Origin: Tepidiformaceae bacterium
GTDB lineage: Bacteria > Chloroflexota > Dehalococcoidia > Tepidiformales > Tepidiformaceae
Assembly (NCBI GenBank): GCA_958295975.1
Contig: OY282446.1
Location: 907,289-971,288, forward strand
Direction of reading: 5' to 3'
Length of the DNA stretch: 64,000 nt
The stretch's first letter is position 1, and every line of letters begins with the position of its first letter. A program made the translations under genes and the position numbers. Positions 1 to 64,000 of this stretch are shown here, one piece after another. The notes under the pieces were generated by a model that was not told where the DNA came from, ran no database searches, and saw only the letters and a program-made list of their open reading frames with translations.

Positions 1-729
1 GTGCCGCATGATGACGGGCAGCTCGCGCAGGCCCTTCGCGCGCGCCGTGCGCACGTAGTCGCTGCGCAGCACCTCGAGCATGGAGGAGCGCGCGATGCGG
101 GCGATGTAGCCCGCGCTGGAGAGCCCCAGCACCGCCGCCGCGATGCCCATGATCTGGATGTGCGTGAGCGGCTCCGCCCAGCCCGTCCAGTCGGGCACCC
201 AGCGTTGCTGCCAGAAGAAGGCGGGCAGGGCGATGATCAGCGTGCCGATCCAGAAGTTGGGCACGCTCAGGGCGAGGATAGCGAAGAAGCGCGCGGCGTA
301 GTCCGAGAGCTTGCCCGCGCGTATGGCTGAGAGTACCCCCACGGGGATGCCGATGGCCAGGCTGAAGAAGATGCTCAACATGCCCAGCTGCAGCGTGTTC
401 CCCAAGCGCCACCAGAGCTGATTGGTGATGGGCCGCTGCGTGGTGGTCTCGGTTCCGAGGTTCCCCTGGAAGATATCCGAGACCCACTTCCAGTACTGCT
501 CGGCACGACAGCCGGTGTTCTCGAAGAAGCCGTTCGCGTCGTCGCAGATGGTGAGTCCGAGCCGCTCGCGCAGCCCCTCGATGCAGGTCTGATCGGCCAT
601 GCCCGAGGCCCCGCAGCGCACATTCGCGGAGTCGCCGGGGATGATGCGCATGAACAGGAACACCAGCACCGTCACCACCAGCAGGGTGAAGGGCAGCAGC
701 AACAGGCGCTGGATGACGTAGGCTCGCAC
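1..729 (-). CDS. ABC transporter permease, DppB/OppB type (3' end cut by window)
   Basis: Inner-membrane permease of a peptide/nickel-type ABC importer, most likely the partner of the substrate-binding lipoprotein encoded just upstream at 824-2791 on the same strand. The start is GTG at 727-729, preceded by an AGGTGA ribosome-binding site; no ATG fits. The N-terminal helix (about residues 4-28, rich in L/V/F) followed by RIIPGD is the hallmark of DppB-like permeases, and a loop with several cysteines follows. Further membrane segments lie at about residues 125-145 and 165-185, and the conserved RTARAKG segment of the EAA loop is present near the truncated end. The protein runs off the left edge after about 243 residues; full-length members have 310-340. 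Transport substrate cannot be read from the sequence. Confidence 0.9.
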   Translation of the reverse strand, partial: MRAYVIQRLLLLPFTLLVVTVLVFLFMRIIPGDSANVRCGASGMADQTCIEGLRERLGLTICDDANGFFENTGCRAEQYWKWVSDIFQGNLGTETTTQRPITNQLWWRLGNTLQLGMLSIFFSLAIGIPVGVLSAIRAGKLSDYAARFFAILALSVPNFWIGTLIIALPAFFWQQRWVPDWTGWAEPLTHIQIMGIAAAVLGLSSAGYIARIARSSMLEVLRSDYVRTARAKGLRELPVIMRH

Positions 730-760
730 GATCAATCACCTGCCCGGGACTGGGGGTGGG

Positions 761-802
761 GAGGGGGCTTCCGGGCGGACGATTCCGTCCGGAAGCCCCC
801 TC
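761..802 (-). terminator. Perfect 14-bp inverted repeat between binding protein and permease
   Basis: Arms GAGGGGGCTTCCGG (761-774) and CCGGAAGCCCCCTC (789-802) are perfectly complementary with a 14-base loop. It lies 22 bases past the stop of the substrate-binding protein gene, in the direction of transcription, and before the permease start. There is no T tract, as usual for stable GC-rich hairpins here. It may act as a partial terminator or mRNA-stabilising hairpin that lets the binding protein be made in excess over the permease. Confidence 0.65.
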
Positions 803-823
803 GTCGCGTTCAGGCCGCGGGGG

Positions 824-2791
824 CTAGCCCTCCAGCCAGACGTTGTGGGCGCGCCAGTGGCCGAAGGCGGCCGTCTCGTTGCCGTCCGGCGGCGGGGGCA
901 CGTTCTTCAGGCGCGAACCCACCGCCAGGTAGGCCTTGGAGCCCGCCGGCAGGGGGAAAGTGCAGCAGTAGCGGGTGAAGATGAGCCGCTGCATCTCCTT
1001 CAGGATTTCGGCCCGCTCCTCCTCGTCGAAGGTGGCCGCCTGCCGGTCCGCGTAGTCCTGCAGCTGACGCGCGTAGGGGTGCGTGATCTCCAGCGCCGCG
1101 CGCACGGTATCACCCTGCGGCCCGCCGCCGAGCTCGGCGTAGTTCGGGTGGTCGGGGTCCGTCCAGGGGTCGGAGATGTTGACGCCCTTGTACCAGTTGC
1201 CGCCCCAGATGGCGCCGTAGCCGTCGGGGGTGTAGCCGACGAGCGCGTTCCAGTCGGGCATGGTGGCGATGGCGTTGTTGCCCGCCACGAAGAAATGCCA
1301 GTCCTTCGTGCCGGTGTAGCCGTTGGCGGAGGCGATGAAGGTGGCCAGCTCCAGCGGGTTGTAGTTCACCTGCACGCCGAGCGAGTCCTCGAAACTCTGG
1401 CCGATGAACTGCACTTCCGTCGTGGCCGGCGTCCAGGAGGGGATGGTGGTGTCCAGCTCGGGGAAGATGTCCGGGCCGTTGTTGTTCTCCCAGAGCGTGC
1501 GCGCGCCCTGGGGGTCGTAGACCTGGTAGCTGCGGATCTCCTCCTGCGAGAGCGCATAGCGCGGGAAGGCCGTGGGGCTCACGGGAGCGCTGCGCCGTCC
1601 CTGTCCGCCGTGGATGATGTCGATGTAACCGTCCCAGTCCATGGCCATGGAGAGGGCCTGGGAGAGCTCGGGGTAGGGCGTCCACTTGGCTGCCGCCAGC
1701 TGGATCATGCTGGAGCCGTCGAGGATGTTGTCGCCTTCGAGGATCTGGACGTTGGGCTGGCCCGACCACTCTTCCGCCTTGATCGTGTCGACCAGGCCGT
1801 AGTAGTCGGCGTCGCCCGCGAGGAAGCGCGCGTCCGCCGCCGCCCCGTCCGTGATGATGACCGACTCCTGCGTGTCGATGTAGGGCATGTCCACGTTGAA
1901 GCGGGTGCCCGGCAGCATCTCCGGATGGGTGTAGTAGTTGGGGTTGCGCCTCAGCGAGAAGCCCGTGTCGCTGGTCGAGTCGACCATGTAGGGGCCGGTG
2001 CCCGCGTTGATGCCCGACACCTGGCCGAGGTCGCCCTGCTCTTCCGCCGCCACGCGCTCCCGCGCGACCACCACGAGCGAGGCCGCCGCGAAGGCGCGCG
2101 TGTTCGAGGCGAACGGCTTGTTCTGGTTGATGCGCAGGGTGAGAGTGTCCGGCGTGTCGAAGGACGCGCCCTGGCCCTCGTCCATGAAGGAGAAGAAGAG
2201 CTCGTTCACGTTCGAGCCGCGGTTCTGGCGCGCGTCCGGATAGCGGGCCAGGCTGTAGGCCCAGTCCTCGGAGGTGACCTCGCGGCCGCCAGCGGCATCG
2301 GGGTTGAAGCGCACGCCCGGGCGCAGGTTCGCCACGAACGTCACCGCGTCGATCTGCTCCCAGCTCTGGGCCGCGTCGGGGTAGAAGGTGTCGTTGGCGA
2401 TGGAGAAGGCCATCAGCTGGCTGTAGGTCTGCGCCATGAGAAACGGGTCGGTGATGGTGATGGAGGGGTCGAAGCCCGTGGGATAGCCGCGCTGCGTCCA
2501 GTTGAGCGTGCCGCCGTAGCGGCTGCGGTCCTCGACGGCCGGGGCCTCGGTGGGGGCCGCGGTGGCGGTGGCCGCGTCGCCGGCGGGCTGCGTGGCCGCC
2601 GCCGTGGCGGCGGTGGTGGCCGCGGCGGTGGCCGGGGCCTGCGTGGCGGGGGTGTCGTCGTCGTCGTCGTCGCCGCAGCCCGCGAGGATGGCCGCGCCGC
2701 CCGCCGCCGCCACGCCGCTGCCGACGAGGAAGCCGCGACGGCTGACCGGACGCCGCCGGAGCCTCTTCCAGTAGTTCTCGTTGTCGCGCAT
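824..2791 (-). CDS. ABC transporter substrate-binding protein, family 5 (Tat lipoprotein)
   Basis: Extracytoplasmic solute-binding lipoprotein of a peptide/opine/nickel-type importer (SBP_bac_5), 655 residues. The start is ATG at 2789-2791, chosen because GGGAGGG sits about 10 bases upstream; an in-frame upstream extension is low-complexity Arg/Pro and lacks signals. The N-terminus carries a twin-arginine motif (SRRGFLVG), a hydrophobic Ala/Gly core and a lipobox ending LAGC, followed by a run of aspartates and a long Ala/Thr/Pro linker (about residues 40-85), typical of Gram-positive-type and Chloroflexota lipoproteins. The body opens with YGGTLNW and contains the family's characteristic acquired-ligand lobe order (FYPDAAQSWE, VTFVANLRPGVRF, TGPYMV). 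Probably one operon with the permease downstream, transcribed from the promoter at 2872-2899. Confidence 0.92.
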   Translation of the reverse strand: MRDNENYWKRLRRRPVSRRGFLVGSGVAAAGGAAILAGCGDDDDDDTPATQAPATAAATTAATAAATQPAGDAATATAAPTEAPAVEDRSRYGGTLNWTQRGYPTGFDPSITITDPFLMAQTYSQLMAFSIANDTFYPDAAQSWEQIDAVTFVANLRPGVRFNPDAAGGREVTSEDWAYSLARYPDARQNRGSNVNELFFSFMDEGQGASFDTPDTLTLRINQNKPFASNTRAFAAASLVVVARERVAAEEQGDLGQVSGINAGTGPYMVDSTSDTGFSLRRNPNYYTHPEMLPGTRFNVDMPYIDTQESVIITDGAAADARFLAGDADYYGLVDTIKAEEWSGQPNVQILEGDNILDGSSMIQLAAAKWTPYPELSQALSMAMDWDGYIDIIHGGQGRRSAPVSPTAFPRYALSQEEIRSYQVYDPQGARTLWENNNGPDIFPELDTTIPSWTPATTEVQFIGQSFEDSLGVQVNYNPLELATFIASANGYTGTKDWHFFVAGNNAIATMPDWNALVGYTPDGYGAIWGGNWYKGVNISDPWTDPDHPNYAELGGGPQGDTVRAALEITHPYARQLQDYADRQAATFDEEERAEILKEMQRLIFTRYCCTFPLPAGSKAYLAVGSRLKNVPPPPDGNETAAFGHWRAHNVWLEG

Positions 2792-2871
2792 GAAGCCGGT
2801 TCCCTCCCAGGGTCGTGGCGCGCTCCCGCGCCCGCCGCGTGAAGCGCTTCGCTCCCGCGGGAATTCGCGCC

Positions 2872-2899
2872 ATTGTACGGATGGCGGGCGCATTGGCAA
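2872..2899 (-). promoter_or_regulatory. Sigma-70-like promoter for the ABC importer genes
   Basis: Read on the minus strand, TTGCCA (2894-2899) and TACAAT (2872-2877) are separated by 16 bases and lie about 80 bases before the ATG of the substrate-binding protein. This gives a leadered transcript with a good ribosome-binding site, unlike the leaderless genes elsewhere in the window. Confidence 0.55.
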
Positions 2900-2921
2900 G
2901 CCCCCCGGCGGGGAAATCGCG

Positions 2922-4118
2922 TCAATCGAGCGTGTCGTCGTAGCCGCCGGTGATGGGGGAGTCCACGCGCTGGCCCCGCGCGCCCGCCGGTCCGAAGGCG
3001 TCCACGGTCTCGCCGAGGCGCTCGCGGGAGGGGACGTCGGGGGCTTCGGCGGGCCGGTCGGGGGTGGAGGCGACGTGCAGGGTTTGCGTGGGGAAGGCGA
3101 ATTCGACGCCCAGCTCCGCCGCCAGCCGCATGATGTCGAGGTTGAGCACGTGGCGCGTGCGCAGCTCGGCCTTCCAGTCGGTGGGGCGGATGAAGCAGTA
3201 GACGAGGATGTCGAGGCTGGAGGGGCCGTAGCCGTGGAATTCGACGATGTAGTAGTCGTGGCGCATGTCGGGGTTGGCGCGGATGAGGGCGCGCACGCCT
3301 TCGACGAAGGCCTGCACCTGGTCGGGGGCGGTGTGGTAGGCGAGGCCGAGGGTGGTCATGTAGCGGCGCCACTGGCGCAGGCCCATGTTGTCCACGTGCG
3401 TGTCCACGATGCGGGCGTTGGGGACGGTGACGACGGAGTCGTAGAAGGTGCGGACGCGGGAGCTGCGGAAGCCCACGTGCTCGACGGTGCCCTCGATGTC
3501 GTTCACGAGCACCCAGTCGCCGACCTGGAAGGGGCGGTCGGCGAAGATGGTGACGCCGCCGAGCAGGTTGCGGATGGAGTCCTGGGCGGCGAGCGCCACG
3601 GCCAGCCCGCCCAGCCCCAGCCCGGCGATGAGCGAGGTCACGTTGACGCCCAGGTTGCCGAGCACGAAGAGCGCGCCGATGAGGGCGGTGCCGCCCTTGA
3701 GGGCGGTGCGCAGGAGGGGGGCCAGCTGGTCGTCGATGCGGCTTTCGGTGAGGGCGGCGCGGCGCTCGAACATGTCCGTGGCGATGTCGGCGAGGCGGAA
3801 GCCGAGCAGCACCAGCGCGCCCGCGCCGAAGAGCGTGGCGATGCGCTCGACGGCGCTCACGACGGCGTCGTCGAAGCCGAGCGTGGGGAAGCCGAGGAGC
3901 ACGGTGACGGCGGCGGCGAGGGCCAGCAGGGCGCGGCTGAGGCGGGAGCGTTCGCGCGCCCAGAACTCGCGCCCGCCCTCGCCGAAGCGGACGCGCAGGT
4001 AGAGCCGCAGCAGCTGCAGGGCGGCGAGCCAGACCACCACCGAGACGACGGCGAGGGCGCCGAGGCCGATGCCCTGCCGCACGGTGATCCCCAGCCAGGC
4101 GTTGTCGAGCCAGTCCAC
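2922..4118 (-). CDS. Mechanosensitive ion channel, MscS family
   Basis: Small-conductance mechanosensitive channel protein, 398 residues, opened by membrane tension to release solutes after osmotic downshock. The start is GTG at 4116-4118: a TACGCT box (4126-4131) sits 7 bases upstream, the same spacing as at other leaderless starts here. Four hydrophobic segments (about residues 15-37, 55-80, 93-112, 138-165) precede the pore-lining TM3 and beta domain, recognisable by GLGGLAVALAAQD and the following NLLGGVTIF...FQVGDWV. The cytoplasmic vestibule domain follows (VPNARIVDTHVDN) and the tail of about 50 residues is Pro/Asp-rich and probably disordered. It is divergent from the VOC gene; no operon partner. 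Confidence 0.93.
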   Translation of the reverse strand: MDWLDNAWLGITVRQGIGLGALAVVSVVVWLAALQLLRLYLRVRFGEGGREFWARERSRLSRALLALAAAVTVLLGFPTLGFDDAVVSAVERIATLFGAGALVLLGFRLADIATDMFERRAALTESRIDDQLAPLLRTALKGGTALIGALFVLGNLGVNVTSLIAGLGLGGLAVALAAQDSIRNLLGGVTIFADRPFQVGDWVLVNDIEGTVEHVGFRSSRVRTFYDSVVTVPNARIVDTHVDNMGLRQWRRYMTTLGLAYHTAPDQVQAFVEGVRALIRANPDMRHDYYIVEFHGYGPSSLDILVYCFIRPTDWKAELRTRHVLNLDIMRLAAELGVEFAFPTQTLHVASTPDRPAEAPDVPSRERLGETVDAFGPAGARGQRVDSPITGGYDDTLD

Positions 4119-4125
4119 GGCGCGC

Positions 4126-4131
4126 AGCGTA
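4126..4131 (-). promoter_or_regulatory. -10 box of leaderless mscS-type gene
   Basis: TACGCT on the minus strand, 7 bases before the GTG start at 4118. It has the TAnnnT-N6/7-start geometry seen repeatedly in this window and is the reason for choosing this start. Confidence 0.45.
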
Positions 4132-4193
4132 GCACGCAGGCGTCCGCGCGCCCGCCCGTTGACCATGCCCGCGCGACGGGCCAGCATGGGCGC

Positions 4194-4712
4194 GTGATCC
4201 ACCGTCCCTTCGCGCAGCTGGCCTATTTCGTGCCGGACGTGTTCGACGCCGCCGAACGCTGGGCGGCGGAGCGCGGGGCGGGGCCGTTCTTCGTGGCCGA
4301 GCACATCCCCGTGGAGCGCGTGCGCTATCGCGGGCGGCCCGCGGCGCTCGACCACTCCTCGGCCTACGGCCAGCTGGGCCCGATCATGATCGAGCTGGTG
4401 CAGCAGAACGATCCGGGGCCGTCGGCCTTCCGCGACATGTTCGGGCCGGGCGAGCAGGGGCTGCACCACGCGGCCACGATCGTGCCCGACTTCGCGGAGG
4501 AGATCGCGCGCTACGAGGCCCTCGGCTTCGCCGTCGCCAACCACTGCGTGACGGCGAGCGGGCTCGATTTCGCCTTCGTCGACACCGTGGCCACGCACGG
4601 GCACATGATCGAGGTCTACGAGGGCCAGCCCGTGCTGGTCGATTTCTACGCCATGGTGGCGAGCGCCGCCGAGGGCTGGGACGGGAGCGAGCCCGTGCGC
4701 CGCCTGGGCTGA
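4194..4712 (+). CDS. VOC family (glyoxalase/dioxygenase-fold) protein
   Basis: 172-residue protein of the vicinal-oxygen-chelate fold, similar in layout to the methylmalonyl-CoA epimerase/glyoxalase group. The opening FAQLAYFVPDVFDAAERWA and the paired half GLHHAATIVPDFAEEIARYE are the two beta-alpha-beta modules; HMIEVYE near the C-terminus provides the usual second-module metal Glu, and IELVQQ the first-module one. GTG 4194-4196 is the start, with a weak CAGCAT box 6 bases upstream. Its stop lies 5 bases before the stop of the convergent hydrolase gene. The substrate is unknown; most close relatives are annotated only as VOC proteins. Confidence 0.85.
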   Translation: MIHRPFAQLAYFVPDVFDAAERWAAERGAGPFFVAEHIPVERVRYRGRPAALDHSSAYGQLGPIMIELVQQNDPGPSAFRDMFGPGEQGLHHAATIVPDFAEEIARYEALGFAVANHCVTASGLDFAFVDTVATHGHMIEVYEGQPVLVDFYAMVASAAEGWDGSEPVRRLG

Positions 4713-4717
4713 GGCCC

Positions 4718-5470
4718 CTAGCGCTCCGCGCCGGGCATCGTCCAGGGCGCGGGCGCGGATGGATCGAAGCGCAGGCCCTCGCGGTCGGGCGCGAGGTTCG
4801 TGATGGTGAGCGCGAACGGTTCGAGGTAGTGCGGTTCACCCCCGATCAGGCGGAAGGGGCGGTCGTGTCCCGGGTAGATCGCGTCCGCCGCGGCCAGCGC
4901 GCGGGCCACGCTCTCGCGGGCCAGCGGCGCGGAGCCGAACACGAGCGGGGGCTCGCCCGCCAGCGCCGACGCCGCCGAATGCACGGCGTCGCCCGCGATG
5001 CAGGCCGTGCCCGCCTCCGTTTCCACCAGCAGCCCGATGCTCCCCACGGAGTGTCCGGGCAGCTCGATCACGCGCACGCCCGCGGCCAGCTCGTCCCCCT
5101 CCACCGCCTCCTCGACGCGGTGCGTGGCCAGGGCCGCGCCCGTCCACGGCGGCGTGGCCCAGTCGTTGGCGTGGGGCGCGCGCGCGTAGCGCAGTTCGCG
5201 CGGATGGAGGACGACGGGCGCGTTGACGAAGCGGTCGAAGTTCTGGGCGTGGTCCCAGTGCGCGTGCGTGAGCACCACGGCGTCGACGTCGGCCTCGCGC
5301 AGGCCGCGCCGTTCCAGCGCCGCCGTCAGCTCCCGCCGCCGCCCCGCGTGCCCCGTGTCCACCACGATGCGCCGCCCCTGCGATTCCACCAGCGTCACCG
5401 CGCAGAAGGCCGGACGCCCGCTGTCCGTGGAGAAGGAGAAGCCGGGCAGCAGGACGTCGATGGTGGCCAT
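4718..5470 (-). CDS. MBL-fold metallo-hydrolase (quorum-quenching lactonase-like)
   Basis: 250-residue metallo-beta-lactamase-fold hydrolase, cytoplasmic (no signal peptide). The dinuclear metal site is intact: H69-x-H71-x-D73-H74 in THAHWDH, H140 in LPGHS, D161 in IAGDAVHS and a C-terminal His in YPGHD. The pattern of N-terminal open strand, FSTDSG and late YPGHDRPF resembles AttM/AiiA-type N-acyl-homoserine lactonases and related hydrolases, but specificity is not provable. The ATG at 5468-5470 begins 9 bases after the stop of the upstream surface-protein gene (5479), so they may be co-transcribed. Confidence 0.88.
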   Translation of the reverse strand: MATIDVLLPGFSFSTDSGRPAFCAVTLVESQGRRIVVDTGHAGRRRELTAALERRGLREADVDAVVLTHAHWDHAQNFDRFVNAPVVLHPRELRYARAPHANDWATPPWTGAALATHRVEEAVEGDELAAGVRVIELPGHSVGSIGLLVETEAGTACIAGDAVHSAASALAGEPPLVFGSAPLARESVARALAAADAIYPGHDRPFRLIGGEPHYLEPFALTITNLAPDREGLRFDPSAPAPWTMPGAER

Positions 5471-5478
5471 GCGCGCCC

Positions 5479-7545
5479 CTATGCGGCCTTGCGGGCCCGC
5501 CGGATGAGGGCGGCGGCCACGGCCAGCGCCGCAAAGACGGCGCCCGGCCAGACGAGCGAGCGCGCTTCCGCGAGCAGATTCGTGGCGATGCCCGTGCCCG
5601 CGGACGGCGCGGCCAGCGCGGGCGTCGGCTCCGGCGTGGCGGACGGCTCCGGCGTGGTGGACGGTTCCGGCGTCGGCGTCGGCTCCGGCGTGGCGGACGG
5701 CTCCGGTGTGGGCGTGGGTTCCGGCGTGGTGGACGGTTCCGGCGTCGGCGTCGGTTCCGGCATCGGCGGCGGTTCCGGCGTCGGCGTCGGTTCCGGCGTC
5801 GGCGGGGGCGTCGGTTCCGGCGTCGGCGGCGGTTCCGGCGTCGGCGGGGGCGTGGGGGTAGGCGTGGGCGACGGCGTGGCGGTCGGGTCCAGCGTCTCCG
5901 TGAGGGTGAAGGCGTGCGTGATCGTCCAGCCCATGTTGTCCACGACCACCACCGCCGCGGGCGCGCCGGTGATCTCCTCGGAGAGCGTGGCCGTGGCGTG
6001 GTCCGAGGTCGCCGCCACCGTGCACGCGCTGCGCGGCGCGAAGTGCGTCGTGGTCGTGGCCGAGGCCCCCGCCGCCATCGAGAGCGTGTCCGTCGTGGTC
6101 ACCCCGTCCTTCACGCAGCTCACCGAGTAGGCGTACCGCGCGCCCGCCGGGGCCGGGCCGCTGACCGCGTTCGTCACCGTCAGCGCCACCGGGAAGCGGT
6201 TCACGAACGCCAGGATCATGTTGCCGGCCAGCGTCACCGTCGCGCTGCTGGTCGGGATCCCGCCCGTCGTGGTGGTGGCGGCCGCCTGCGAATCGCCCGC
6301 GCGGATGGCCGCCAGATCCTTGTAGACCTCGGCCGCCGAATACGTCGTGAGCGCGTACGACCCCGTCCCGTACTCGACCAGCGGGGCGCCCTTGTGGTTC
6401 TGCGTGAAGGTGCAACTCTGCCCCGCCCGCGCTATCGGCGGGAGGGCGGCGATGGTGCTGCGGTCGGCCAGCGTGTCGCCCGGGCTGTCGGGGTCGGGCG
6501 CGGCCCACAGCGTCTGCCAGCTCCCCAGGCGGAAGCCGCCGTGGATGGGCGTATCGCTGGCGTCGAGGAGGTCGGCGCAGCGCATGTCGACCCGGACCGA
6601 GGTGGCGCCGCCGGACGGCGGGGCGCCCGTCGAGGTCTCGTAGACGAACGCCGTCTTCGGCTTCGGGTAGGCGTAGGTGATGGTCACGTTCCGGTGCGCG
6701 CCGTCGAAGGAGAGCTGGTGCCCGGGCACGACGGAGTCCTCGTCGGCGGGGCTGATCGCCACGGAGGTGGCCCCGCGGTTCTCGCCCGGCGTGAGCGTGC
6801 AGGTCGCGTAGTCCGGGTAATCGCGCGCCACGTTCACGCGCGAGCGCGTCACGTCCGCGAGCGTGTCGGCGAGCGGCACGTTCGCGTGGCCCACGAGCAG
6901 CCCGAGGTTGCGCGTGAACATGCTGGTGGCCTCCCCCGACCCCACCGTACAGTCGATCCTGAGCAGCATCTGCCGGAGCGCGGGGTTGGAGGACTGGCTG
7001 ATGGGCCCCGCGCCCTTCGTCACCACGGTGATGTAGAAGTTGAACCCGAAGCCGTTGGTCACGGTGTACGTGCGGTCCGCGCTGACGGCATGGCCCGAGT
7101 CGGAACTCGAGACGGTGAGACGGCGCGAGCCCCGGGCCTCGGTCTCACGGAGCCTGCAGACGGCGCCCCGCGCGACGGTGGCGATGACCGCGGTCTCACC
7201 CGACCTGGCCGTGGCCGTCGCGTCCGTGCCGTCGTCGCAGGTGAGGCGGAATTCGTACTCGGTGGTGGCCACGTTCGGCACCGCGCGCCCGCCCGTCGTG
7301 ACCTTCCTGACGCTGATCGTCGCGGTCGTGGGCGTGGCCGTGGCGGTGGGCGATGGCGTGGCCGTGGGCGACGGCGTGGCCGTGGGCGACGCCGTGGCCG
7401 TGGGCGACGCCGTGGCCGTGGCCGACTGCGCCTCCCCGACCGGCGGCGAGGCCGCGAGGCTCCCGCCCGCGATGAGCGCGGCCAGCCCCGCGGCGACCGC
7501 GGCGAGGCTCCAGGGAACCGGCGAACGGAAGGCGCGGGACGGCAT
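5479..7545 (-). CDS. Surface protein with DUF5979-like domains and Pro/Thr/Glu stalk
   Basis: 688-residue predicted surface protein. A signal peptide (residues 1-39, ending GEAQS) is followed by a Ser/Ala/Thr/Pro spacer and Ig-like modules of the DUF5979 type, recognised by a V-x-K-x-TTG or V-x-N-x-VSG opening, an LTC or VSC strand and a C-x-L or C-T-x cysteine that probably forms a disulphide. A long P-T-P-E-P stalk (about residues 555-640) leads to SAGTG, a hydrophobic helix and the basic tail IRRARKAA. The same C-terminal layout occurs in the paralogue at 7698-10331. Role probably adhesion or envelope structure; no enzymatic motif seen. GGAGA lies 12 bases before the ATG. Confidence 0.8.
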
Positions 7546-7697
7546 CGGTGCGGGCGATCTCCGGTTCGGTCAGTCGCGCGGGCGAATGCTCCCTTGCCGT
7601 TCGCTCCGTCCACGGCCAAGCCTCGCACGCCCGCGGGGAGAGGGCGGGGGCGGGGGTTCATCATGCCACAGCCGGGCGGGGCGGAGGGCCGCGACGA

Positions 7698-10331
7698 TCA
7701 GCCGTCGCCGTTCGACCAGCGCCAGGGACGCCGCCGGACGAGGGTCGCGAGCACGGCCAGCGCCACGATGGCCGCGACCGGCCAGACGAGCGCGCCCGGT
7801 CCGGAGGCCAGGCCCGCGGTTCCGCCCGTGCCCGACGCGGGCGGCCCGGGCGTGTCCCCGGCGTCCGCGAAGTGGTCTTCCAGCGTGATGACGCGGTCGA
7901 TCAGGAAGGGCGACAGCTCGACCTCGCCGCCACCGTCCTCGCGCAGGTCCGCGAGCGAGCAGAGGCTGCCCGCGGGCACGGTGACGGTGCGGCTCTCGCC
8001 CGCGGCCAGCTCCAGCAGCGTGACCGTGCCGCCGCCGCCGTCCGGCTCCTCGCAGTTGAGGACGAGCTGGTAGGGATCCTCCGGCTCGTCGGCGGGGTCG
8101 CCCGGATCCTCGCCGTCGACGGGGGTTGCCCGCGACACCAGCGTGATGGCCACGAGCGGCGGCGGTTCGGGCGTGGCCGTGGGCTCGGGCGTGGCCGTGG
8201 GCGGCGGCGTGGGCGTGGCCGTGGGAGCGGGCGTGGGTATGTCCTCGGGATCCCGAGTGATCGGGGTCGGGTCCTCCGCGCGGGGAGGCTCCGGGGTCTC
8301 CACGGTGATCGGCGTGGTGGTGGCCGTGGGCTCGGGCGTGCCAGTGGGGGCGGGAGGCGTCGGCGTCGCAGTGGGCACGGGCGTCTCGGGGGTCGGCTCC
8401 TGCGTCGGCGCGGGCGTCGGCGTCACGGTCGGCGGGGGCGGCTCGGGCGTGGGGGTAGGCGTGGGCGTGGCCGTGGGATCGGGAGCCAGAATGATCGTGA
8501 TGGGGGTAGGCGTCGGCGTGGGGGTAGGCGTCGGCGTGGGCGTGGGGGTCGGCGTCGGCGTGGGCGTGGGGGTCGGCGTGGGCGTGGGCGTCGGGGTAGG
8601 CGTCGGCGTCGGCGTGGGCGTGGGGCTGGGCGTGGGATCGGGCGTGGGATCGGGCGTGGGATCGGGCGTGGGATCGGGCGTGGGATCGGGCGTGGGATCG
8701 GGCGTGGGATCGGGCGTGGGCTCCGGCGTGGAGCTGGCCGTGGCCGTGGGCGTGGCGAAGTGGTTGGTCACCGTGAAGGTCACGTCGCCCGTGATCGTCT
8801 GGGGCGTACTGAACAGGCCGCTGATGCTCGTCGCGCCGCGGCTGTTCGTCTCCGCCAGCGTGCAGCGCGCGGGCGTGCCGATGCGGATGACCAGCTTCGT
8901 CTCGCCCGCCGGCACGAGCACCGTCACCGGGTTCTCGGGCGTCACGTCCGTGCCCTCCGCACAGGCCAGCGCGAAGGTGTAGGAGATGTCGCCCGGAGAG
9001 GCCCCCGTGACCAGCTTGCGGATGGAGACGGCGGCCCGCGTGGGCGTGGCCGTGGCGGTGGGCGACGCCGTGGCGGTGGCCGTGGGCTCGGGCGTGGCCG
9101 TGGCCGTCGGCTCGGGCGTGGCCGGGCAGGACGGTTGTGACGTCGGGCACGGAGATGCCGTCGGGCTGGCCGTGATCGGGGTGGGCGTGGGCGTGGCCGT
9201 GGGCTCGGGCGTGGCCGTCGGCTCGGGCGTGGCCGTGGCCGTGGGCGCGGCGGGGGGCTTGGCCGTGACGGTGGCCGTGACCGTCGGCTCGGGCGTGACC
9301 GTGGCCGTGGGCTCGGGCGTGGCCGTGGCGGTGGGCGATGTCTTCGGCTTTGCCGTGACGGTGGTCTTGTCCCCCTCGAAATGGTTCGTCACCGTGAAGG
9401 TCGAACTGCTGGTTATCCCCCGCAGGAGGAACAGGCCCTCGGTGCGCGTCGCCCCGTGGCTGTTCGTCTCCGCCAGGGAGCAGAGCGTGCCCACGGCCGG
9501 GACGATGGTCGCGATCTTCACGCTCCCGCCCGCCGCCACCGACGCCGTCCAGGACTGGGCGGGCGGAGGGATGCTACCGGGAGAGAGGATGGCGCACGTG
9601 AGGCGGAATGCGTAGGAGACGCCCGCCGGCGCCTTCCCCGTGACCTGCTTGCGCACGTAGACGTCCGCGTCGAAGCGGTTCGTCACCGTGAAGGTGGTGT
9701 CGGCGTTGATCGTGCGGGCGCTGCCGAACAGCCCGCTGATGCTCACGGGGCTATGGCTGACGGGCTCGGTGAGCTCCGTGCAGGTCTGGCCCTCGGTGAG
9801 GTAGAAGAGGATGTCCTCACTGCCCGCGGTGAGGCTGACGTTGCGGAGCTCGCCGTTGCAGGTGAGGCTGAGCTTGTAGATGGCGCCGTCGGGGGCCGGG
9901 CCGGTGACTTCCTTGCGCACGCTGACGACGACGGGGTAGTTGTTCGTGACCGTCACCGTCTCGCTCGCGGTGATGGTGCGTCCGCTGAATTCGCCCGTGG
10001 TGGAGAGCGGCTCGTCGTCGCCGAGGTCGTCCTCGGAGAGGGAGCAGGAGGCGCCGGAGGGCACGGAGCTGAAGGAGGCCGTGCCGCCCGCCGTCACGGA
10101 GACCTGCCCGAGGAAGGCCTGGTCGCTTTCGCTGCACTGCAGGGTGAAGCCGTAGCTCTTGTTGGCGGGGGCGTTGCCCGTGACCTGCTTCGTCACGGAG
10201 ATGGTGACGCGCCCCGTCTGCGCCTCGCCGCCAGCCAGCAGGGCAAGGCCCCAGAGCAACGCGAGCGCCATCGCCGTGAGCGCCACGACAAGGCGGGCGG
10301 GCCGCGCGGGGGAGGGAAACGACCGGGGCAT
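7698..10331 (-). CDS. Large surface protein with repeated DUF5979-like domains and (PT)n/(DPTP)n stalk
   Basis: 877-residue paralogue of the adjacent surface protein. The ATG at 10329-10331 is preceded by AGAGGA; an in-frame extension to 10409 lacks a ribosome-binding site. A signal peptide (about 1-38) ends at GGEAQT. At least four DUF5979-like modules follow, opening [29 protein letters not shown] and VSIRKLVTG, each with the pair of cysteines expected for this fold. Between modules lie Thr/Pro/Glu linkers, then seven DPTP repeats, a roughly 40-residue PT run, a last Cys-bearing module, ASGTG, a hydrophobic helix starting LVWP and a basic tail. It is expected to project from the cell as a flexible stalk. 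Its DNA is tandemly repetitive and prone to length change. Confidence 0.82.
8634..8717. repeat. Seven exact 12-bp repeats (GGGATCGGGCGT)
   Basis: Seven head-to-tail copies of a 12-base unit inside the large surface-protein gene, encoding (DPTP)7 on the minus strand. It is followed by a less regular GT/GC-rich run (about 8497-8625) encoding alternating Pro and Thr. In-frame unit size means gain or loss of copies changes stalk length without breaking the gene. Confidence 0.9.
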
Positions 10332-10382
10332 CGCATCCTCTGTGATCGGGCGGGGGCATCGGTAATCTGCCCGACCAGGCGG

Positions 10383-10409
10383 AGCATACTGTGGTAAAGG
10401 ATTACGCAA
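10383..10409 (-). promoter_or_regulatory. Possible promoter of the large surface-protein gene
   Basis: On the minus strand TATGCT (10383-10388) lies about 50 bases before the ATG at 10331, with TTGCGT (10404-10409) 15 bases further upstream. The region is clearly AT-richer than its surroundings. The -35 spacing is short, so this is tentative. Confidence 0.35.
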
Positions 10410-10437
10410 CGGTCAAATCAGTGAATCGGGTCAAGGG

Positions 10438-10499
10438 TTTACCCTGGGTTTACCGCCCCGGGGCCGTTTTTCTTTACCCCCGGCCCCCGCTTCTTTACC
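10438..10499. repeat. Four TTTACC repeats between nadD-like gene and surface-protein gene
   Basis: TTTACC occurs at 10438, 10449, 10473 and 10494, in the same orientation, the last overlapping the stop codon of the nadD-like gene; an inverted copy (GGTAAA) lies near 10393. Between two of them GGGGCCG and CGGCCCC (about 10460-10490) can form a 7-bp stem that may end nadD transcription. The function of the hexamers is unknown; spacing (11, 24, 21) is not strictly helical. Confidence 0.4.
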
Positions 10500-11211
10500 C
10501 GGGAGCGTAGAGCCCGCGCGCGCGGATGCGGGCCGCCACCTCCTCCGGCAGGTCGCCGCCCGCGCCCCCGTCCGCGAGGCGCGAGCGCGCGGCGCTGGAG
10601 GAGACGCGCGCGTGCCGTTCGTCGAGCGCGATCACGAGGATGCGGTCGGCGAAGGGGGCCGCGTTTTGCGCCGCCCACGCCGCCACCTCCGCCGCCGCGG
10701 CGGCGCCGCGGTTGGCCGCGATCACGCGGTGGCGGGCGAAGAAGCGCTCCAGCGCGCGCGCCATGCCCGTCGCGCCGCCCGCGTAGTAGCGCGGCTCGAA
10801 GAGGCGCACGAGGGTGTCGTGGCCGAGCGCGAAATCGAAGGAGGCCTCGGGGAAGGCCGCCGTCAGCGCCGCCGCCTGATCGGCGATGCGGGCGCGGTTG
10901 GCGGCCAGCACGGCGAGGGCGGGGCGGCTCGCGCGGGCGGCCAGCAACATGCCGACGCGCTCGGCGAGGGGCGCGCCTTCGACGCGCTTGTCCACGTTGC
11001 GCGTGGTGAGCAGGGCCGCGCCCCGCTCCGCGCCCGCCGCCTCGCGGGCCAGCTCGAGCAGGCGCAGGTGGGCGAGCGTGGGCGGATTGAAGGCGGAGGG
11101 CAGGACCGCCCAGCGTCCGCGCGGGGCATCGGGCGCGTCGAAGCGCGCCGCGGCGGGCGCGGGCGAGCGCTCCAGCGCCTCCAGCCGCGCGGCGACGGCC
11201 GCCTCATCCAT
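10495..11211 (-). CDS. NadD-like nicotinate-nucleotide adenylyltransferase family protein
   Basis: 238-residue nucleotidyltransferase of the cytidylyltransferase-like superfamily. The nucleotide-binding motif appears as SAFNPPTLAHL (about residues 38-48; canonical GGTFDPVHxGH), and the second signature as SSSAARSRL (canonical ISSTxIR) near residue 210. LGHDTLVRLF in the middle matches the conserved GxD segment of NadD proteins. Family members make NaAD or NAD from the mononucleotide plus ATP; the unusual first motif and an N-terminal extension leave open a different NMN/NaMN preference. The start ATG 11209-11211 has TAGAAT 7 bases upstream (leaderless). It is divergent from the EamA gene. Confidence 0.75.
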   Translation of the reverse strand: MDEAAVAARLEALERSPAPAAARFDAPDAPRGRWAVLPSAFNPPTLAHLRLLELAREAAGAERGAALLTTRNVDKRVEGAPLAERVGMLLAARASRPALAVLAANRARIADQAAALTAAFPEASFDFALGHDTLVRLFEPRYYAGGATGMARALERFFARHRVIAANRGAAAAAEVAAWAAQNAAPFADRILVIALDERHARVSSSAARSRLADGGAGGDLPEEVAARIRARGLYAPG

Positions 11212-11218
11212 GCACGGG

Positions 11219-11224
11219 ATTCTA
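11219..11224 (-). promoter_or_regulatory. -10 box of the leaderless nadD-like gene
   Basis: TAGAAT on the minus strand, 7 bases before the ATG at 11211. The diverging transporter gene has its own TATCGT box at 11265-11270, 9 bases before ATG 11280, so both genes fire from a spacer of under 70 bases. Confidence 0.45.
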
Positions 11225-11279
11225 GCGCCACCGTTCGCTGCCGCCGTCCCCGCGCGCCCCCGTGTATCGTGGCGGCGAT

Positions 11280-12254
11280 ATGCGCCTGCCCCGCCTGCCC
11301 TACGCCGTGCTGGGCTTCGGCGTGCTGGCCTTCGCCTGGGCCCCAATCTTCGTGCGCATCGCCGATCAGGAGGTACACGCCCTCACCATCGCGTCCTGGC
11401 GCTTCCTGTTCGCCACGGCCCTGATGCTGCCCGTGGCCGCCGTGCTGTTCGCGCGCGGTCGCATCAGCATCCCGCCCCGCGCGGGGCTGCTCATGAGCGT
11501 CCTCGCGGGCGTCTTCCAGGCGGCCCACGTCTGGACCTGGTTCGCGTCCTTCGAGCACACCTCGGTGGGGTCGAGCGTCATCATCCTGGCCATGCAGCCG
11601 CTGTTCGCGGGGCTGTTCGCCTTCCTCTTCCTGCGCGAGCGGCCCGCGCGGCTCGAATACGCGGGGCTGATCGTGGCCTTCGCCGGGCTCGTCCTCATCA
11701 CACAGGGCGACATCGGGAGCGGCGGCCTCGAGGGGCTCGGGGGGGACCTGCTGGCGCTGCTGGCCGCCGTGCTCTTCGGGGCCTACCTGACCGTGGGGCG
11801 CGTGGCCGAGCGGACCACGGACGCGTTCGCCTTCACCACCATCGTCTTCGCCGTGGCCGCGGGCGTCACGTGGCTGGCGGTGCTGATCACGCGCCCGGCG
11901 GTGGGGGGCTTCGCGGGCGAAACGTGGATGGCCTTCGCCCTGCTGGCGCTGGTGCCGGTGGCGCTGGGCTACACGGCCATCAACTGGGCGCTGGGCCGCC
12001 TGCGCGTCGTCACCGTGGCCACGGCCGTCCTCGCGGAGGCGCCGCTGGCCATCGTGTTCTCCGTGTTCGTGCTGGGGGAACGGCCCACGACCGGCATCCT
12101 CATCGGGGGCGCGCTCGCCATCGCGGGCGTGGGCATCGCGCTGGCCGCGCGGCGCACCCTGCTCGCGCCCCCCGAACCGCACATCCCGCATCCGCACGTC
12201 CCCCATCCGCACCTGCCGCACCCGCGCCGCGCGCGCAAGGACGAACAACGGTAG
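11280..12254 (+). CDS. EamA/DMT superfamily transporter (tandem copy 1)
   Basis: 324-residue ten-helix drug/metabolite transporter with two EamA repeats (about residues 1-140 and 150-290). Conserved features include an early RIADQEVHALTIASWR (first-repeat helix 2), PLFAGLFAFLFLRERP at the end of repeat 1 and its counterpart APLAIVFSVFVLGERP in repeat 2. Substrate unknown; family members move amino acids, sugars or metabolites. Start ATG 11280-11282 with TATCGT 9 bases upstream. The C-terminal tail is unusual: a His/Pro ladder in which HP pairs alternate (about residues 298-315), ending in a basic RRARK patch. It is followed after 59 bases by a close paralogue, clearly a tandem duplication. 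Confidence 0.88.
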   Translation: MRLPRLPYAVLGFGVLAFAWAPIFVRIADQEVHALTIASWRFLFATALMLPVAAVLFARGRISIPPRAGLLMSVLAGVFQAAHVWTWFASFEHTSVGSSVIILAMQPLFAGLFAFLFLRERPARLEYAGLIVAFAGLVLITQGDIGSGGLEGLGGDLLALLAAVLFGAYLTVGRVAERTTDAFAFTTIVFAVAAGVTWLAVLITRPAVGGFAGETWMAFALLALVPVALGYTAINWALGRLRVVTVATAVLAEAPLAIVFSVFVLGERPTTGILIGGALAIAGVGIALAARRTLLAPPEPHIPHPHVPHPHLPHPRRARKDEQR

Positions 12255-12313
12255 GCCGCCCCGCCGGTTCCAGCGCCGCATCCCGGCCCCGCCCCCGCGT
12301 TTAGCATGGCGGC

Positions 12314-13264
12314 GTGGCCGCGTCCCCGCCCCGCCTGCCCTACGCCGTGCTGGGCCTCGGCGTGCTGGCCTTCGCGTGGGCGCCGATCTTCATCCGCATC
12401 GCCGAGCAGGAGGTGCACGCCCTCACCATCACGGCCTGGCGCTTCCTCTTCGCCGCGGCCCTGATACTGCCCGTGGCCGCCGTGCTGTTCGCGCGCGGTC
12501 GCATCAGCGTCCCGTCCCGCACGGGGCTGCTCCTGAGCGTCCTCGCGGGCCTCCTCCAGACGGCCTACGCCTGGGCCTGGTTCGCGTCCTTCGAGCACAC
12601 CTCCGTGGGGTCGAGCGTGATCATCCTGACCATGCAGCCGCTGTTCGCGGGGCTGTTCGCCTTCCTCTTCCTGCGCGAGCGGCCCGCGCGGCTCGAATAC
12701 GCGGGGCTGGCGGTGGCCTTCGCCGGGCTCGTCCTCATCACGCGCGGCGACATCGGGATCGACGGCCTCGAGGGGCTCGGGGGCGACCTGCTGGCGCTGC
12801 TGGCCGCCGTGCTCTTCGGGGCCTACCTGACCACCGGGCGCGTGGCCGAGCGGACCACCGGCGCGTTCGCCTTCACGACCATCGTCTTCACCGTGGCCAC
12901 GGGCGTGATCTGGCTGGCGGTGCTCGTCGCGCGCCCCGCCGTGGGGGGCTTCGCGGGGGAAACGTGGATGGCCCTCGCCCTGCTGGCGCTGGTGCCCGTG
13001 GCGCTGGGCTACGTGGCCATCAACTGGGCGCTGGGCCGCCTGCGCGTCGTCACCGTGGCCACCGGCATCCTCGCCGTGGCGCCGCTGGCCATCGTCTTCT
13101 CCACGTTCACGCTGGGGGAACGGCCCACGGTCGGCGGCCTCATCGGGGGCGCGCTCGCCATCGCGGGCGTGGGCATCGCGCTGGCCGCGCGCCGCGCCCC
13201 GCCCGCGCCCCCCGAAGCGCACGCGCCGCATCCGCGCCGTGCGCGCAAGGACGGACGGCGGTAG
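12314..13264 (+). CDS. EamA/DMT superfamily transporter (tandem copy 2)
   Basis: 316-residue paralogue of the preceding transporter, near-identical over most of its length (for example the stretches around LRERPARLEYAGL and WALGRLRVVTVAT are unchanged), so the duplication is fairly recent. Start GTG 12314-12316, with TAGCAT (12302-12307) 6 bases upstream, hence its own leaderless transcript. The His/Pro tail of copy 1 is contracted here to a single HAPHP before the RRARK patch, showing that the tail varies freely while the membrane core is conserved. The stop is 10 bases before the GTG of the HAD gene. Confidence 0.87.
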   Translation: MAASPPRLPYAVLGLGVLAFAWAPIFIRIAEQEVHALTITAWRFLFAAALILPVAAVLFARGRISVPSRTGLLLSVLAGLLQTAYAWAWFASFEHTSVGSSVIILTMQPLFAGLFAFLFLRERPARLEYAGLAVAFAGLVLITRGDIGIDGLEGLGGDLLALLAAVLFGAYLTTGRVAERTTGAFAFTTIVFTVATGVIWLAVLVARPAVGGFAGETWMALALLALVPVALGYVAINWALGRLRVVTVATGILAVAPLAIVFSTFTLGERPTVGGLIGGALAIAGVGIALAARRAPPAPPEAHAPHPRRARKDGRR

Positions 13265-13274
13265 GCTGAGGGCG

Positions 13275-13961
13275 GTGCATCCCCTTCTCCTGTTCGACAT
13301 CGACCGCACGCTCATCCACAGCGGCGGGGCCGGACGCGCCGCCATCGCCGCCGCCCTGGCGGACGTGCTCGGCGCGCGGGCGGCGCTCGACGGCATGGTC
13401 GTCGACGGGCGCACGGACCGCGCCATCCTGGAGGAGGCGCTCGCCGGCGTGGGGGCCGCGGCCACGCCCGAGGCCGTGGCGGAGCTGCTGGAGGCCTACC
13501 TCGCGCGCCTGCCGGAGAAGCTGCGCGAACGGCGGGGGCGGGGGCGCGTGCTCCCCGGCGTGCCCGCGCTGCTGGACGCGCTCGACCGCGCCGGGGCCCC
13601 GCTGGGGCTGGCCACGGGCAACGCGGCGCGCGGCGCGGAGATCAAGCTGCGCCACTACGGCCTGTGGGAGCACTTCCCGGCGGGCGGCTTCGGGGACGTC
13701 ACCGCCGACCGCGCGGAGGTGGTGGCCGCGGCCATCGATGCCGCGGGCCGGGCCGCCGGGCTGAACGGGAACGGGGCCGCGCCCGCGCCCATCGTGATCG
13801 GCGACACGCCCCACGACGTGGCCGGAGCGCACGCCGCCGGGGCGCGCGCGCTGGGCGTGGCCACGGGGGCGTGGGACGAAGCCGCCCTGCGCGCGAGCGG
13901 GGCCGAGTTCACGCTGCCCGACCTGGGCGACACGGAGGCGGCGCTGGCCGTGCTGCTCTAG
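13275..13961 (+). CDS. HAD-superfamily phosphatase (phosphoglycolate phosphatase-like)
   Basis: 228-residue cytosolic HAD hydrolase. Motif I is FDIDRTL with nucleophile Asp 8 and acid Asp 10; motif II Thr lies in LATGN; the Lys of motif III is within AEIKLRHYGL; motif IV is IVIGDTPHD. An alpha-helical C1-type cap (about residues 18-85) makes it most like phosphoglycolate phosphatase or beta-phosphoglucomutase-type enzymes. GTG 13275-13277 is the chosen start because TAGGCT lies 7 bases upstream and the HAD fold begins at once; an earlier in-frame start at 13239 would overlap the transporter gene. The last 4 bases overlap the stop of the convergent valS gene. Confidence 0.88.
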   Translation: MHPLLLFDIDRTLIHSGGAGRAAIAAALADVLGARAALDGMVVDGRTDRAILEEALAGVGAAATPEAVAELLEAYLARLPEKLRERRGRGRVLPGVPALLDALDRAGAPLGLATGNAARGAEIKLRHYGLWEHFPAGGFGDVTADRAEVVAAAIDAAGRAAGLNGNGAAPAPIVIGDTPHDVAGAHAAGARALGVATGAWDEAALRASGAEFTLPDLGDTEAALAVLL

Positions 13962-16675
13962 GAGCCCAGCGCCGCGAGGCGCTCGCGCAGCCCCTCCGCG
14001 CGCGTTTCCGCCGCCGCCAGCCGCTCGCGCTCGCCGCGCACGACTTCGGCGGGGGCGCGTTCGAGGAAGCGCTCGTTGGCCAGCTGCCGTTCGAGGCGCG
14101 CGATGCGCTCCACCGTCTCCGCCAGCTCGCGCGCGAGGCGTTCGCGCTCCGCCGTTTCGTCCACGCGCGGCAGGGCCAGCGCCACCTCCGTGCCGCCCAC
14201 GCGCGCGAAGGCGTGGTCGCCGGCGGGCAGGGGCTCGTCCGCGCCGGTCACGAGCGGCTCGACGCGGGAGGTGAAGGCCGTGGCCGCCGCCGTTTCGCGC
14301 AGGGCGGCGGCGTGGTCGCCCGCGCGCAGGCGCACGGCGGGGCGCTCGCCCGCGGGCACGCCCTTCTCCGCGCGCAGGTTGCGGATGGCGCGGTTCACCT
14401 CGATCACGTGCGCCATGGCCGCCTCCGCGGCCTCGTCGCGCCAGCGCCCGTCGGGCCGCGGCCAGGGGGCCACGATGAGCGCCTCCGCGCCGTCGCCGTC
14501 GTCGAGGTGGGGGCGCAGCCTGCCCCACAGCTCCTCGGTCACGAAGGGCATCACCGGGTGCAGCAGCCGCAGCCCGCGGTCGAGCGCGTACGCGAGCGTG
14601 GCCAGGGGGCGCTCGTCGCCCGCGTTCAGGCGCGGCTTGCTCATCTCCACGTACCAGTCGGCCAGCTCGTTCCAGAGGAAGTCGTGGACGCGGCGCGCGG
14701 CCTCGCCCAGCTGGTAGGCGGCGAGCAGGGACTCGACCTCGCCCTCCAGCGCCTCCAGCCGCGACAGCAGCCAGCGGTCCTCCAGCGCCAGCGCGCCGCG
14801 GTCCTCCGGACGCGGGGGCGCGACGCGGCGTCCCTCCAGCCGCAGGAGGGCGTAGCGCGCGGTGTTCCAGACCTTGTTGGCGAAGTTGCGCGCCGACGCC
14901 ATGCGCTCCTCGCTGTACTTCATGTCCTGGCCCAGCGTGGAGGCGGTGAGCAGGGCGAAGCGGAAGGCGTCCGCGCCATAGGCGCCCGCGGCCACGAGCG
15001 GATCGACGACGTTGCCGCGCGACTTCGTCATCTTCTCGCCGTTGGCGTCGCGGATGAGGCCGTGGAAGAGCACCGTGCGGAAGGGCACGTCGCCGTCGGG
15101 CGCGTGGTCGCGCATGTTGTAGAGGCCGAACATGATCATGCGCGCGCACCAGAAGAACATGATGTCGTAGCCCATCTGCATGTCCGTGGTGGGGTAGAAG
15201 GCGCGCAGGTCGCCGCCGGCGTCGTCGGGCCAGCCGAGGTCGGCGTGGGGGGCCAGCGCGGAGGAGAACCAGGTGTCGAGCACGTCCTCGTCCTGGCGCA
15301 GGGCCGCGCTCCCACAGGCGGGACAGGCGGAGGGGTCGTCCACCGCGACGATGGTTTCGCCGCAGTCGCAGTACCACACGGGGATCTGGTGGCCCCACCA
15401 GAGCTGGCGGCTGATGCACCAGTCGCGCATGGAGTCGGTCCAGTTGAGGAAGGTGCGGGCCAGCCGCGGGGGCACGACGCGGATGCGCCCCTCGCGCACG
15501 GCGGCGCCCGCGTCGCCCGCGAGCGAGCGGCCGGGGGCGTACTCGCGGTTCACGGCCACCCACCACTGCTCGCCGGGCAGGGGCTCGATCACGGCCTCGC
15601 AGCGGCTGCAGCGGCCCACGCTGTGGGTGTAGGGCTCCTCGCGTTCGAGGAAGCCGCCGTCGGCGAGATCGCGCACGATGGCGGCGCGCGCATCCTCCAC
15701 GGTCATGCCCGCGTAGGGACCGGCCTCCTCGGTCATGCGCCCGTCGCGCCCGATGGCGACGATGGCGTCAAGGCCGTGGCGCTGGCCGATCTCCCAGTCG
15801 AGCGGGTCGTGGCCGGGCGTGACCTTGAGCGCGCCGGTGCCGAAATCGGGGCGGATGGCCTCGTCGGCCACGACGGGCAGCTCGCGGCCCACCACGGGCA
15901 GCAGCACGGTGCGCCCGATGCGGTCCTCGTAGCGTTCGTCGTCGGGGTGCACGGCCACGCCCGTGTCGGCCACCATGGTCTCGGGGCGCACGGTGGCCAC
16001 GGTGACGGCCTCGGGCAGGGCCATGCCGCCCTCGCCCACCACCGGGTAGCGCACGTACCAGAGGGCGGCCTCCTCCTCCACGTAGTCCACCTCGAGGTCG
16101 CTCAGGGCGGTGCCGCAGCGCGGGCACCAGTTGCTCATGCGCAGGCCGCGGTAGACGAGCCCGTCGCGGTGGAGGTTCACGAAGGTGGCGCGCACGGCGC
16201 GCACGATGCCGGGGTCGAGCGTGAAGGCGTCGCGGCTCCAGTCGGCGCTCGCGCCCAGCTTGCGGTGCTGCTCGGCGATGCGCGGGCGCAGGCGGCGCAC
16301 CCACTGCCAGGTGCGCTCCACGAAGGCCTCGCGCCCGATGTCGCGCCGGTCGATGCCCTCCTTGGCCAGCTCGCGCTCCATCACGTTCTGGGTGGCGATG
16401 CCGGCGTGGTCCTCGCCGGGCAGCCAGAGGGCGTCGCGGCCCTGCATGCGCCGCCAGCGCACGAGCGCGTCCGTGATGGCGTCCTCCAGCCCGTGGCCGA
16501 GGTGCAGCTCCCCGGTCACGTTCGGCGGGGGCATGATGATGCAGTAGGGCTCGCGGCCCGGGCGGGGCTCGGCGCGGAACCAGCCACCCCGTTCCCAGAA
16601 GGCATAGATGCGGTCCTCGACCTCGCCCGGCTCGTAGGCGGATGCGAGCCGGGCGTCCGCGGGCGCGTCGCTCAT
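13958..16675 (-). CDS. valS: Valyl-tRNA synthetase
   Basis: 905-residue class I aminoacyl-tRNA synthetase charging tRNA-Val. The HIGH-equivalent is in NVTGELHLGHG (about residues 53-63) and the KMSKS loop is KMTKSRGNVVDP (about residue 547); the editing (CP1) domain with TVRPETM and a D-x-G-V-A-V-H-P segment lies between. A C-terminal coiled-coil (about 840-905, many E/R) matches the tRNA-binding arm. Cysteine pairs near residues 180 and 400 suggest bound zinc. The ATG at 16673-16675 has GGGGGA upstream and a TACACT box about 38 bases away. It is last in a leftward run of genes, after the two GT39 paralogues. No T-box is visible in the 48-base spacer. Confidence 0.96.
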   Translation of the reverse strand: MSDAPADARLASAYEPGEVEDRIYAFWERGGWFRAEPRPGREPYCIIMPPPNVTGELHLGHGLEDAITDALVRWRRMQGRDALWLPGEDHAGIATQNVMERELAKEGIDRRDIGREAFVERTWQWVRRLRPRIAEQHRKLGASADWSRDAFTLDPGIVRAVRATFVNLHRDGLVYRGLRMSNWCPRCGTALSDLEVDYVEEEAALWYVRYPVVGEGGMALPEAVTVATVRPETMVADTGVAVHPDDERYEDRIGRTVLLPVVGRELPVVADEAIRPDFGTGALKVTPGHDPLDWEIGQRHGLDAIVAIGRDGRMTEEAGPYAGMTVEDARAAIVRDLADGGFLEREEPYTHSVGRCSRCEAVIEPLPGEQWWVAVNREYAPGRSLAGDAGAAVREGRIRVVPPRLARTFLNWTDSMRDWCISRQLWWGHQIPVWYCDCGETIVAVDDPSACPACGSAALRQDEDVLDTWFSSALAPHADLGWPDDAGGDLRAFYPTTDMQMGYDIMFFWCARMIMFGLYNMRDHAPDGDVPFRTVLFHGLIRDANGEKMTKSRGNVVDPLVAAGAYGADAFRFALLTASTLGQDMKYSEERMASARNFANKVWNTARYALLRLEGRRVAPPRPEDRGALALEDRWLLSRLEALEGEVESLLAAYQLGEAARRVHDFLWNELADWYVEMSKPRLNAGDERPLATLAYALDRGLRLLHPVMPFVTEELWGRLRPHLDDGDGAEALIVAPWPRPDGRWRDEAAEAAMAHVIEVNRAIRNLRAEKGVPAGERPAVRLRAGDHAAALRETAAATAFTSRVEPLVTGADEPLPAGDHAFARVGGTEVALALPRVDETAERERLARELAETVERIARLERQLANERFLERAPAEVVRGERERLAAAETRAEGLRERLAALGS

Positions 16676-16723
16676 GCGGAATCCCCCGTGTCTGGCGTTC
16701 CCGCGAGTGTACCAGCCCCGCGC

Positions 16724-19015
16724 TCACTCCCCGTCCGGCACGGCGAACTCCACCTCCCAGAGCTGGCCCGTCCCGTCGTACTGGCCCGTGCGCACGCTGG
16801 CGATGGGGTAGGCGGGGAGGCGCGCGACGGCGATGCAGTTCCCGTCCATGCGGGCTCCGCTCCGCGCCAGCGTGAAGTCGAGGTTCTCGAAGCCGTACTG
16901 CCGGCGATGGGCGGGCAGGTCATCGACATCGACCGGCTCGACGTGGAGGAAGAAGCGCGCGACGGCGTCATCCGCGGAGCACCCCTCCCGCAGGTACGTG
17001 AGCGCGCGTCCGTCGCGGTAGACGCTGAAGACGGAGCGGGCCAGCGGCTCGCTCGCCAGCGCCTCGCGACGGGCGCGCGCAAGGTCGGTCGTCGGGGGAG
17101 CGACCGTGAACTCCACCTCCCAGTGGGCGCCGGCGTCGCTGAACTGGCCCGTGCGGATGCTGGCGATGGGGTAGTCCGGCAGGCGCGCGATGGCGATGCA
17201 GTTCCCGTCGATGCGGGCCCCGAAGGGGAAGTCCCGGTTGTCGAAGCCGTGCTCCGCGCGACCGGGGGGCAGGTCGCTGGCGTCGACGGGCCGGACGTGC
17301 AGGAAGAAGCGCTTCCCGATGCCCTCCGCCGGGCAGCCGTCCCGGAGGTACGTCAGCGCGCTCCCGTCGCGATGGATGTGGTAGGTGGAGCGAACCAGCG
17401 GTTCGGTGGCCAGCGCCGCCCGCCGGAGGCCGCCGAAATACGCCACCGGATCGACGAAGCAATCGAGCGTGGTGGCATAAATGCGGCCGACGTAGGCGCC
17501 GTCCGGGAGGGGAGCAGGGCACGGCTGGCCGCCGCGAAGCTCGTAGAAGTTGCGCTCCCCGGAACGGAAGTCGAGCGTTTTGATGAACCGCTCGCGGTCA
17601 TCCGCGTGGAGCAGCCAGCGGCTCTGCCCGTGCCGGAGCGCGACAAACAGCGTCCCGGAATGGTCCCCGGCGATGGCGCCCAGAACGCCCCCCGCGGACT
17701 GGCGCCCGTAGTACACGTCGTAGCGGGAGGCCAGCCGCTCCGGCGTGGTTCTGTCCACGAGGAAGTTGAAATAGCTGTCCTCGTGCGGGTGGATGCGGAC
17801 CATGGAGACGACCGTCACGGCGATGGCCGCGCCCGCCAGCGCATACGCCCCCGCGCGCATCCATCGTCCGCGCGCGCCCGCCGCCAACCACTGAAGCCCC
17901 ACGACCGCCAGCAGGGGCAGGGGCGCGTACAGGAAGTACAGGTGCCGCCAGTTGCTGTGGATGTTGGTTTCGAGGACAACGACCGCGACCACCGTGGCGA
18001 TGGGCAGCGCCGCCAGCAGCAGGCCGAAGCGCAGCGGGCCGTTGCGCAGCACGTCGCGCGGGCGGCGCAGTCCGCGCCACGCCAGCGCGACGGCGCCCAT
18101 CGCGGCCAGCAGGAGCACGGCGGGTGGCGTCGTGATCCCCACCCACACGGGGACGTACGCGAACGGAGGCCCGGCCACGGATGGCAGCCGTTCCCCCCGG
18201 AAGAGGTTCGTGAGATACAGCGGACGGGAGCGGAGCACGTCGACCAGATCCGCGAACTGCCCGATCGGATCGATCCAGAGCGCCGGCAGCGAGGCGTAGT
18301 ACGTGAGCGCGGCGGTCAGCGCGAACGCTCCCCCCGTCAGCAGCGCGCGCCTGCGTCCGTCCGCGCTTTTGGCAAACGCCAGATCCAGCGCACGCAGGAC
18401 CAGCACCGCGGCGAAGAGGACGATCCCCATGATGCGGAGATTGACCAGCAGGCCGGTCGCTGCTCCGCAGAGCGCGAAAGCGGCGAGCGTGTCCCGCCGG
18501 AAGGCGCGGTGCACGAGGTAGAGCGCAATCATGAACGTGACGAGGAAGGGAACGTCCTTCGAATTGAAGAACGAGTGCGCGTAGAGGCGCGGATGCAGCA
18601 GGAACAGCACCATGGCGATCAGCGCCAGCGCCCTGCTGTTGAACAGGCGCAGGACGAGCAGATAGCAGAAAACGCCGCCCGCCAGGAAGAACAAATACGT
18701 GAGGAAGTGCCTGCCGAGAAGGATGTCCCGGCTGTCCTCCAGCCCGAGGATGCGTTCGGTGAGGAGGACGAGCGGCGCCTTGAGGGCCGCACCGAAATAC
18801 TGGTCAAAGGGCGGGGTCACCTGGTCGAAGGCGCGCTCCCCACCACCACCAACGTAATCAAGCGCCGCGTTCCCGATTCTCCGCTGGGGCCCCGCGTCCT
18901 CCCCCACGCCGTAGTCGTCGAGCACGAGCGCGCCGACGAGCAGGAAGACGGCGCAGACGGCGAGGAAGGGCCAGTGCGCGGCGCCCAGCCGCCGGAGCGA
19001 AGACGCGGCGATCAC
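16724..19015 (-). CDS. GT39-type membrane glycosyltransferase with duplicated C-terminal domain (paralogue 1)
   Basis: 763-residue polytopic protein. The N-terminal half has about 10-12 membrane helices and the early acidic motif FLLVGALVLDDYGVGED, followed by LLHPRLYAHSFFNSKD and THPP-like loops typical of the ArnT/PMT (GT39/GT83) superfamily, which move sugars from polyprenyl phosphate carriers on the outer face of the membrane. The C-terminal 270 residues hold two copies of an approximately 110-residue soluble domain with the pattern RDG-x-x-LTYLR-x-GC ... RFFLHV-x-PVD ... GF-x-N-x-DF ... DGNCIA-x-ARLP-x-YPIAS-x-RTGQ. Start GTG 19013-19015 with AGGAT upstream. A sister gene lies 133 bases upstream. 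Confidence 0.8.
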   Translation of the reverse strand: MIAASSLRRLGAAHWPFLAVCAVFLLVGALVLDDYGVGEDAGPQRRIGNAALDYVGGGGERAFDQVTPPFDQYFGAALKAPLVLLTERILGLEDSRDILLGRHFLTYLFFLAGGVFCYLLVLRLFNSRALALIAMVLFLLHPRLYAHSFFNSKDVPFLVTFMIALYLVHRAFRRDTLAAFALCGAATGLLVNLRIMGIVLFAAVLVLRALDLAFAKSADGRRRALLTGGAFALTAALTYYASLPALWIDPIGQFADLVDVLRSRPLYLTNLFRGERLPSVAGPPFAYVPVWVGITTPPAVLLLAAMGAVALAWRGLRRPRDVLRNGPLRFGLLLAALPIATVVAVVVLETNIHSNWRHLYFLYAPLPLLAVVGLQWLAAGARGRWMRAGAYALAGAAIAVTVVSMVRIHPHEDSYFNFLVDRTTPERLASRYDVYYGRQSAGGVLGAIAGDHSGTLFVALRHGQSRWLLHADDRERFIKTLDFRSGERNFYELRGGQPCPAPLPDGAYVGRIYATTLDCFVDPVAYFGGLRRAALATEPLVRSTYHIHRDGSALTYLRDGCPAEGIGKRFFLHVRPVDASDLPPGRAEHGFDNRDFPFGARIDGNCIAIARLPDYPIASIRTGQFSDAGAHWEVEFTVAPPTTDLARARREALASEPLARSVFSVYRDGRALTYLREGCSADDAVARFFLHVEPVDVDDLPAHRRQYGFENLDFTLARSGARMDGNCIAVARLPAYPIASVRTGQYDGTGQLWEVEFAVPDGE

Positions 19016-19024
19016 GCGGGAATC

Positions 19025-19148
19025 CTATGCGCTGGAGCCATCATGGGGCGGGGCGGCGCGCGGTTCGAGCGCGAAGGCTTCCGCCAGCAGCTCGTAGGAG
19101 CGCAGGCGGGCGGCGAAGTCGTGCGTGGTGGTGGCGGGAGCTGCGCGC
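19025..19148 (-). other. Possible remnant of a protein C-terminus between the two GT39 genes
   Basis: Reading the minus strand from the stop of the upstream GT39 gene, an open frame continues to a TAG at 19025 and ends with a peptide resembling a real C-terminus (THDFAARLRSYELLAEAFAL, then EPRAAPPHDG). It has no start of its own. It may be the 3' end of a lost third gene, or chance reading in GC-rich DNA. Confidence 0.25.
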
Positions 19149-21485
19149 TCACTCCCCGTCGGGCACGGCGAACTCCGCCTCCCAGATGGCGCCAGTCCCG
19201 TCGTACTGGCCCGTGCGCACGCTGGCGATGGGGTAGTCGGGCAGGCGCGCGACCGCCACGCAGTTCCCATTGATGCGCGCCCCGCTCCGCGCCAGCGTGA
19301 AGTCGAGGTTCTCGAAGCCGTGCACCCGGCGATGGGCGGGCAGGTCATCGGCATCGAGTGGCTCGACGTGGAGGAAGAAGCGTGCGGCGGCCTCCTCCGC
19401 GGAGCACGCGTCCCGGACGTACGTGAGCGCGCGTCCGTCGCGGTAGACGTCGAAGACGGAGCGGGCCAGCGGCTCGCTCGCCAGCGCCTCGCGCCGCGCG
19501 CGCGCAAGGTCGGACCGCGCAAGGTCGGGCGTCGCGGGGGCGATGACCCGCCAGTCGGACGTGAACTCCACTTCCCAGCGCTGGCCGCTCTCGTCGAACT
19601 GGCCCGTGTGGATGCTGGCGATGGGGTAGTCCGGCAGGCGCGCGGTGGCCACGCAGTTCCCATCAATGCGGGCATCGAGGGAGAAATTCCGGTTGTCGAA
19701 GCCGTGCACGGCGCGGCCGGGGGGCAGGTCGCTGGCGTCGACGGGCCAGACGTGCAGGAAGAAGCGCCTTTCGATGTCCTCCGCCGGACAGCCGTCCCGG
19801 AGGTACGTCAGCTCGTTCCCGTCGCGATGGATGCGGTAGGTGGAGCGGACCAAGGGTTCGCCGGCCAGCGCCGCCCGCCGGAGGCCGCCGAAATACGCCA
19901 CCGGATCGACGAAGCAATCGAGCGTGGTGGCGTAGATGCGGCTGACGTAGGCGCCGTCCGGGACGGGAGCGGGACACGGCTGGTCCCGGCGAAGCTCGTA
20001 GAAGTTGCGCTCCCCCGAACGGAAGTCGCGCGTTTTGGTGATCCGCGCGCGGTCATCCGCGTGGAGCAGCCAGCCGCTGTGCAGCGCCCGGCGCGCAACA
20101 AACAGCGTCCCGGAATGGTCCCCGAAGATGGCGCCCAGAACGCCCCCGGCGGACTGGTCCCAGTAGTTCATCTCGTAGCGGGAGTTCAGCCGCTCCGGGG
20201 TGGTCCGGTCCACGAGGAAGTTGAAATAGCTGTCCTCTTGCGGATGGATGCGGACCATGGAGACGACCGTCACGGCGATGGCCGCGCCCGCCAGCGCATA
20301 CGCCCCCGCGCGCATCCATCGTCCGCGCGCGCCCACCAGCCACTGAAGCCCCGCGACCGCGAGCAGGAGCAGGGGCGCATACAGGAAGTACAGGTGCCGC
20401 CAGGCGCTGTGGATGTTGCTCTCCAGTACGACGACGGCCACGACCGTGACCACGGGCAGGGCGATCAGCAGCAGGCCGAAGCGCGACGGGCCGTTGCGGA
20501 GCACGTCGCGGGGGCGGCGCAGCCCGCGCCACGCCAGCGCCACGGCCCCGGCCAGCGCCAGCAGGAGCGTGGCGGGCGGCGTCGTGATCCCCACCCACAC
20601 GGGCACGTAGTCGAACGGCGGCCCGTCCAGGGAGTACAGCCATTCGCCCCGGAACAGGTTGCTGTCCGGCCAGGGGTGAGCGCCGAGCGTCTCGACCAGC
20701 TCCGCGAAGCGCCCGACGGGGTCGGTCCAGAGCACGGGCAGCGAGGCGTAGTACGTGAGCATGGCGGTCAGCGCGAACGCTCCTCCCGTCAGCAGGACGC
20801 GCCCACGCTCCTCCCGGCTGCGTGCGAACGCCGCGTCCAGCGCGCGCAGGGCAAGCACGGCGGCGAAGAGCGCTATCCCCATGATGCGGAGGTTGACGAG
20901 GATGCCGATGCCCGCCCCGCACAGCAGGAAGGCCCCCAGCGTGTCCCGCCGGAAGGCCCGATGGGTGAGGTAGAGCGAGACCATGAACATGACCAGGAAG
21001 GGGATGTCCTTCGAGTTGAAGAAGGAGTGCCCGTAGAGGCGCGGGTGCAGCAGGAACAGGACCATAGCGATCAGCGCCAGCGCCCGGTTGTTGAACAGAC
21101 GCAGGGCGAGCAGGTAGCAGAAGACTCCGCTGACGAGGAAGCACAGGTGCGTGAGGAAGTGCCGGCTGAGCCAGACGTCCCGGCTGTCCTCCAGACCGAG
21201 GATGCGTTCGACGAGCGCCAGCGGCGCCTCAAAGACCGCGCCGTAGTAGCGGTTAGGGGCATATGTCAACTGATCGAGGGAGCGATCCCCCCCTCCCCGA
21301 ACATAATCGAGCGCCGCGTTCCCCATCCTGCGCTGCCCCAGCCCGTCCCCCGAGACGCCGTAGTCGTCGAACACGAGCGCGCCCGCCAGCAGGAAAGCGG
21401 CGCACATGGCCAGCAGCGCCCAGTGGCGGCGCAGACGGCGGAGCGCCAGCGCGCCGGGCGCCCTATCCCCGACCGCATCGCTCAC
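19149..21485 (-). CDS. GT39-type membrane glycosyltransferase with duplicated C-terminal domain (paralogue 2)
   Basis: 778-residue paralogue of the 16724-19015 protein, with the same order of membrane helices, DDYGVSGD motif, HPRLYGHSFFNSKD loop and two copies of the RDG...TGQ domain at the C-terminus. The first copy has an extra segment of about 15 residues before the second. The GTG start (21483-21485) overlaps the TGA stop of the acyl-CoA ligase gene by 4 bases (GTGA), so translation is coupled and the genes form one transcript P450-ligase-GT39-GT39-ValS. The duplicated tail domain is not one I can name; conserved Cys and Trp suggest an extracellular carbohydrate- or donor-binding role. 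Confidence 0.8.
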   Translation of the reverse strand: MSDAVGDRAPGALALRRLRRHWALLAMCAAFLLAGALVFDDYGVSGDGLGQRRMGNAALDYVRGGGDRSLDQLTYAPNRYYGAVFEAPLALVERILGLEDSRDVWLSRHFLTHLCFLVSGVFCYLLALRLFNNRALALIAMVLFLLHPRLYGHSFFNSKDIPFLVMFMVSLYLTHRAFRRDTLGAFLLCGAGIGILVNLRIMGIALFAAVLALRALDAAFARSREERGRVLLTGGAFALTAMLTYYASLPVLWTDPVGRFAELVETLGAHPWPDSNLFRGEWLYSLDGPPFDYVPVWVGITTPPATLLLALAGAVALAWRGLRRPRDVLRNGPSRFGLLLIALPVVTVVAVVVLESNIHSAWRHLYFLYAPLLLLAVAGLQWLVGARGRWMRAGAYALAGAAIAVTVVSMVRIHPQEDSYFNFLVDRTTPERLNSRYEMNYWDQSAGGVLGAIFGDHSGTLFVARRALHSGWLLHADDRARITKTRDFRSGERNFYELRRDQPCPAPVPDGAYVSRIYATTLDCFVDPVAYFGGLRRAALAGEPLVRSTYRIHRDGNELTYLRDGCPAEDIERRFFLHVWPVDASDLPPGRAVHGFDNRNFSLDARIDGNCVATARLPDYPIASIHTGQFDESGQRWEVEFTSDWRVIAPATPDLARSDLARARREALASEPLARSVFDVYRDGRALTYVRDACSAEEAAARFFLHVEPLDADDLPAHRRVHGFENLDFTLARSGARINGNCVAVARLPDYPIASVRTGQYDGTGAIWEAEFAVPDGE

Positions 21486-23161
21486 GGCTGGCCGGGCGCG
21501 ACCGCCTCAAGCTCGGCCAGCAGCCGCTCGCGCAGCTCGAACTTGCGCACCTTCGTGGCCGACATGGGCCACTCGCCCGGGGCCACGAAGCGCACGTGGC
21601 GCGGGACCTTGAAGCTGGCGATACGCCCGCGGCACCAGCCGATCAGCTCGTCGGGGGCGGCCTCCGCGCCGGGAGCCAGCTCCACGAAGGCCGCGGGGAC
21701 CTCGTCGTAGCGTTCGTCGGGAACGCCGACCACCTGCGCGATGGTCACCGCCGGGTGGGTCTGCAGCCAGGATTCGATTTCGAGGGCGGCCACGTTCTCG
21801 CCGCCCACCTTGAGCATGTCCTTCTCGCGCCCGAGGAAGCTGACGCGCCCGTCCTCGTCGAGCGCGCCCAGGTCGCCGGTGTTGAACCAGCCGTCGGCGT
21901 CGAAGCATTCGGCGTTCTTCGCGGGGGCGTTGTGGTAGCCCTCGAAGAGGCAGTAGCCACGCATCCAGATCTGGCCGCGGCGGTTCGGTTCGTCGATGGG
22001 CGCGCCCATCTCCGCGTCGCGGATTTGCAGCTCGATGCCGGGCAGGGGGCGTCCGGAGGTGACGGGGCGCTTCTCCGGCGGATCGTCGGGATGGCTGAAG
22101 GCGGCCACGCCCCCGCACTCCGTGAGCCCGTAGGCGTTCGTGTGCTTCACGGCGGGCAGGGCCGCGTGGATGCGCCGCAGGGCGTCGGGCGGGGCCACGT
22201 TGTTCATCAGGCGGATGCGCGCGAAGGCGTCCGCGTCGCGGTCCGGGTGGTTCAGGAGGGCGGTGGTGATGGGCGGGAAGGTGGAGAAGCAGACGGTGGC
22301 GCGTTCGTCGCGCAGCTGGGCGAGGGCGGCCCCGGGCTCGAAGTGCGTGAGCGTGAGGTAGGCCGCGCCCGCGTCCAGGCAGCCGATGAGGGGCAGGATG
22401 GCGCTCATGTGGAAGAGCGGCAGGGGGTCCCAGAAGCGGTCCGCGGCGGTCAGTTCGAGGCGATCGCGGCAGGCCGCCACGGAGGTGCGGACCAGCGCCT
22501 CGTGGCTGAGGGGACAGCCCTTGGGGTCCGCCGTCGTGCCCGACGTGTACATCATGACGGCGACGTCGCGCAGGCGGACGCGGGCGCGGGCGCGGTGCAC
22601 TTCGGCCTCGTCCACGGCCTCGCCCGCGGCCTCGAAGGCCGCCCGCCCGATCATGCCCGCGGGCGTGGAGTCGCCCAGCAGCGCGACCGTGCGCAGCAGG
22701 GGCGCGGACTCGAGCGCGAGGCTGGCGGGGTCGGGGGCCCCGGCCAGCCCGGGCAGGGCGCGGTGGAGCAGTTGGGCGAAGTCGACGTGCTCGTCGATGA
22801 GGTCGCTCGTGAGCAGCACCTTGAGGCCGGCGTCGCGGACCACGTGGGCGAGCTCGCGCTCCTTGTAGCGGGCGTTCACGGGCACCGCCCAGGCGCCCAG
22901 CATGGCCGCCCCGAAGAGGACTTCCACAAACTCCATGCAGTTGGGCATGAGGATGCCGACGCGGTCGCCCGCGCGCACGCCGAGACCCGCCAGCGAGCGC
23001 GCGGCGCGCACGGACGCCGCGCTCAGGGCGGCGAAGCCGTGGCGGCGGTCGGGGAAGACGACGGCGTCGCGGTCGCCGAAGCGCGCCGCCGCGCGCACGG
23101 GCAAGTCGCCGAAGGGCGCGACCTCGGTCCAGGCCGCATCCGCCGCCGTGCGCTCAGACAC
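21482..23161 (-). CDS. Acyl-CoA synthetase / AMP-dependent ligase
   Basis: 559-residue ANL-superfamily ligase that activates a carboxylate with ATP to the acyl-adenylate and then the CoA thioester. The P-loop is MYTSGTTADPKGCPLSH (about residue 208), the A5-type motif YGLTECGG (about 355), the A7 motif FNTGDLGALDEDG (about 425) and the A8 hinge GREKDMLKVGGENV; the catalytic C-terminal Lys lies in KVRKFELRERL. The layout fits medium/long-chain or aromatic-type (FadD/caiC-like) ligases. The GTG start overlaps the P450 stop by 8 bases, suggesting that the P450 product or substrate is CoA-activated by this enzyme. Confidence 0.9.
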   Translation of the reverse strand: MSERTAADAAWTEVAPFGDLPVRAAARFGDRDAVVFPDRRHGFAALSAASVRAARSLAGLGVRAGDRVGILMPNCMEFVEVLFGAAMLGAWAVPVNARYKERELAHVVRDAGLKVLLTSDLIDEHVDFAQLLHRALPGLAGAPDPASLALESAPLLRTVALLGDSTPAGMIGRAAFEAAGEAVDEAEVHRARARVRLRDVAVMMYTSGTTADPKGCPLSHEALVRTSVAACRDRLELTAADRFWDPLPLFHMSAILPLIGCLDAGAAYLTLTHFEPGAALAQLRDERATVCFSTFPPITTALLNHPDRDADAFARIRLMNNVAPPDALRRIHAALPAVKHTNAYGLTECGGVAAFSHPDDPPEKRPVTSGRPLPGIELQIRDAEMGAPIDEPNRRGQIWMRGYCLFEGYHNAPAKNAECFDADGWFNTGDLGALDEDGRVSFLGREKDMLKVGGENVAALEIESWLQTHPAVTIAQVVGVPDERYDEVPAAFVELAPGAEAAPDELIGWCRGRIASFKVPRHVRFVAPGEWPMSATKVRKFELRERLLAELEAVAPGQP

Positions 23162-24494
23162 GCTGCTCGAAGGCGAGGTGGAGCTCGTAGAGGCCGAGCA
23201 TGATGCCGGGCTGGTGGCGGAAGTCGTTGCGGCCGGGCGCGATGCGGAGGTTGTCGAGCCGCTCCACGAGCGCTTCCACGGCGATGTTCTGCTCCAGCCG
23301 CGAGATGCCCTGTCCGGGGCAGTTGCGGGGCCCCATGGAGAAGGTGAGGTGGCGGCCGGGGTTCTTGCGATCGAGCCGCAGCTCGGCCGGTTCGGGGCAG
23401 AGCTCGGCGTCGCGGTTGCCCGCGCCGAAGCGCAGATGCAGGAGGGAGCCGCGCGGGATTTCGACGCCGTGGACCTCCATGTCCTCGGGCACGAAGCGCC
23501 CGCCCGCGCCGCCCTGCGTGGGGGCGTGGAGGCGCAGCGCCTCTTCCACGAAGAAGCGGATCTTGCCGCGGTCGGCGCGCAGCTCGGCCACGACGTCGGG
23601 GCGTTCGGCCAGCAGCAGCGCCTCGGAGGTGAGCGCGTACTGGGTGGTCTCGTTGCCGCCGATGTGCATGAGCACGGCGATGCTGATGATCTCGCCGTCG
23701 CTCAGCCGGCGCCCCTCGTACTCCGTCTGCGTGAGGAAGGAGATCATGTCCTCCTTCGGGCGCTTCCGCTTCTCGTCGATCTGGTCCTGGATGTAGCGGT
23801 GGAAGTCGACGAGCACCGCCGCGTTCTCGCGGTCCACCTCCTCCGGCAGTTCGTTCTTGGGCCCGGCGCCGTGGACGAAGCGGCGCACCTGCGCCTCCTC
23901 CATCTTCTTGAGCATGGGCATGTCCTCGAGGGGGAAGCCGAGGATGGTGGTGATGACGGTCTGGGGCAGGGGGGCGGCGAACTGGCGCACGAACTCGACG
24001 CGCCCGTCGGCGATCCAGCGATCGATGAGGCCGTTGACGGCGGCCGTCACCATGTCGCGGTGGCGTTCGGCCCCTTCCGGCCCCACCCAGGGGTCCCAGA
24101 GCTGCATGCGGTAGCGCTTGTGCTGCTCGACGGTGGGGCGCAGGGTGCTGGCCGCGTCCACGGTTTCGCCGAAGCCCTCCTCGCGGAAGATCTCGGCTTC
24201 GACGGCGCTGGAGCCGCCCGCCGCGGGGGAGGCCTCGGGGGGCATGAGGTCGAAGAAGCGGGGATCGCGCGTGATGGCGGCGATGTCCTCGAAGCGGGAG
24301 ACGATGAAGGCGTCCGTGCCGGGCAGCCAGCCCTTGCCCGGGATGCGGGCGATGGGGGCGCGTTCGTGAAGCACGCGGTAGGACTCGAACCAGCGCTCCT
24401 GCGAGCCGGGTTCGAACAGCTCCGCGCCGATCTCGGCGGCCACGGGACAGGCGGAGGCGGGCATGGCGGCGGTTTCGGTATCGGTGTCGGGCAC
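23154..24494 (-). CDS. Cytochrome P450
   Basis: 446-residue soluble bacterial P450. The heme ligand loop is FSMGPRNCPGQG (proximal Cys about residue 392), the I-helix oxygen-binding motif is MHIGGNETT, and the K-helix is EEALR (ExxR). The sequence begins with a short Ala/Thr-rich leader and no membrane anchor, as in class I bacterial P450s that receive electrons from a ferredoxin. Start GTG 24492-24494, chosen for the strong AAGGAGG 7 bases upstream; upstream in-frame sequence is low complexity. First gene of the leftward operon with the acyl-CoA ligase; fatty-acid or terpenoid hydroxylation is plausible, not shown. Confidence 0.93.
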   Translation of the reverse strand: MPDTDTETAAMPASACPVAAEIGAELFEPGSQERWFESYRVLHERAPIARIPGKGWLPGTDAFIVSRFEDIAAITRDPRFFDLMPPEASPAAGGSSAVEAEIFREEGFGETVDAASTLRPTVEQHKRYRMQLWDPWVGPEGAERHRDMVTAAVNGLIDRWIADGRVEFVRQFAAPLPQTVITTILGFPLEDMPMLKKMEEAQVRRFVHGAGPKNELPEEVDRENAAVLVDFHRYIQDQIDEKRKRPKEDMISFLTQTEYEGRRLSDGEIISIAVLMHIGGNETTQYALTSEALLLAERPDVVAELRADRGKIRFFVEEALRLHAPTQGGAGGRFVPEDMEVHGVEIPRGSLLHLRFGAGNRDAELCPEPAELRLDRKNPGRHLTFSMGPRNCPGQGISRLEQNIAVEALVERLDNLRIAPGRNDFRHQPGIMLGLYELHLAFEQRV

Positions 24495-24595
24495 GGCGCT
24501 CCTCCTTGAACGTGGCGGGCAGCGACGGGCAGCGCCCCGCCGCCTCCGCGCCCCCAGCATACTCCGGCAAGCGGAAGGCGGGCTAGAATGCCCGT

Positions 24596-26173
24596 ATGCC
24601 CTCCCCCGGGCGGCTCGCCGGAGCGGAGCGCCTCGTCCGCCGCCCCGACCGCTTCACCCTCCTGCTCATCGCCATCGCGATGCTCGGCGCGGGGCTGGTG
24701 CTGGCCCGCGAGGCCACGTGGGGCGTCTCCCTGAGCTGGGACTCCGTGCAGTACGTCGCCACGGCCCGGAACCTCGCGGACCATCCGCTGGAGTTCATCC
24801 AGACGGGCGGCGCCCACCGGGACGAAGACGCCTACCGGTTTTGGCCCCCGCTCTATCCCGTGCTGCTGGCCGCGGGAACCTTCGGCGCGCTCGACCCGCT
24901 GGACGTGGCCGGTCCGCTCAACGCCATCGCCTTCGGCCTGATCGTCTTCGTCGCCGGAAGGTGGCTGCGCCGGTGGGTACGCTCGCGCTTCCTCCTCGCC
25001 TGGGGCTGCCTCGCGCTCATGCTGGCGCATCCCGTGGCGGGAATCGCCGCGTGGGCCATGTCGGAGCCGCCGTTCATCCTCTTCGCGCTGCTGGCGCTGC
25101 TCCGCGCCGAAGCGCATCTGCGCGGCGGCAAGCGCTCCGCGCTGCTCCAGGCGGCGGTGTTCACGGCGCTCGCCTGCCTTACGCGCTACATGGGCGTCGC
25201 GGTGCTCGCCACCGTCGTGCTGCTGCTGCTTTTTCACTGGCACGGTCCGTCCCCGGCCGAACGGCGGCGCGCCATCGCCGCCTATGCGTTCCTCTCCATC
25301 GTTCCGCTCGCCCTGTGGCTGGTGCGGAACGTGCTGGTCCTCGGGGAGCCGGTGGGCAACAGGATTCCCGTCGACTACTCCCTGCCGGAGGTGCTGGGCG
25401 ATCTGCTCATCGTGACGGGGAAGTGGGCGGTCCCCCTCGACAGCGGCTGGTGGGGACCGGCGGCGGCGCTCGCGGTGCTGGCGGCGGGGGCCGCCGTCAT
25501 GGGCGTCCGGAGCGGGAAGACCGTCGCCGCGATCCGGCTGAATCCGGCCCTCGGGTGGTTCTCGCTGTCCTTCATCATCCTTCACCTCGTCGCGATGATG
25601 TCCGGGAATACCTGGCATGGCGTGGACGAACGTCACCTGCTGCCCGTCTACATTCCCCTGCTCCTCGTCGCGCTGTCCGTTCTGGATCAGGCGAAAGGCG
25701 GGGTTTCGTCAGCGGGCCTTTTCCCGTCGCGCATGAAGTACGTCCCGATGGCGGCGCTTTCCCTCTGGATGGTCTCGGGGCTGGCGGCGAATCTTCAGGA
25801 CGTACGGGAGGCCAATGCCCGCCCGGGCGATCCGGGAAACTACGCATCCGGACAATGGCGGAACTCGGGGATCATGGAAAGCATCGTTCCCGATCCGGAG
25901 CGCGGGATATACAGCAACTATCCGGCGGCCCTGTACATCCATCGCCCCGGGTTCAGGGAGTACGGTGAACTGAAGGGGCAAATCGCGACGGGCTATCACG
26001 ACAACCTGCCCCGCTTCGTCGGGGAGATCGCGAACGAAGGCGACTATCTCGTCTGGTTCCATTCCCCCGTTCACCCGCGCTTCGACTACGACGACGACGA
26101 CCTGCGGGCGCTGCCCGGCCTGGACCTCGTGGCCGAGGCGGACGACGGCGCGCTCTTCAGGATTCGCCGGTGA
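24596..26173 (+). CDS. GT39-like membrane glycosyltransferase
   Basis: 525-residue polytopic protein, about 11-12 helices, with the first-loop acidic pair and SLSWDSVQYVATARNLADH, the signature of the ArnT/PMT-like glycosyltransferase superfamily. It differs from the two paralogues to its left: no duplicated soluble tail, and a single C-terminal outside domain of about 140 residues (SNYPAALYIHRPGF...). Start ATG 24596-24598 with TAGAAT 6 bases upstream (leaderless). Toward the 3' end the codon use is somewhat less GC-rich than in neighbours. It is divergent from the P450 operon by 101 bases. Donor and acceptor sugars unknown. Confidence 0.75.
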   Translation: MPSPGRLAGAERLVRRPDRFTLLLIAIAMLGAGLVLAREATWGVSLSWDSVQYVATARNLADHPLEFIQTGGAHRDEDAYRFWPPLYPVLLAAGTFGALDPLDVAGPLNAIAFGLIVFVAGRWLRRWVRSRFLLAWGCLALMLAHPVAGIAAWAMSEPPFILFALLALLRAEAHLRGGKRSALLQAAVFTALACLTRYMGVAVLATVVLLLLFHWHGPSPAERRRAIAAYAFLSIVPLALWLVRNVLVLGEPVGNRIPVDYSLPEVLGDLLIVTGKWAVPLDSGWWGPAAALAVLAAGAAVMGVRSGKTVAAIRLNPALGWFSLSFIILHLVAMMSGNTWHGVDERHLLPVYIPLLLVALSVLDQAKGGVSSAGLFPSRMKYVPMAALSLWMVSGLAANLQDVREANARPGDPGNYASGQWRNSGIMESIVPDPERGIYSNYPAALYIHRPGFREYGELKGQIATGYHDNLPRFVGEIANEGDYLVWFHSPVHPRFDYDDDDLRALPGLDLVAEADDGALFRIRR

Positions 26174-26257
26174 GGACCAGCGCGCGCCCGCGCGTCCCCC
26201 ATCGCGCGGCGCGCTCCGGTATCATCGCCGCCGCACGCCGTGGCGGAGGTGAACCCG

Positions 26258-27490
26258 ATGGTGCGCGCGGAAATCATCGAACGGCAGAACGAGATCAAGC
26301 AGACGCCCATGCTGGAGCGCATCGCGGGGATGCGCGAGCTGCTGCGGCAGGCGGGCGACGAGGCGCAGGAGCTGCGTCACCTGCCCCCCTGGGCGGCGAA
26401 GGAGATGGCGGCGCAGGGCTTCTACCGCTACGCCCTGCCCGCCGAGCTGGGGGGCGAGGACGTGACCGCGCGCGAGCAGATCGAGAACGTGGAGGCGGTC
26501 TCCGCCATCGACGGCTCGGTGGGCTGGTGCACGCACATCAACTCCGAGATCAACGGGCTGGTGGTGCGGCGCATGGACCGCGCCCTCTGCGACAAGATCT
26601 TCGACGACTGGGACGCGCTCGTGTGCTCGGGGCTGGGGCCGCCAAACGGGCCCAATCCGGGGCGCACGGCGCGGCGCGAGGGCGACGGCTGGCGGCTGCG
26701 CTATCAGGGATCGTTCGCCAGCGGCTGCCACAACGCCACCTGGAACTTCGTGATGTCGCCGGTCGTGATCGACGAGGCCACGGAGGAGGGGGCGGCCAAC
26801 TCCTTCATGGTGCCGCGCGGCGAGTTCGAGATCGTGGATACGTGGGACACGGCGGGGATGCGCGGCAGCGGCAGCCACGACGTGCGCATGGACGGCGTGT
26901 ACGTGCCCCCGGAGCACCTGCTGCCGGCGCGCCCGCTGGCGCCGAGCGAGCAGTGGGACAACCCCACGTTCCGCAACCCCACGCACGCCGTCTACAACAA
27001 GTCGGCGGTGGCGCTGGGGGTGTGCCGCGGGGCCATCGACGCGTTCGTCGATCTGGCCATGGAGAAGACGCCGTGGGGGCTGGGCTCGCCGCTGAAGGAC
27101 ATGCCCCAGACGCAGTACCGCATCGGCGAGACGCAGGCCACGCTGCTGGCGGCGCGCGCCTTCGTGATGGAGACGCAGGACGCGCTGGAGGCGCACCTCG
27201 GGCCGAAGCCGTCGGAGGGCGGGCGGCTGGCGCCGGAGTGGGAGGTCTTCTGGCCCGCCTACCTGGCCTGCGCGCACGCCGCCCAGTCGACGCGCCAGGT
27301 GGTGGGCGTGATCAACAACACCGCGGGCACGACGGGCAGCCGCATGGACAGCCCGCTGGAGCGCTTCCTGCGGGACGCGCAGCAGTCGGCCACGCACGCA
27401 CTCATCTCGTGGCGGCACTACGAGGAGATCGGCAAGACCTTCGTGGGGCACGACCCCGCGGCCAACTACATGGAGCTGCGGCGCGCCTGA
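26258..27490 (+). CDS. Acyl-CoA dehydrogenase-fold flavin monooxygenase-like protein
   Basis: 410-residue protein of the acyl-CoA dehydrogenase fold, closest in layout to the flavin-dependent monooxygenase subgroup (HsaA/HpaB/DszC-like): LPPWAAKEMAAQGFYRYALP at the N-terminus, SAIDGSVGW in helix region, DTAGMRGSGSHDV before the C-terminal four-helix bundle. The ATG at 26258 is preferred over an in-frame GTG at 26240 because GGAGGTGA lies 8 bases upstream of it. Members use reduced FMN/FAD from a separate reductase to hydroxylate a ring; the nitroreductase-family gene 25 bases downstream is a plausible flavin-reducing partner. Simple acyl-CoA dehydrogenase activity remains possible. Confidence 0.8.
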   Translation: MVRAEIIERQNEIKQTPMLERIAGMRELLRQAGDEAQELRHLPPWAAKEMAAQGFYRYALPAELGGEDVTAREQIENVEAVSAIDGSVGWCTHINSEINGLVVRRMDRALCDKIFDDWDALVCSGLGPPNGPNPGRTARREGDGWRLRYQGSFASGCHNATWNFVMSPVVIDEATEEGAANSFMVPRGEFEIVDTWDTAGMRGSGSHDVRMDGVYVPPEHLLPARPLAPSEQWDNPTFRNPTHAVYNKSAVALGVCRGAIDAFVDLAMEKTPWGLGSPLKDMPQTQYRIGETQATLLAARAFVMETQDALEAHLGPKPSEGGRLAPEWEVFWPAYLACAHAAQSTRQVVGVINNTAGTTGSRMDSPLERFLRDAQQSATHALISWRHYEEIGKTFVGHDPAANYMELRRA

Positions 27491-27515
27491 GCGCGGGCGG
27501 CGGAGGAGCGAGGCC

Positions 27516-28214
27516 ATGCCCGAACGCGAACCCCTGGACGTGCTGGAGGCGATCCATTCGACGCCCGCGCGCCGCTACCTGGGCTCGGAGCCCATTCCCG
27601 ACGCCGTGCTGCGGGAGCTGCTGGACGCGGCCATCCGCGGGCCCACGGGCGGCAACTCGCAGATCTGGGGCTGGGTGATCGTGCGCGACGCCGACCGCAA
27701 GGCGCGCATCGCGGAGTGGTGGAAGGCGGCCTTCGACGCCACCTACGGGCGCGCCGACGCGGCGCGGCTGGAACGGGGCGGGCGCGTGCGGCTGGGCGCG
27801 TTCGACGAGGTGGTGGAGGCCGACACGGGGCTGGACGCCGCCGGACTGCGCTCCGTGGCCTACCTGGCGGAGCACCTCGCGGAGGTGCCCGTGATCGTGG
27901 CGCCCGTGCTCACGGGCGTGCTGGGCGGGAACGAATCGACGCGGCTGGGGCTGCTCTACGGGGGCTTCATCTTCGGGGCCGTGCAGAACCTGGCGCTGGC
28001 GGCGCGCGCGCACGGCATCGGCGCGCCGCTCACCACCTTCGGCACGGGCCCGGAGCTGGACCGCATGCTGGAGCTGCCGGAGGGGGCGACGGCCTGCGCC
28101 ATCGTGCCGCTGGGCTACCCCGTGCGGGGGCGCTTCTCGCAGCCGAAGCGCATGCCCCTGGAGCGGGTGGTGCACGAAGAGCGCTGGGGCGCGACGGGGG
28201 AGGGCGGGGATTAA
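27516..28214 (+). CDS. Nitroreductase family protein
   Basis: 232-residue FMN-binding nitroreductase-fold protein. STPARRYLGSEPIPD and LLDAAIRGPTGGNSQIWGW at the N-terminus contain the conserved Arg and Asn/Ser FMN contacts, and the C-terminal third has the GLL...NLALAARAHGIG segment and a late GYPVRGRF loop (canonical GxP). Such enzymes transfer hydride from NAD(P)H to FMN, nitro groups or quinones. GGAGGAG precedes the ATG by 8 bases. It follows the monooxygenase-like gene closely, suggesting co-expression, and its stop overlaps the convergent small antitoxin-like gene by 3-4 bases. Confidence 0.88.
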   Translation: MPEREPLDVLEAIHSTPARRYLGSEPIPDAVLRELLDAAIRGPTGGNSQIWGWVIVRDADRKARIAEWWKAAFDATYGRADAARLERGGRVRLGAFDEVVEADTGLDAAGLRSVAYLAEHLAEVPVIVAPVLTGVLGGNESTRLGLLYGGFIFGAVQNLALAARAHGIGAPLTTFGTGPELDRMLELPEGATACAIVPLGYPVRGRFSQPKRMPLERVVHEERWGATGEGGD

Positions 28215-28408
28215 GGCGGGCTCCGCCGCGCCTCCGGCCAGTCACCACAGGACGGGGACGGGACGGGCTCCGTCCGCTTCCCCTCGAACAGATCGAGGAG
28301 GTCGTCGGGAAGGGGATCGAAGAACGCGTCGGGGATTTCGGCGAGGCCCTTCCCCAACCCGATCGGGCGCGGCTCCGGCATGGGCGCGGCGGGAAGCACG
28401 TGCGTCAT
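28211..28408 (-). CDS. Short antitoxin-like protein (Phd/YefM-type toxin-binding tail only)
   Basis: 65-residue protein with an excellent ribosome-binding site (AAGGAG, 6 bases before the ATG at 28406-28408), so very likely translated. The middle PRPIGLGKGLAEIPDAFFD with the following PLPDDLLDLFEGK matches the C-terminal, toxin-neutralising tail of Phd/YefM or DUF2281-like antitoxins (usual form: RPxGLxKGxxxxPDDFDAPLPExxLxxFEG). The N-terminal DNA-binding domain of those proteins is absent, so it is either a minimal antitoxin without autoregulation or a decayed remnant. No toxin gene adjoins it; the nearest PIN protein is at 52307. It follows tRNA-Val on the same strand, and a 6-bp stem (CCTTCC/GGAAGG) covers its ribosome-binding site. 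Confidence 0.6.
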   Translation of the reverse strand: MTHVLPAAPMPEPRPIGLGKGLAEIPDAFFDPLPDDLLDLFEGKRTEPVPSPSCGDWPEARRSPP

Positions 28409-28440
28409 GGCGTTCTCCTTCCCGCGTTCCGGCGGAAGGC

Positions 28441-28517
28441 TGGTGGGCGATACTGGATTCGAACCAGTGGCCTCTGCGATGTCAACGCAGCGCTCTAACC
28501 GTCTGAGCTAACCGCCC
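28441..28517 (-). tRNA. tRNA-Val (GAC anticodon)
   Basis: Complete cloverleaf of 77 bases with encoded CCA: acceptor GGGCGGT pairs with ATCGCCC (one G-U), D-loop and GTTCGAATC T-arm are normal, anticodon loop TTGACAT reads GAC. It forms one end of the 2.5-kb block that recurs inverted at 55799-58343, where the tRNA is truncated. Confidence 0.97.
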
Positions 28518-28575
28518 GCGGAGGGCCATGCTAGCGCGTCTTGCGGTCCCGCGAAACGCGCGCCATGCTCGCGCG

Positions 28576-29043
28576 GTGCGCGGACGGCGGCGCGGCTACT
28601 ACGAGCCGGAGGACCTGGGCGAGGAGCAGGACGCGCGCGACGCCGCCGTGGCCGGGCGGCGCTACTACGTGTACGTGCTGGAGACGGACCGCGGGCACTA
28701 CGTGGGGCATTCGGCGCGCGTGCGGGCGCGGGCGCGCGAGCACGCGGAGGGGCGCAGCGCATCCACGGCGGGCGCGAACCCGGAGCTGGCGTGGACCTCG
28801 TGGCCGCTGGAGACGCGCGCGGATGCGGCGCGCTTCGAGGCGGCCATGAAGGCGCTGCGCGACCAGCGCGCGGAGCGCTTCCGCGAGATCACGGGGCTGG
28901 CGCCGGAGCCGTTCGCGTACCCGCCGCGCCGCCGCCGCGAGCCCGCCGCCGGCACGGGCGGTATCGCGCCGGTGCTGCGCTGGGGCATTCCGGCGGCGGC
29001 GGCGCTGGCGTTCCTCCTGTGGCTGCTGGAGCGGGCGTCGTGA
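28576..29043 (+). CDS. GIY-YIG-domain protein with C-terminal membrane anchor (copy A)
   Basis: 155 residues from GTG 28576. The GIY-YIG nuclease core is visible: YVYVLE (31-36), HYVG (41-44), ARVRARAREH with the catalytic Arg and following EH (47-56) and a later Glu in the RADAARFEAAMKALRD helix. A Pro/Arg linker leads to one transmembrane helix (about 131-152), so the nuclease-like domain is tethered to the membrane. GTG is preferred over an in-frame ATG at 28528 because a CATGCT box lies 6 bases upstream and the sequence before it diverges between copies A and B while the rest is nearly unchanged. Stand-alone GIY-YIG proteins of the UPF0213/YhbQ type lack such an anchor. Function unknown; DNA repair, uptake or defence possible. 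Confidence 0.72.
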   Translation: MRGRRRGYYEPEDLGEEQDARDAAVAGRRYYVYVLETDRGHYVGHSARVRARAREHAEGRSASTAGANPELAWTSWPLETRADAARFEAAMKALRDQRAERFREITGLAPEPFAYPPRRRREPAAGTGGIAPVLRWGIPAAAALAFLLWLLERAS

Positions 29044-29069
29044 GCGGGCGCGCTCGACCGCTGCGCGCG

Positions 29070-30974
29070 CTACGGGGGCGACTCCAGCCTGAGGATGGGA
29101 CCGCCGACGGTGAGTACGTACACCTCTCCGCCAGCGCCACGCCCGAAGCCGAGAATCCCACGGTTCGCGCGCGCGATCTCCCGCATCGACCAGCCCGACG
29201 CGCCGTCCTCCTCCAGCCTCCAGATGCGCCCGCTGCAGTAGTCGCCGAAGAGGTACGCGCCGTTCGGGGGAGAGCCCACGCCGCCGATGATTGCGCAGCC
29301 CAGATCGCGGCCGTAGCTGGCGACGGGAGCCACCGGATCGGCAAACGCGGCGCAGGAGTCCTCACGACAGTGCGTGCCCTCGAACAGGGGCCAGCCCAGG
29401 TTCGCGCCCGCCGTCACGAGGGAAACCTCTTCCTCCACGTCGCTGCCAACGTCCGCGACCCACAGCCTTCCCGCCGCGTCGAAGTCCATGCGCCAGGGGT
29501 TCCGCAGGCCCCAGGCCCATATCTCGGGGCGGGCCTCCGGCGTGGCGAGCAGCGGGTTGTCGTCCGGTACCCGATATGGCCGCTCCGCCGAAGCCCCGCG
29601 CACGTCGATGCGGATGATCGCGCCTCGCAGGTTCTGCAGGTTCTGCGCATTCCGCCCCAGACCATTATCGCCAATCCCCAGGTAGAGCATCCCGTCGGGG
29701 GCGAAGCGAATCGCCCCTCCCAAGTGAATCGTGGATGACTGCCGGAGTTCCAGGATAATCAGCTCTTCCTCCCCGACCGCGCGGCCGTCGGCGACGGGAA
29801 TGCGGGAGAGCCGGGTCATCACCTCCGATTCGTTCGCGGTCCGTGCGCTGTACCAGACGTAGAGATACGGGAATGCGTCGAATTCCGGATCAAGCGCCGC
29901 GCTGAGCAGGCCCCGTTCACCGCGCAGGGCGGTACGAGAGGTCAGGTCGAGGACGAGGCGGGGCGGCGTTCCCGGAACGTGAACGGTGATGGCGCCGCGG
30001 CGTTCCGCGACCGCCAGCCCGCCGCCCGGCCAGGGAAAGAGTTCGACGGGCTGGTCGAACGACCTGCCCTCAAAGGCTTGCGCCGGCGAGAGATTCAGGG
30101 TCCGGGACTGCTCCCCCTCCCCGGTCATCTCCCAGCACACGGCGTCGCCGCCGGAGCGCAGCCCGCAGATGCGTGTCCGGCCGGAAGAGAGCGCCGTGAA
30201 CGGTCCGGCTGGCGGGGATCCCTTCCTGCCCCAGCAGACCAGCGCGCCCGCGCCGGTGAGCCCGCAGGAGTACTCCCGCCCGGCGATGACCTGCGCGAAG
30301 GACGCGTCGGGCGGGCGGGTCTGGCCGTAGTGGTCGATCCCCTGGCAGAAGGCCGAGCCGTCGGGGCGCAGGGCGCACAGATGCCTAAAGCCGACCGACA
30401 ATGCCGTGAACGGCCCATCCCGCCAGCCGGCCTGACCGTGGTCGTTATTCCCCCAACACTCCAGATCGCCCGCGAAGGTGAGGCCGCAGCCGTAGTCGCG
30501 GCCCACGCTGATGACGGTGTACCGCGGGCCCTCCGGCGGTGGGGCGATCGATCCCCAGCAGGCGGCGGCGCCATCGGCGTCCAGCGCACAGAGCGCGTGG
30601 CGCCTGGCGCTCACCATCGCCCAGGTTCCCGATTCGCGGCCCGGCCAGTCCGCCGCGCCGCGCCCCCAACAGGCCAGCGTGCCCTCAGGACGCAGGCCGC
30701 AGGTGAAGTAGCGGCCCGCCGTCAGCTGGCGGAAGCGCATACCCTCGGGGACGTCCAGCTGGCCTTCGTCGTTGCGGCCCCAGCAGACGGCCACGCCATC
30801 CGCCGTGAGGCCGCAGACGTGCTCCCCGCCGACCGCCAGCTGCGTGAAGACCACGCCCTCCGGCATGGGGACCACGGGCGAGGGCGCGGGAGCGGCGCCG
30901 GTGATGCAGGCGGCCAGCAGGAGCGTCGGAGCCAACGCCATGACGATCCAGGGCGCTCGGGGCAACAGTCGCAT
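29070..30974 (-). CDS. Lipoprotein with RCC1-like repeats fused to PQQ-type sugar dehydrogenase domain (copy A)
   Basis: 634-residue predicted lipoprotein: signal peptide with lipobox LLAAC (Cys 23), then 6-7 RCC1-type blades (about residues 35-290), each carrying C-G-L ... C-W-G and N-x-x-GQ, then a glucose/sorbosone dehydrogenase (GSDH) six-bladed propeller (about 310-630) with FDQPVELFPWPGGGLAV, LLSAALDPEFD, GGAIRFAPDGMLYLGIGD, LRNPWRMDFD and GWPLFEG. GSDH proteins oxidise aldoses with PQQ, passing electrons to the respiratory chain; whether this fusion is active is unknown. Start ATG 30972-30974: the ATG 12 bases upstream is part of the TATGAT -10 box. Two paralogues exist at 43838 and 55842. 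Confidence 0.82.
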   Translation of the reverse strand: MRLLPRAPWIVMALAPTLLLAACITGAAPAPSPVVPMPEGVVFTQLAVGGEHVCGLTADGVAVCWGRNDEGQLDVPEGMRFRQLTAGRYFTCGLRPEGTLACWGRGAADWPGRESGTWAMVSARRHALCALDADGAAACWGSIAPPPEGPRYTVISVGRDYGCGLTFAGDLECWGNNDHGQAGWRDGPFTALSVGFRHLCALRPDGSAFCQGIDHYGQTRPPDASFAQVIAGREYSCGLTGAGALVCWGRKGSPPAGPFTALSSGRTRICGLRSGGDAVCWEMTGEGEQSRTLNLSPAQAFEGRSFDQPVELFPWPGGGLAVAERRGAITVHVPGTPPRLVLDLTSRTALRGERGLLSAALDPEFDAFPYLYVWYSARTANESEVMTRLSRIPVADGRAVGEEELIILELRQSSTIHLGGAIRFAPDGMLYLGIGDNGLGRNAQNLQNLRGAIIRIDVRGASAERPYRVPDDNPLLATPEARPEIWAWGLRNPWRMDFDAAGRLWVADVGSDVEEEVSLVTAGANLGWPLFEGTHCREDSCAAFADPVAPVASYGRDLGCAIIGGVGSPPNGAYLFGDYCSGRIWRLEEDGASGWSMREIARANRGILGFGRGAGGEVYVLTVGGPILRLESPP

Positions 30975-30981
30975 CCCGCCG

Positions 30982-30987
30982 ATCATA
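30982..30987 (-). promoter_or_regulatory. -10 box of the RCC1/GSDH gene, copy A
   Basis: TATGAT on the minus strand, 7 bases before ATG 30974; the same box precedes copy B (55829-55834). It contains the alternative upstream ATG, which therefore would not be in the mRNA. Confidence 0.5.
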
Positions 30988-31042
30988 CGCGCGGCCGGGC
31001 CGGGGCCCTGCAATGGCGGAGCGGGGGACCGTCCTTGGCCAG

Positions 31043-32170
31043 CTACTCCCCGGCGGCCCGCGCGAGGGGGCGGCGCGCCCACTCCTCCCACGCCGCCCAG
31101 GCGGGCTTGTCCGCGCCGTCGCCGCGCCGCAGGCCGGTGGCGTTGAGCACCGCCGCCGCGCCCTCGCGCGGGGTGGCCGGATCGCGCGGCGCGGCCCACA
31201 CCACCGCGCGGAAGCCGCTCGCCTCCGCCTCCGCCAGCAGCCGTTCGAGGAACAGGCGCTGGTCCCGCTCCGTGCCCGCCAGCGCGCGCCCCTCCACGGG
31301 CGCGGAGGCGTAGCCCGCCTCGCTGATCAGCAGCTCGCCCGCGAACCGCTCCCGCAGCCGCGCGTAGTAGCCCGCCTCCAGCTCCTCCGCTGAGCGGATG
31401 CCGGTGAGGAAGGGGTAGGTGGAGACGGCGAGCGCGTCCATCGCCCCCGCGAAGGCGTCCAGCGCCTCCCACTGCGGCGGATGCGCGCGCCCCAGCGCCC
31501 CCTCCATGTCCTCCAGCTGGAAGGTGGGGAAGACCTTCGTGGCCGGGCGCACGGACTTCACCGCGTCGTAGATGCGTTCGTAGGCCTCAAGGAAGCCCGC
31601 GAACTGCTCGGGCGCGCGCGCGCGCAGCATGTTGATCTCCACGCCCACGGCCAGGTACTCGGGCTCGTAGTTGGTGGCCACGTAGATGGCGTAGGCCACG
31701 AGCGCGTCGCGCACGTCCGCGCGCAGGAAGCCCCCGCCGTCGTCCACGGCGTCCGGCAGCCCGGCGATGCGCGCGCGCTGCACGGCCCCGTCCGTGGGAT
31801 CGATGGCGAACAGCAGCGTCAGCCCGTACTGGTCGAGGAGCGCGCGGTCGAGCTGCGTGAGGGCGTGCGTCTCCGCCGACACCTCCGCGCCCGGCAGGAA
31901 CTCCTCCCAGGGCGGCACGCGCGCGATGCGGATGATCTCGGCGTGGGGGGCGACCTCCGCGAAGGCGGCGATCCAGGCCGCGCGCGTCTGGTCCGCGGGC
32001 CGCACGCCGAAGCCCAGCCGCAATTCGCGCGGTTCCCCCCGCGATGGCGCGCGCGTCGCTTCCGGCCCCGCCAGCCCGGGCGCGTCTCCGCCCCCGCAGG
32101 CGCCCGCCAGCGCCGCCGCGCCCAGCGCTGCTACAATCAGAAGGGCGGGGAACGGGCGCGTGCGTCGCAT
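31043..32170 (-). CDS. Lipoprotein with TIM-barrel, glycosidase-like domain
   Basis: 375 residues. Signal peptide with lipobox ALAGAC (Cys about 25), a short acidic linker, then a probable (beta/alpha)8 barrel: strand ends include EIIRIARVPPWEEFLPG, LTLLFAIDPTDG, YLAVGVEINMLRA, TKVFPTFQLEDMEG, MDALAVSTYPFLTG, LLISEAGYAS and FRAVVWAAPRD. Glu in VGVEIN and Glu in LISEAG are at the positions of acid/base and nucleophile in GH53/clan-A glycosidases, so extracellular glycan hydrolysis is the best guess, at low certainty. Its ATG overlaps, on the opposite strand, the ATG of the penicillin-binding protein gene (shared CATG at 32168-32171). Confidence 0.55.
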   Translation of the reverse strand: MRRTRPFPALLIVAALGAAALAGACGGGDAPGLAGPEATRAPSRGEPRELRLGFGVRPADQTRAAWIAAFAEVAPHAEIIRIARVPPWEEFLPGAEVSAETHALTQLDRALLDQYGLTLLFAIDPTDGAVQRARIAGLPDAVDDGGGFLRADVRDALVAYAIYVATNYEPEYLAVGVEINMLRARAPEQFAGFLEAYERIYDAVKSVRPATKVFPTFQLEDMEGALGRAHPPQWEALDAFAGAMDALAVSTYPFLTGIRSAEELEAGYYARLRERFAGELLISEAGYASAPVEGRALAGTERDQRLFLERLLAEAEASGFRAVVWAAPRDPATPREGAAAVLNATGLRRGDGADKPAWAAWEEWARRPLARAAGE

Positions 32171-34229
32171 GAACCTGCGCGGGTTCCTCCTGGTTTCGGC
32201 GCTGGCCGGCGTCCTCGCGGGGGTCGCCGCCGTCGGCGTGCGCTCCATTATCGGGGACGATGACGCTAACGGCGCGCCGCCGCCGTCCTCCCCCACGCCC
32301 GCGCCCCGCGTGGAGACGCCCCGCGCGCTGGCCGGGCGCTTCGCCGCCGCCTGGGAAGCGTGGGACGCCGCCGCCCTGTACGCGCTCCTGGACGCGGAGG
32401 CGCGCGCGGCCACGCCTCCGGACGCGCTCGCCGGGGCCTACGCCGCCTTCCGCGCGGAGACGGCCGCCACGGGCATTGAGGTCGCCGTGGAACGCGCCGA
32501 TCCGCGCGAGGCCGTCCTGCGCGTGCGCCTGCAAACCGCTTCCTTCGGGACGCTCGACTACACCGTGTCGCTGCCCCTCGCGCCCGGCCCCGACGGCGCG
32601 CCGCGCGTCGGCTGGACGCCCGCCGCCCTGCACCCCGCGCTCGCCCACGGGGGCGAACTGCGCGGCACGGTGCGCCGCCCGCGGCGGGGGGCCATCCTCG
32701 ACCGCCGCGGCGAGCCCCTCGCCGTCACCCGCGACGTGCGCGTCATCGGCCTCGACCGCGGCCTCGTGCGCGACCGCGCCGCGGTCGTCCGCGCCTTCGT
32801 CTCCTTCGGCTTCGGGGCGGAGACGGTGGACGCCGCCTTCGCCAGCCCCCTGGGGCCGCGCCAGCGCGTGCCCGTGGGCGTCGTCTCCGACGAGCGCGTG
32901 GAGGAGGCGGCGCGCTTCGTGCAGGCCGTGCCCGGCGCCATCCTCTGGTTCGAGCAGCGCCGCCTCCATCCCCTCGGCCCCGCCGCCGCCCACGCCGTCG
33001 GCTACACGCGCGAGTACACCGCCGCGGAGCTGGCCGCGCGCCCCGATGAACTCCCGCGCGCGGGCGACCGCCTCGGCGCCTCCGGCCTCGAAGCCACGCT
33101 GGACGCCGTGCTCGCGGGGAGCGCGGGCGCGCGCCTCGAGGTCGTGGGCGGCGCGCGCCCGACCGTCCTCCACGAGCGCCCCTTCGTCCCCCCCGCCGAC
33201 GTGCGCACCACGCTCGACGCCTCCGTCCTGCGCGCCGCCCACGCGGGCCTCGCGGGCCTGCGCGGCGCGGCCGTCGTCATCGACCCGCGCGACAACGCCA
33301 TCCTCGCCCTCACCAGCTCGCCCGCCTTCGACCCCGACGCCTTCGAGCGCGGCGAGGCCGACGCGCTGGCCGCGCTCGTCGCCGACGAGCGCCATCCGCT
33401 CGCCAACCGCGCCACGCACGGCCTCTACCCGCCCGGCTCCACCTTCAAGCTGGTGACGGGCGCGGCGGGCCTCGACGCGGGCCGCTACGCCCCCTCCGAC
33501 CGCATCGACTGCGGCGCCGTCTGGTACGGCGTCGATCCGCCCCGCCGCAACTGGGAGGGCGCGCGCGGGCCGCTCACCATCGCCGAGGGGCTCATGCGCT
33601 CCTGCAACCCCGTCTTCTACGAGATCGCGCTCAGGCTCCACGAGGCCGACCCCGCCGCCCTCGCCGCCATGGCGCGCGCCTTCGGCTTCGGCGCGGAGAG
33701 CGGCGCGGCGGGCCTCGACGACGCCCCCGGCCTCGTGCCCGACGCGGACTGGAAGCGGCGCGAGCGCGGCGAACCCTGGTACCCCGGCGACGCCGTGAAC
33801 CTCGGCATCGGGCAGGGCGACCTGCTCGTCACGCCCCTCCAGCTGGCCAACGCCTACGCCGCCTTCCTCGCGGGCGAACTGCGCGCGCCCGTCGTGCTGG
33901 CGGAGGCCTCGCCCGCGGCGCGCGGCCCGCTCGGCCTCGCCCCCGAACACGCCGCCCACCTGCGCCGCGGCCTCGAACTCGTCACGGAGGCGTCGGGCAC
34001 GGCGGGCTGGGCCTTCGCCAGCGCGGGCCACCGCGACTTCGGGGGCAAATCGGGCACCGCCGAGGACGCCGGGGGCGAGGCGCACGCCCTCTTCGTCGCC
34101 TACGCCCCGCGCGATGCGCCCGCCGCCGTGGCCGCCGTCGTCTTCGACGACGGCACCGCGGGCCAGCCGCTCGCCGCCCCCCTCGCGCGCGACCTCGTCA
34201 TCGCCGCGCTGACCGCGCTGGAGCGCTAG
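32169..34229 (+). CDS. Class B penicillin-binding protein (transpeptidase, MecA-type N-domain)
   Basis: 686-residue membrane-anchored DD-transpeptidase: one N-terminal helix (3-25), an NTF2-like MecA_N domain (about 50-165: RFAAAWEAWDAAALYALL...), the PBP dimerisation region and the transpeptidase domain. All three active-site motifs are present: STFK (Ser about 424, in PPGSTFKL), SCN (about 478) and KSGT (about 626). It cross-links peptidoglycan, and the N-domain places it with PBP2a/PBP3-like enzymes of Gram-positive bacteria, showing that this organism builds a peptidoglycan wall or retains the genes. A TACAAT box (32132-32137) upstream would also allow a GTG start at 32160. Divergent from the glycosidase-like gene with overlapping start codons. 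Confidence 0.9.
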   Translation: MNLRGFLLVSALAGVLAGVAAVGVRSIIGDDDANGAPPPSSPTPAPRVETPRALAGRFAAAWEAWDAAALYALLDAEARAATPPDALAGAYAAFRAETAATGIEVAVERADPREAVLRVRLQTASFGTLDYTVSLPLAPGPDGAPRVGWTPAALHPALAHGGELRGTVRRPRRGAILDRRGEPLAVTRDVRVIGLDRGLVRDRAAVVRAFVSFGFGAETVDAAFASPLGPRQRVPVGVVSDERVEEAARFVQAVPGAILWFEQRRLHPLGPAAAHAVGYTREYTAAELAARPDELPRAGDRLGASGLEATLDAVLAGSAGARLEVVGGARPTVLHERPFVPPADVRTTLDASVLRAAHAGLAGLRGAAVVIDPRDNAILALTSSPAFDPDAFERGEADALAALVADERHPLANRATHGLYPPGSTFKLVTGAAGLDAGRYAPSDRIDCGAVWYGVDPPRRNWEGARGPLTIAEGLMRSCNPVFYEIALRLHEADPAALAAMARAFGFGAESGAAGLDDAPGLVPDADWKRRERGEPWYPGDAVNLGIGQGDLLVTPLQLANAYAAFLAGELRAPVVLAEASPAARGPLGLAPEHAAHLRRGLELVTEASGTAGWAFASAGHRDFGGKSGTAEDAGGEAHALFVAYAPRDAPAAVAAVVFDDGTAGQPLAAPLARDLVIAALTALER

Positions 34230-34246
34230 CGCGGGGTCGGGGTCGG

Positions 34247-36202
34247 CTACGTTTTGTCCAGCGCGAGCACATCGGTCTCCACGTAGCGCTTGAAGGCGTT
34301 GGCGCTCGTGAAGTGGCGGAAGCCGTGGTCGTTCGCGATCTGGAGCGTGGCCGCTTCCTCGTCGAGAAGGAGCGCGACCGGCTCGGTGAGCTCTTCCTGC
34401 AATCCGTCCGGCCAGGCGAGATCAAGGACCGCCAGCGGATCGCCCGTCTCCGGATGCGCGAGTTCGTACCCGACCTGTCCTTCGGCGAGGCCGTGCCCAC
34501 TGACCCACTCACGCACTTCCGCCAGGATCGCCTCTTCATCCGCGTCCTCGAGCCCGGCCGGGGCATCCGCAACGGGCTGGCTCATGGGGGCCGCCTCTGC
34601 CTCAGCCGCCGTGGCGTCGTGACGGAGGCTGTCCAGCAGGGCGTTTGCGGCATCGGCGAGCAGTTTCCGCCTCGCCTCGAGGAATCGCGGATAGTTCTCG
34701 ATCTCCCAGAGTTCTTCATCCATCGGAATCCACTGGGATTCGAGCGCGCCCGGGCACTTGTCCCTGATCTCGCGGAAGTAGTCGGATGGCAGCCGCGCGC
34801 CGATCTTGAGGTTCGTTTCCTTCGTGAGGAAACAGAAATTGGCGACGGCATTCACTTCCGACCGAGTATAGCTGGCTTGATACAGCCCGCTTTTCGGGAA
34901 GATATGGTGGACCTCAAGCGTGCTCATCTTCCCCAGCAAGTGCTTCTTCAGCACAGGCCATGGGTCGCACCAATCCCGTGCCTCGCCGACACGGGTCAAT
35001 GCATACAGCACCGGATAGAAGCGCGCCCCGATACCCCATCCGCGGAAGTGCGCGGGCTCAATCCGCAGACCGCCGTGCCACAGGTGCAACTGTTCGATGA
35101 GCCGGTCGAGGCCGCCGTCAAGTTCCCTGATCGCTTCAAAATCTTGGTCGAGCGCGCTCTCGGTCGATCCCGAGAAGCGGCCCCACATGGCGCTCTGGAA
35201 GTACCAGTAGAGCAAGCGGTCGCGTTCAACACCATCGGCGATGTTGCCGCCTCGCTGGTCGATGTAACGGGACATGACCGGCAACGCATTGCGCCCGAAG
35301 AGCACGCGGTTGTGATCCAGCCCGAGACGGTCGGCGATGAGATTCAAGGCATAGTCGATGGCGTGTTCAGCACGATCCAGCCCATCCTGAATGCTTTGCG
35401 TCGACTTGTCATGAAGGTGAACGAAGCGGGCCTCGCCCGTCACGATCGCGTTGAGATTCCGCAGCAGCCAGTCGAGGGAGAAGCCGTAGCCGCTCCTGCT
35501 CCATTTCGCCAGCCTGTCCTTCATGGTCCTGCGCGCATCGGGCCACGAGCCGCCAATCTTGGCGAGCGCCAGGTCGCCCTGCGACAGCTTCGTGCCGCCG
35601 CTGTTGACACGGTTGAAAATGTCGACGACTACATCAATCGTCTTATCGTCGCCAGTGATTGCATCCGCGTGGAACTCAAGGGCACTGATCCCAAGGAGCT
35701 GGGCGATCCGCGCGACGAGATCGTCCACGTTGGCCTGAAGGCTATCCGTCTCTTTCAGGCGCGCGTGGTGTTCGCCCAAGCCTGCGTAGCCCCGCTGCAA
35801 GAGCCGCGAGACGTCGATCCAGAGCGGATCTTCGTCCATCACCTGCGGCTGGTGAAAACGGAATTCTTCGTTCTGCAGGTGGAAGTGGAGGCCCGTGAAC
35901 GCCTTCACATCGCCGTCAAAAAAGGCAGGCGGCTTCCCCCTGATGATCCCGTAGAGCGAGGTGATCCGCTGCTGTCCGTCCAGCAGCAGCTGCACCACAC
36001 CGGGCGCGAGGTCCTGGCTGCCCCGATAGTTCACGTTGTCCGAGAGCGTGCCCCACACGAGCAGGCTCCCGACCGGATGCCGCCGGTAGAGGGAATCCAT
36101 CAGCTCGCGCACCTGGTCGCGGTTCCAGACGTAGCCACGCTGGAACGTGGGCAGCGCCATCTGGCCACTGTCAATGTGTTCGAGGATCGTCGAGACCTGC
36201 AT
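34247..36202 (-). CDS. DUF262-DUF1524 (GmrSD-like) restriction-type nuclease
   Basis: 651-residue single-chain protein. The N-terminal DUF262 (ParB/Srx-like NTPase) domain has the signature PTFQRGYVWNRDQV and LLLDGQQRITSLYG (D-G-Q-Q-R, about residues 75-80); the C-terminal part has the DUF1524 HNH core VHHIFPKSGLYQA ... NFCFLTKETNLKIG (about 465-515), followed by about 110 residues resembling no family I recognise. GmrSD enzymes are type IV restriction systems cutting glucosyl-hydroxymethyl-cytosine DNA; other DUF262/DUF1524 proteins act in BREX and other phage defence. Codon use is less GC-rich than in neighbours, suggesting transfer. It has its own AAGGAG and lies 32 bases downstream of etfA. 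Confidence 0.88.
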   Translation of the reverse strand: MQVSTILEHIDSGQMALPTFQRGYVWNRDQVRELMDSLYRRHPVGSLLVWGTLSDNVNYRGSQDLAPGVVQLLLDGQQRITSLYGIIRGKPPAFFDGDVKAFTGLHFHLQNEEFRFHQPQVMDEDPLWIDVSRLLQRGYAGLGEHHARLKETDSLQANVDDLVARIAQLLGISALEFHADAITGDDKTIDVVVDIFNRVNSGGTKLSQGDLALAKIGGSWPDARRTMKDRLAKWSRSGYGFSLDWLLRNLNAIVTGEARFVHLHDKSTQSIQDGLDRAEHAIDYALNLIADRLGLDHNRVLFGRNALPVMSRYIDQRGGNIADGVERDRLLYWYFQSAMWGRFSGSTESALDQDFEAIRELDGGLDRLIEQLHLWHGGLRIEPAHFRGWGIGARFYPVLYALTRVGEARDWCDPWPVLKKHLLGKMSTLEVHHIFPKSGLYQASYTRSEVNAVANFCFLTKETNLKIGARLPSDYFREIRDKCPGALESQWIPMDEELWEIENYPRFLEARRKLLADAANALLDSLRHDATAAEAEAAPMSQPVADAPAGLEDADEEAILAEVREWVSGHGLAEGQVGYELAHPETGDPLAVLDLAWPDGLQEELTEPVALLLDEEAATLQIANDHGFRHFTSANAFKRYVETDVLALDKT

Positions 36203-36234
36203 TGTTGCTCCTTGCTCTCTGTTCCGGATCGCCC

Positions 36235-37197
36235 CTAGTCCAGCGCCTTGACGGCCTCGATCAGGGCCGGCACCACCTTCTTGTAGTCCTCCACCACCGC
36301 GAAGCGCGCCGCCCGCACCATGTTCGCGTCCGGGTCGCGGTTGATGGCCACGATGTTCTTCGAGCCGGCCATGCCCGCCATGTGCTGGCTCGCGCCGCTG
36401 ATGCCCACCGCCAGATAGAGCGCGGGCGTCACCGTCTTGCCCGTCAGCCCCACCTGCTGCGCGGGCGGATACCAGCCCAGGTCGCAGGCCGCGCGGCTCG
36501 CGCCCGTGGCCCCGCCCAGCAGCCCCGCCAGCTCCTCCAGCATGGCGAAGGCCGACGGATCGCCCAGCCCGCGCCCGCCCGACACCACCACCTCCGCGTC
36601 CTCCAGCCGCACGCCCTCCGCCTCCGCCGCCTCCGTGGCGATGACGCGCACGCGCTGTTCGGCGTCCGCCTCCACCGCCGACGTCTCCCCCTGGCGGGAG
36701 GCGTCCGGCTCGGCCGCGTCCCAGGCCTTCGCCTTCAGCGTGGCGATGCGCACGTCGCCGCGCCAGGACACCTCGGCGACGGCGTTGCCGCCGTAGCAGC
36801 TGCGCGTGGCGCGCGGGCGTCCGTCCGCCAGCGTCAGGGCCACGCAGTCCATGGCCGCGCCCGCGCGCAGGCGGAAGGCGAGCAGGGGGGCGAGGTCGCG
36901 CCCGAGGCTGGTCTGGCCCATGAGCACGGTGTCCGCCCCCGCGGCCTCGCGCGCGGCCAGCACGGCGGACGCCCCGCGCTCCGCGCAGCCCGGGTCGAGC
37001 GCGCCTTCGGGCGCGGCGTACACGTGCTCCGCGCCGTGCTCGATGAGCGTGCGCGCCAGCGCTTCGCCGCCCGCGACGACGGCGCTCACGGGTCCCGCGC
37101 CCTCCGCCGCCAGCGCGCTGGCCGCCGCCAGCAGCTCGAGGGAGACGGGGGCGACCTCCCCGCCGGAGGTCTCCGCGACGATCAGCGTTCCGGGCAT
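36235..37197 (-). CDS. etfA: Electron transfer flavoprotein, alpha subunit
   Basis: 320 residues. The N-domain begins [26 protein letters not shown]; the FAD-binding C-domain carries [11 protein letters not shown] (about 208-218), [27 protein letters not shown] and NRDPDANMV, all conserved FAD contacts. With EtfB it accepts electrons from acyl-CoA and related dehydrogenases and passes them to ETF:quinone oxidoreductase. The gene follows etfB after 18 bases, in the usual order, with its own ribosome-binding site (GGAGGAA). Confidence 0.95.
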
Positions 37198-37215
37198 TGG
37201 GCGTTCCTCCGCGGG

Positions 37216-38019
37216 CTAGATGAGCCGGGCCTCGCGCAGCTTGCGCGCGAGCGTGCGGGCCTGCTCCTCGGGGGAGTCGCCCTCGATGATCTCGACGTTG
37301 CTTTCGGTGACGGGCACGTAGAGCGCCTCCAGCGGCAGCCAGCGGTTCTCCTCGCCCGTCTCGTCGGGCGCGAGCCCCAGGTCCTCCGCCGACCACACCT
37401 GCACCGTCTTGCGCGCCGCCAGCATGATCTGGCGCAGCTGGGGGTAGCGCGGCTCGCCGAACTCGTTGGAGATGGAGACCACCGCGGGCAGGTCCACCTC
37501 CACCGTCTGGAAGCCGTCGTCCAGCACGCGCTCCACGGTCAGCGTCGAGCCCTCGGCGCTCATGGCGCGGGCGATGGTGACGACGGGCAGGCCCAGCAGC
37601 TCGGCCACGCCGATGGGGGCCACGCCCATGTCCCAGTCCGCCGCCGCGCGCCCCATGAGCACGAGGTCGATGTCGTCCAGCTTCGCGATGGCTTTCGCCA
37701 GCGCCAGCGCCGTCTGGAAGTTGTCGATGTTGGCGAAGGCGGAGTCGCTCAGCAGCACGCCCTCGTCCGCGCCCATGGCGAGCGCGTGCTTGATGGCGTC
37801 GCGGGCGGAATCCTCGCCCAGGCTGATGACCGTGACGGTTCCCTCCCCGGCGGCGTCGCGCAGGCGCAGGGCGGCTTCCGTGGCCTGCGGATCGTAGGGG
37901 TTGACCACGGGCGCGACGCCCTGCGCGGGAACCACGCGCCGGGCCGCCTCGTCCACGGCGAACTGCGAGGTGGGCGTCTCCGGATCGGGAATCTGCTTCA
38001 CGCAGACGGCGATGTTCAC
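37216..38019 (-). CDS. etfB: Electron transfer flavoprotein, beta subunit
   Basis: 267 residues, AMP-binding beta subunit of ETF. It begins VNIAVCVKQIPDPETP and contains NPYDPQATEAALRL, VLMGRAAADWDMG (the AMP-binding segment) and LPAVVSISNEFGEPRYP. The GTG at 38017-38019 is preceded by AAGGAG 9 bases upstream. The pair is the electron sink for the acyl-CoA dehydrogenase-type chemistry suggested by other genes in this region. Divergent from the ammonium-transporter gene across a 210-base spacer. Confidence 0.95.
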   Translation of the reverse strand: MNIAVCVKQIPDPETPTSQFAVDEAARRVVPAQGVAPVVNPYDPQATEAALRLRDAAGEGTVTVISLGEDSARDAIKHALAMGADEGVLLSDSAFANIDNFQTALALAKAIAKLDDIDLVLMGRAAADWDMGVAPIGVAELLGLPVVTIARAMSAEGSTLTVERVLDDGFQTVEVDLPAVVSISNEFGEPRYPQLRQIMLAARKTVQVWSAEDLGLAPDETGEENRWLPLEALYVPVTESNVEIIEGDSPEEQARTLARKLREARLI

Positions 38020-38121
38020 GCGCGGGCGCTCCTTACGCTTCGGATGGCGCGGGGAGCGTAGCACGCCCCCGCCGCTCGCGGAATTTCCCCATGCCCGCAT
38101 TCCCATGTGAGAGTGTGTTTC

Positions 38122-38159
38122 GTAACCGGCCCGAAACGGCGCGGCAACACGCGGGAAAT
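38122..38159 (+). promoter_or_regulatory. GlnR-like nitrogen-control operator upstream of amt-glnK
   Basis: Four pentamers in the arrangement of actinobacterial GlnR boxes (gTnAc-N6-GaAAc twice): GTAAC at 38122, GAAAC at 38133, GCAAC at 38144 and GAAAT at 38155, each 11 bases apart. A TACCGT -10 box (38170-38175) follows, so the operator would overlap the -35 region as for an activator. Only two of 16 informative positions deviate. Confidence 0.6.
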
Positions 38160-38229
38160 CGCGCGCCCCTACCGTCCCGCCCAACGTTTCCCGCCCGCGG
38201 AGCGACCGCGGCGGTGCAAGGAGGATTGC

Positions 38230-39693
38230 ATGAAACGTGCCCTGGCGGCCCTGCGCAGGCCGACCGCCATGCTCGCTGGCGGCCTGCTCGCGCTTGGCAT
38301 CGTCTCCGCCGTCTCCGCCCAGGAGGCCGACCCGGCGGCGCTCGACGACATCATCGGCGCCGTCGATACCGCGTGGCTGCTCATCGCGGGCTTCCTCGTG
38401 TTCTTCATGCAGGCCGGTTTCGCCATGCTCACGGCGGGCTTCGTCCGCTCCCGCGAGACGGCCAACATCCTCATGAAGAACGTGATAGACGCCTGCGTCG
38501 GCGGCCTCTCGTTCTGGCTCGTGGGCTACGCCTTCGCCTATGGCGTGGGCGACGCCTCCAACCAGTTCATCGGCCTCGGCAACTTCGCCCTCAACCAGTT
38601 CGACGACTACGCGACCTGGTTCTTCCAGTTCGCCTTCGCCGCCGCCGCCGCCACCATCGTGGCGGGCGCCCTCGCCGGGCGCACGAGGTACTCCGCCTAC
38701 CTCATCTACACCGTCGTCATCACCGGCTTCATCTACCCCGTCGTGGTGCACTGGGGCTGGGACACGAACACGTGGATGGGGGCCTTCACCGACGGCGAGC
38801 CCTGGCTCGGCAACGGCTACGTCGACTTCGCCGGTTCCGGCATCGTCCACACCGTGGGCGGCATCGCCGGGCTCATGGGGGCCATCGCCGTGGGCGCGCG
38901 CCTCGGCAAGTACGGCCCTAACGGCGAGGTGCGGGCCATCCCCGGCCACAACATCTCCATCGCCACCATCGGCATGTTCATCCTCTGGTTCGGCTGGTAC
39001 GGGTTCAACCCGGGCTCCACGCTCGCCCTCTCCGGCGGCGGGGCCGCGCTGGCCGCCAGTGTGGCCGTCACCACCACCCTGGCGGCGGGGGCGGGCGGCG
39101 TCACCGCCATGCTCTGGTCGCGCTTCCGCACGGGCCGCTACGACGCCGGCCTCACCATCAACGGCATCCTCGCCGGGCTCGTGGCCATCACCGCGGGCAC
39201 GGCCACCGTCGACCCCTGGGCGGCGGTCGTCATCGGCGCCATCGGCGCGCTCGTCATGTACTACGGCGTGCAGATGCTGGACTCCGTCTTCCGCATCGAC
39301 GATCCCGTCGGCGCCGTCTCCGTGCACGCCTTCGCGGGCATCTGGGGCGTCATCGCCGTCGGCCTCTTCTCCTCGAAGGCCGGCATGGAGGCCGCGGGCT
39401 ACGTGAACCCCGGCAACTACGGCCTCTTCCTCGGCGGCGGCGGCGAACAGCTGCTCATGCAGCTCATCGGCATCGCGGCCATCGTCGCCTGGACGGCGGT
39501 CACGGCGGGCATCCTCTTCTTCGCCATCAAGGCCGTCATGGGCCTGCGCGTGAGCCAGCAGGAAGAGATGCGCGGGCTCGACCTCATCGAGCACGGCATC
39601 GACGCCTACCCCGACTTCGGGCCCTCGGGCTCCGGCATCTTCGGGGCGACCAGCCCGGTCGAGGTCGAGACGGAAAGGAGCTCCCGCTCGTGA
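38230..39693 (+). CDS. amt: Ammonium transporter, Amt/Rh family
   Basis: 487-residue Amt channel taking up ammonium. A cleavable leader (1-30, ending VSAQ) precedes 11 membrane helices. Family landmarks include FFMQAGFAMLTAGFVRSRE, NILMKNVIDACVGGLSFW, DFAGSGIVHTVGGIAGL with the first pore His, FILWFGWYGFNPGS and VSVHAFAGIWGVIAVGLF with the second pore His. AAGGAGG lies 5 bases before the ATG (38230). Its 3' end overlaps the GTG of glnK by 4 bases, the standard amtB-glnK pairing. Control by nitrogen status is suggested by the operator at 38122-38159. Confidence 0.96.
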   Translation: MKRALAALRRPTAMLAGGLLALGIVSAVSAQEADPAALDDIIGAVDTAWLLIAGFLVFFMQAGFAMLTAGFVRSRETANILMKNVIDACVGGLSFWLVGYAFAYGVGDASNQFIGLGNFALNQFDDYATWFFQFAFAAAAATIVAGALAGRTRYSAYLIYTVVITGFIYPVVVHWGWDTNTWMGAFTDGEPWLGNGYVDFAGSGIVHTVGGIAGLMGAIAVGARLGKYGPNGEVRAIPGHNISIATIGMFILWFGWYGFNPGSTLALSGGGAALAASVAVTTTLAAGAGGVTAMLWSRFRTGRYDAGLTINGILAGLVAITAGTATVDPWAAVVIGAIGALVMYYGVQMLDSVFRIDDPVGAVSVHAFAGIWGVIAVGLFSSKAGMEAAGYVNPGNYGLFLGGGGEQLLMQLIGIAAIVAWTAVTAGILFFAIKAVMGLRVSQQEEMRGLDLIEHGIDAYPDFGPSGSGIFGATSPVEVETERSSRS

Positions 39694-40031
39694 AGAAGAT
39701 CGAAGCCATCATCCGCCCCGGCCGCCTCGAGGCCGTCAAGGACGCGCTCGACGAGCTCGGCTTCTCCGGCGGCATCACCGTCTGGGAAGTGAAGGGCCAC
39801 GGCAAGCAGCGCGGCTTCACCGAACAGTGGCGCGGGCGCGAGTACCGCGTCGAGTACCTCTCCAAGGTCTGGATCGCCCTCGTCGTCTCCGACGACAGGG
39901 CCGAGGCCGTCATCGAGGCCGTCCTCCACCACGCCAGCTCCGGCGAAATCGGCGACGGCAAGATCTTCGTCTCCCCCGTGGAGGACGCCATCCGCGTCCG
40001 CACCCGCGAGCGCGGCGACGAGGCGCTCTAG
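39690..40031 (+). CDS. glnK: P-II nitrogen regulatory protein
   Basis: 113-residue P-II signal protein that binds ATP/ADP and 2-oxoglutarate and plugs the Amt trimer when nitrogen is plentiful. It has MKKIEAIIRPGRLEAVKDAL, GKQRG at the T-loop base and the T-loop Tyr in GREYRVEYLSK (Tyr 52, equivalent to the uridylylated/adenylylated Tyr 51), and the P-loop-like GEIGDGKIFV. The GTG start overlaps the amt stop (GTGA), so it is translationally coupled. A strong terminator follows at 40058. Confidence 0.96.
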   Translation: MKKIEAIIRPGRLEAVKDALDELGFSGGITVWEVKGHGKQRGFTEQWRGREYRVEYLSKVWIALVVSDDRAEAVIEAVLHHASSGEIGDGKIFVSPVEDAIRVRTRERGDEAL

Positions 40032-40057
40032 CGGGCGGACCCCGCAACGCGCCGCCA

Positions 40058-40092
40058 GACGGGGCCGGACGCATGGCGCGTCCGGCCCCGTC
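40058..40092 (+). terminator. Terminator after amt-glnK
   Basis: A perfect 15-bp inverted repeat, GACGGGGCCGGACGC (40058-40072) and GCGTCCGGCCCCGTC (40078-40092), with a 5-base loop, 26 bases after the glnK stop. No T tract, as elsewhere in this genome. Confidence 0.8.
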
Positions 40093-40187
40093 GCAATTCC
40101 GCCCGCCCGCGCCGTTGCCCGAAGCCCGCGCACGGGCGTACCGTTCCGCGAACGCCGCGGCGCGGCGCGGCGCACGGGAGGGAGCGC

Positions 40188-41021
40188 ATGGCGGAAACCC
40201 GTCGGAACCGGCCCGTCTCGCGCAGGCGGCTGCTCGCCACGGGCGCCGCCCTGGCCGCCGGAACCGCCGGCCTCGCGCTCACCGGCTGCGGCGGCGACGA
40301 CGAGGCCGAAGGCGCGGGCCCGGTCGCATGGGGCTATGAGGGCGCGGGCGCGCCCGCCAGGTGGGCCTCGCTCGATCCCCAGTTCTACAACTGCGGCGCG
40401 GGCCGGCATCAGTCGCCCATCGACCTCACCGGCTACGCGGAAGGCCCCGGCGAGGCCCTCGCCTTCGACTACGGCGGCGGCGCCCCCGAGGCCATCGACT
40501 ACGACGGCCTCTTCATGCACGTGCGCTACGCCCCCGGCAACCTGTTCATCGCGGGCGAGGTCGTCAACGAGGTCCTGCAGGCCCACCTGCACACGCCCTC
40601 CGAGCACCTCGTCGACGGCGACGCCTTCCCCGTCGAGCTGCACGTCGTCCACCAGCACCCGGACGGCCCCGGCGCGGGCCTGTGGGGCTACACCGTCGTG
40701 GGCGTCCTCTTCGAATCGGGCGAGCCCGACCCCGTCGTCCAGGCCTTCATCGACGGCGTCCCGCCGCGGGGCGCGGAGGCCGCCGCCGGTCCCGCCTTCG
40801 ACCTCGCCGCCCTCGTCCCCGCCGACCCCGCCCACTACCGCTACGACGGCTCCACCACCACCCCGCCCTGCGTCGAGCCGGTGGACTGGTACGTGCTGCG
40901 CGAGCGGCGCACCGTCTCGCCGGAGCAGGTGGACCGCCTGCGCGAGCTGCACGGCGGCGTCAACGCCCGCCCCGTCCAGCCCCTCGGCGATCGCCGCATC
41001 GTCCTCGCCCGCGGCCGCTGA
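40188..41021 (+). CDS. Alpha-type carbonic anhydrase, Tat lipoprotein
   Basis: 277-residue exported carbonic anhydrase interconverting CO2 and bicarbonate outside the cytoplasmic membrane. The N-terminus combines a twin-arginine motif (SRRRLLATG) with a lipobox ending LTGC (Cys 34). The catalytic domain shows QSPIDL (75-80), the zinc ligands His 123 and His 125 (AHLHTPSEH) and His 142 (VELHVVH), gate residues Glu 129 and Thr in GSTTTPPC (211-218), all in the normal order for alpha-carbonic anhydrases. GGGAGG precedes the ATG. It is monocistronic; tRNA-Glu follows convergently. Confidence 0.94.
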   Translation: MAETRRNRPVSRRRLLATGAALAAGTAGLALTGCGGDDEAEGAGPVAWGYEGAGAPARWASLDPQFYNCGAGRHQSPIDLTGYAEGPGEALAFDYGGGAPEAIDYDGLFMHVRYAPGNLFIAGEVVNEVLQAHLHTPSEHLVDGDAFPVELHVVHQHPDGPGAGLWGYTVVGVLFESGEPDPVVQAFIDGVPPRGAEAAAGPAFDLAALVPADPAHYRYDGSTTTPPCVEPVDWYVLRERRTVSPEQVDRLRELHGGVNARPVQPLGDRRIVLARGR

Positions 41022-41035
41022 GCGCCGGGGATGGC

Positions 41036-41112
41036 TGGTAGCGCGTGCGGGATTCGAACCCGCGATCTCCGCCTTGAAAGGGCGGCGTCCTGGGCCTCTA
41101 GACGAACGCGCC
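41036..41112 (-). tRNA. tRNA-Glu (TTC anticodon)
   Basis: 77 bases with encoded CCA. Acceptor GGCGCGT pairs with ACGCGCT (one G-U at the end), anticodon stem CCGCC/GGCGG with loop CTTTCAA reading TTC, and a normal GTTCGAATC T-arm. Confidence 0.97.
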
Positions 41113-41155
41113 GTCCGCATCCGCCAGTATAGCGCCCGCGCCCGTGCGTTCCCCC

Positions 41156-41485
41156 TCAGGCGCGCGGGGCGCTCGACGACGCCGGGCGGAAGCGCGCGCG
41201 CGGGGCCAGCTCCTTCAGCAGCTCGTCGCGGTTGCGCGCCCGCGCCCACTCGCGCGCCTTCGCCAGCGCCCCCTCCAGCGCCTCCCCCTCCAGCACGTGC
41301 GCCGCGTCGTACGCGATGCAGTCCACCGGACAGACGGGCGCGCAGGCGTTGCAGTCGATGCACGCCTCCGGCCAGATGGCGTGCTGGAAATCGTCCGTGT
41401 CGAAGTAGTGGATGGTCTCCGTGGGGCAGACGCGGCGGCAGTAGCCGCAGTTGATGCACCGGGCGGCGTCGATGACGTAGGTCAC
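41156..41485 (-). CDS. Ferredoxin, 2[4Fe-4S], with C-terminal extension
   Basis: 109 residues. Two complete cluster motifs, CINCGYCRRVCP (about 10-21) and CIDCNACAPVCP (about 42-53), bind two [4Fe-4S] clusters; a 45-residue helical Ala/Arg/Glu-rich tail follows. The GTG start (41483-41485) overlaps the TGA of the upstream ferritin-like gene by 4 bases, so it is translationally coupled to it. In this position it is the likely electron donor for the diiron proteins encoded upstream in the operon. No reductase gene is adjacent. Confidence 0.9.
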   Translation of the reverse strand: MTYVIDAARCINCGYCRRVCPTETIHYFDTDDFQHAIWPEACIDCNACAPVCPVDCIAYDAAHVLEGEALEGALAKAREWARARNRDELLKELAPRARFRPASSSAPRA

Positions 41486-42111
41486 GCCCCGTCGTCGCCG
41501 CCGCGCGCGCCGATGACGCCGCCCGCGCGCGTGAGCAGCTCCTCCAGGTGCATGCGCCACTCGTTCACGCGGCGGCGCTTCGGGGGCGTGTCCGCCAGCT
41601 CCTCGATCTGCGCGCGCCCCCACTGGATGTGCTCCTCCTCGTCCTGCAGCGTGAGCCGCAGGATGCGCACCGTGGGCGCGTCCACCACCTGGTCGGTGGC
41701 GCGCAGGTGGTAGAGGTAGTGCGTGGCCAGATGGGGCTTGAGCACGCCGAAGATGCCGGTCACGCGCAGCACCGAATCGTCCTGGTCCTGGATGGCCTCC
41801 ATGAAGGCGCGGAAGTCGTCGTTGGGGGGCGCCATTTTGGGGGAGGTCATGAGCGGGTAGGGGCCTTCCGCGCCCTCCGTCACGCGCAGCTCCGGCAGCC
41901 GCTTGCCCAGCATGTCCGCGTGCTGCGCGCAGTGGTAGGCGATGGGCCCGAACTCCACCTTGTGGTGGACCTGCGGCTGCGTGGCGATCCACTGCAGCAG
42001 CGCGCGCATCATCTCCACCTCGGCGTAGCGGTAGTGCGTCAGCCGCCGCGCGCACTCGTCCACGGAGAACGCCCCGCCCAGTTTCCGCTGCGGAACCCAC
42101 AGTTCGACCAT
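41482..42111 (-). CDS. Ferritin-like helical protein, possible structural subunit of a diiron oxygenase
   Basis: 209 residues, mostly helical. One canonical diiron half-site is present (DEEEHIQWG, E-x-x-H, about 184-187) and an early Glu pair in RYAEVEMMR, but the second E-x-x-H is replaced by a His-rich segment (AYHCAQHADMLG), with further His in LKPHLATHYLYHL. It may therefore bind metal differently or serve as a structural partner of the 42403-43164 protein, as PaaC does for PaaA. GGGAGG is 6 bases before the ATG. It lies between an 82-residue Cys-rich gene and the ferredoxin gene to which it is translationally coupled. Confidence 0.65.
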   Translation of the reverse strand: MVELWVPQRKLGGAFSVDECARRLTHYRYAEVEMMRALLQWIATQPQVHHKVEFGPIAYHCAQHADMLGKRLPELRVTEGAEGPYPLMTSPKMAPPNDDFRAFMEAIQDQDDSVLRVTGIFGVLKPHLATHYLYHLRATDQVVDAPTVRILRLTLQDEEEHIQWGRAQIEELADTPPKRRRVNEWRMHLEELLTRAGGVIGARGGDDGA

Positions 42112-42141
42112 GCCCGCCTCCCGTTGCGGCCCGCGCGGGGC

Positions 42142-42390
42142 CTACTTCAGCTCTTCGCGGGGGGTGAAGTAGAGCGCCCCCGATTCGCACGGCCCGTGGC
42201 GCGTCCAGCCCTCGCCCACGGCGATGGCGGCGGCCACCTCCTCCTCCGTCTCCCACATCGTGATGCGCTCGTCCTCGATGGTGGAGACGGCGCACTCCGG
42301 CTTCTCGCAGACGAGGTCGTGGATGACCATGCCGCGCGAGTCGCCGCAATAGCGCCTGAAGTTGAAGGGGGGCCGCCAGCGCTTCGCCAT
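42142..42390 (-). CDS. Small Cys-containing protein of the diiron operon
   Basis: 82 residues, no family recognised. It has four cysteines, two spaced as CEKPEC, one in YCGDS and one in PCESG, an acidic helical centre (ETEEEVAAAIAVGEG) and aromatic N-terminus. GGGGGA precedes the ATG. It lies between the two ferritin-like genes, 12 bases after the first, in the position occupied by the small bridging subunit PaaB in phenylacetyl-CoA epoxidase operons, although it is not visibly PaaB-like. A small metal-binding or bridging subunit is the working idea. Confidence 0.6.
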   Translation of the reverse strand: MAKRWRPPFNFRRYCGDSRGMVIHDLVCEKPECAVSTIEDERITMWETEEEVAAAIAVGEGWTRHGPCESGALYFTPREELK

Positions 42391-42402
42391 CGGTCCGTCC
42401 CC

Positions 42403-43164
42403 CTAGAGCGCGAACTCCCGCGGCGCGGCCACCTCGTCGCCCGTGTTGAGCGCCATGATCAGCTCCTCGAAGGCCTGCTGCGCCTTCATCGCCTCGCGCC
42501 GCCGGGCGTCGTTCCCCTCCGTGAGGCGCGGCACCCAGTAGTTGCCCACCTCCACGTGCATCACCTCGTCGGCGTGGTTGAAGTCGAAGGCGCGCTCCCA
42601 GTCGGGGTCGCCGATGTTGCGGCCCATGTCGATGAGCGCCGTGAACAGGTTCATGGCCAGCCCCTCGCCGCCGCGGTGCACGGAGGCCATGCTGTTGATC
42701 ATGTCCAGCGAGGCCCCCGGGCGCGCCTCGCCGCTGGCGGAGGCGCTCGAGCTGGTCAGGCTCTCGCCCGCCACGTAGCCGTCCGCGAAATCGCCCAGCG
42801 TGCAGCCGTGCCGCCCCATCTGCTCCAGCACGATCTCGGTGTGGCGGCACTCGTCCCAGGTGAGGCGCGCGTTCACCAGCGCCAGCTCCCAGGGCAGCTC
42901 GTCCACGCCCTCGCGCGTGGCCTGCACGTAGCGCCGCCCGAAGGCCTCCGAGCCCCCGATCTCGCCGCCGTACATCGAATGCAGCAGCACCTTCACGGGC
43001 AGCTTCTCCGGATCGCGCAGCAGGATGGAGGGCATGTCGATGCCCTGCTCGCGCCAGTTCGGGCGCTCGCTCACGGGCAGGTAGCGGTGCGGCGGATCGC
43101 GCCGGATCTCGTCCGGCGACGGATCCCGGTAGAAGGGACGGTCGGTCGTGGCTTCGGCGGTCAT
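42403..43164 (-). CDS. Ferritin-like diiron protein, probable catalytic oxygenase subunit
   Basis: 253 residues. The four-helix diiron site looks complete: Glu in GGEIGGSEAFG (about 68-73), E-x-x-H in TWDECRHTEI (about 105-108), Glu in HRGGEGLAMNLF and E-x-x-H in NHADEVMHVEVGNYW (about 198-201). The insertion around residues 133-152 (Ser/Ala/Gly-rich) is probably a loop. The arrangement matches carboxylate-bridged diiron oxygenases/oxidases rather than iron-storage ferritins. First gene of a four-gene operon (diiron - small - ferritin-like - ferredoxin). The ATG at 43162-43164 follows GGGAG. The substrate is unknown. Confidence 0.7.
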   Translation of the reverse strand: MTAEATTDRPFYRDPSPDEIRRDPPHRYLPVSERPNWREQGIDMPSILLRDPEKLPVKVLLHSMYGGEIGGSEAFGRRYVQATREGVDELPWELALVNARLTWDECRHTEIVLEQMGRHGCTLGDFADGYVAGESLTSSSASASGEARPGASLDMINSMASVHRGGEGLAMNLFTALIDMGRNIGDPDWERAFDFNHADEVMHVEVGNYWVPRLTEGNDARRREAMKAQQAFEELIMALNTGDEVAAPREFAL

Positions 43165-43227
43165 TGCGTTCGCTCCCGCGCGCGCGTGGCGCGTCTGCGC
43201 GCAGCATACGCCCTCCGCCCGCGCTTT

Positions 43228-43770
43228 TCAGCCCCCGTCCGCCTCCTCGCGCAGGCGGTAGACCAGATCGCTGCGGTCCCCCCGCGCCACCTGCGTGAAG
43301 GCCGCCGCCATGGCCGCCCCCTCGCCCACCGGGTCGATGCGGCTCCAGGAGTGGACCACCGTGCGCCGCAGGATCAGCCAGGGGCCGTCCCCGCGCTTCT
43401 CGAACACGTCCACGTAGCGCCCGCCCCAGGTGAAATCGCGCGCCGGGCCGTCCCCGTCCGCGGGCATGCGGTGATAGGCCACGTGGTACGTCTCCGAATG
43501 CGCGCGGTCCCCCTCCAGCTCGATGAGCGAGTTGCCCAGGAAATGCTGCGTGCACTCCATGCGCGAAAGCCCCGTCATCACGTGCTCGGCGAACTCGTGC
43601 GCGTTCCCCTTGAAGGTCCCGTGGTCGTCGTAGGCGTCGGGGTGGTAGGCCGACTTCACCAGCTCCGGGTCGAGCAGGTCGATGCCGCGCGAGTAGCGCA
43701 TGAGCGCGTCGCGGATCTCCTGTTTGGCGATCAGGGCGTCGATGGCGGCCTCGCGGTCGCTCGTGGTCAT
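43228..43770 (-). CDS. SnoaL/NTF2-like protein
   Basis: 180-residue NTF2-fold protein of the SnoaL_4/DUF4440-like type: IRDALMRYSRGIDLLDPELVKSAYHPDA is the classical helix-turn with the conserved Tyr/Asp, and the later GRYVDVFEKRGDGPWLI strand pair closes the cone. Many members are isomerases, dehydratases or hydroxylase components in aromatic or steroid pathways, which fits a position 63 bases upstream of the diiron operon on the same strand. AAGGAGG lies 6 bases before the ATG. Catalytic role not provable from sequence. Confidence 0.82.
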   Translation of the reverse strand: MTTSDREAAIDALIAKQEIRDALMRYSRGIDLLDPELVKSAYHPDAYDDHGTFKGNAHEFAEHVMTGLSRMECTQHFLGNSLIELEGDRAHSETYHVAYHRMPADGDGPARDFTWGGRYVDVFEKRGDGPWLILRRTVVHSWSRIDPVGEGAAMAAAFTQVARGDRSDLVYRLREEADGG

Positions 43771-43837
43771 GGCGGGCCTCCTTGCGCGCGCGCCGCCATT
43801 GTAGGCGGACTGCGTATCATCGGAGGGGGATGCCCGC

Positions 43838-45721
43838 ATGACCCGAACGCTCTGGATCGCCGCCGTGCTGCTGGCTCCGACGCTCCTGCTGGCCGCCTGC
43901 ATCACCGGGGCCGCCCCCGCGCCCTCGCCGTGGGCCTTCACGCAGCTGGCGGTCGGCGAGGATCACGTCTGCGGCCTCAGGGCGGATGGCACGGCCGTCT
44001 GCTGGGGCCGCAACGACGAAGGCCAGCTGGACGTCCCCGAGGGCATGCGCTTCCGGCAGCTGACGGCGGGCCGCCACTTCTCCTGCGGCCTGCGCCTTGA
44101 GGGCACGCTGGCCTGCTGGGGGCGCGACGCGGCGGACTGGCTGGGCGGCGAATCGGGAACCTGGGCGATGGTGAGCGCCGGGAGCGACCAGCTCTGCGCG
44201 CTCGACGCGGAAGGCGCCGCCGCCTGCTGGGGATCGATCGACCCGCCGCCGGAGGGGCCCCGCTACACCGTCATCGGCGTGGGCGGCGGCCGGGGCTGGG
44301 GCTGCGGCCTCACCTTCAACGGCGAGCTGGACTGCTGGGGGAGTAATGACCGCAGCCAGGCCATATGGCGGGATGGACCGTTCACGGCGCTGTCGGTCGG
44401 TTTCCAGCACCTGTGCGCCCTGCGCCCCGACGGCTCGGCCTTCTGCCAGGGAATCGACTACTACGGCCAGCTCCTTCCTCCCCCCGACGCGTCCTTCACG
44501 CAGGTCACGGCCGGGAGCGAACACTCCTGCGGGCTCACCGCCGCGGGGCGCCCGGTCTGCTGGAGCGGCGAGGATACCTCGCCGGACGGACCGTTCACGG
44601 CGCTGTTCTCCGGCTGGAGACGCACCTGCGGGCTGAGGCCGGGCGGCGAGACCGCCTGCTGGGAGATAATCGGGCGTCCCCCGCGCCTGCAGGTCGCACC
44701 CGCCCCGGCCTTCGAGGGCAAAACGTTCGACCAGCCCGTCGAACTCTTCCCCTGGCCGGGCGGCGGGCTGGCGATCACGGAGCGCCGCGGCGCCATCACC
44801 GTCCACGCCCCCGGAACGCCGCCGCGCCTCGTCCTCGATCTGACCGCTCGCACCAGCCTCGACGGCGAGCAGGGCCTGCTCAGCGCGGCGCTTGATCCGG
44901 AATTCGACGCATTCCCCTACCTCTATGTCTGGTACAACACACAGCCCGGGGACGGGTCGGAAGTGACGGTTCGGCTCTCCCGCATTCCCGTCGCCGATGG
45001 CGTCGCAATCCCCGACAGGGAGCTGCGCATCCTGGAATTGCCGCAGCTGACCGCATTTCACTCGGGAGGGGCGATTCGCTTCGGCCCCGACGGGATGCTC
45101 TACCTGGGCATCGGAGACGACTTCCGGAGCCATGATGCGCCCGATCCGGAGAGCCTCCGCGGCAAGATCATCCGCATCGACGTGCGCGGCGCCACGGCGG
45201 AGGCCCCGTATCGGGTACCGGACGACAACCCGCTGCTCGCCACGCCGAAGGCCCGCCCCGAAATCTGGGCCTTCGGCCTGCGCAACCCTTGGCGCATGAA
45301 CTTCGATGCGGAGGGAAGGCTGTGGGTCGCGGACGTTGGCCACGGCCACGAGGAAGAAGTTTCCCTCGTGACGCCGGGCGCGAACCTGGGCTGGCCTCTC
45401 CTCGAGGGCGCCAGATGTCGCGGTGAGCAGCGCGCGTGCGACGCGCTCGGCGCCACGCCCCCGGTGGCGACCTACGGCCGCGATCTGGGCTGCGCAATCA
45501 TCGGCGGCGTGCACGCTCCCCCGAACGGCGGGTACCTCTTCGGCGATTTCTGCAGCGGGCGCATCTGGAGGCTGGAGGAGGGCGGGGAAACGGGCTGGTC
45601 GATGCGGGAGATCGCGCGCGTGGACCGTCGCCTGCTCGCCTTTGGACACGGCGCGGAGGGCGAGGTGTACCTGCTGACCGTCGGCGGTCCCATCCTCAGG
45701 CTGGAGCTGCCGTCCCCGTAG
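43838..45721 (+). CDS. Lipoprotein with RCC1-like repeats fused to PQQ-type sugar dehydrogenase domain (paralogue C)
   Basis: 627-residue paralogue of the proteins at 29070 and 55842: lipobox LLAAC (Cys about 22), RCC1-type blades to about residue 285, then the GSDH propeller (LLSAALDPEFD, GGAIRFGPDGMLYLGIGD, LRNPWRMNFD). It is the most divergent copy in the RCC1 part and lacks the VVPMPEGV insert. TATCAT (43815-43820) and GGAGGGGG precede the ATG at 43838; a 3-codon ORF (ATG CCC GCA TGA) at 43830 overlaps the start and could affect initiation. Residues about 465-560 are nearly identical at DNA level to copy B, pointing to gene conversion. Confidence 0.82.
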   Translation: MTRTLWIAAVLLAPTLLLAACITGAAPAPSPWAFTQLAVGEDHVCGLRADGTAVCWGRNDEGQLDVPEGMRFRQLTAGRHFSCGLRLEGTLACWGRDAADWLGGESGTWAMVSAGSDQLCALDAEGAAACWGSIDPPPEGPRYTVIGVGGGRGWGCGLTFNGELDCWGSNDRSQAIWRDGPFTALSVGFQHLCALRPDGSAFCQGIDYYGQLLPPPDASFTQVTAGSEHSCGLTAAGRPVCWSGEDTSPDGPFTALFSGWRRTCGLRPGGETACWEIIGRPPRLQVAPAPAFEGKTFDQPVELFPWPGGGLAITERRGAITVHAPGTPPRLVLDLTARTSLDGEQGLLSAALDPEFDAFPYLYVWYNTQPGDGSEVTVRLSRIPVADGVAIPDRELRILELPQLTAFHSGGAIRFGPDGMLYLGIGDDFRSHDAPDPESLRGKIIRIDVRGATAEAPYRVPDDNPLLATPKARPEIWAFGLRNPWRMNFDAEGRLWVADVGHGHEEEVSLVTPGANLGWPLLEGARCRGEQRACDALGATPPVATYGRDLGCAIIGGVHAPPNGGYLFGDFCSGRIWRLEEGGETGWSMREIARVDRRLLAFGHGAEGEVYLLTVGGPILRLELPSP

Positions 45722-45748
45722 CGCCAGGCGGCGTATCCTTCCCGCGCC

Positions 45749-46879
45749 ATGCCCGCCGCGCACGCGCCCGCAACCGCCGCCCGCATGGCCGAAGCCGCGC
45801 GCGCCTTCCTCGCCCTGCTCGAACCGCACCAGCGCGCCCGCGTCCTGCGCCCGCTCGACGACGAGGCCGAGCGCCGCCGCTGGAACTACGCCCCCATGGC
45901 GCGCGCGGGGCTGCCCCTGTCGGCCATGACCGCGCTCCAGCAGCGCGCCGCCCACCGCCTCGCCGCCAGCGGCCTCAGCCGCTCCGGCTACGTGGCCGCC
46001 TCCACCATCATGGGCCTCGAGAACACGCTCGACGCCGTCGAGGGCTGGAGCGACGGCCCGCCCGGCGTCGACACCGGCTCCGACCGCTGGCGCGACCCGC
46101 AGCTCTACTTCATCACCGTCTTCGGCGACCCCGACGCCCAATCCTGGGGCTGGCGCTTCGAAGGCCACCACGTCTCCCTCCACCACACCGTCTCCGGCGG
46201 AACGATCGCGCCCACGCCCGTCTTTCTCGGCGCGAACCCGGCGGCCTCGCCCCTCGGCGTGGGGCTGCTGCGCCCCCTCGCGGGGGAGGAGGACCTCGCG
46301 CGCGAGCTGCTGCGCTCCCTCGACGCGGAACGGCTCGCCGCCGCCCGCATCTCCGCCGCCGCCCCGCCCGACATCGTCCAGTCCAACCGCCCGCGCGTGG
46401 AGGCGGGGGCGCTCCCCCTGCCCACGCCCGCGCTCATGGGCATCCGCGGCGACGCGCGCTGGGACGAGCGCGCCCGCGCCGAACGCGAGCGCCTCGGCTA
46501 CGGCCCCGCACAGGAGGCCGCCCTGCGCTACGGCGACGCCGCGGGGGTCGCCGCCGCCGCCCTCGACGCGGGCCAGCGCGAACGCCTCGCCGCCCTCGCT
46601 GCGCTCTACGTGGACCGCCTCCCCGACGAGCTGGCGGCGGAGCAGCGCGCGCTGCTCGCGGACGGCGGCCTCGCGGCCATGCGCTTCGCCTGGGCGGGCG
46701 GCGTCGAGCCGGGCGAGCCCCACTACTACCGCCTGCAGGCCCCGCGCTTCCTCGTCGAATACGACTGCGCCCAGAACGAGGCCAACCACGTCCACGCCGT
46801 CTGGCGCGACCCCGAGGGCGACTTCGGCGAGGACCTGCTCGCGCGCCACCTCGCCGCCGCCCATGGCGGGCCGGCCTGA
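45749..46879 (+). CDS. DUF3500 family protein
   Basis: 376 residues matching the DUF3500 layout: a helical N-terminus (LALLEPHQRARVLRPLDDEAERRRWNYAP), GRRP-like SRSGYVAASTIMGLE, the core FGDPDAQSWGWRFEGHHVSLHHTV and the C-terminal YYRLQAPRFLVEYDCAQNEANHVHAVWRDPEGDFGED block. No signal peptide. Members are found widely in bacteria without a proven function; the His-rich core suggests metal binding. A TATCCT box lies 9 bases before ATG 45749. Its TGA overlaps the ATG of the next gene (TGATG). Confidence 0.85.
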   Translation: MPAAHAPATAARMAEAARAFLALLEPHQRARVLRPLDDEAERRRWNYAPMARAGLPLSAMTALQQRAAHRLAASGLSRSGYVAASTIMGLENTLDAVEGWSDGPPGVDTGSDRWRDPQLYFITVFGDPDAQSWGWRFEGHHVSLHHTVSGGTIAPTPVFLGANPAASPLGVGLLRPLAGEEDLARELLRSLDAERLAAARISAAAPPDIVQSNRPRVEAGALPLPTPALMGIRGDARWDERARAERERLGYGPAQEAALRYGDAAGVAAAALDAGQRERLAALAALYVDRLPDELAAEQRALLADGGLAAMRFAWAGGVEPGEPHYYRLQAPRFLVEYDCAQNEANHVHAVWRDPEGDFGEDLLARHLAAAHGGPA

Positions 46880-47841
46880 TGCGCTACGTCGTCTACGGTG
46901 CGGGCGCCATCGGCGGCGTCATCGGCGCGCGCCTCCACCTGACCGGCCACGAGGTGGCCCTGATCGCGCGCGGACCCCACCTCGCCGCCCTGCGCGAACG
47001 CGGCCTCGCCTTCACCAGCGCCGGAGGCACGGAGACGCTCCCCATCCCCGCCGCCGCCTCCCCCGCCGCGCTCGCCCTCACGCCCGACGACGCCGTCATC
47101 CTCGCCATGAAGTCGCAGGACACGGCGGCCGCGCTGGAGGCGCTGGCCGCCGCCGCGCCGCCGCAGATTGCGGTCGTCTGCGCCCAGAACGGCGTGGCCA
47201 ACGAGCGCATGGCCCTGCGGCGCTTCGCCAACGTCTACGGCCAGCTCGTCATCCTGCCCGGCACCCACCTCGAGCCCGGGGCCGTCATCGCCAGCGCCAG
47301 CCCCGTCTACGGCGTGCTCGACCTGGGCCGCTACCCGCGCGGCGTGGACGCCGTCGCCGAACGCATCGCGCGCGACCTCACGGACGCGGGCTTCGCCGCC
47401 GAGCCGCGCGAGGCCGTCATGCCCTGGAAGTACGCCAAGCTGCTGCGGAACCTCGCCAACGCCGCCCAGGCCGTGCTCGCCTCCGACGAGGAGGCCGAGG
47501 CGCTGGCGGAGCGCGCCCGCGCCGAGGCCCTCGCCTGCTTCGCCGCCGCGGGCGTCGAGAGCGTCGGCCCCGACGCCTTCGGCGAGCGCTTCCGGGCGCT
47601 CAGCCGCATCCGCTCCGGCAGCCCCGCCGCGCGCTCCGGCAACTCCTCCTGGCAGAGCCTCGAGCGCGGCGCGCCCACCATCGAGACCGCCTGGCTGAAC
47701 GGCGAGATCGCGCTGCTCGGCAGGCTCCACGGCGTGCCCGCCCCCGTGAACGCCCTCTTCTGCCGCGTCGCGGACGAACTGGCCGCCGCCGGGCGCGGCC
47801 CGGGCGCGCTCACCCTCGCCCAGTTCGAGGCCCGCCTCTAG
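46879..47841 (+). CDS. Ketopantoate reductase family protein (ApbA/PanE)
   Basis: 320 residues. The Rossmann NADPH motif is GAGAIGGVIGARL (about 7-19); AMKSQDTAAAL and CAQNGVANE contain the conserved Lys and Asn, and KYAKLLRNLANA with GNSSWQSLERG the catalytic Lys and Ser/Asn region of ApbA C-domain. It would reduce 2-dehydropantoate to pantoate, or a related 2-ketoacid as in many ApbA paralogues. The ATG overlaps the stop of the DUF3500 gene, so the two are coupled. Its last 60 bases belong to an 83-bp segment repeated at 49026. Confidence 0.85.
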   Translation: MRYVVYGAGAIGGVIGARLHLTGHEVALIARGPHLAALRERGLAFTSAGGTETLPIPAAASPAALALTPDDAVILAMKSQDTAAALEALAAAAPPQIAVVCAQNGVANERMALRRFANVYGQLVILPGTHLEPGAVIASASPVYGVLDLGRYPRGVDAVAERIARDLTDAGFAAEPREAVMPWKYAKLLRNLANAAQAVLASDEEAEALAERARAEALACFAAAGVESVGPDAFGERFRALSRIRSGSPAARSGNSSWQSLERGAPTIETAWLNGEIALLGRLHGVPAPVNALFCRVADELAAAGRGPGALTLAQFEARL

Positions 47842-47863
47842 CGCCCCCGCTCCAGCTCGCCCA
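47781..47863. repeat. 83-bp direct repeat, left copy
   Basis: Exact copy of 49026-49108. It contains the end of the ketopantoate reductase gene and, on the other strand, the last codons (GELERGR) of the beta-lactamase-like gene whose intact copy ends at 49083. The two genes were therefore once convergent with overlapping stops (CTAG) and have been split by an insertion. Confidence 0.95.
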
Positions 47864-47903
47864 CGCCCGCGTCGACACTGGGGCGGCGCTGCCATGTGCT
47901 GAA

Positions 47904-47931
47904 TTGACTGCGGGGGCAAGTCTCCTTAGAT
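47904..47931 (+). promoter_or_regulatory. Promoter of the inserted gene
   Basis: TTGACT (47904-47909) and TTAGAT (47926-47931) with a 16-base spacer. Transcription should begin at about 47938, exactly at the base of the long inverted repeat, so the RNA would start with that hairpin. Confidence 0.55.
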
Positions 47932-47939
47932 TCGTACCC

Positions 47940-48034
47940 GTCGAATCCGGTACCGCAACTCCCACCGTTGGGCTCGTGGGGTGGGGCTTCGTGCCCCCTT
48001 GTGGACCGACGGTGGTTTGTGGCCCGGATTCGAC
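47940..48034 (+). promoter_or_regulatory. Structured 5' leader (nested inverted repeat) of the inserted gene
   Basis: Three nested complementary pairs: GTCGAATCCGG (47940-47950) with CCGGATTCGAC (48024-48034); CACCGTTGG (47963-47971) with CCGACGGTG (48006-48014, one G-U type mismatch); GGGGC (47983-47987) with GCCCC (47993-47997) around a TTCGT loop. The internal loops are 12 and 9 bases. The hairpin starts at the predicted transcription start and ends 39 bases before the ATG. No riboswitch class recognised. Confidence 0.6.
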
Positions 48035-48073
48035 ACCGACCCCATCCCAACGTCGCAAGGGGGCTTCTCTATC

Positions 48074-49009
48074 ATGAAGAAATGGATCGTCGTTGCGCTC
48101 GCCGGAGCGCTCACGCTCATGATCGCCGCTCTGGCCATTGCCCAGTCCTCCCGCACGGCGAACGTCGAGGTCCGCGTTTGGGAAGACGTGAATGACCCTT
48201 TGTCGAACTACATCAGCGCCCGCCCTGAAGGCGGAAGCTGGCGTACGCTGGGCACCATCGCCCTGCCCCTTGATGATGGCATCAGCAGCAGCGGGCGCTT
48301 CCGCTATGGGGACATCACCCTCGCAGTGCCGCTGCCGGATGCAACGGCAAGGCAAACCCCGTCGGCATCGAGCCAGACGGCCCAGCCGGACATCGAGATC
48401 ACGAACCTTCGCTGCGAAGCCCAGAACGTCGGACGGTACTTTTCCAACTATAATCGGACGATTCGCGGGACAATCAGGAACATTTCAGACGCACCTCTCT
48501 CTTGGATAAACGTCCAAGCTTCCCTGTTTCAGAACGAAACAGGTATCGCAACAAGGCAAGACAGCAATTACGATCTCCTGGTGCCGGGATCTGGCTGGAA
48601 TTTCGAAATAAACTTCTATACTGAGCGTGGCAATGAATGCCGAATCTGGAAAGTGACGTATCAGAAGACCATCGCAGATCCAGAAGGTAAAGAACTCGAC
48701 GACATTCATCTGCGGGATTCCTTCTGCGGTGAAAGAAGATATGGCGGCCAAGAGACCGTTTACTTCACGGTCAAAAACACTTCCACTGCGATAATCTCCG
48801 GCATTGATGTGCAGGCATCAGTGTACGGGGCATCCAGGGACGACGTTGATTCCGACAGTAGCTCCGGTGTTCCCAGCCTTGCACCTGAAGATGAGACAGT
48901 CGTCACCATCGGGTTCTCCGACTTTGAGGGTGAGGCGCGCCGCTGCACTCTGGACACCCTGAGCTACCGGAAGGAAATCAGTCGTTCGGAGGCCGTTCCC
49001 TACGAATGA
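48074..49009 (+). CDS. Secreted protein of unknown function, probable FxLYD-type beta domains (inserted gene)
   Basis: 311 residues: signal peptide 1-25 (ends AIAQS), then two domains of about 100 residues with the pattern IEITNLRCE ... RGTIRNISDAPLSWINVQASLF and LRDSFCGE ... VYFTVKNTSTAIISGIDVQASVY, which resembles the FxLYD/DUF3426-like extracellular beta-sandwich, each with Cys pairs. Codon use is clearly less GC-rich than in its neighbours. It is the only gene of a 1.16-kb segment bounded by the 83-bp direct repeats, so it is a recent arrival. AAGGGGG lies 11 bases before ATG 48074. No enzymatic motif. Confidence 0.7.
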   Translation: MKKWIVVALAGALTLMIAALAIAQSSRTANVEVRVWEDVNDPLSNYISARPEGGSWRTLGTIALPLDDGISSSGRFRYGDITLAVPLPDATARQTPSASSQTAQPDIEITNLRCEAQNVGRYFSNYNRTIRGTIRNISDAPLSWINVQASLFQNETGIATRQDSNYDLLVPGSGWNFEINFYTERGNECRIWKVTYQKTIADPEGKELDDIHLRDSFCGERRYGGQETVYFTVKNTSTAIISGIDVQASVYGASRDDVDSDSSSGVPSLAPEDETVVTIGFSDFEGEARRCTLDTLSYRKEISRSEAVPYE

Positions 49010-49025
49010 CGGGCATCGTCTGGTA

Positions 49026-49108
49026 GGCCGCCGCCGGGCGCGGCCCGGGCGCGCTCACCCTCGCCCAGTTCGAGGCCCGCCTCTAGCGCCCCCGCTCCAG
49101 CTCGCCCA
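49026..49108. repeat. 83-bp direct repeat, right copy
   Basis: Exact copy of 47781-47863; here the beta-lactamase-like reading frame on the minus strand continues intact, while the ketopantoate reductase part is only the last 20 codons, without a start. Confidence 0.95.
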
Positions 49109-50294
49109 TGATGAAATCGCGCACCAGCGGAAAGACGGGACGCCGCCAGTTCCCCGCCAGGTCGGCGGGCCACGCCTCCGCGAGGAAGGCGAACACGTAG
49201 CCCTCCGCCGAGCCGTCCGCCGGGCGCGCGAAGCCCGCCGAGACGCGGTAGCCGATGGGCACGGGCGAGGTCCAGTAGCCCGCCTTCTGCCCGTACTCGT
49301 AGCCCTCCGCGCCGAAATCGGGCGGGAACGGCCAGAACGTTGCGGGCAGCCCGTTGGCCATCGCCAGCTCCAGCAGCCACGCCGTGCGCTCCGGCCCCAG
49401 CTGTCCGCCGCGCACCAGCGAGACCCACACGCGCGCCAGGTCGCGCGGCGTGAAGTGGGCGTAGCGCCAGCTGTGCGGCAGCCGCGAGGCGTCCGACACG
49501 CCCGCCCGCGCCAGCACCGCCGCCACCTGCTCCGGCGTCACCATGTCGTTGATCGCGTCCGCGTTCAGGTCGATGGAATGCTCCAGCACGATCTCGATGT
49601 GGGGCCGCATCGCCTCGAAGTCCAGCAGCCCATCCTCGGCGGCGCGCAGGGCGGCGATGACGATCATGATCTTACCCGCCGAGGCCGTGTACTGGGCGTG
49701 CTCCGGACGCGCCGCCACGGACGCCCCGCAGTCCAGATCGACGAGCGCCAGCCCCCAGCCGCCGGCGAATCCCGCCATCGCATCCTCGACCGCCGCCGCC
49801 AGCGCCTCCCCCCGCGCCGCCAGCCCCTCGCATCGCCGCGGACGCTCCCGCGCGAGCAGGCTCCCGGGCGTCGTCGTGGCGGACGGAGTCGGCGTGGCGG
49901 ATGGGGTCGGCGTAGCGGAAGGAGTCGGCGTGGGGGATGGCGTCGTCGTGGCAGATGGGGTTGGTGTGGGGGACGGGGTTGGCGTGGGGGATGGCGTCGG
50001 CGTAGCGGATGGGGTTGGCGTAGGGGACGGGGATGGCGTAGGGGACGGGGATGGCGTCGGCGTGGCGGACGGGGTTGGCGTGGGGGACGGGGTCGGCGTG
50101 GGGGATGGCGTTGGCGTGGGGGACGGGGTTGGCGTGGCGGACGGCGGGACCGTTGCCGTGGGGGAAGGCGTCGGCGCGACCGTGGCGGACGGCGGCGCGC
50201 CCCCCGGCGTGGGCCACCCGCACGCCAGCGCCAGCAGGCAGACCGCCGCCAGCGCCCCCGCCGCCCCCATGCCCCGCCATGCCGTCGCCGCCAT
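49083..50294 (-). CDS. Beta-lactamase-like serine hydrolase lipoprotein with (PT/PS)n linker (1)
   Basis: 403 residues: lipobox LLALAC (Cys about 25), a Thr/Pro/Ser repeat linker (about 35-145), then a class A beta-lactamase/PBP-like domain. The nucleophile motif SxxK is SAGK (Ser about 206, in [12 protein letters not shown]), the SDN-like segment lies in [13 protein letters not shown] and the KTG-like triad is KAG in YGQKAGYW. The oxyanion-side Trp-rich end is conserved in the paralogue next door. Hydrolysis or modification of peptidoglycan peptides is more likely than antibiotic resistance since the Glu 166 region is not recognisable. A TAGCAT box (50301-50306) lies 6 bases before the ATG (leaderless). 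Confidence 0.75.
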
Positions 50295-50332
50295 GCGCCG
50301 ATGCTAGCGGGCCGCGCGGGCGCGCGCCGGAA

Positions 50333-51364
50333 TCAGTCGAGCCGCGCCTCCGCCGCCACGAACTCGCGCACCAGCGGGAACACCAGCCGCCGTTGCGGAT
50401 CGAGCAGGTCGTCCAGCGTCGTCTGCAGCAGGAAGGCGAAGGCGAAGCCGCCCTCCCCGCTCCCCGCCGCGCGCACGTAGCCCGCCGCCGCGAAATGGTC
50501 GTGGTGCCCCTCGCCCGTCCAGTAGCCCGCCTTCTGCCCCGACTCGTGGCCCTCCAGCCCGAATTCGGCGGGGAAGGTCTCGTAGCCGTGCGGCAGCTCC
50601 GCCCGCGCGGCGCGCCCCAGCAGCCAGCCCGTCCAGCGTTCGTCGAGCTGCTCCCCGCGCAGGATCGAGGCCCACACGCGCGCCAGGTCGTGCGGCGTGA
50701 AGATCGCCTCCCGCCAGCTCCATTCCAGCCGCGAGTTCGCGGAGACGCCCGCCCGCTCCAGCACCGCCGCCACCTGCGCGGGCGTCACGCGCGCCGCCAC
50801 CGCGTCCGTGTTCCGGTCGAGCGAATGGCGGAGCACCTGCTCCATGTCCTCCTCCACCTCCGCGAACGCGATCAGCCCCTCCTGCACCGCGCGCAGGGCC
50901 GCCAGCAGGATGACGATCTTGCCTGCGGAGGCCGGGTACTGCGCGTAGCCGGGCCGCACCACCACCGCCGAACCGCAGGCCACGTCGATGATCGCCAGCC
51001 CCCAGGCGCCCGGATAGCCCGCCATGACGTCCTCCACGGCGGCGACCAGCGCCGCTCCGCGCCCGGGCCCGCTCTCGCAGCGCGGGCTGCGGCCGTCCGC
51101 AGCGGGCGTCGGCGTCTCCACCGGCGCGGCGGTGGCGGTCGGCGTTGGAGTCGGCGTGGGCGTGGGCGTGGCGGTCGGAGTCGCGCGCGGCGTGGAGGTG
51201 GGCGCGGGCGTGACCGTGACGGTGACGGCGGAGGCCGCGCGCTCCGGCGGCGCCTCCGTCCCCTCCCCCAGCGTCAGCGCCAGCGCGACGGCGATGGCCA
51301 CGCCCCCCGCCAGTGCAACCGCCGCCGCCGCGATCGCGCTCCGCCGCCGCCCGTCCCGCAGCAC
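50333..51364 (-). CDS. Beta-lactamase-like serine hydrolase, membrane-anchored (2)
   Basis: 343 residues: an uncleaved signal anchor (about 8-30), a short Pro/Thr linker and the same hydrolase domain as the neighbour, with SAGK in QYPASAGKIVIL, HSLDRNTDAVAARVTPAQV and KAG in [12 protein letters not shown]. The two genes are tandem paralogues 38 bases apart, but one is a lipoprotein and the other an integral anchor protein. GTG 51362-51364 is preferred because TAGAGT (51372-51377) lies 7 bases upstream; another GTG at 51373 lies inside that box. Confidence 0.72.
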   Translation of the reverse strand: MLRDGRRRSAIAAAAVALAGGVAIAVALALTLGEGTEAPPERAASAVTVTVTPAPTSTPRATPTATPTPTPTPTPTATAAPVETPTPAADGRSPRCESGPGRGAALVAAVEDVMAGYPGAWGLAIIDVACGSAVVVRPGYAQYPASAGKIVILLAALRAVQEGLIAFAEVEEDMEQVLRHSLDRNTDAVAARVTPAQVAAVLERAGVSANSRLEWSWREAIFTPHDLARVWASILRGEQLDERWTGWLLGRAARAELPHGYETFPAEFGLEGHESGQKAGYWTGEGHHDHFAAAGYVRAAGSGEGGFAFAFLLQTTLDDLLDPQRRLVFPLVREFVAAEARLD

Positions 51365-51371
51365 GCGCGCC

Positions 51372-51377
51372 ACTCTA
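51372..51377 (-). promoter_or_regulatory. -10 box of leaderless serine-hydrolase gene (2)
   Basis: TAGAGT on the minus strand, 7 bases before GTG 51364. It decides between two candidate GTG starts. Confidence 0.4.
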
Positions 51378-51466
51378 GCGAACGGCGCCCGCCGCCGCCT
51401 TGCGGGAAGGGCCCCGGACGCGGCATAGTCGCGCCGCCGGGGCCGTCGCGCCCGGCGGGAGACGCC

Positions 51467-52294
51467 ATGGCCGGACTCAACCTCACCGGAATCGAAGGAA
51501 AGGTGGCCGTCGTCACCGGCGCGGGCCGCATGAAGAGCATCGGACGCGCCATCGCCGTCGAGCTCGCCAACGCCGGGGCCGACGTCGTCGTCACGGGCAC
51601 GGGCCGCCCCCCCGAGCGCTACCCCGACGACGAGAAGGCCGCGGACTGGAAGGACATCGCCTCCGTCGCCGAGGAGATCGAGGCCGCGGGCCGCCGCGCC
51701 CTGCCCCTCGTCAGCGACGCCGGCGACGAGGGCTCCGTGCGCGACCTGCTCGACCGCACGCTCGCCGAATTCGGGCGCGTCGATTTCGTCGTGAACAACG
51801 CCGGCGCCGCCCGCGGCCCCGACCGCGTGCCCGTCGTCGACATGCCCGTGGACGCCTGGGACACGGTCCTCCGCGTGAATCTGCGCGGGGCCTTCCTCAT
51901 GTCGAAGGTCTTCGGCGGGCGGCTGGTGGAGGCGGGCGCGGGCGGCGTCATCGTCAACATCTCCTCCATCGCCGGCAAGCTCCTTCCCCCCAACACCGCC
52001 GCCTACGCCGCCAGCAAGGCGGGCCTGCAGGCGCTCACCGCCTCCATGGCCCAGGAGGTGGGCCGCCACGGCGTGCGCGTCAACGCCATCTGCCCCGGGC
52101 TCGTCGATACCTCGCGCATGGCCGACGTCTTCGACGACCCCGAATTCGACGCGCGCGCCGCCCGCATCCCCATCGGACGCGCCGGGCTCGGCGAGGACAT
52201 CGGCTGGGCCGCCGTCTACCTCTGCAGCGACCAGGGCTCCTGGATCACGGGCCAGTCCATCAACGTGTGCGGGGGCAACGCCGTCGCCCACTGA
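51467..52294 (+). CDS. Short-chain dehydrogenase/reductase (SDR)
   Basis: 275-residue classical SDR. The cofactor motif is VTGAGRMKSIGRAIA (TGxxxGIG type, about 17-31), the NNAG motif VVNNAGAA (about 108), and the catalytic Ser in VNISSIAGK with Y-x-x-x-K as YAASK (about 183-187). It begins EGKVAVVTG, typical of FabG-like oxidoreductases. GGGAGA precedes ATG 51467. The stop is 12 bases before the PIN gene. The substrate is not evident. Confidence 0.92.
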   Translation: MAGLNLTGIEGKVAVVTGAGRMKSIGRAIAVELANAGADVVVTGTGRPPERYPDDEKAADWKDIASVAEEIEAAGRRALPLVSDAGDEGSVRDLLDRTLAEFGRVDFVVNNAGAARGPDRVPVVDMPVDAWDTVLRVNLRGAFLMSKVFGGRLVEAGAGGVIVNISSIAGKLLPPNTAAYAASKAGLQALTASMAQEVGRHGVRVNAICPGLVDTSRMADVFDDPEFDARAARIPIGRAGLGEDIGWAAVYLCSDQGSWITGQSINVCGGNAVAH

Positions 52295-52306
52295 AGCCGT
52301 GACCCC

Positions 52307-52738
52307 GTGAAGCCGCGCGCCGTCGTCGATACCAACCTGCTCGTGGCCGCCCTCGCCCGCCCCTCCGGCGCGGCGGCGCGCGCCCTCCACCACTGGCGCG
52401 CGGGCCGCTTCGAGCATGTCGCCTCCGCCGCCACCCTGCGCGAGGCCGAGCTGGTGGCGGGCGCGCGCTGGGTCGAACGCATCGCGAGCCGCGACGCGCG
52501 CGACGCCCTCCTCGCCGAACTGCGCGCGCGCTCCGTGCTCGTCGAGGCCCCCGTGCTGGACGGCCTCGCCCTGCGCGACGCGGGCGACCGCCGCCTCGTC
52601 GAGGCCGCCCGCGCGGGTGGCGCGCGCTGGCTCGTCACCGCCGACCGCGAGGTGCTGCGGATGCGCGGCCACGGCGCCGTCGAGTTCGTCGCCGCGCGCG
52701 AATTCCTGCGCGCCCTCGATTCCGCCCGCGACGGTTGA
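52307..52738 (+). CDS. PIN-domain protein (COG1569-like), no partner antitoxin
   Basis: 143-residue PIN-fold ribonuclease-like protein. Acidic triad positions are recognisable: Asp in VVDTNLLVAAL (residue 8), Glu in REAELVAGARWVERI (about 48), Asp in RDAGDRRLVEAA and TADREVL (about 95-117). Such proteins are usually toxins of type II systems, but no antitoxin gene adjoins this one: SDR lies 12 bases upstream and an esterase downstream. It may be a solitary housekeeping-type PIN protein. GTG 52307 start. Confidence 0.85.
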   Translation: MKPRAVVDTNLLVAALARPSGAAARALHHWRAGRFEHVASAATLREAELVAGARWVERIASRDARDALLAELRARSVLVEAPVLDGLALRDAGDRRLVEAARAGGARWLVTADREVLRMRGHGAVEFVAAREFLRALDSARDG

Positions 52739-52787
52739 CGCGCCCCCCGCGCGCTCCTACCGTTCCCGCCCACGAGGAGGCCCGCCC

Positions 52788-53711
<924 letters not shown>

Positions 53712-53714
53712 GCG

Positions 53715-55496
53715 CTACGGGGCCAGCGCGCGCGTCTCCCGCTCCCGCCCGACGCGCGCGAGGAAGTTGGCCAGCGGCATCGCCCCCAGGTCCTCGCCCG
53801 TGCGCACGCGCACCGACACCGTGCCCGCCTCCGCCTCGCGGTCGCCCGCCACCAGCATGTAGGGCACCTTCTGCAGCTGCGCGGCGCGGATCTTGGCGTT
53901 CATGCGCTCCGCGCGCGCGTCCACCTCCACGCGGAATCCGGCCTCGCGCAGCGTCGTCGCCGCCGCTTCGGCGTAGGGCGCGTGGCGGTCGGCGATGGGG
54001 ACGATCACCGCCTGCACGGGCGCCAGCCAGAGCGGGAAGGCCCCCCCGAAATGCTCGATCAGCACCCCCAGGAAGCGCTCCGTGGAGCCCGTCACGGCGC
54101 GGTGCAGCAGCACCGGCGTATGCTCGCGCCCGTCCTCCCCCGTGTACGCGCAGCCCATGCGCCCGGGCCCGATGAAGTCCACCTGGATGGTCGAGAGCTG
54201 CCACTCCCGCCCCAGCACGTCCTTCGTGATGAAGTCCGCCTTGGGGCCGTAGAAGGCGGCCTCGCCCTCCTCCTCCGCGTACGCCAGCCCCGACGCCTCC
54301 ATGGCCGCGCGCAGGGCCGCCACCGCCCGTTCCCAGCGCTCCGGGTCGTCCACGAACTTGCCCCCGCCGCCCGCGTCCGGCAGCGAGAGGGCCACGCGGT
54401 ACTCCGTGAAGCCGTAGGTCTCCAGCGCTTCCCGCACGAGCGCCAGCGCGCGCGCGAACTCGTCCCCGATCTGCTCCGGCGCGCAGAACACGTGCGCGTC
54501 GTCCTGCGTCAGCGCGCGCACGCGCGTGAGCCCGCTCAGCTCGCCCGACTTCTCGTAGCGGTAGAGCGTGGCGAACTCGGCGTAGCGCAGCGGCAGCTCG
54601 CGGTAGCTGTGCTGCTCCGCGTTGAACAGCGCCATGTGCGAGGGGCAGTTCATCGGCTTCAGGTAGAGCTCCGTCTCGCCGTCCCGCATGGGCGGGAACA
54701 TGGCGCTCGCGTAGTGCTCCTTGTGCCCCGACCGCTCGAAGAGCGCGCCCTTCACCAGATGCGCCGTCCACACGTGTTGGTAGCCCGCCCGCTCCTGCAG
54801 CTCGCGCACGTAGCTCTCCATCAGGTGGCGCACCGTCTCCCCCTTCGGCAGGAAGAGGGGGATGCCCGGCCCCACGTCGTCGGAGAAGGCGAAGAGGCCC
54901 AGCTCGCGGCCCACGCGGCGGTGGTCGCGTTTGCGCGCCTCCTCCAGCCGTCGCTCGTGCTCCTCCAGCTCCTCGCGCGTCTCGAAGAGCGCCCCGTAGA
55001 CCCGCTGCAGCTGGGGATTGGCCTCGTCGCCGCGCCAGTAGGCCCCGGCGATGCTCATCAGCTTGAAGGCCGGGATCTCGCCCGTGTGGTTCACGTGCCC
55101 GCCGCGGCAGAGGTCCGTGAACCCGCCGTGCGTGCACTGCGTGATGGCACCGTCCTCCAGCCCCGCCAGCAGGTCGAGCTTGAAGGGCTGATCGCGCCAG
55201 CGTTCCTCCGCCTCCGCCCGCGTGATCGCCTCCATGCGGAAGGGGAGCCGCCGCCCGATCGACTTCCGCATGCGCCGCCGCAGCCAGGCCAGGTCCTCCT
55301 GCGTGAGCGGGCGCGGCAGGCGGAAATCGTAGTAGAAGCCGGTGTCCGTGGGCGGCCCGATGCCGAGCTCGGCCTCCGGCATCAGCTCCAGCATGGCCTC
55401 GGCCAGCACGTGCGCGGCGGAGTGGCGCATGCGCGCGAGCCGCTCCCCGCGCGGCAGGGCCTCCAGCTCGACGCGCTCCTCGATCGGTTCGGGCAT
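53715..55496 (-). CDS. thrS: Threonyl-tRNA synthetase lacking the N-terminal TGS domain
   Basis: 593-residue class II synthetase. The editing (HxxxH) domain is present: MRHSAAHVLAEAM (about 24) and CTHGGFTDLCRGGH (about 148). The catalytic core has motif 2 region FATLYRYEKSGELSGLTRVR, zinc ligands Cys in MNCPSHM (about 285) with His in TQDDAHVFC, and motif 3 TERFLGVLIEHFGG; the anticodon domain ends the protein. The 60-residue TGS domain of the E. coli enzyme (642 residues) is missing. The ATG at 55496 follows a T-box leader (55497-55754), so synthesis should rise when uncharged tRNA-Thr accumulates. Confidence 0.96.
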   Translation of the reverse strand: MPEPIEERVELEALPRGERLARMRHSAAHVLAEAMLELMPEAELGIGPPTDTGFYYDFRLPRPLTQEDLAWLRRRMRKSIGRRLPFRMEAITRAEAEERWRDQPFKLDLLAGLEDGAITQCTHGGFTDLCRGGHVNHTGEIPAFKLMSIAGAYWRGDEANPQLQRVYGALFETREELEEHERRLEEARKRDHRRVGRELGLFAFSDDVGPGIPLFLPKGETVRHLMESYVRELQERAGYQHVWTAHLVKGALFERSGHKEHYASAMFPPMRDGETELYLKPMNCPSHMALFNAEQHSYRELPLRYAEFATLYRYEKSGELSGLTRVRALTQDDAHVFCAPEQIGDEFARALALVREALETYGFTEYRVALSLPDAGGGGKFVDDPERWERAVAALRAAMEASGLAYAEEEGEAAFYGPKADFITKDVLGREWQLSTIQVDFIGPGRMGCAYTGEDGREHTPVLLHRAVTGSTERFLGVLIEHFGGAFPLWLAPVQAVIVPIADRHAPYAEAAATTLREAGFRVEVDARAERMNAKIRAAQLQKVPYMLVAGDREAEAGTVSVRVRTGEDLGAMPLANFLARVGRERETRALAP

Positions 55497-55754
55497 GGGC
55501 GGAATCCCCCTCGGCGTACTCGCGCTCCTCGGGGACGGCGCGCGGCCCGTGGTTCCACCCCGATTCCCCGCGCGGCGAACGCGCGGGCTCCTTCGCGGCC
55601 GCTAACGGGGCCGACCGCGCGCCCTTATCGCGAGGCTTCGGGCGCGGGCTCGCGGGTGGTGTTCGCCGCCGGACGCCGCGCTCGCAGCCGTGGCGCGGCT
55701 CTCTGGGGCTGGCGGCTACTCGTCCCGGTCGTCGCCGATCACTCTGCAACTGTC
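55497..55754 (-). promoter_or_regulatory. T-box riboswitch leader of thrS
   Basis: On the minus strand a T-box sequence GGTGGAACCACGG lies at 55547-55559, followed by a sequence that can pair back (CCGTCCCC), the usual antiterminator/antisequestrator element. Upstream are T-box stem I features: a GACGAGUAG-like segment and AGAGAG (about 55698-55720), and a likely specifier loop with ACC (threonine codon) at about 55655-55660. A TATGCT -10 box (55761-55766) gives a leader of about 255 bases. No T-rich terminator is visible, so translational control is likely. Confidence 0.75.
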
Positions 55755-55828
55755 CCTCCGAGCATAGCCGCCGCGTCCGCGCCGGTCGAGCGCCCCCACG
55801 CCATGGCAGGCCCCGGCCCGGCCGCGCG

Positions 55829-55834
55829 TATGAT
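55829..55834 (+). promoter_or_regulatory. -10 box of the RCC1/GSDH gene, copy B
   Basis: TATGAT, 7 bases before ATG 55842 and including the alternative ATG at 55830, as in copy A. Confidence 0.5.
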
Positions 55835-55841
55835 CGGCGGG

Positions 55842-57752
55842 ATGCGGCTGTTGAACCGAACGCCCTGGATCGCCCTGGCGCTGGCTCCGACGCTTCTGCT
55901 GGCCGCCTGCATCACCGGCGCCGCGCCCGCGCCCTCGCCCGTGGTCCCCATGCCGGAGGGCGTGGTCTTCACGCAGCTGGCGGTCGGCGAGCATCACGTC
56001 TGCGGCCTCGAGGCGGATGGCGTGGCCGTCTGCTGGGGCCGCAACGATGAAGGCCAGCTGGACGTCCCCGATGGCATGCGCTTCCGGCAGCTGACGGCGG
56101 GCCGCTACTTCTCCTGCGGCCTGCGCCTTGAGGGCACGCTGGCCTGTTGGGGGCGCGCCGCGGCGGACTGGCCGGTCGGCGAATCGGGAACCTGGGCGAT
56201 GGTGAGCGCCAGGGGCTACGCGCTCTGTGCGCTGGACGCCGATGGCGCCGCCGCCTGCTGGGGATCGATCGCCCCACCGCCGGAGGGCCCGCGGTACACC
56301 GTCATCGGCGTGGGCCGCAACTACGGCTGCGGCCTCACCTTCGCAGGCGATCTGGAGTGTTGGGGGAACAACGACCACGGCCAGGCCGACTGGCGGGATG
56401 GGCCGTTCACGGCATTGTCGGTCGGCTGGTTGCATCTGTGCGCCCTGCGCTCCGATGGCTCAGCCTTCTGCCAAGGGAACAACTACTACGGCCAGACCCA
56501 ACCGCCCGACGCGTCCTTCGCACAGGTCGTCACCGCGCGGGAATACTCCTGCGGGCTCACTGACGAGGGCGCGCTGGTCTGCTGGGGCAGGAAGGGATCC
56601 CCGCCAGCCGGACCGTTCACGGCGCTCTCTTCCGGCCGGTATCGCATCTGCGGGTTGCGCTCCGGCGGCGACGCCGTGTGCTGGGAGATGACCGGGGGGA
56701 GGGGCCAGCCCCTGACTCTGAATCTCTCGCCGGCGCAAGCCCTCGAGGGCAGGTCGTTCGACCAGCCCGTCGAACTCTTCCCCTGGCCGGGCGGCGGGCT
56801 GGCGGTCGCGGAACGCCGCGGCGCCATCGCCGTCCACGCCCCCGGAACGCCGCCGCGCCTCGTCCTCGATCTGACCGCTCGCACCGCCGCCGGCGGCGAG
56901 CGGGGCCTGCTTAGCGCCGCGCTCGATCCGGAATTCGACGCATTCCCCTACCTCTACGTCTGGTACAGCGCACTGACTGGAGACGGGTCCGATGCGACGG
57001 CCCGGCTCTCCCGCTTTTCCGTCGTCGATGGCCGCGTGATCGGGGGGGGGGAGGAGCTGATCATCCTGGAACTCCGCCAGTCATCCCGGATACACCAGGG
57101 AGGGGCGATTCGCTTCGCCCCCGACGGGATGCTCTACCTGGGGATTGGCGATAATGGTCTGGGGCGGAATGCGCAGAACCTGCAAAGCCTGCGAGGCGCG
57201 ATCATCCGCATCGACGTGCGCGGGGCTTCGGCGGAGCGACCGTATCGGGTACCGGACGACAACCCGCTGCTCGCGATGCCGGAGGCCCGCCCCGAAATCT
57301 GGGCCTTCGGCCTGCGCAACCCCTGGCGCATGAACTTCGACGCGGAGGGAAGGCTGTGGGTCGCGGACGTTGGCCACGGCCAGGAGGAAGAAGTTTCCCT
57401 CGTGACGGCGGGCGCGAACCTGGGCTGGCCTCTCCTCGAGGGCGCCTACTGTCGCGGCGAGCAGCGCGCGTGCGACGCGCTCGGCGCCACGCCCCCGGTG
57501 GCGACCTACGGCCGCGATCTGGGCTGCGCAATCATCGGCGGCGTGGGCTCTCCCCCGAACGGCGCGTACCTCTTCGGCGACTACTGTAGCGGGCGCATCT
57601 GGAGGCTGGAGGAGGACGGCGCGTCGGGCTGGTCGATGCGGGAGATCGCGCGCGCGGACCGTCAGATTCTCGGCTTCGGGCGTGGCGCCGGCGGAGAGGT
57701 GTACGTACTCACCGCCGGCGGCCCCATCCTCAGGCTGGAGCTGCCCCCGTAG
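55842..57752 (+). CDS. Lipoprotein with RCC1-like repeats fused to PQQ-type sugar dehydrogenase domain (copy B)
   Basis: 636 residues, closest to copy A (29070-30974) in the signal peptide, the VVPMPEGVVFTQLAVG start, the RCC1 blades and the C-terminal 45 residues. In the GSDH part from about LRNPWRMNFD to GRDLGCAIIGG it instead follows paralogue C (43838-45721), sharing for example EGAYCRGEQRACDALGATPP-type sequence where copy A has an unrelated Cys-containing loop. It is therefore a mosaic. A run of nine G (around 57040) inside the gene is a likely site for frameshifts but the frame is intact. Divergent from thrS; leaderless start. Confidence 0.82.
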   Translation: MRLLNRTPWIALALAPTLLLAACITGAAPAPSPVVPMPEGVVFTQLAVGEHHVCGLEADGVAVCWGRNDEGQLDVPDGMRFRQLTAGRYFSCGLRLEGTLACWGRAAADWPVGESGTWAMVSARGYALCALDADGAAACWGSIAPPPEGPRYTVIGVGRNYGCGLTFAGDLECWGNNDHGQADWRDGPFTALSVGWLHLCALRSDGSAFCQGNNYYGQTQPPDASFAQVVTAREYSCGLTDEGALVCWGRKGSPPAGPFTALSSGRYRICGLRSGGDAVCWEMTGGRGQPLTLNLSPAQALEGRSFDQPVELFPWPGGGLAVAERRGAIAVHAPGTPPRLVLDLTARTAAGGERGLLSAALDPEFDAFPYLYVWYSALTGDGSDATARLSRFSVVDGRVIGGGEELIILELRQSSRIHQGGAIRFAPDGMLYLGIGDNGLGRNAQNLQSLRGAIIRIDVRGASAERPYRVPDDNPLLAMPEARPEIWAFGLRNPWRMNFDAEGRLWVADVGHGQEEEVSLVTAGANLGWPLLEGAYCRGEQRACDALGATPPVATYGRDLGCAIIGGVGSPPNGAYLFGDYCSGRIWRLEEDGASGWSMREIARADRQILGFGRGAGGEVYVLTAGGPILRLELPP

Positions 57753-57778
57753 CGCGCGCAGCGGTCGAGCGCGCCCGC

Positions 57779-58246
57779 TCACGACGCCCGCTCCAGCAGC
57801 CACAGGAGGAACGCCAGCGCCGCCGCCGCCGGAATGGCCCAGCGCAGCACCGGCGCGATACCGCCCGTGCCGGCGGCGGGTTCGCGGCGGCGGCGCGGCG
57901 GGTACGCGAACGGCTCCGGCGCCAGCCCCGTGATTTCGCGGAAGCGCTCCGCGCGCCGGTCGCGCAGCGCCTTCATGGCCGCCTCGAAGCGCGCCGCATC
58001 CGCGCGCGTCTCCAGCGGCCACGAGGTCCACGCCAGTTCCGGGTTCGCGCCCGCCGTGGACGCGCTGCGCCCCTCCGCGTGCTCCCGCGCCCGCGCCCGC
58101 ACGCGCGCCGAATGCCCCACGTAGTGCCCGCGGTCCGTCTCCAGCACGTACACGTAGTAGCGCCGCCCGGCCACGGCGGCGTCGCGCGCGTCCTGCTCCT
58201 CGCCGAGGTCCTCCGGCTCGTAGTAGCCGCGCCGCCGTCCGCGCAC
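57779..58246 (-). CDS. GIY-YIG-domain protein with C-terminal membrane anchor (copy B)
   Basis: 155 residues from GTG 58244-58246, differing from copy A (28576-29043) at only a few residues; YVYVLE, HYVG, the ARVRARAREH helix and the C-terminal membrane helix are all retained, so purifying selection or very recent duplication is implied. Convergent with the RCC1/GSDH gene, 26 bases apart. Upstream lies the broken tRNA-Val instead of a complete one. Confidence 0.72.
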   Translation of the reverse strand: MRGRRRGYYEPEDLGEEQDARDAAVAGRRYYVYVLETDRGHYVGHSARVRARAREHAEGRSASTAGANPELAWTSWPLETRADAARFEAAMKALRDRRAERFREITGLAPEPFAYPPRRRREPAAGTGGIAPVLRWAIPAAAALAFLLWLLERAS

Positions 58247-58303
58247 CGCGCGAGCATGGCGCGCGTTTCGCGGGACCGCAAGACACACTGGCATGCCCTC
58301 CGC

Positions 58304-58343
58304 GGGCAGTTAGCTCAGACGGTTAGAGCGCGTTGACATCGCA
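58304..58343 (+). pseudogene. Truncated tRNA-Val (5' half)
   Basis: Matches the first 42 bases of tRNA-Val at 28441-28517 (acceptor 5' strand, D-arm, anticodon GAC) with one substitution in the acceptor stem, a 2-base deletion before the anticodon stem, and loss of everything after the anticodon stem. It cannot fold as a tRNA. Confidence 0.9.
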
Positions 58344-58448
58344 ATCGGTTCGGGCATGGTGGCTACTCCTCTGGCGGTCCAGCCCGAACGCTTCCGCGAT
58401 GCGGTCGAGCTTTTCCCTGACTTCCGGGTGAATTTCCGGTTCTTCCAT
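58323..58448 (-). pseudogene. Truncated small reading frames at the duplication junction
   Basis: From ATG 58446-58448 a 41-codon frame starts MEEPEIHPEVREKLDRIAEA and ends inside the tRNA fragment. A second ATG at 58355-58357 (MPEPIAMS...) overlaps it, with GAGGAG 8 bases upstream, and also ends in the tRNA fragment. The overlap of two short genes, the first helical and basic/acidic, resembles a toxin-antitoxin pair cut by the duplication. Their original 3' ends are gone. Identity uncertain. Confidence 0.35.
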
Positions 58449-58535
58449 CACCACCGCCAGAACAACGCACGCACCTGACCCGCTCCCGCGCCCCCGCGCC
58501 CCCGCGCGTAGGATGCGGCGCGGAGGCTGAAAAGC

Positions 58536-59468
58536 ATGACGAAGCCCCGGTTCGGCGTGAACGTGCCCCAGATCAAGCGCGCGTGGGCGGAAACCGCCGC
58601 CGCCGCCCGCGAATTCGAGGCCCTCGGCTTCGATTCCATCTGGGTGAACGACCACCTCTACGGCCCGCAGTCGCCGTCCATCCCCATCCTCGAGGCGTGG
58701 ACCGCCGTGGCCGCGCTGGCCGCCATCACGGAGCGCGTCGAAATCGGCACGCTGGTGACGCCCGCGGGCATGCGAAACCCCGCGCACCTGGGCAAGGCCA
58801 TCGCCACCGCCGACGCCATCGCGGGCGGGCGCGTCGTCCCCGGGCTGGGCGCGGGCTGGATGGAGCGCGAGTTCACCGACTTCGGCATGCCCTTCCTGCC
58901 CGTGCGCCAGCGGCTGGCCCAGCTGGAGGAGACGGCGATGCTGCTGCGGCGCATGTGGGAGGAGGACGGGCCGGTCACCTTCGCGGGCGAGCACGTGCGC
59001 GTGGAGAACCTCGTGTGCGAGCCGAAGCCGTCGCGCCGTCCGCCCCTCCTCATCGGGGGCGCGGGCGAGCGCGTCACGCTGCGCATCGCGGCGCGCCACG
59101 CGGACATCTGGAACAACCTCGCGGGCCACCACGCGGACCTCGCGCGCAAGGTGGCCGTGCTGCGCGGGCACTGCCGCGACGAGGGGCGCGACCCCGCGGA
59201 GGTGGCCATCAGCCAGCAGTGCCTGGTCACGATCGCGCCGGACGAAGCCTCGGCGGGGCCGATGATCGAGCGGGCGCAGCGCATCTTCGGCGGCCATCTC
59301 GGCGACCCGACGGGACCGCTGGCGCTGTCGGGCAGCCCCGAGCGCATCCGCGACCAGATCGCGCGCAACCGCGAGCTGGGCTGCGAGCTGTTCGTCATGG
59401 AGTTCTTCGGGCGCGACACGCGCGAACCCGCACGCCTCTTCGCGGAGCGCGTCCTCCCGTACGTGTGA
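58536..59468 (+). CDS. LLM-class (F420-dependent) oxidoreductase
   Basis: 310-residue luciferase-like monooxygenase/F420-dependent reductase-fold protein. It has FGVNVPQ and AREFEALGFDSIWVNDHLYG at the N-terminus, TLVTPAGMRNPAHLGKAIATAD, GLGAGWMEREFTDFG (conserved GxGxGW) and a C-terminal GSPERIRDQI helix, all as in the TIGR03619/LLM group that uses F420 or FMN. GGAGG precedes ATG 58536, with TAGGAT upstream. Substrate unknown. F420 use would fit Chloroflexota/Actinobacteria but biosynthesis genes are not in this window. Confidence 0.88.
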   Translation: MTKPRFGVNVPQIKRAWAETAAAAREFEALGFDSIWVNDHLYGPQSPSIPILEAWTAVAALAAITERVEIGTLVTPAGMRNPAHLGKAIATADAIAGGRVVPGLGAGWMEREFTDFGMPFLPVRQRLAQLEETAMLLRRMWEEDGPVTFAGEHVRVENLVCEPKPSRRPPLLIGGAGERVTLRIAARHADIWNNLAGHHADLARKVAVLRGHCRDEGRDPAEVAISQQCLVTIAPDEASAGPMIERAQRIFGGHLGDPTGPLALSGSPERIRDQIARNRELGCELFVMEFFGRDTREPARLFAERVLPYV

Positions 59469-59490
59469 GGAGAGCGCCGCGGGGCGCGTG

Positions 59491-59496
59491 TAGGAT
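59491..59496 (+). promoter_or_regulatory. -10 box of the PD-(D/E)XK/Excalibur gene
   Basis: TAGGAT, 7 bases before ATG 59504. An in-frame ATG at 59495 overlaps the box and is therefore unlikely to be transcribed. Confidence 0.45.
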
Positions 59497-59503
59497 GTCG
59501 GAG

Positions 59504-60547
59504 ATGGAGCCGAAGCCCTTGCCCACCAGTTACGACGGCACGAATTTCAGGAGCCGCCTGGAGGCTTCGTGGGCGGCATTCTTCAACCTGCTCGGTTGGA
59601 ACTGGGAATACGAGACGCCTACTGCCTTCGGGAAGTGGATGCCCGATTTCACGCTTCTGTTCCACGATGAATCGAGGACCGAGCGGCGCATCTATGTCGA
59701 GGTGAAACCCAAGAAGCATTTTGCCGCCGCCATCGAGAAGATCGAGAAATCGGGATGCGAGGATCCGGTTCTGATTCTGGCCGACGGACCTGATGGTTTT
59801 CGTGCGGATTCCGAACGCTACTTCCTGGGATGGTACTTCCACAAAGGGGAGATGTCTCGCGCGATTATAACGATGTGCAATCAACAAGGACTCCACCTTT
59901 GCAAGGCATCCGACAAGCGCTCCCACCATCTGTGTGGACAACTGGATCAAAAGCGGGCGTTATTCCATGAGCACCGGACTCTCATGGACTACTGGCGCGA
60001 GGCCGGTAATCGGAATCAGTGGCGGTCTCCTTTCAGCGGGCGACAAGCCCATATGGAGGCGTCGGAGCACTGCTGGACGCTGAGCCGCACGCGAGAGGAG
60101 CCGGGGAGCCCGCCCCGTTCGGGGATTCCCCGCCGCTGGCTGGCGCTCGGCGGGGGCGCGCTGATCGCGGGCGTGGCCGTGGCGCTCGCGCTCGCGTTCG
60201 CCCTCGGCTCGGATGGCGGGGAAACCGTCGCGCCGCCGTTCGAGGACCGCGACTGCGGCGATTTCGCCACGTGGGCGGAGGCGCAGTCGTTCTACGAGGA
60301 AGCGGGCGGTCCGGCGTCGGACCCGCATTCGCTCGATCCGGACGGCGACGCCGTCGCCTGCGAAAGACTGCGGGACGCGGAGCGGTCCGCCGCCGCCACG
60401 GAGCAGCCGATGGGAGACCGCGACTGCGGCGATTTCGCCACGTGGGAAGAGGCGCAGGCGTTCTACGAGGAGTCGGGCGGACCGGCGTCGGACCCGCACT
60501 CGCTCGACCCGGACGGCGACGCCATCGCCTGCGAAAGCCTGCGCTAG
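59504..60547 (+). CDS. Membrane-tethered PD-(D/E)XK nuclease with two extracellular Excalibur domains
   Basis: 347 residues. The N-terminal part has a PD-(D/E)XK core: Glu 20 in RSRLEASWAAFF, Asp 48 in WMPDFTLLF, and E66-x-K68 in IYVEVKPKKHF, followed by conserved-looking LILADGP and HLCGQLDQ stretches. A linker with IPRRW leads to one membrane helix (about 211-234), then two 38-residue Excalibur domains (about 248-285 and 302-345), each with DRDCGDF, an F-Y-E pair and the calcium-binding DPDGDA-x-ACE loop. The RR before the helix predicts nuclease inside, Excalibur outside. Base composition of the nuclease half is lower in GC than its surroundings, suggesting transfer. A nearby GIY-YIG protein is also membrane-tethered. 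Confidence 0.8.
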   Translation: MEPKPLPTSYDGTNFRSRLEASWAAFFNLLGWNWEYETPTAFGKWMPDFTLLFHDESRTERRIYVEVKPKKHFAAAIEKIEKSGCEDPVLILADGPDGFRADSERYFLGWYFHKGEMSRAIITMCNQQGLHLCKASDKRSHHLCGQLDQKRALFHEHRTLMDYWREAGNRNQWRSPFSGRQAHMEASEHCWTLSRTREEPGSPPRSGIPRRWLALGGGALIAGVAVALALAFALGSDGGETVAPPFEDRDCGDFATWAEAQSFYEEAGGPASDPHSLDPDGDAVACERLRDAERSAAATEQPMGDRDCGDFATWEEAQAFYEESGGPASDPHSLDPDGDAIACESLR

Positions 60548-60649
60548 CGGCCCGCACGCCACTCTCCCCTCAGCGCGGCGCGCTCTCCTCTCCCCTCAGC
60601 CGCGCGGAGCGCGGCGCTCTCCTCGCGCGCGGGGTAGGATGGGCGGAGG

Positions 60650-60744
60650 GGGAGTGGATAGGGTCCGGTGGTCCTCGCCGTCTTCAAAACGGTCGCCTCG
60701 TCGCCAGCGCGGCGAGGGGTGGGTTCGACTCCCATGCACTCCCG
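60650..60744 (+). tRNA. selC: Selenocysteine tRNA (TCA anticodon)
   Basis: 95 bases without CCA. Long acceptor GGGAGTGG/GCACTCCC (one mismatch at pair 8), 6-bp D stem with a 4-base CGGT loop, anticodon loop CTTCAAA reading TCA, a 9-bp variable arm (CCTCGTCGC/GCGGCGAGG) and a GTTCGACT T-arm. These are the features that separate tRNA-Sec from tRNA-Ser. TAGGAT (60635-60640) is its likely -10 box. Confidence 0.95.
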
Positions 60745-60747
60745 CCG

Positions 60748-61875
60748 CTAGCCCTCCGGCCCGGCTCCGGCGGCCTCGCGCAGGCGGTCGCGGAACCCGC
60801 GGCGCGTGATCAGCCCGACCATGCGCCCGTCCTCGATGACGGGCACGTGCTCCAGATGGCGCTCGCCGAAGAGGGGCGCGAGGTCGCTGGCGGGGGCGTC
60901 GTGGGCGATGGCGGCCACCTCCGCGCGCGGCGTCATGATGCGCTGCACGGAGGTGGAGTCCCAGTCGGAGACGCGCGCGCGGCGCAGGTCGGCCACGGTG
61001 AGGATGCCGAGCACGGCCCCCGCGTTGGCCACCACGAGCACGCGCTCGCCGCCGCCCGCGATGTGCTCGTCGACGACGGCGCGCACGGATGCGCCGGGGA
61101 CCACGCTGGGGAAGTCGGTGCGCATGAGGTCGCGCGCGCGCAGGCGGGCGAGGATGGCGTCGGCGTGCACGGCGCCCGCCTCGCCGCGGGCCGCGCCGAG
61201 CAGGAACCAGCCGATGAGGGCGAACCAGATGCCCGTGAGCCATTGCCCGAGGAAGAGGAAGGCGAGGCCCGCGGCAATGAGCCCCCAGGCGACGACCTCG
61301 CCCGTGCCCGCGGCGATGCGCGTGGCCTTGCCGAAGCTGCGCGTGCGCCGCCAGGCGATGGAGCGCAGCACGCGCCCGCCGTCGAGCGGGAAGCCGGGCA
61401 GCACGTTGAAGATGGCGAGCAGCAGGTTGACGGCGGCGAGGTAGCTGCACACGGCCCCGACCTGTTCGTTGGCCCCGCGCACGGCGAACCAGGCCGCGCC
61501 GATGGCGAGGGCGAGCGCGAGGCTGGCGGCGGGACCGGCGGCGGCGATGGCGAACTCCTCGCCCGCCGTGCGCGGCTGCCGCGAGAGGTGGGAGACGCCC
61601 CCGAAGATGAAGAGCGTGATGCGCGGCACCGCCAGCCCGCGGCGGATGGCCACCACCGCGTGCGCCAGCTCGTGCAGCAGCACCGTGACGAACAGGAGCA
61701 GGGCCGCGCCCACGCCCGTGAGCCAGTAGGCGGCGGTGCTCCAGCCCGCGTAGGCCTGGGGAAAGAAGGCGGAAGCGAGCATCCACGCGACGACGCCGAG
61801 GATGAGGAACCACGAGGGGTGGACCTCGATGGCGATGCCCCCGATGGAGGCGATGCGGAAGCCGCGCGCGGACAT
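60748..61875 (-). CDS. Site-2 protease (M50) with two CBS domains
   Basis: 375-residue intramembrane zinc metalloprotease of the SpoIVFB/Rv2625-like subgroup. The metal motif HELAHA (about 67-72) lies in a membrane helix, the third ligand Asp in GFPLDGGRVLRS (about 168), and FGGVSHLSRQP is the typical post-motif loop. The C-terminal 120 residues form a CBS pair (ILARLRARDLM...VTVADLR and IMTPRAEVAAIA...GLITRRGF) that usually senses nucleotides. It cleaves membrane-bound regulators. TACCGT lies 6 bases before ATG 61873-61875 (leaderless). Convergent with selC, 3 bases apart. Confidence 0.92.
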   Translation of the reverse strand: MSARGFRIASIGGIAIEVHPSWFLILGVVAWMLASAFFPQAYAGWSTAAYWLTGVGAALLLFVTVLLHELAHAVVAIRRGLAVPRITLFIFGGVSHLSRQPRTAGEEFAIAAAGPAASLALALAIGAAWFAVRGANEQVGAVCSYLAAVNLLLAIFNVLPGFPLDGGRVLRSIAWRRTRSFGKATRIAAGTGEVVAWGLIAAGLAFLFLGQWLTGIWFALIGWFLLGAARGEAGAVHADAILARLRARDLMRTDFPSVVPGASVRAVVDEHIAGGGERVLVVANAGAVLGILTVADLRRARVSDWDSTSVQRIMTPRAEVAAIAHDAPASDLAPLFGERHLEHVPVIEDGRMVGLITRRGFRDRLREAAGAGPEG

Positions 61876-61957
61876 GCTTCCACGGTAGGGCACGCGGGGA
61901 GCGCGCGCCACGCCCCGCCGCTTGCGGGGGCGCGGGCGGGGCCGGTAGCGTGGGCGC

Positions 61958-62680
61958 ATGGGCGGGATCGCGCTCTTCACGCCGTGCTACCTCGCCGCCC
62001 TGCGCCCCGACGACGCCGGCCATGCGCGGCGCGTGCTCGAACGCCTCGGCGACGAGGTGACGCCGATCGTCGGGCCCTGCTGCGGCCAGCCCGCCTACAA
62101 CAGCGGCTACCGCGCGGAGGCGCGCAGCGTGGGGCGGGCGCTGCTGCGCGCGGCGCGCGGCCACGACGCGGTGGTCGTGCCCTCCGGCTCGTGCGCGAGC
62201 ATGGCGCGGCATTTCCTGCCCACGCTCTGGGCGGGGGCGCGCGGCGCCAGCGTGGCCCGCTTCTGCGAGCGCTTCGTCGAATTCGGCGCGTGGGTGGCGG
62301 CCCATCCGCGGGCGGGCGCGCTGACGTTGCGGCTCGACGGCGCGGTCGCCTGGCACGACGCCTGCCACGGACGCCGCGAGCTGGGGCTGACGGAGGGCGC
62401 GCTGGCGCTGCTGGGGCGCATCGAGGGGCTGGAGACGCGCCGCCTCGCGCACGAGGAGGAGTGTTGCGGCTTCGGCGGAACCTTCGCGGCCAAGGAGCCG
62501 GAGGTCTCGCTGGCCATGGCCGGGGCGAAGCTGGCGGACGCCGCCGCCACGGGCGCGCGCGTGCTCGTCTCCGGCGACCTCTCCTGTCTGGCCCATCTGG
62601 AGACGGCGGCGCGGGCACGCGGGCGGACGCTGGAGACGTGGACGCTGGCGGAGCTGCTCGATCGGGCGCTGACGCCGTGA
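61958..62680 (+). CDS. lutA: LutA-like (Fe-S)-binding protein, CCG domains
   Basis: 240 residues. Two CCG cysteine motifs are visible: CYLAALRP...GPCCGQPAYNSG...SGSC and CHGRRELG...EEECCGFGG...SGDLSC, the pattern of LutA/GlpC/heterodisulfide reductase-type subunits. With LutB (and usually LutC) it forms an NAD-independent L-lactate dehydrogenase. TAGCGT lies 6 bases before ATG 61958. The TGA overlaps the GTG of lutB (GTGA), so the pair is coupled. Confidence 0.92.
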   Translation: MGGIALFTPCYLAALRPDDAGHARRVLERLGDEVTPIVGPCCGQPAYNSGYRAEARSVGRALLRAARGHDAVVVPSGSCASMARHFLPTLWAGARGASVARFCERFVEFGAWVAAHPRAGALTLRLDGAVAWHDACHGRRELGLTEGALALLGRIEGLETRRLAHEEECCGFGGTFAAKEPEVSLAMAGAKLADAAATGARVLVSGDLSCLAHLETAARARGRTLETWTLAELLDRALTP

Positions 62681-64000
62681 GCGGCTTCCGCGCGCGCGCG
62701 CGCACGGCCATCGCCGAAGAGGCGCCCGCGGCCACGCTCTCGCCCATCCTGCGCAAGCTGGCGGCGGACAGCCGCGAGCGGCTCGCGATCATGCCGCCCG
62801 ATGCGCGCGAGCGGGCGCGCGAGGCCCGCGCCTACGCCGTGGACCATATGGAGGAGCTGCACGAGCGCCTGCGCGCGGCCTGCGCCCGCCAGGGGACCGG
62901 CTACCACCGCGCGGCCACGGCGGAGGAGGCGGTGGCCATCACGCGGCGGCTGCTGGGGAACGCGCGCCGCATCGCCAAGTCGAAGTCGATGGTGGCGGAG
63001 GAGATCGGCCTCACGGCGGCCCTGCGGGCGGACGGGCGCGAGGTGCTGGAGACGGACATCGGCGAGTACATCGTGGACATCGAGGGGCGCGGGCCGAGCC
63101 ACATCACCGCGCCCGCGCTGCACCTCAACCGCGCCCGCATCCGCGAGCTGCTGGCGGGCGCGGGCGCGCACGTTCCCGACGACGATCCCGTGCGCCTTTC
63201 GCGCGCCGTGCGCGACGCCGTGGCCGCCTTCTTCACGGACGTGGACGCGGGCGTCACGGGCGCGAACGCCGTCATCGCCGAAAGCGGGCGCATGGTGATC
63301 GTGGAGAATGAGGGCAACGTGGCCCTCGGCGTGAGCCGCCCGCGCCTGCACGTGGCCGTCACCGGGCTGGAGAAGGTGGTGGCGGACGAGGCGGCGGCGC
63401 TGGCCGTGCTGCAGACGCTCGCGCCCAGCGCCACGGCCCAGCCGCTCACCGCCTACACCCATTTCCTCGGCGGCCCCGGCGCGGGCCGGGAGCGCCACCT
63501 CGTGGTGGTGGACAACGGCCGCTCGGCCATCCTCGCCGACGAGCGCTACCGCGACGCCCTGCGCTGCATCCGCTGCGGGGCGTGCATGAACGCCTGCCCG
63601 GTGTACGCGGCGGCGGGCGGCCTCGCCTACGGGTCGCCCTACATGGGGCCGATCGGGGCCGTGCTCTCGCCCCTGCTCTGGCGCGACGGGCGCTACGCCG
63701 ACCTGCCCTCGGCCTCCAGCCTCTGCGGGCGCTGCACGGAGGTGTGCCCCGTCGGCATTCCCCTCCACCGCATGTTGCTCGACCTGCGCGCGGACCTGGC
63801 CGAAGCGGGCGCGGGCGGCACGCTCGAACGGCTCGGCTGGAAGGCGTGGGCGGCGGCCTTCGCGGGCGGGCGCGGGCGCATCGCCAGCGGGCTGGCGCGC
63901 ATGGGGCTGCGCGTCGGCGCGGCGCGGGCGCCCCTGCCCGGCACCGGCGGACGGCGGCTGCCCGCCGCCCGTCCGGCCCGCGATCCGGCCATGCTCATCC
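62677..64000 (+). CDS. lutB: LutB-like iron-sulfur protein (3' end cut by window)
   Basis: At least 441 residues of LutB: LUD domain (about 60-290: AKSKSMVAEEIGL, VETDIGEYIVDI, VTGANAVIAESG, THFLGGPGAGRE), then ferredoxin-type clusters CIRCGACMNACPVY and CGRCTEVCPVGIPLH (about 305-375). GTG 62677-62679 is coupled to lutA by a 4-base overlap. The gene continues beyond 64000. It carries electrons of the lactate dehydrogenase complex to the quinone pool. Confidence 0.93.
   Translation, partial: MSGFRARARTAIAEEAPAATLSPILRKLAADSRERLAIMPPDARERAREARAYAVDHMEELHERLRAACARQGTGYHRAATAEEAVAITRRLLGNARRIAKSKSMVAEEIGLTAALRADGREVLETDIGEYIVDIEGRGPSHITAPALHLNRARIRELLAGAGAHVPDDDPVRLSRAVRDAVAAFFTDVDAGVTGANAVIAESGRMVIVENEGNVALGVSRPRLHVAVTGLEKVVADEAAALAVLQTLAPSATAQPLTAYTHFLGGPGAGRERHLVVVDNGRSAILADERYRDALRCIRCGACMNACPVYAAAGGLAYGSPYMGPIGAVLSPLLWRDGRYADLPSASSLCGRCTEVCPVGIPLHRMLLDLRADLAEAGAGGTLERLGWKAWAAAFAGGRGRIASGLARMGLRVGAARAPLPGTGGRRLPAARPARDPAMLI

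Follow-up and report, generated by a model that had tools for sequence, protein, structure and literature searches.

A compact minus-strand gene cluster in a Dehalococcoidia genome probably encodes a soluble, two-subunit diiron oxygenase fed by a ferredoxin, parallel to but distinct from the PaaABCE and BoxAB systems. More tentatively, we propose that it may represent a lineage of its own among heteromeric diiron oxygenases of the ferritin-like superfamily, in which the pairing of a catalytic subunit with a pseudo-subunit would have arisen separately from the pairings of PaaAC and the bacterial multicomponent monooxygenases. Enzymes of this putative lineage would be fed directly by a co-encoded 2[4Fe-4S] ferredoxin and would occur as split subunits in Dehalococcoidia and as one fused chain in other Chloroflexota and in Armatimonadota. 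The cluster lies in a stretch of 64,000 nucleotides (hereafter the window) that is part of a 2.4-Mb single-contig genome of the Dehalococcoidia (Chloroflexota), and its features are listed in Table 1.

Table 1. Coordinates within the window of the cluster genes and the adjoining tRNA gene.
Feature	Position	Strand	Basis
Catalytic diiron subunit (alpha), 253 aa	42403..43164	-	ORF; Pfam DUF455; ligands E68, E105, H108, E167, E200, H203
82-aa Cys protein, candidate zinc-binding accessory	42142..42390	-	ORF; C15, C28, C33, H/C65, C68 in alignment
Site-deficient ferritin-fold partner (beta), 209 aa	41482..42111	-	ORF; AlphaFold2 model; fold matches; ligand loss
2[4Fe-4S] ferredoxin, 109 aa, GTG start	41156..41485	-	Translation; Fer4 matches; eight invariant cluster cysteines
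SnoaL_4 protein, heading the cluster in the genus	43228..43770	-	Pfam SnoaL_4, 76.5 bits
tRNA-Glu, directly downstream of the cluster	41036..41112	-	ARAGORN

Read in the direction of transcription, the order is SnoaL_4, diiron protein, 82-aa Cys protein, ferritin-like partner and ferredoxin. The four ORFs between 43164 and 41156 are all present where the first-pass annotation had placed them. Its "4- to 30-base gaps" were right in the upper figure; the true gaps are 12 bases between the diiron and Cys protein genes and 30 bases between those of the Cys protein and the partner, and the figure of 4 is the GTGA shared by the GTG start of the ferredoxin and the TGA stop of the partner. Homologues of the cluster genes in genus-mates are approximately 75-92% identical with pN/pS values of about 0.13-0.41, and relative to these genus-mates the genes are under purifying selection. 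Together with the conserved neighbourhood, these values establish the genes as real, far beyond chance.

In the 253-aa protein the residues E68, E105-x-x-H108, E167 and E200-x-x-H203 supply the ligands of a classical diiron site in the order E / ExxH / E / ExxH, a set that had been recognized as complete from the outset. All six ligands are invariant in an alignment of 18 diverse split homologues with identities down to 25-30%, and the set is retained in nearly all of 16 relatives in which the catalytic protein is fused to its partner. We infer that this subunit binds a carboxylate-bridged diiron centre, presumably occupied by iron and capable of activating O2. Its match to Pfam DUF455 (PF04305) is marginal (34.9 bits against a gathering cut-off of 34.3); a paralogue in the genus (copy B) scores 42.2, and in relatives from other families and in the C-terminal domain of the fused proteins DUF455 is below the cut-off or undetected. 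The ferritin-like fold of the catalytic subunit is assigned from this Pfam match together with the model of the fused protein. No function for DUF455 appears in the literature searched, which for papers naming the family comprised titles and abstract openings, and within that scope the initial concern that both ferritin-like proteins might fall in a known family of unrelated function did not materialize. A MiaE-like hydroxylase acting on RNA or another macromolecule would be compatible with a DUF455 protein, the ferritin-like superfamily being known to include diiron hydroxylases that modify RNA; given the absence of any match to MiaE or another named family in Pfam and NCBIfam, the small-molecule metabolic genes nearby and the patchy distribution, such an enzyme strikes us as extremely improbable.

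Most of the genus carries the catalytic gene duplicated side by side, copy A being approximately 87-90% and copy B 71-74% identical to the window protein. The window possesses only an A-like copy and locus L010 only a B-like one, and loci L002-L008 carry both copies along with two ferredoxins, of each of which the window has one. The second ferredoxin of the genus-mates lies just downstream of the cluster, in the place taken by tRNA-Glu in the window, and a search for a separate second ferredoxin in the window genome found none, the best match being the cluster's own ferredoxin. The two catalytic paralogues may differ in substrate.

No family in Pfam or NCBIfam matches the 209-aa partner, for which AlphaFold2 predicts a ferritin-like bundle (pLDDT 89.8, pTM 0.85). 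Neither the partner nor the fused model has a Foldseek match with E below 0.001, and the comparisons use Foldseek prob and TM values together with VIA-align Z scores: the partner's top Foldseek match is the T4moH beta subunit (3dhg_B, TMq 0.73, rmsd 3.6), and the further best matches are PaaC (3pvy_B, 1otk_A), the uncharacterised ferritin-like protein 3ez0 and ADO. At the level of fold, the presence of both T4moH beta and PaaC among these matches agrees with the epoxidase-like layout that had been proposed. VIA-align returned Z values of 16-18 against ADO, R2lox, 3ez0 and T4moH beta, with VlmB-type structures also among the best matches; the scores are level to within about 1-2 Z units and reveal the fold, not the function.

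What the partner retains of the diiron ligands is E31, the Glu of helix 1, and on helix 4 an acidic motif, DEEEH, the His of which is Q or M in many relatives. Both the helix-2 E-x-x-H and the helix-3 Glu are gone, and helix 3 has the His-rich segment KPHLATHYLYH instead; the first-pass annotation had noticed the His-rich replacement, but had underestimated the degeneration in describing a single lost E-x-x-H. Because its metal site is incomplete, the partner is best seen as a structural pseudo-subunit, predicted to share the general fold of the catalytic subunit without a complete metal site. Direct homology of the two proteins is undetectable (hhalign 5.5%), and a PDB profile search with the split partner and catalytic profiles found no solved relatives of either by sequence.

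The same structural matches bear on the chemistry, for a ferredoxin-dependent diiron enzyme of identical architecture could also be a desaturase, an N-oxygenase, an oxidative decarboxylase or an enzyme of the aldehyde-deformylating type. Besides T4moH beta, the partner's best VIA-align matches are indeed ADO, R2lox and VlmB-type structures, and ADO is ferredoxin-dependent. However, fold similarity says nothing on chemistry, and to our knowledge the solved ADO, R2lox and VlmB-type enzymes act without a site-deficient partner, a pseudo-subunit being typical of T4moH-like hydroxylases and PaaAC. We therefore regard a different chemistry as unlikely and favour an oxygenase, a description that is probable rather than proven, since diiron sites housed in ferritin folds are equally found in oxidases, desaturases, N-oxygenases, deformylases and peroxidases.

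Natural fusions join the two ferritin-like proteins outside the Dehalococcoidia. There, in further Chloroflexota lineages as well as in Armatimonadota, a single chain of approximately 420-566 aa carries the partner in its N-terminal and the catalytic protein in its C-terminal part; the fused form is also found in an Armatimonadetes MAG (L011), and 25 of 201 genomes of the phylum of that MAG contain a total of 26 near-full-length fused matches. In the fused protein of locus L043, residues 41-229 correspond to the partner (hhalign 100%) and residues 280-429 to the catalytic subunit (99.5%), and the genome that encodes it (G350) also holds a split set (L047). Structure prediction gives the fused chain as a single, confidently modelled unit (pLDDT 86, pTM 0.85). 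These fusions are the strongest evidence that both window proteins act as one enzyme, and strongly suggest that partner and catalytic subunit belong to a single functional unit, which in the window's organism would be a heterodimer.

Against the PDB, the fused profile has bacterioferritin as its closest match (E 2e-6) and also finds aldehyde decarbonylase, both at superfamily level only; Phenol_Hydrox (PF02332) reaches about 12 bits on the fused relatives against a cut-off of 24.4. The bacterioferritin match could be taken to favour an iron or redox-stress protein pair, that is a ferroxidase or a rubrerythrin-like peroxide scavenger, and a diiron site of the peroxidase type could receive its electrons from a ferredoxin. 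Yet a heteromer of catalytic and site-deficient subunits, catabolic neighbours and lineage-specific accessory genes fit poorly with such a role, and a rubredoxin domain is absent, so that we give this explanation very little credence.

In all 27 split loci examined, each of them from Dehalococcoidia, the genes for the catalytic subunit, the ferredoxin and the partner lie side by side in one orientation. These loci (the window, L002-L010, L044-L047 and L085-L097) came from homology searches with the partner or the catalytic subunit, and some come from one genus or lie on truncated contigs, so that they do not amount to 27 independent events. Gene order varies: diiron protein, Cys protein, partner, ferredoxin in the window's genus and in L009, and diiron protein, ferredoxin, partner in several other families of the class. 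In a tree of the partner all split loci fall on one side of a branch (support 95/80). Recurrence of all four genes elsewhere had been named at the first pass as a check; the three-gene core recurs elsewhere in the Dehalococcoidia, and the full four in the genus and L009. The idea that a diiron subunit, a site-deficient ferritin-fold partner and a dedicated ferredoxin form one set is thus supported, by linkage in every split locus examined and by fusion of partner and catalytic protein elsewhere.

The 109-aa product of the fourth gene is a 2[4Fe-4S] ferredoxin, as originally annotated: it possesses two CxxCxxCxxxCP motifs and Fer4 matches, all eight cysteines are invariant in an alignment of 14 homologues, and a flavin domain is absent. 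Its conserved linkage points to the ferredoxin as the electron source for the diiron centre. None of the fused loci read had an adjoining ferredoxin, which shows that a neighbouring ferredoxin gene is not obligatory for the family.

The 82-aa Cys protein is more restricted. It is limited to the window's genus and L009, the remaining Dehalococcoidia with the core lacking it, and in the partner tree the loci possessing it form one group (100/98). Its conserved residues are C15, C28, C33 and C68, and position 65 is His or Cys; the resulting CX4C ... [H/C]XXC pattern suggests a zinc site, which the His/Cys exchange would fit better than a rubredoxin-type iron. The protein is therefore probably a lineage-specific zinc-binding accessory, as judged from its residue pattern and distribution. 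No match was found in Pfam (E<=1) or NCBIfam, nor any meaningful match in PDB profile searches, and its identification as PaaB or a rubredoxin was rejected. The proposal that it is a PaaB-like bridge did not survive these searches, in which no PaaB structure was matched, or its absence from most carriers of the core. All 8 homologues weakly match the phage family phrog_28292 (best E 8e-7, otherwise approximately 1e-6 to 1e-5), a family without assigned function that also has matches in Methanosarcina acetivorans. Searches for the 82-aa protein in phages and plasmids (tblastn) and a scan of viral contigs returned nothing, and among 400 Chloroflexota genomes phrog_28292 was found in none besides carriers of the 82-aa protein.

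The metabolic genes around the core differ between lineages. SnoaL occupies the same position in L002-L008 and L010, and is absent from L009 and from the loci of other families; its profile finds nothing in the PDB at E<=0.01. In those other families a luciferase-like monooxygenase adjoins the core in 9 of 17 loci, and some of these loci also carry SDRs, an acyl-CoA dehydrogenase or a P450, while ORFs of L009 read, judged by their sequence, as class III CoA-transferases. Such neighbours point to catabolic oxidation of organic compounds without naming the substrate. Near the core in four loci (L086, L088, L091 and L046), a conserved protein of approximately 108 aa that has no Pfam match (L091:5781-6110) stands beside a luciferase-like monooxygenase. 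Electron-transfer flavoprotein genes lie at 36235 to about 38000 (minus strand) of the window, approximately 3 kb from the cluster, and ETF beta/alpha-like ORFs are present upstream of the fused gene at L043 3827-5628 and were not seen in L003.

As a working model, electrons would pass from a putative reductase to the 2[4Fe-4S] ferredoxin and on to the diiron centre of the 253-aa subunit, where O2 would be activated. An organic substrate, bound in a pocket that the partner helps to support, would then receive an oxygen atom. The luciferase-like monooxygenases, SDRs, acyl-CoA dehydrogenase, CoA-transferase-like ORFs and P450 nearby suggest that the substrates probably belong to the catabolism of recalcitrant or acyl-CoA-type compounds. 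In the window's genus, SnoaL may process the product; an action of this kind had been suggested before and is possible, but with co-occurrence confined to the genus it is weakly supported.

The cluster occurs in sponge-associated and other Chloroflexota. For Dehalococcoidia, the SAR202 clade and sponge symbionts among them, oxidation of recalcitrant organic matter has been proposed, and the published models feature oxidative and flavin-dependent enzyme families that have expanded (PMC5395668, PMC6946804). If our reading is true, the cluster would add a widespread oxidising enzyme that as yet has no name, comes with a ferredoxin of its own and is often encoded beside a luciferase-like monooxygenase. 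The natural fusions offer a ready single-gene expression construct, and make the role of a pseudo-subunit in diiron enzymes directly testable.

Elsewhere in the window, a tRNA-SeC (anticodon tca) is predicted at 60650-60746 (plus strand), and the genome also carries a SelA gene (C1:212083-213153), from which it probably makes selenoproteins. Two closely similar lipoprotein-like ORFs lie approximately 12 kb apart, at 43838-45721 (plus strand) and in the 3' part of the ORF at 53982-57752 (plus strand). Both contain ITGAAPAPSP...VCWGRNDEGQLDVP and RCC1-like repeats followed by a sugar-dehydrogenase-like part, and they likely arose by recent duplication. At 38107-40031 (plus strand) an ammonium-transporter-like ORF has a P-II gene immediately after it, the two making up an ordinary nitrogen-uptake pair.

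Among known diiron systems, the cluster can be compared with PaaABCE (PF05138). PaaAC couples a catalytic diiron subunit to a structural one that shares its fold, and the PaaA ligands are E42, E72, H75, D126, E155 and H158 (PMC4498308). The window cluster likewise has an E/ExxH/acid/ExxH subunit, a predicted structural subunit of the same fold and an iron-sulphur donor, although its helix-3 ligand is Glu where that of PaaA is Asp, and although many of its relatives have the two subunits fused. Instead of PaaE, a flavin/2Fe-2S reductase, it has a 2[4Fe-4S] ferredoxin, and a PaaB-type bridging subunit is lacking. PaaA and PaaC recognise each other by profile, whereas the window pair does not (99.9% versus 5.5%).

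Were the cluster a new offshoot of the phenylacetyl-CoA-type epoxidases, in which the 82-aa protein stood for PaaB, this would explain the matching layout of catalytic subunit, small protein, pseudo-subunit and iron-sulphur donor, as well as the rank of PaaC among the partner's Foldseek matches. Membership is nonetheless largely refuted and we consider it very improbable: PF05138 has no match in the window genome, the 82-aa protein is missing from most relatives, the cluster has no PaaE-type reductase, and hhalign gave 2.3% for PaaA against the catalytic subunit and 0.2% for PaaC against the partner. The PaaA and PaaC profiles were built from 6 and 3 sequences, and low probabilities from so few do not prove an absence of kinship; however, the control with the same profiles, PaaA against PaaC, worked. 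A value of 39.7% for the fused profile against PaaA is compatible with superfamily kinship only. Assignment of the pair to PaaA/PaaC was accordingly rejected, and sequence kinship with the Paa epoxidase beyond the superfamily fold was not supported.

With T4moH the cluster shares a predicted non-catalytic ferritin-fold subunit, the beta subunit being the one that tops the partner's Foldseek matches. The soluble diiron monooxygenases differ in that no gamma subunit or effector is recognised in the window cluster; Phenol_Hydrox (PF02332) has no match on window proteins, and among the extra small proteins (the 82-aa Cys protein and SnoaL) no MmoB/TmoD-like effector was found by Pfam family. ADO and R2lox have the same helical bundle as the partner, yet they are metal enzymes without a pseudo-subunit and the partner lacks the ligand set. 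DUF455 resembles the cluster through the marginal pass of the catalytic subunit, a pass that relatives in other families do not share. BoxAB is a diiron oxygenase as well, and BoxA carries ferredoxin-type 4Fe-4S domains; against the BoxA equivalog the window ferredoxin scores 27.1 bits, below the cut-off of 459.2. For BoxB, NCBIfam gave no match to the diiron protein and the PDB profile searches no BoxB chain. BoxB needs no structural subunit (PMC4498308), whereas the window catalytic subunit has a predicted structural partner, and in being one chain BoxB resembles the fused relatives of the cluster.
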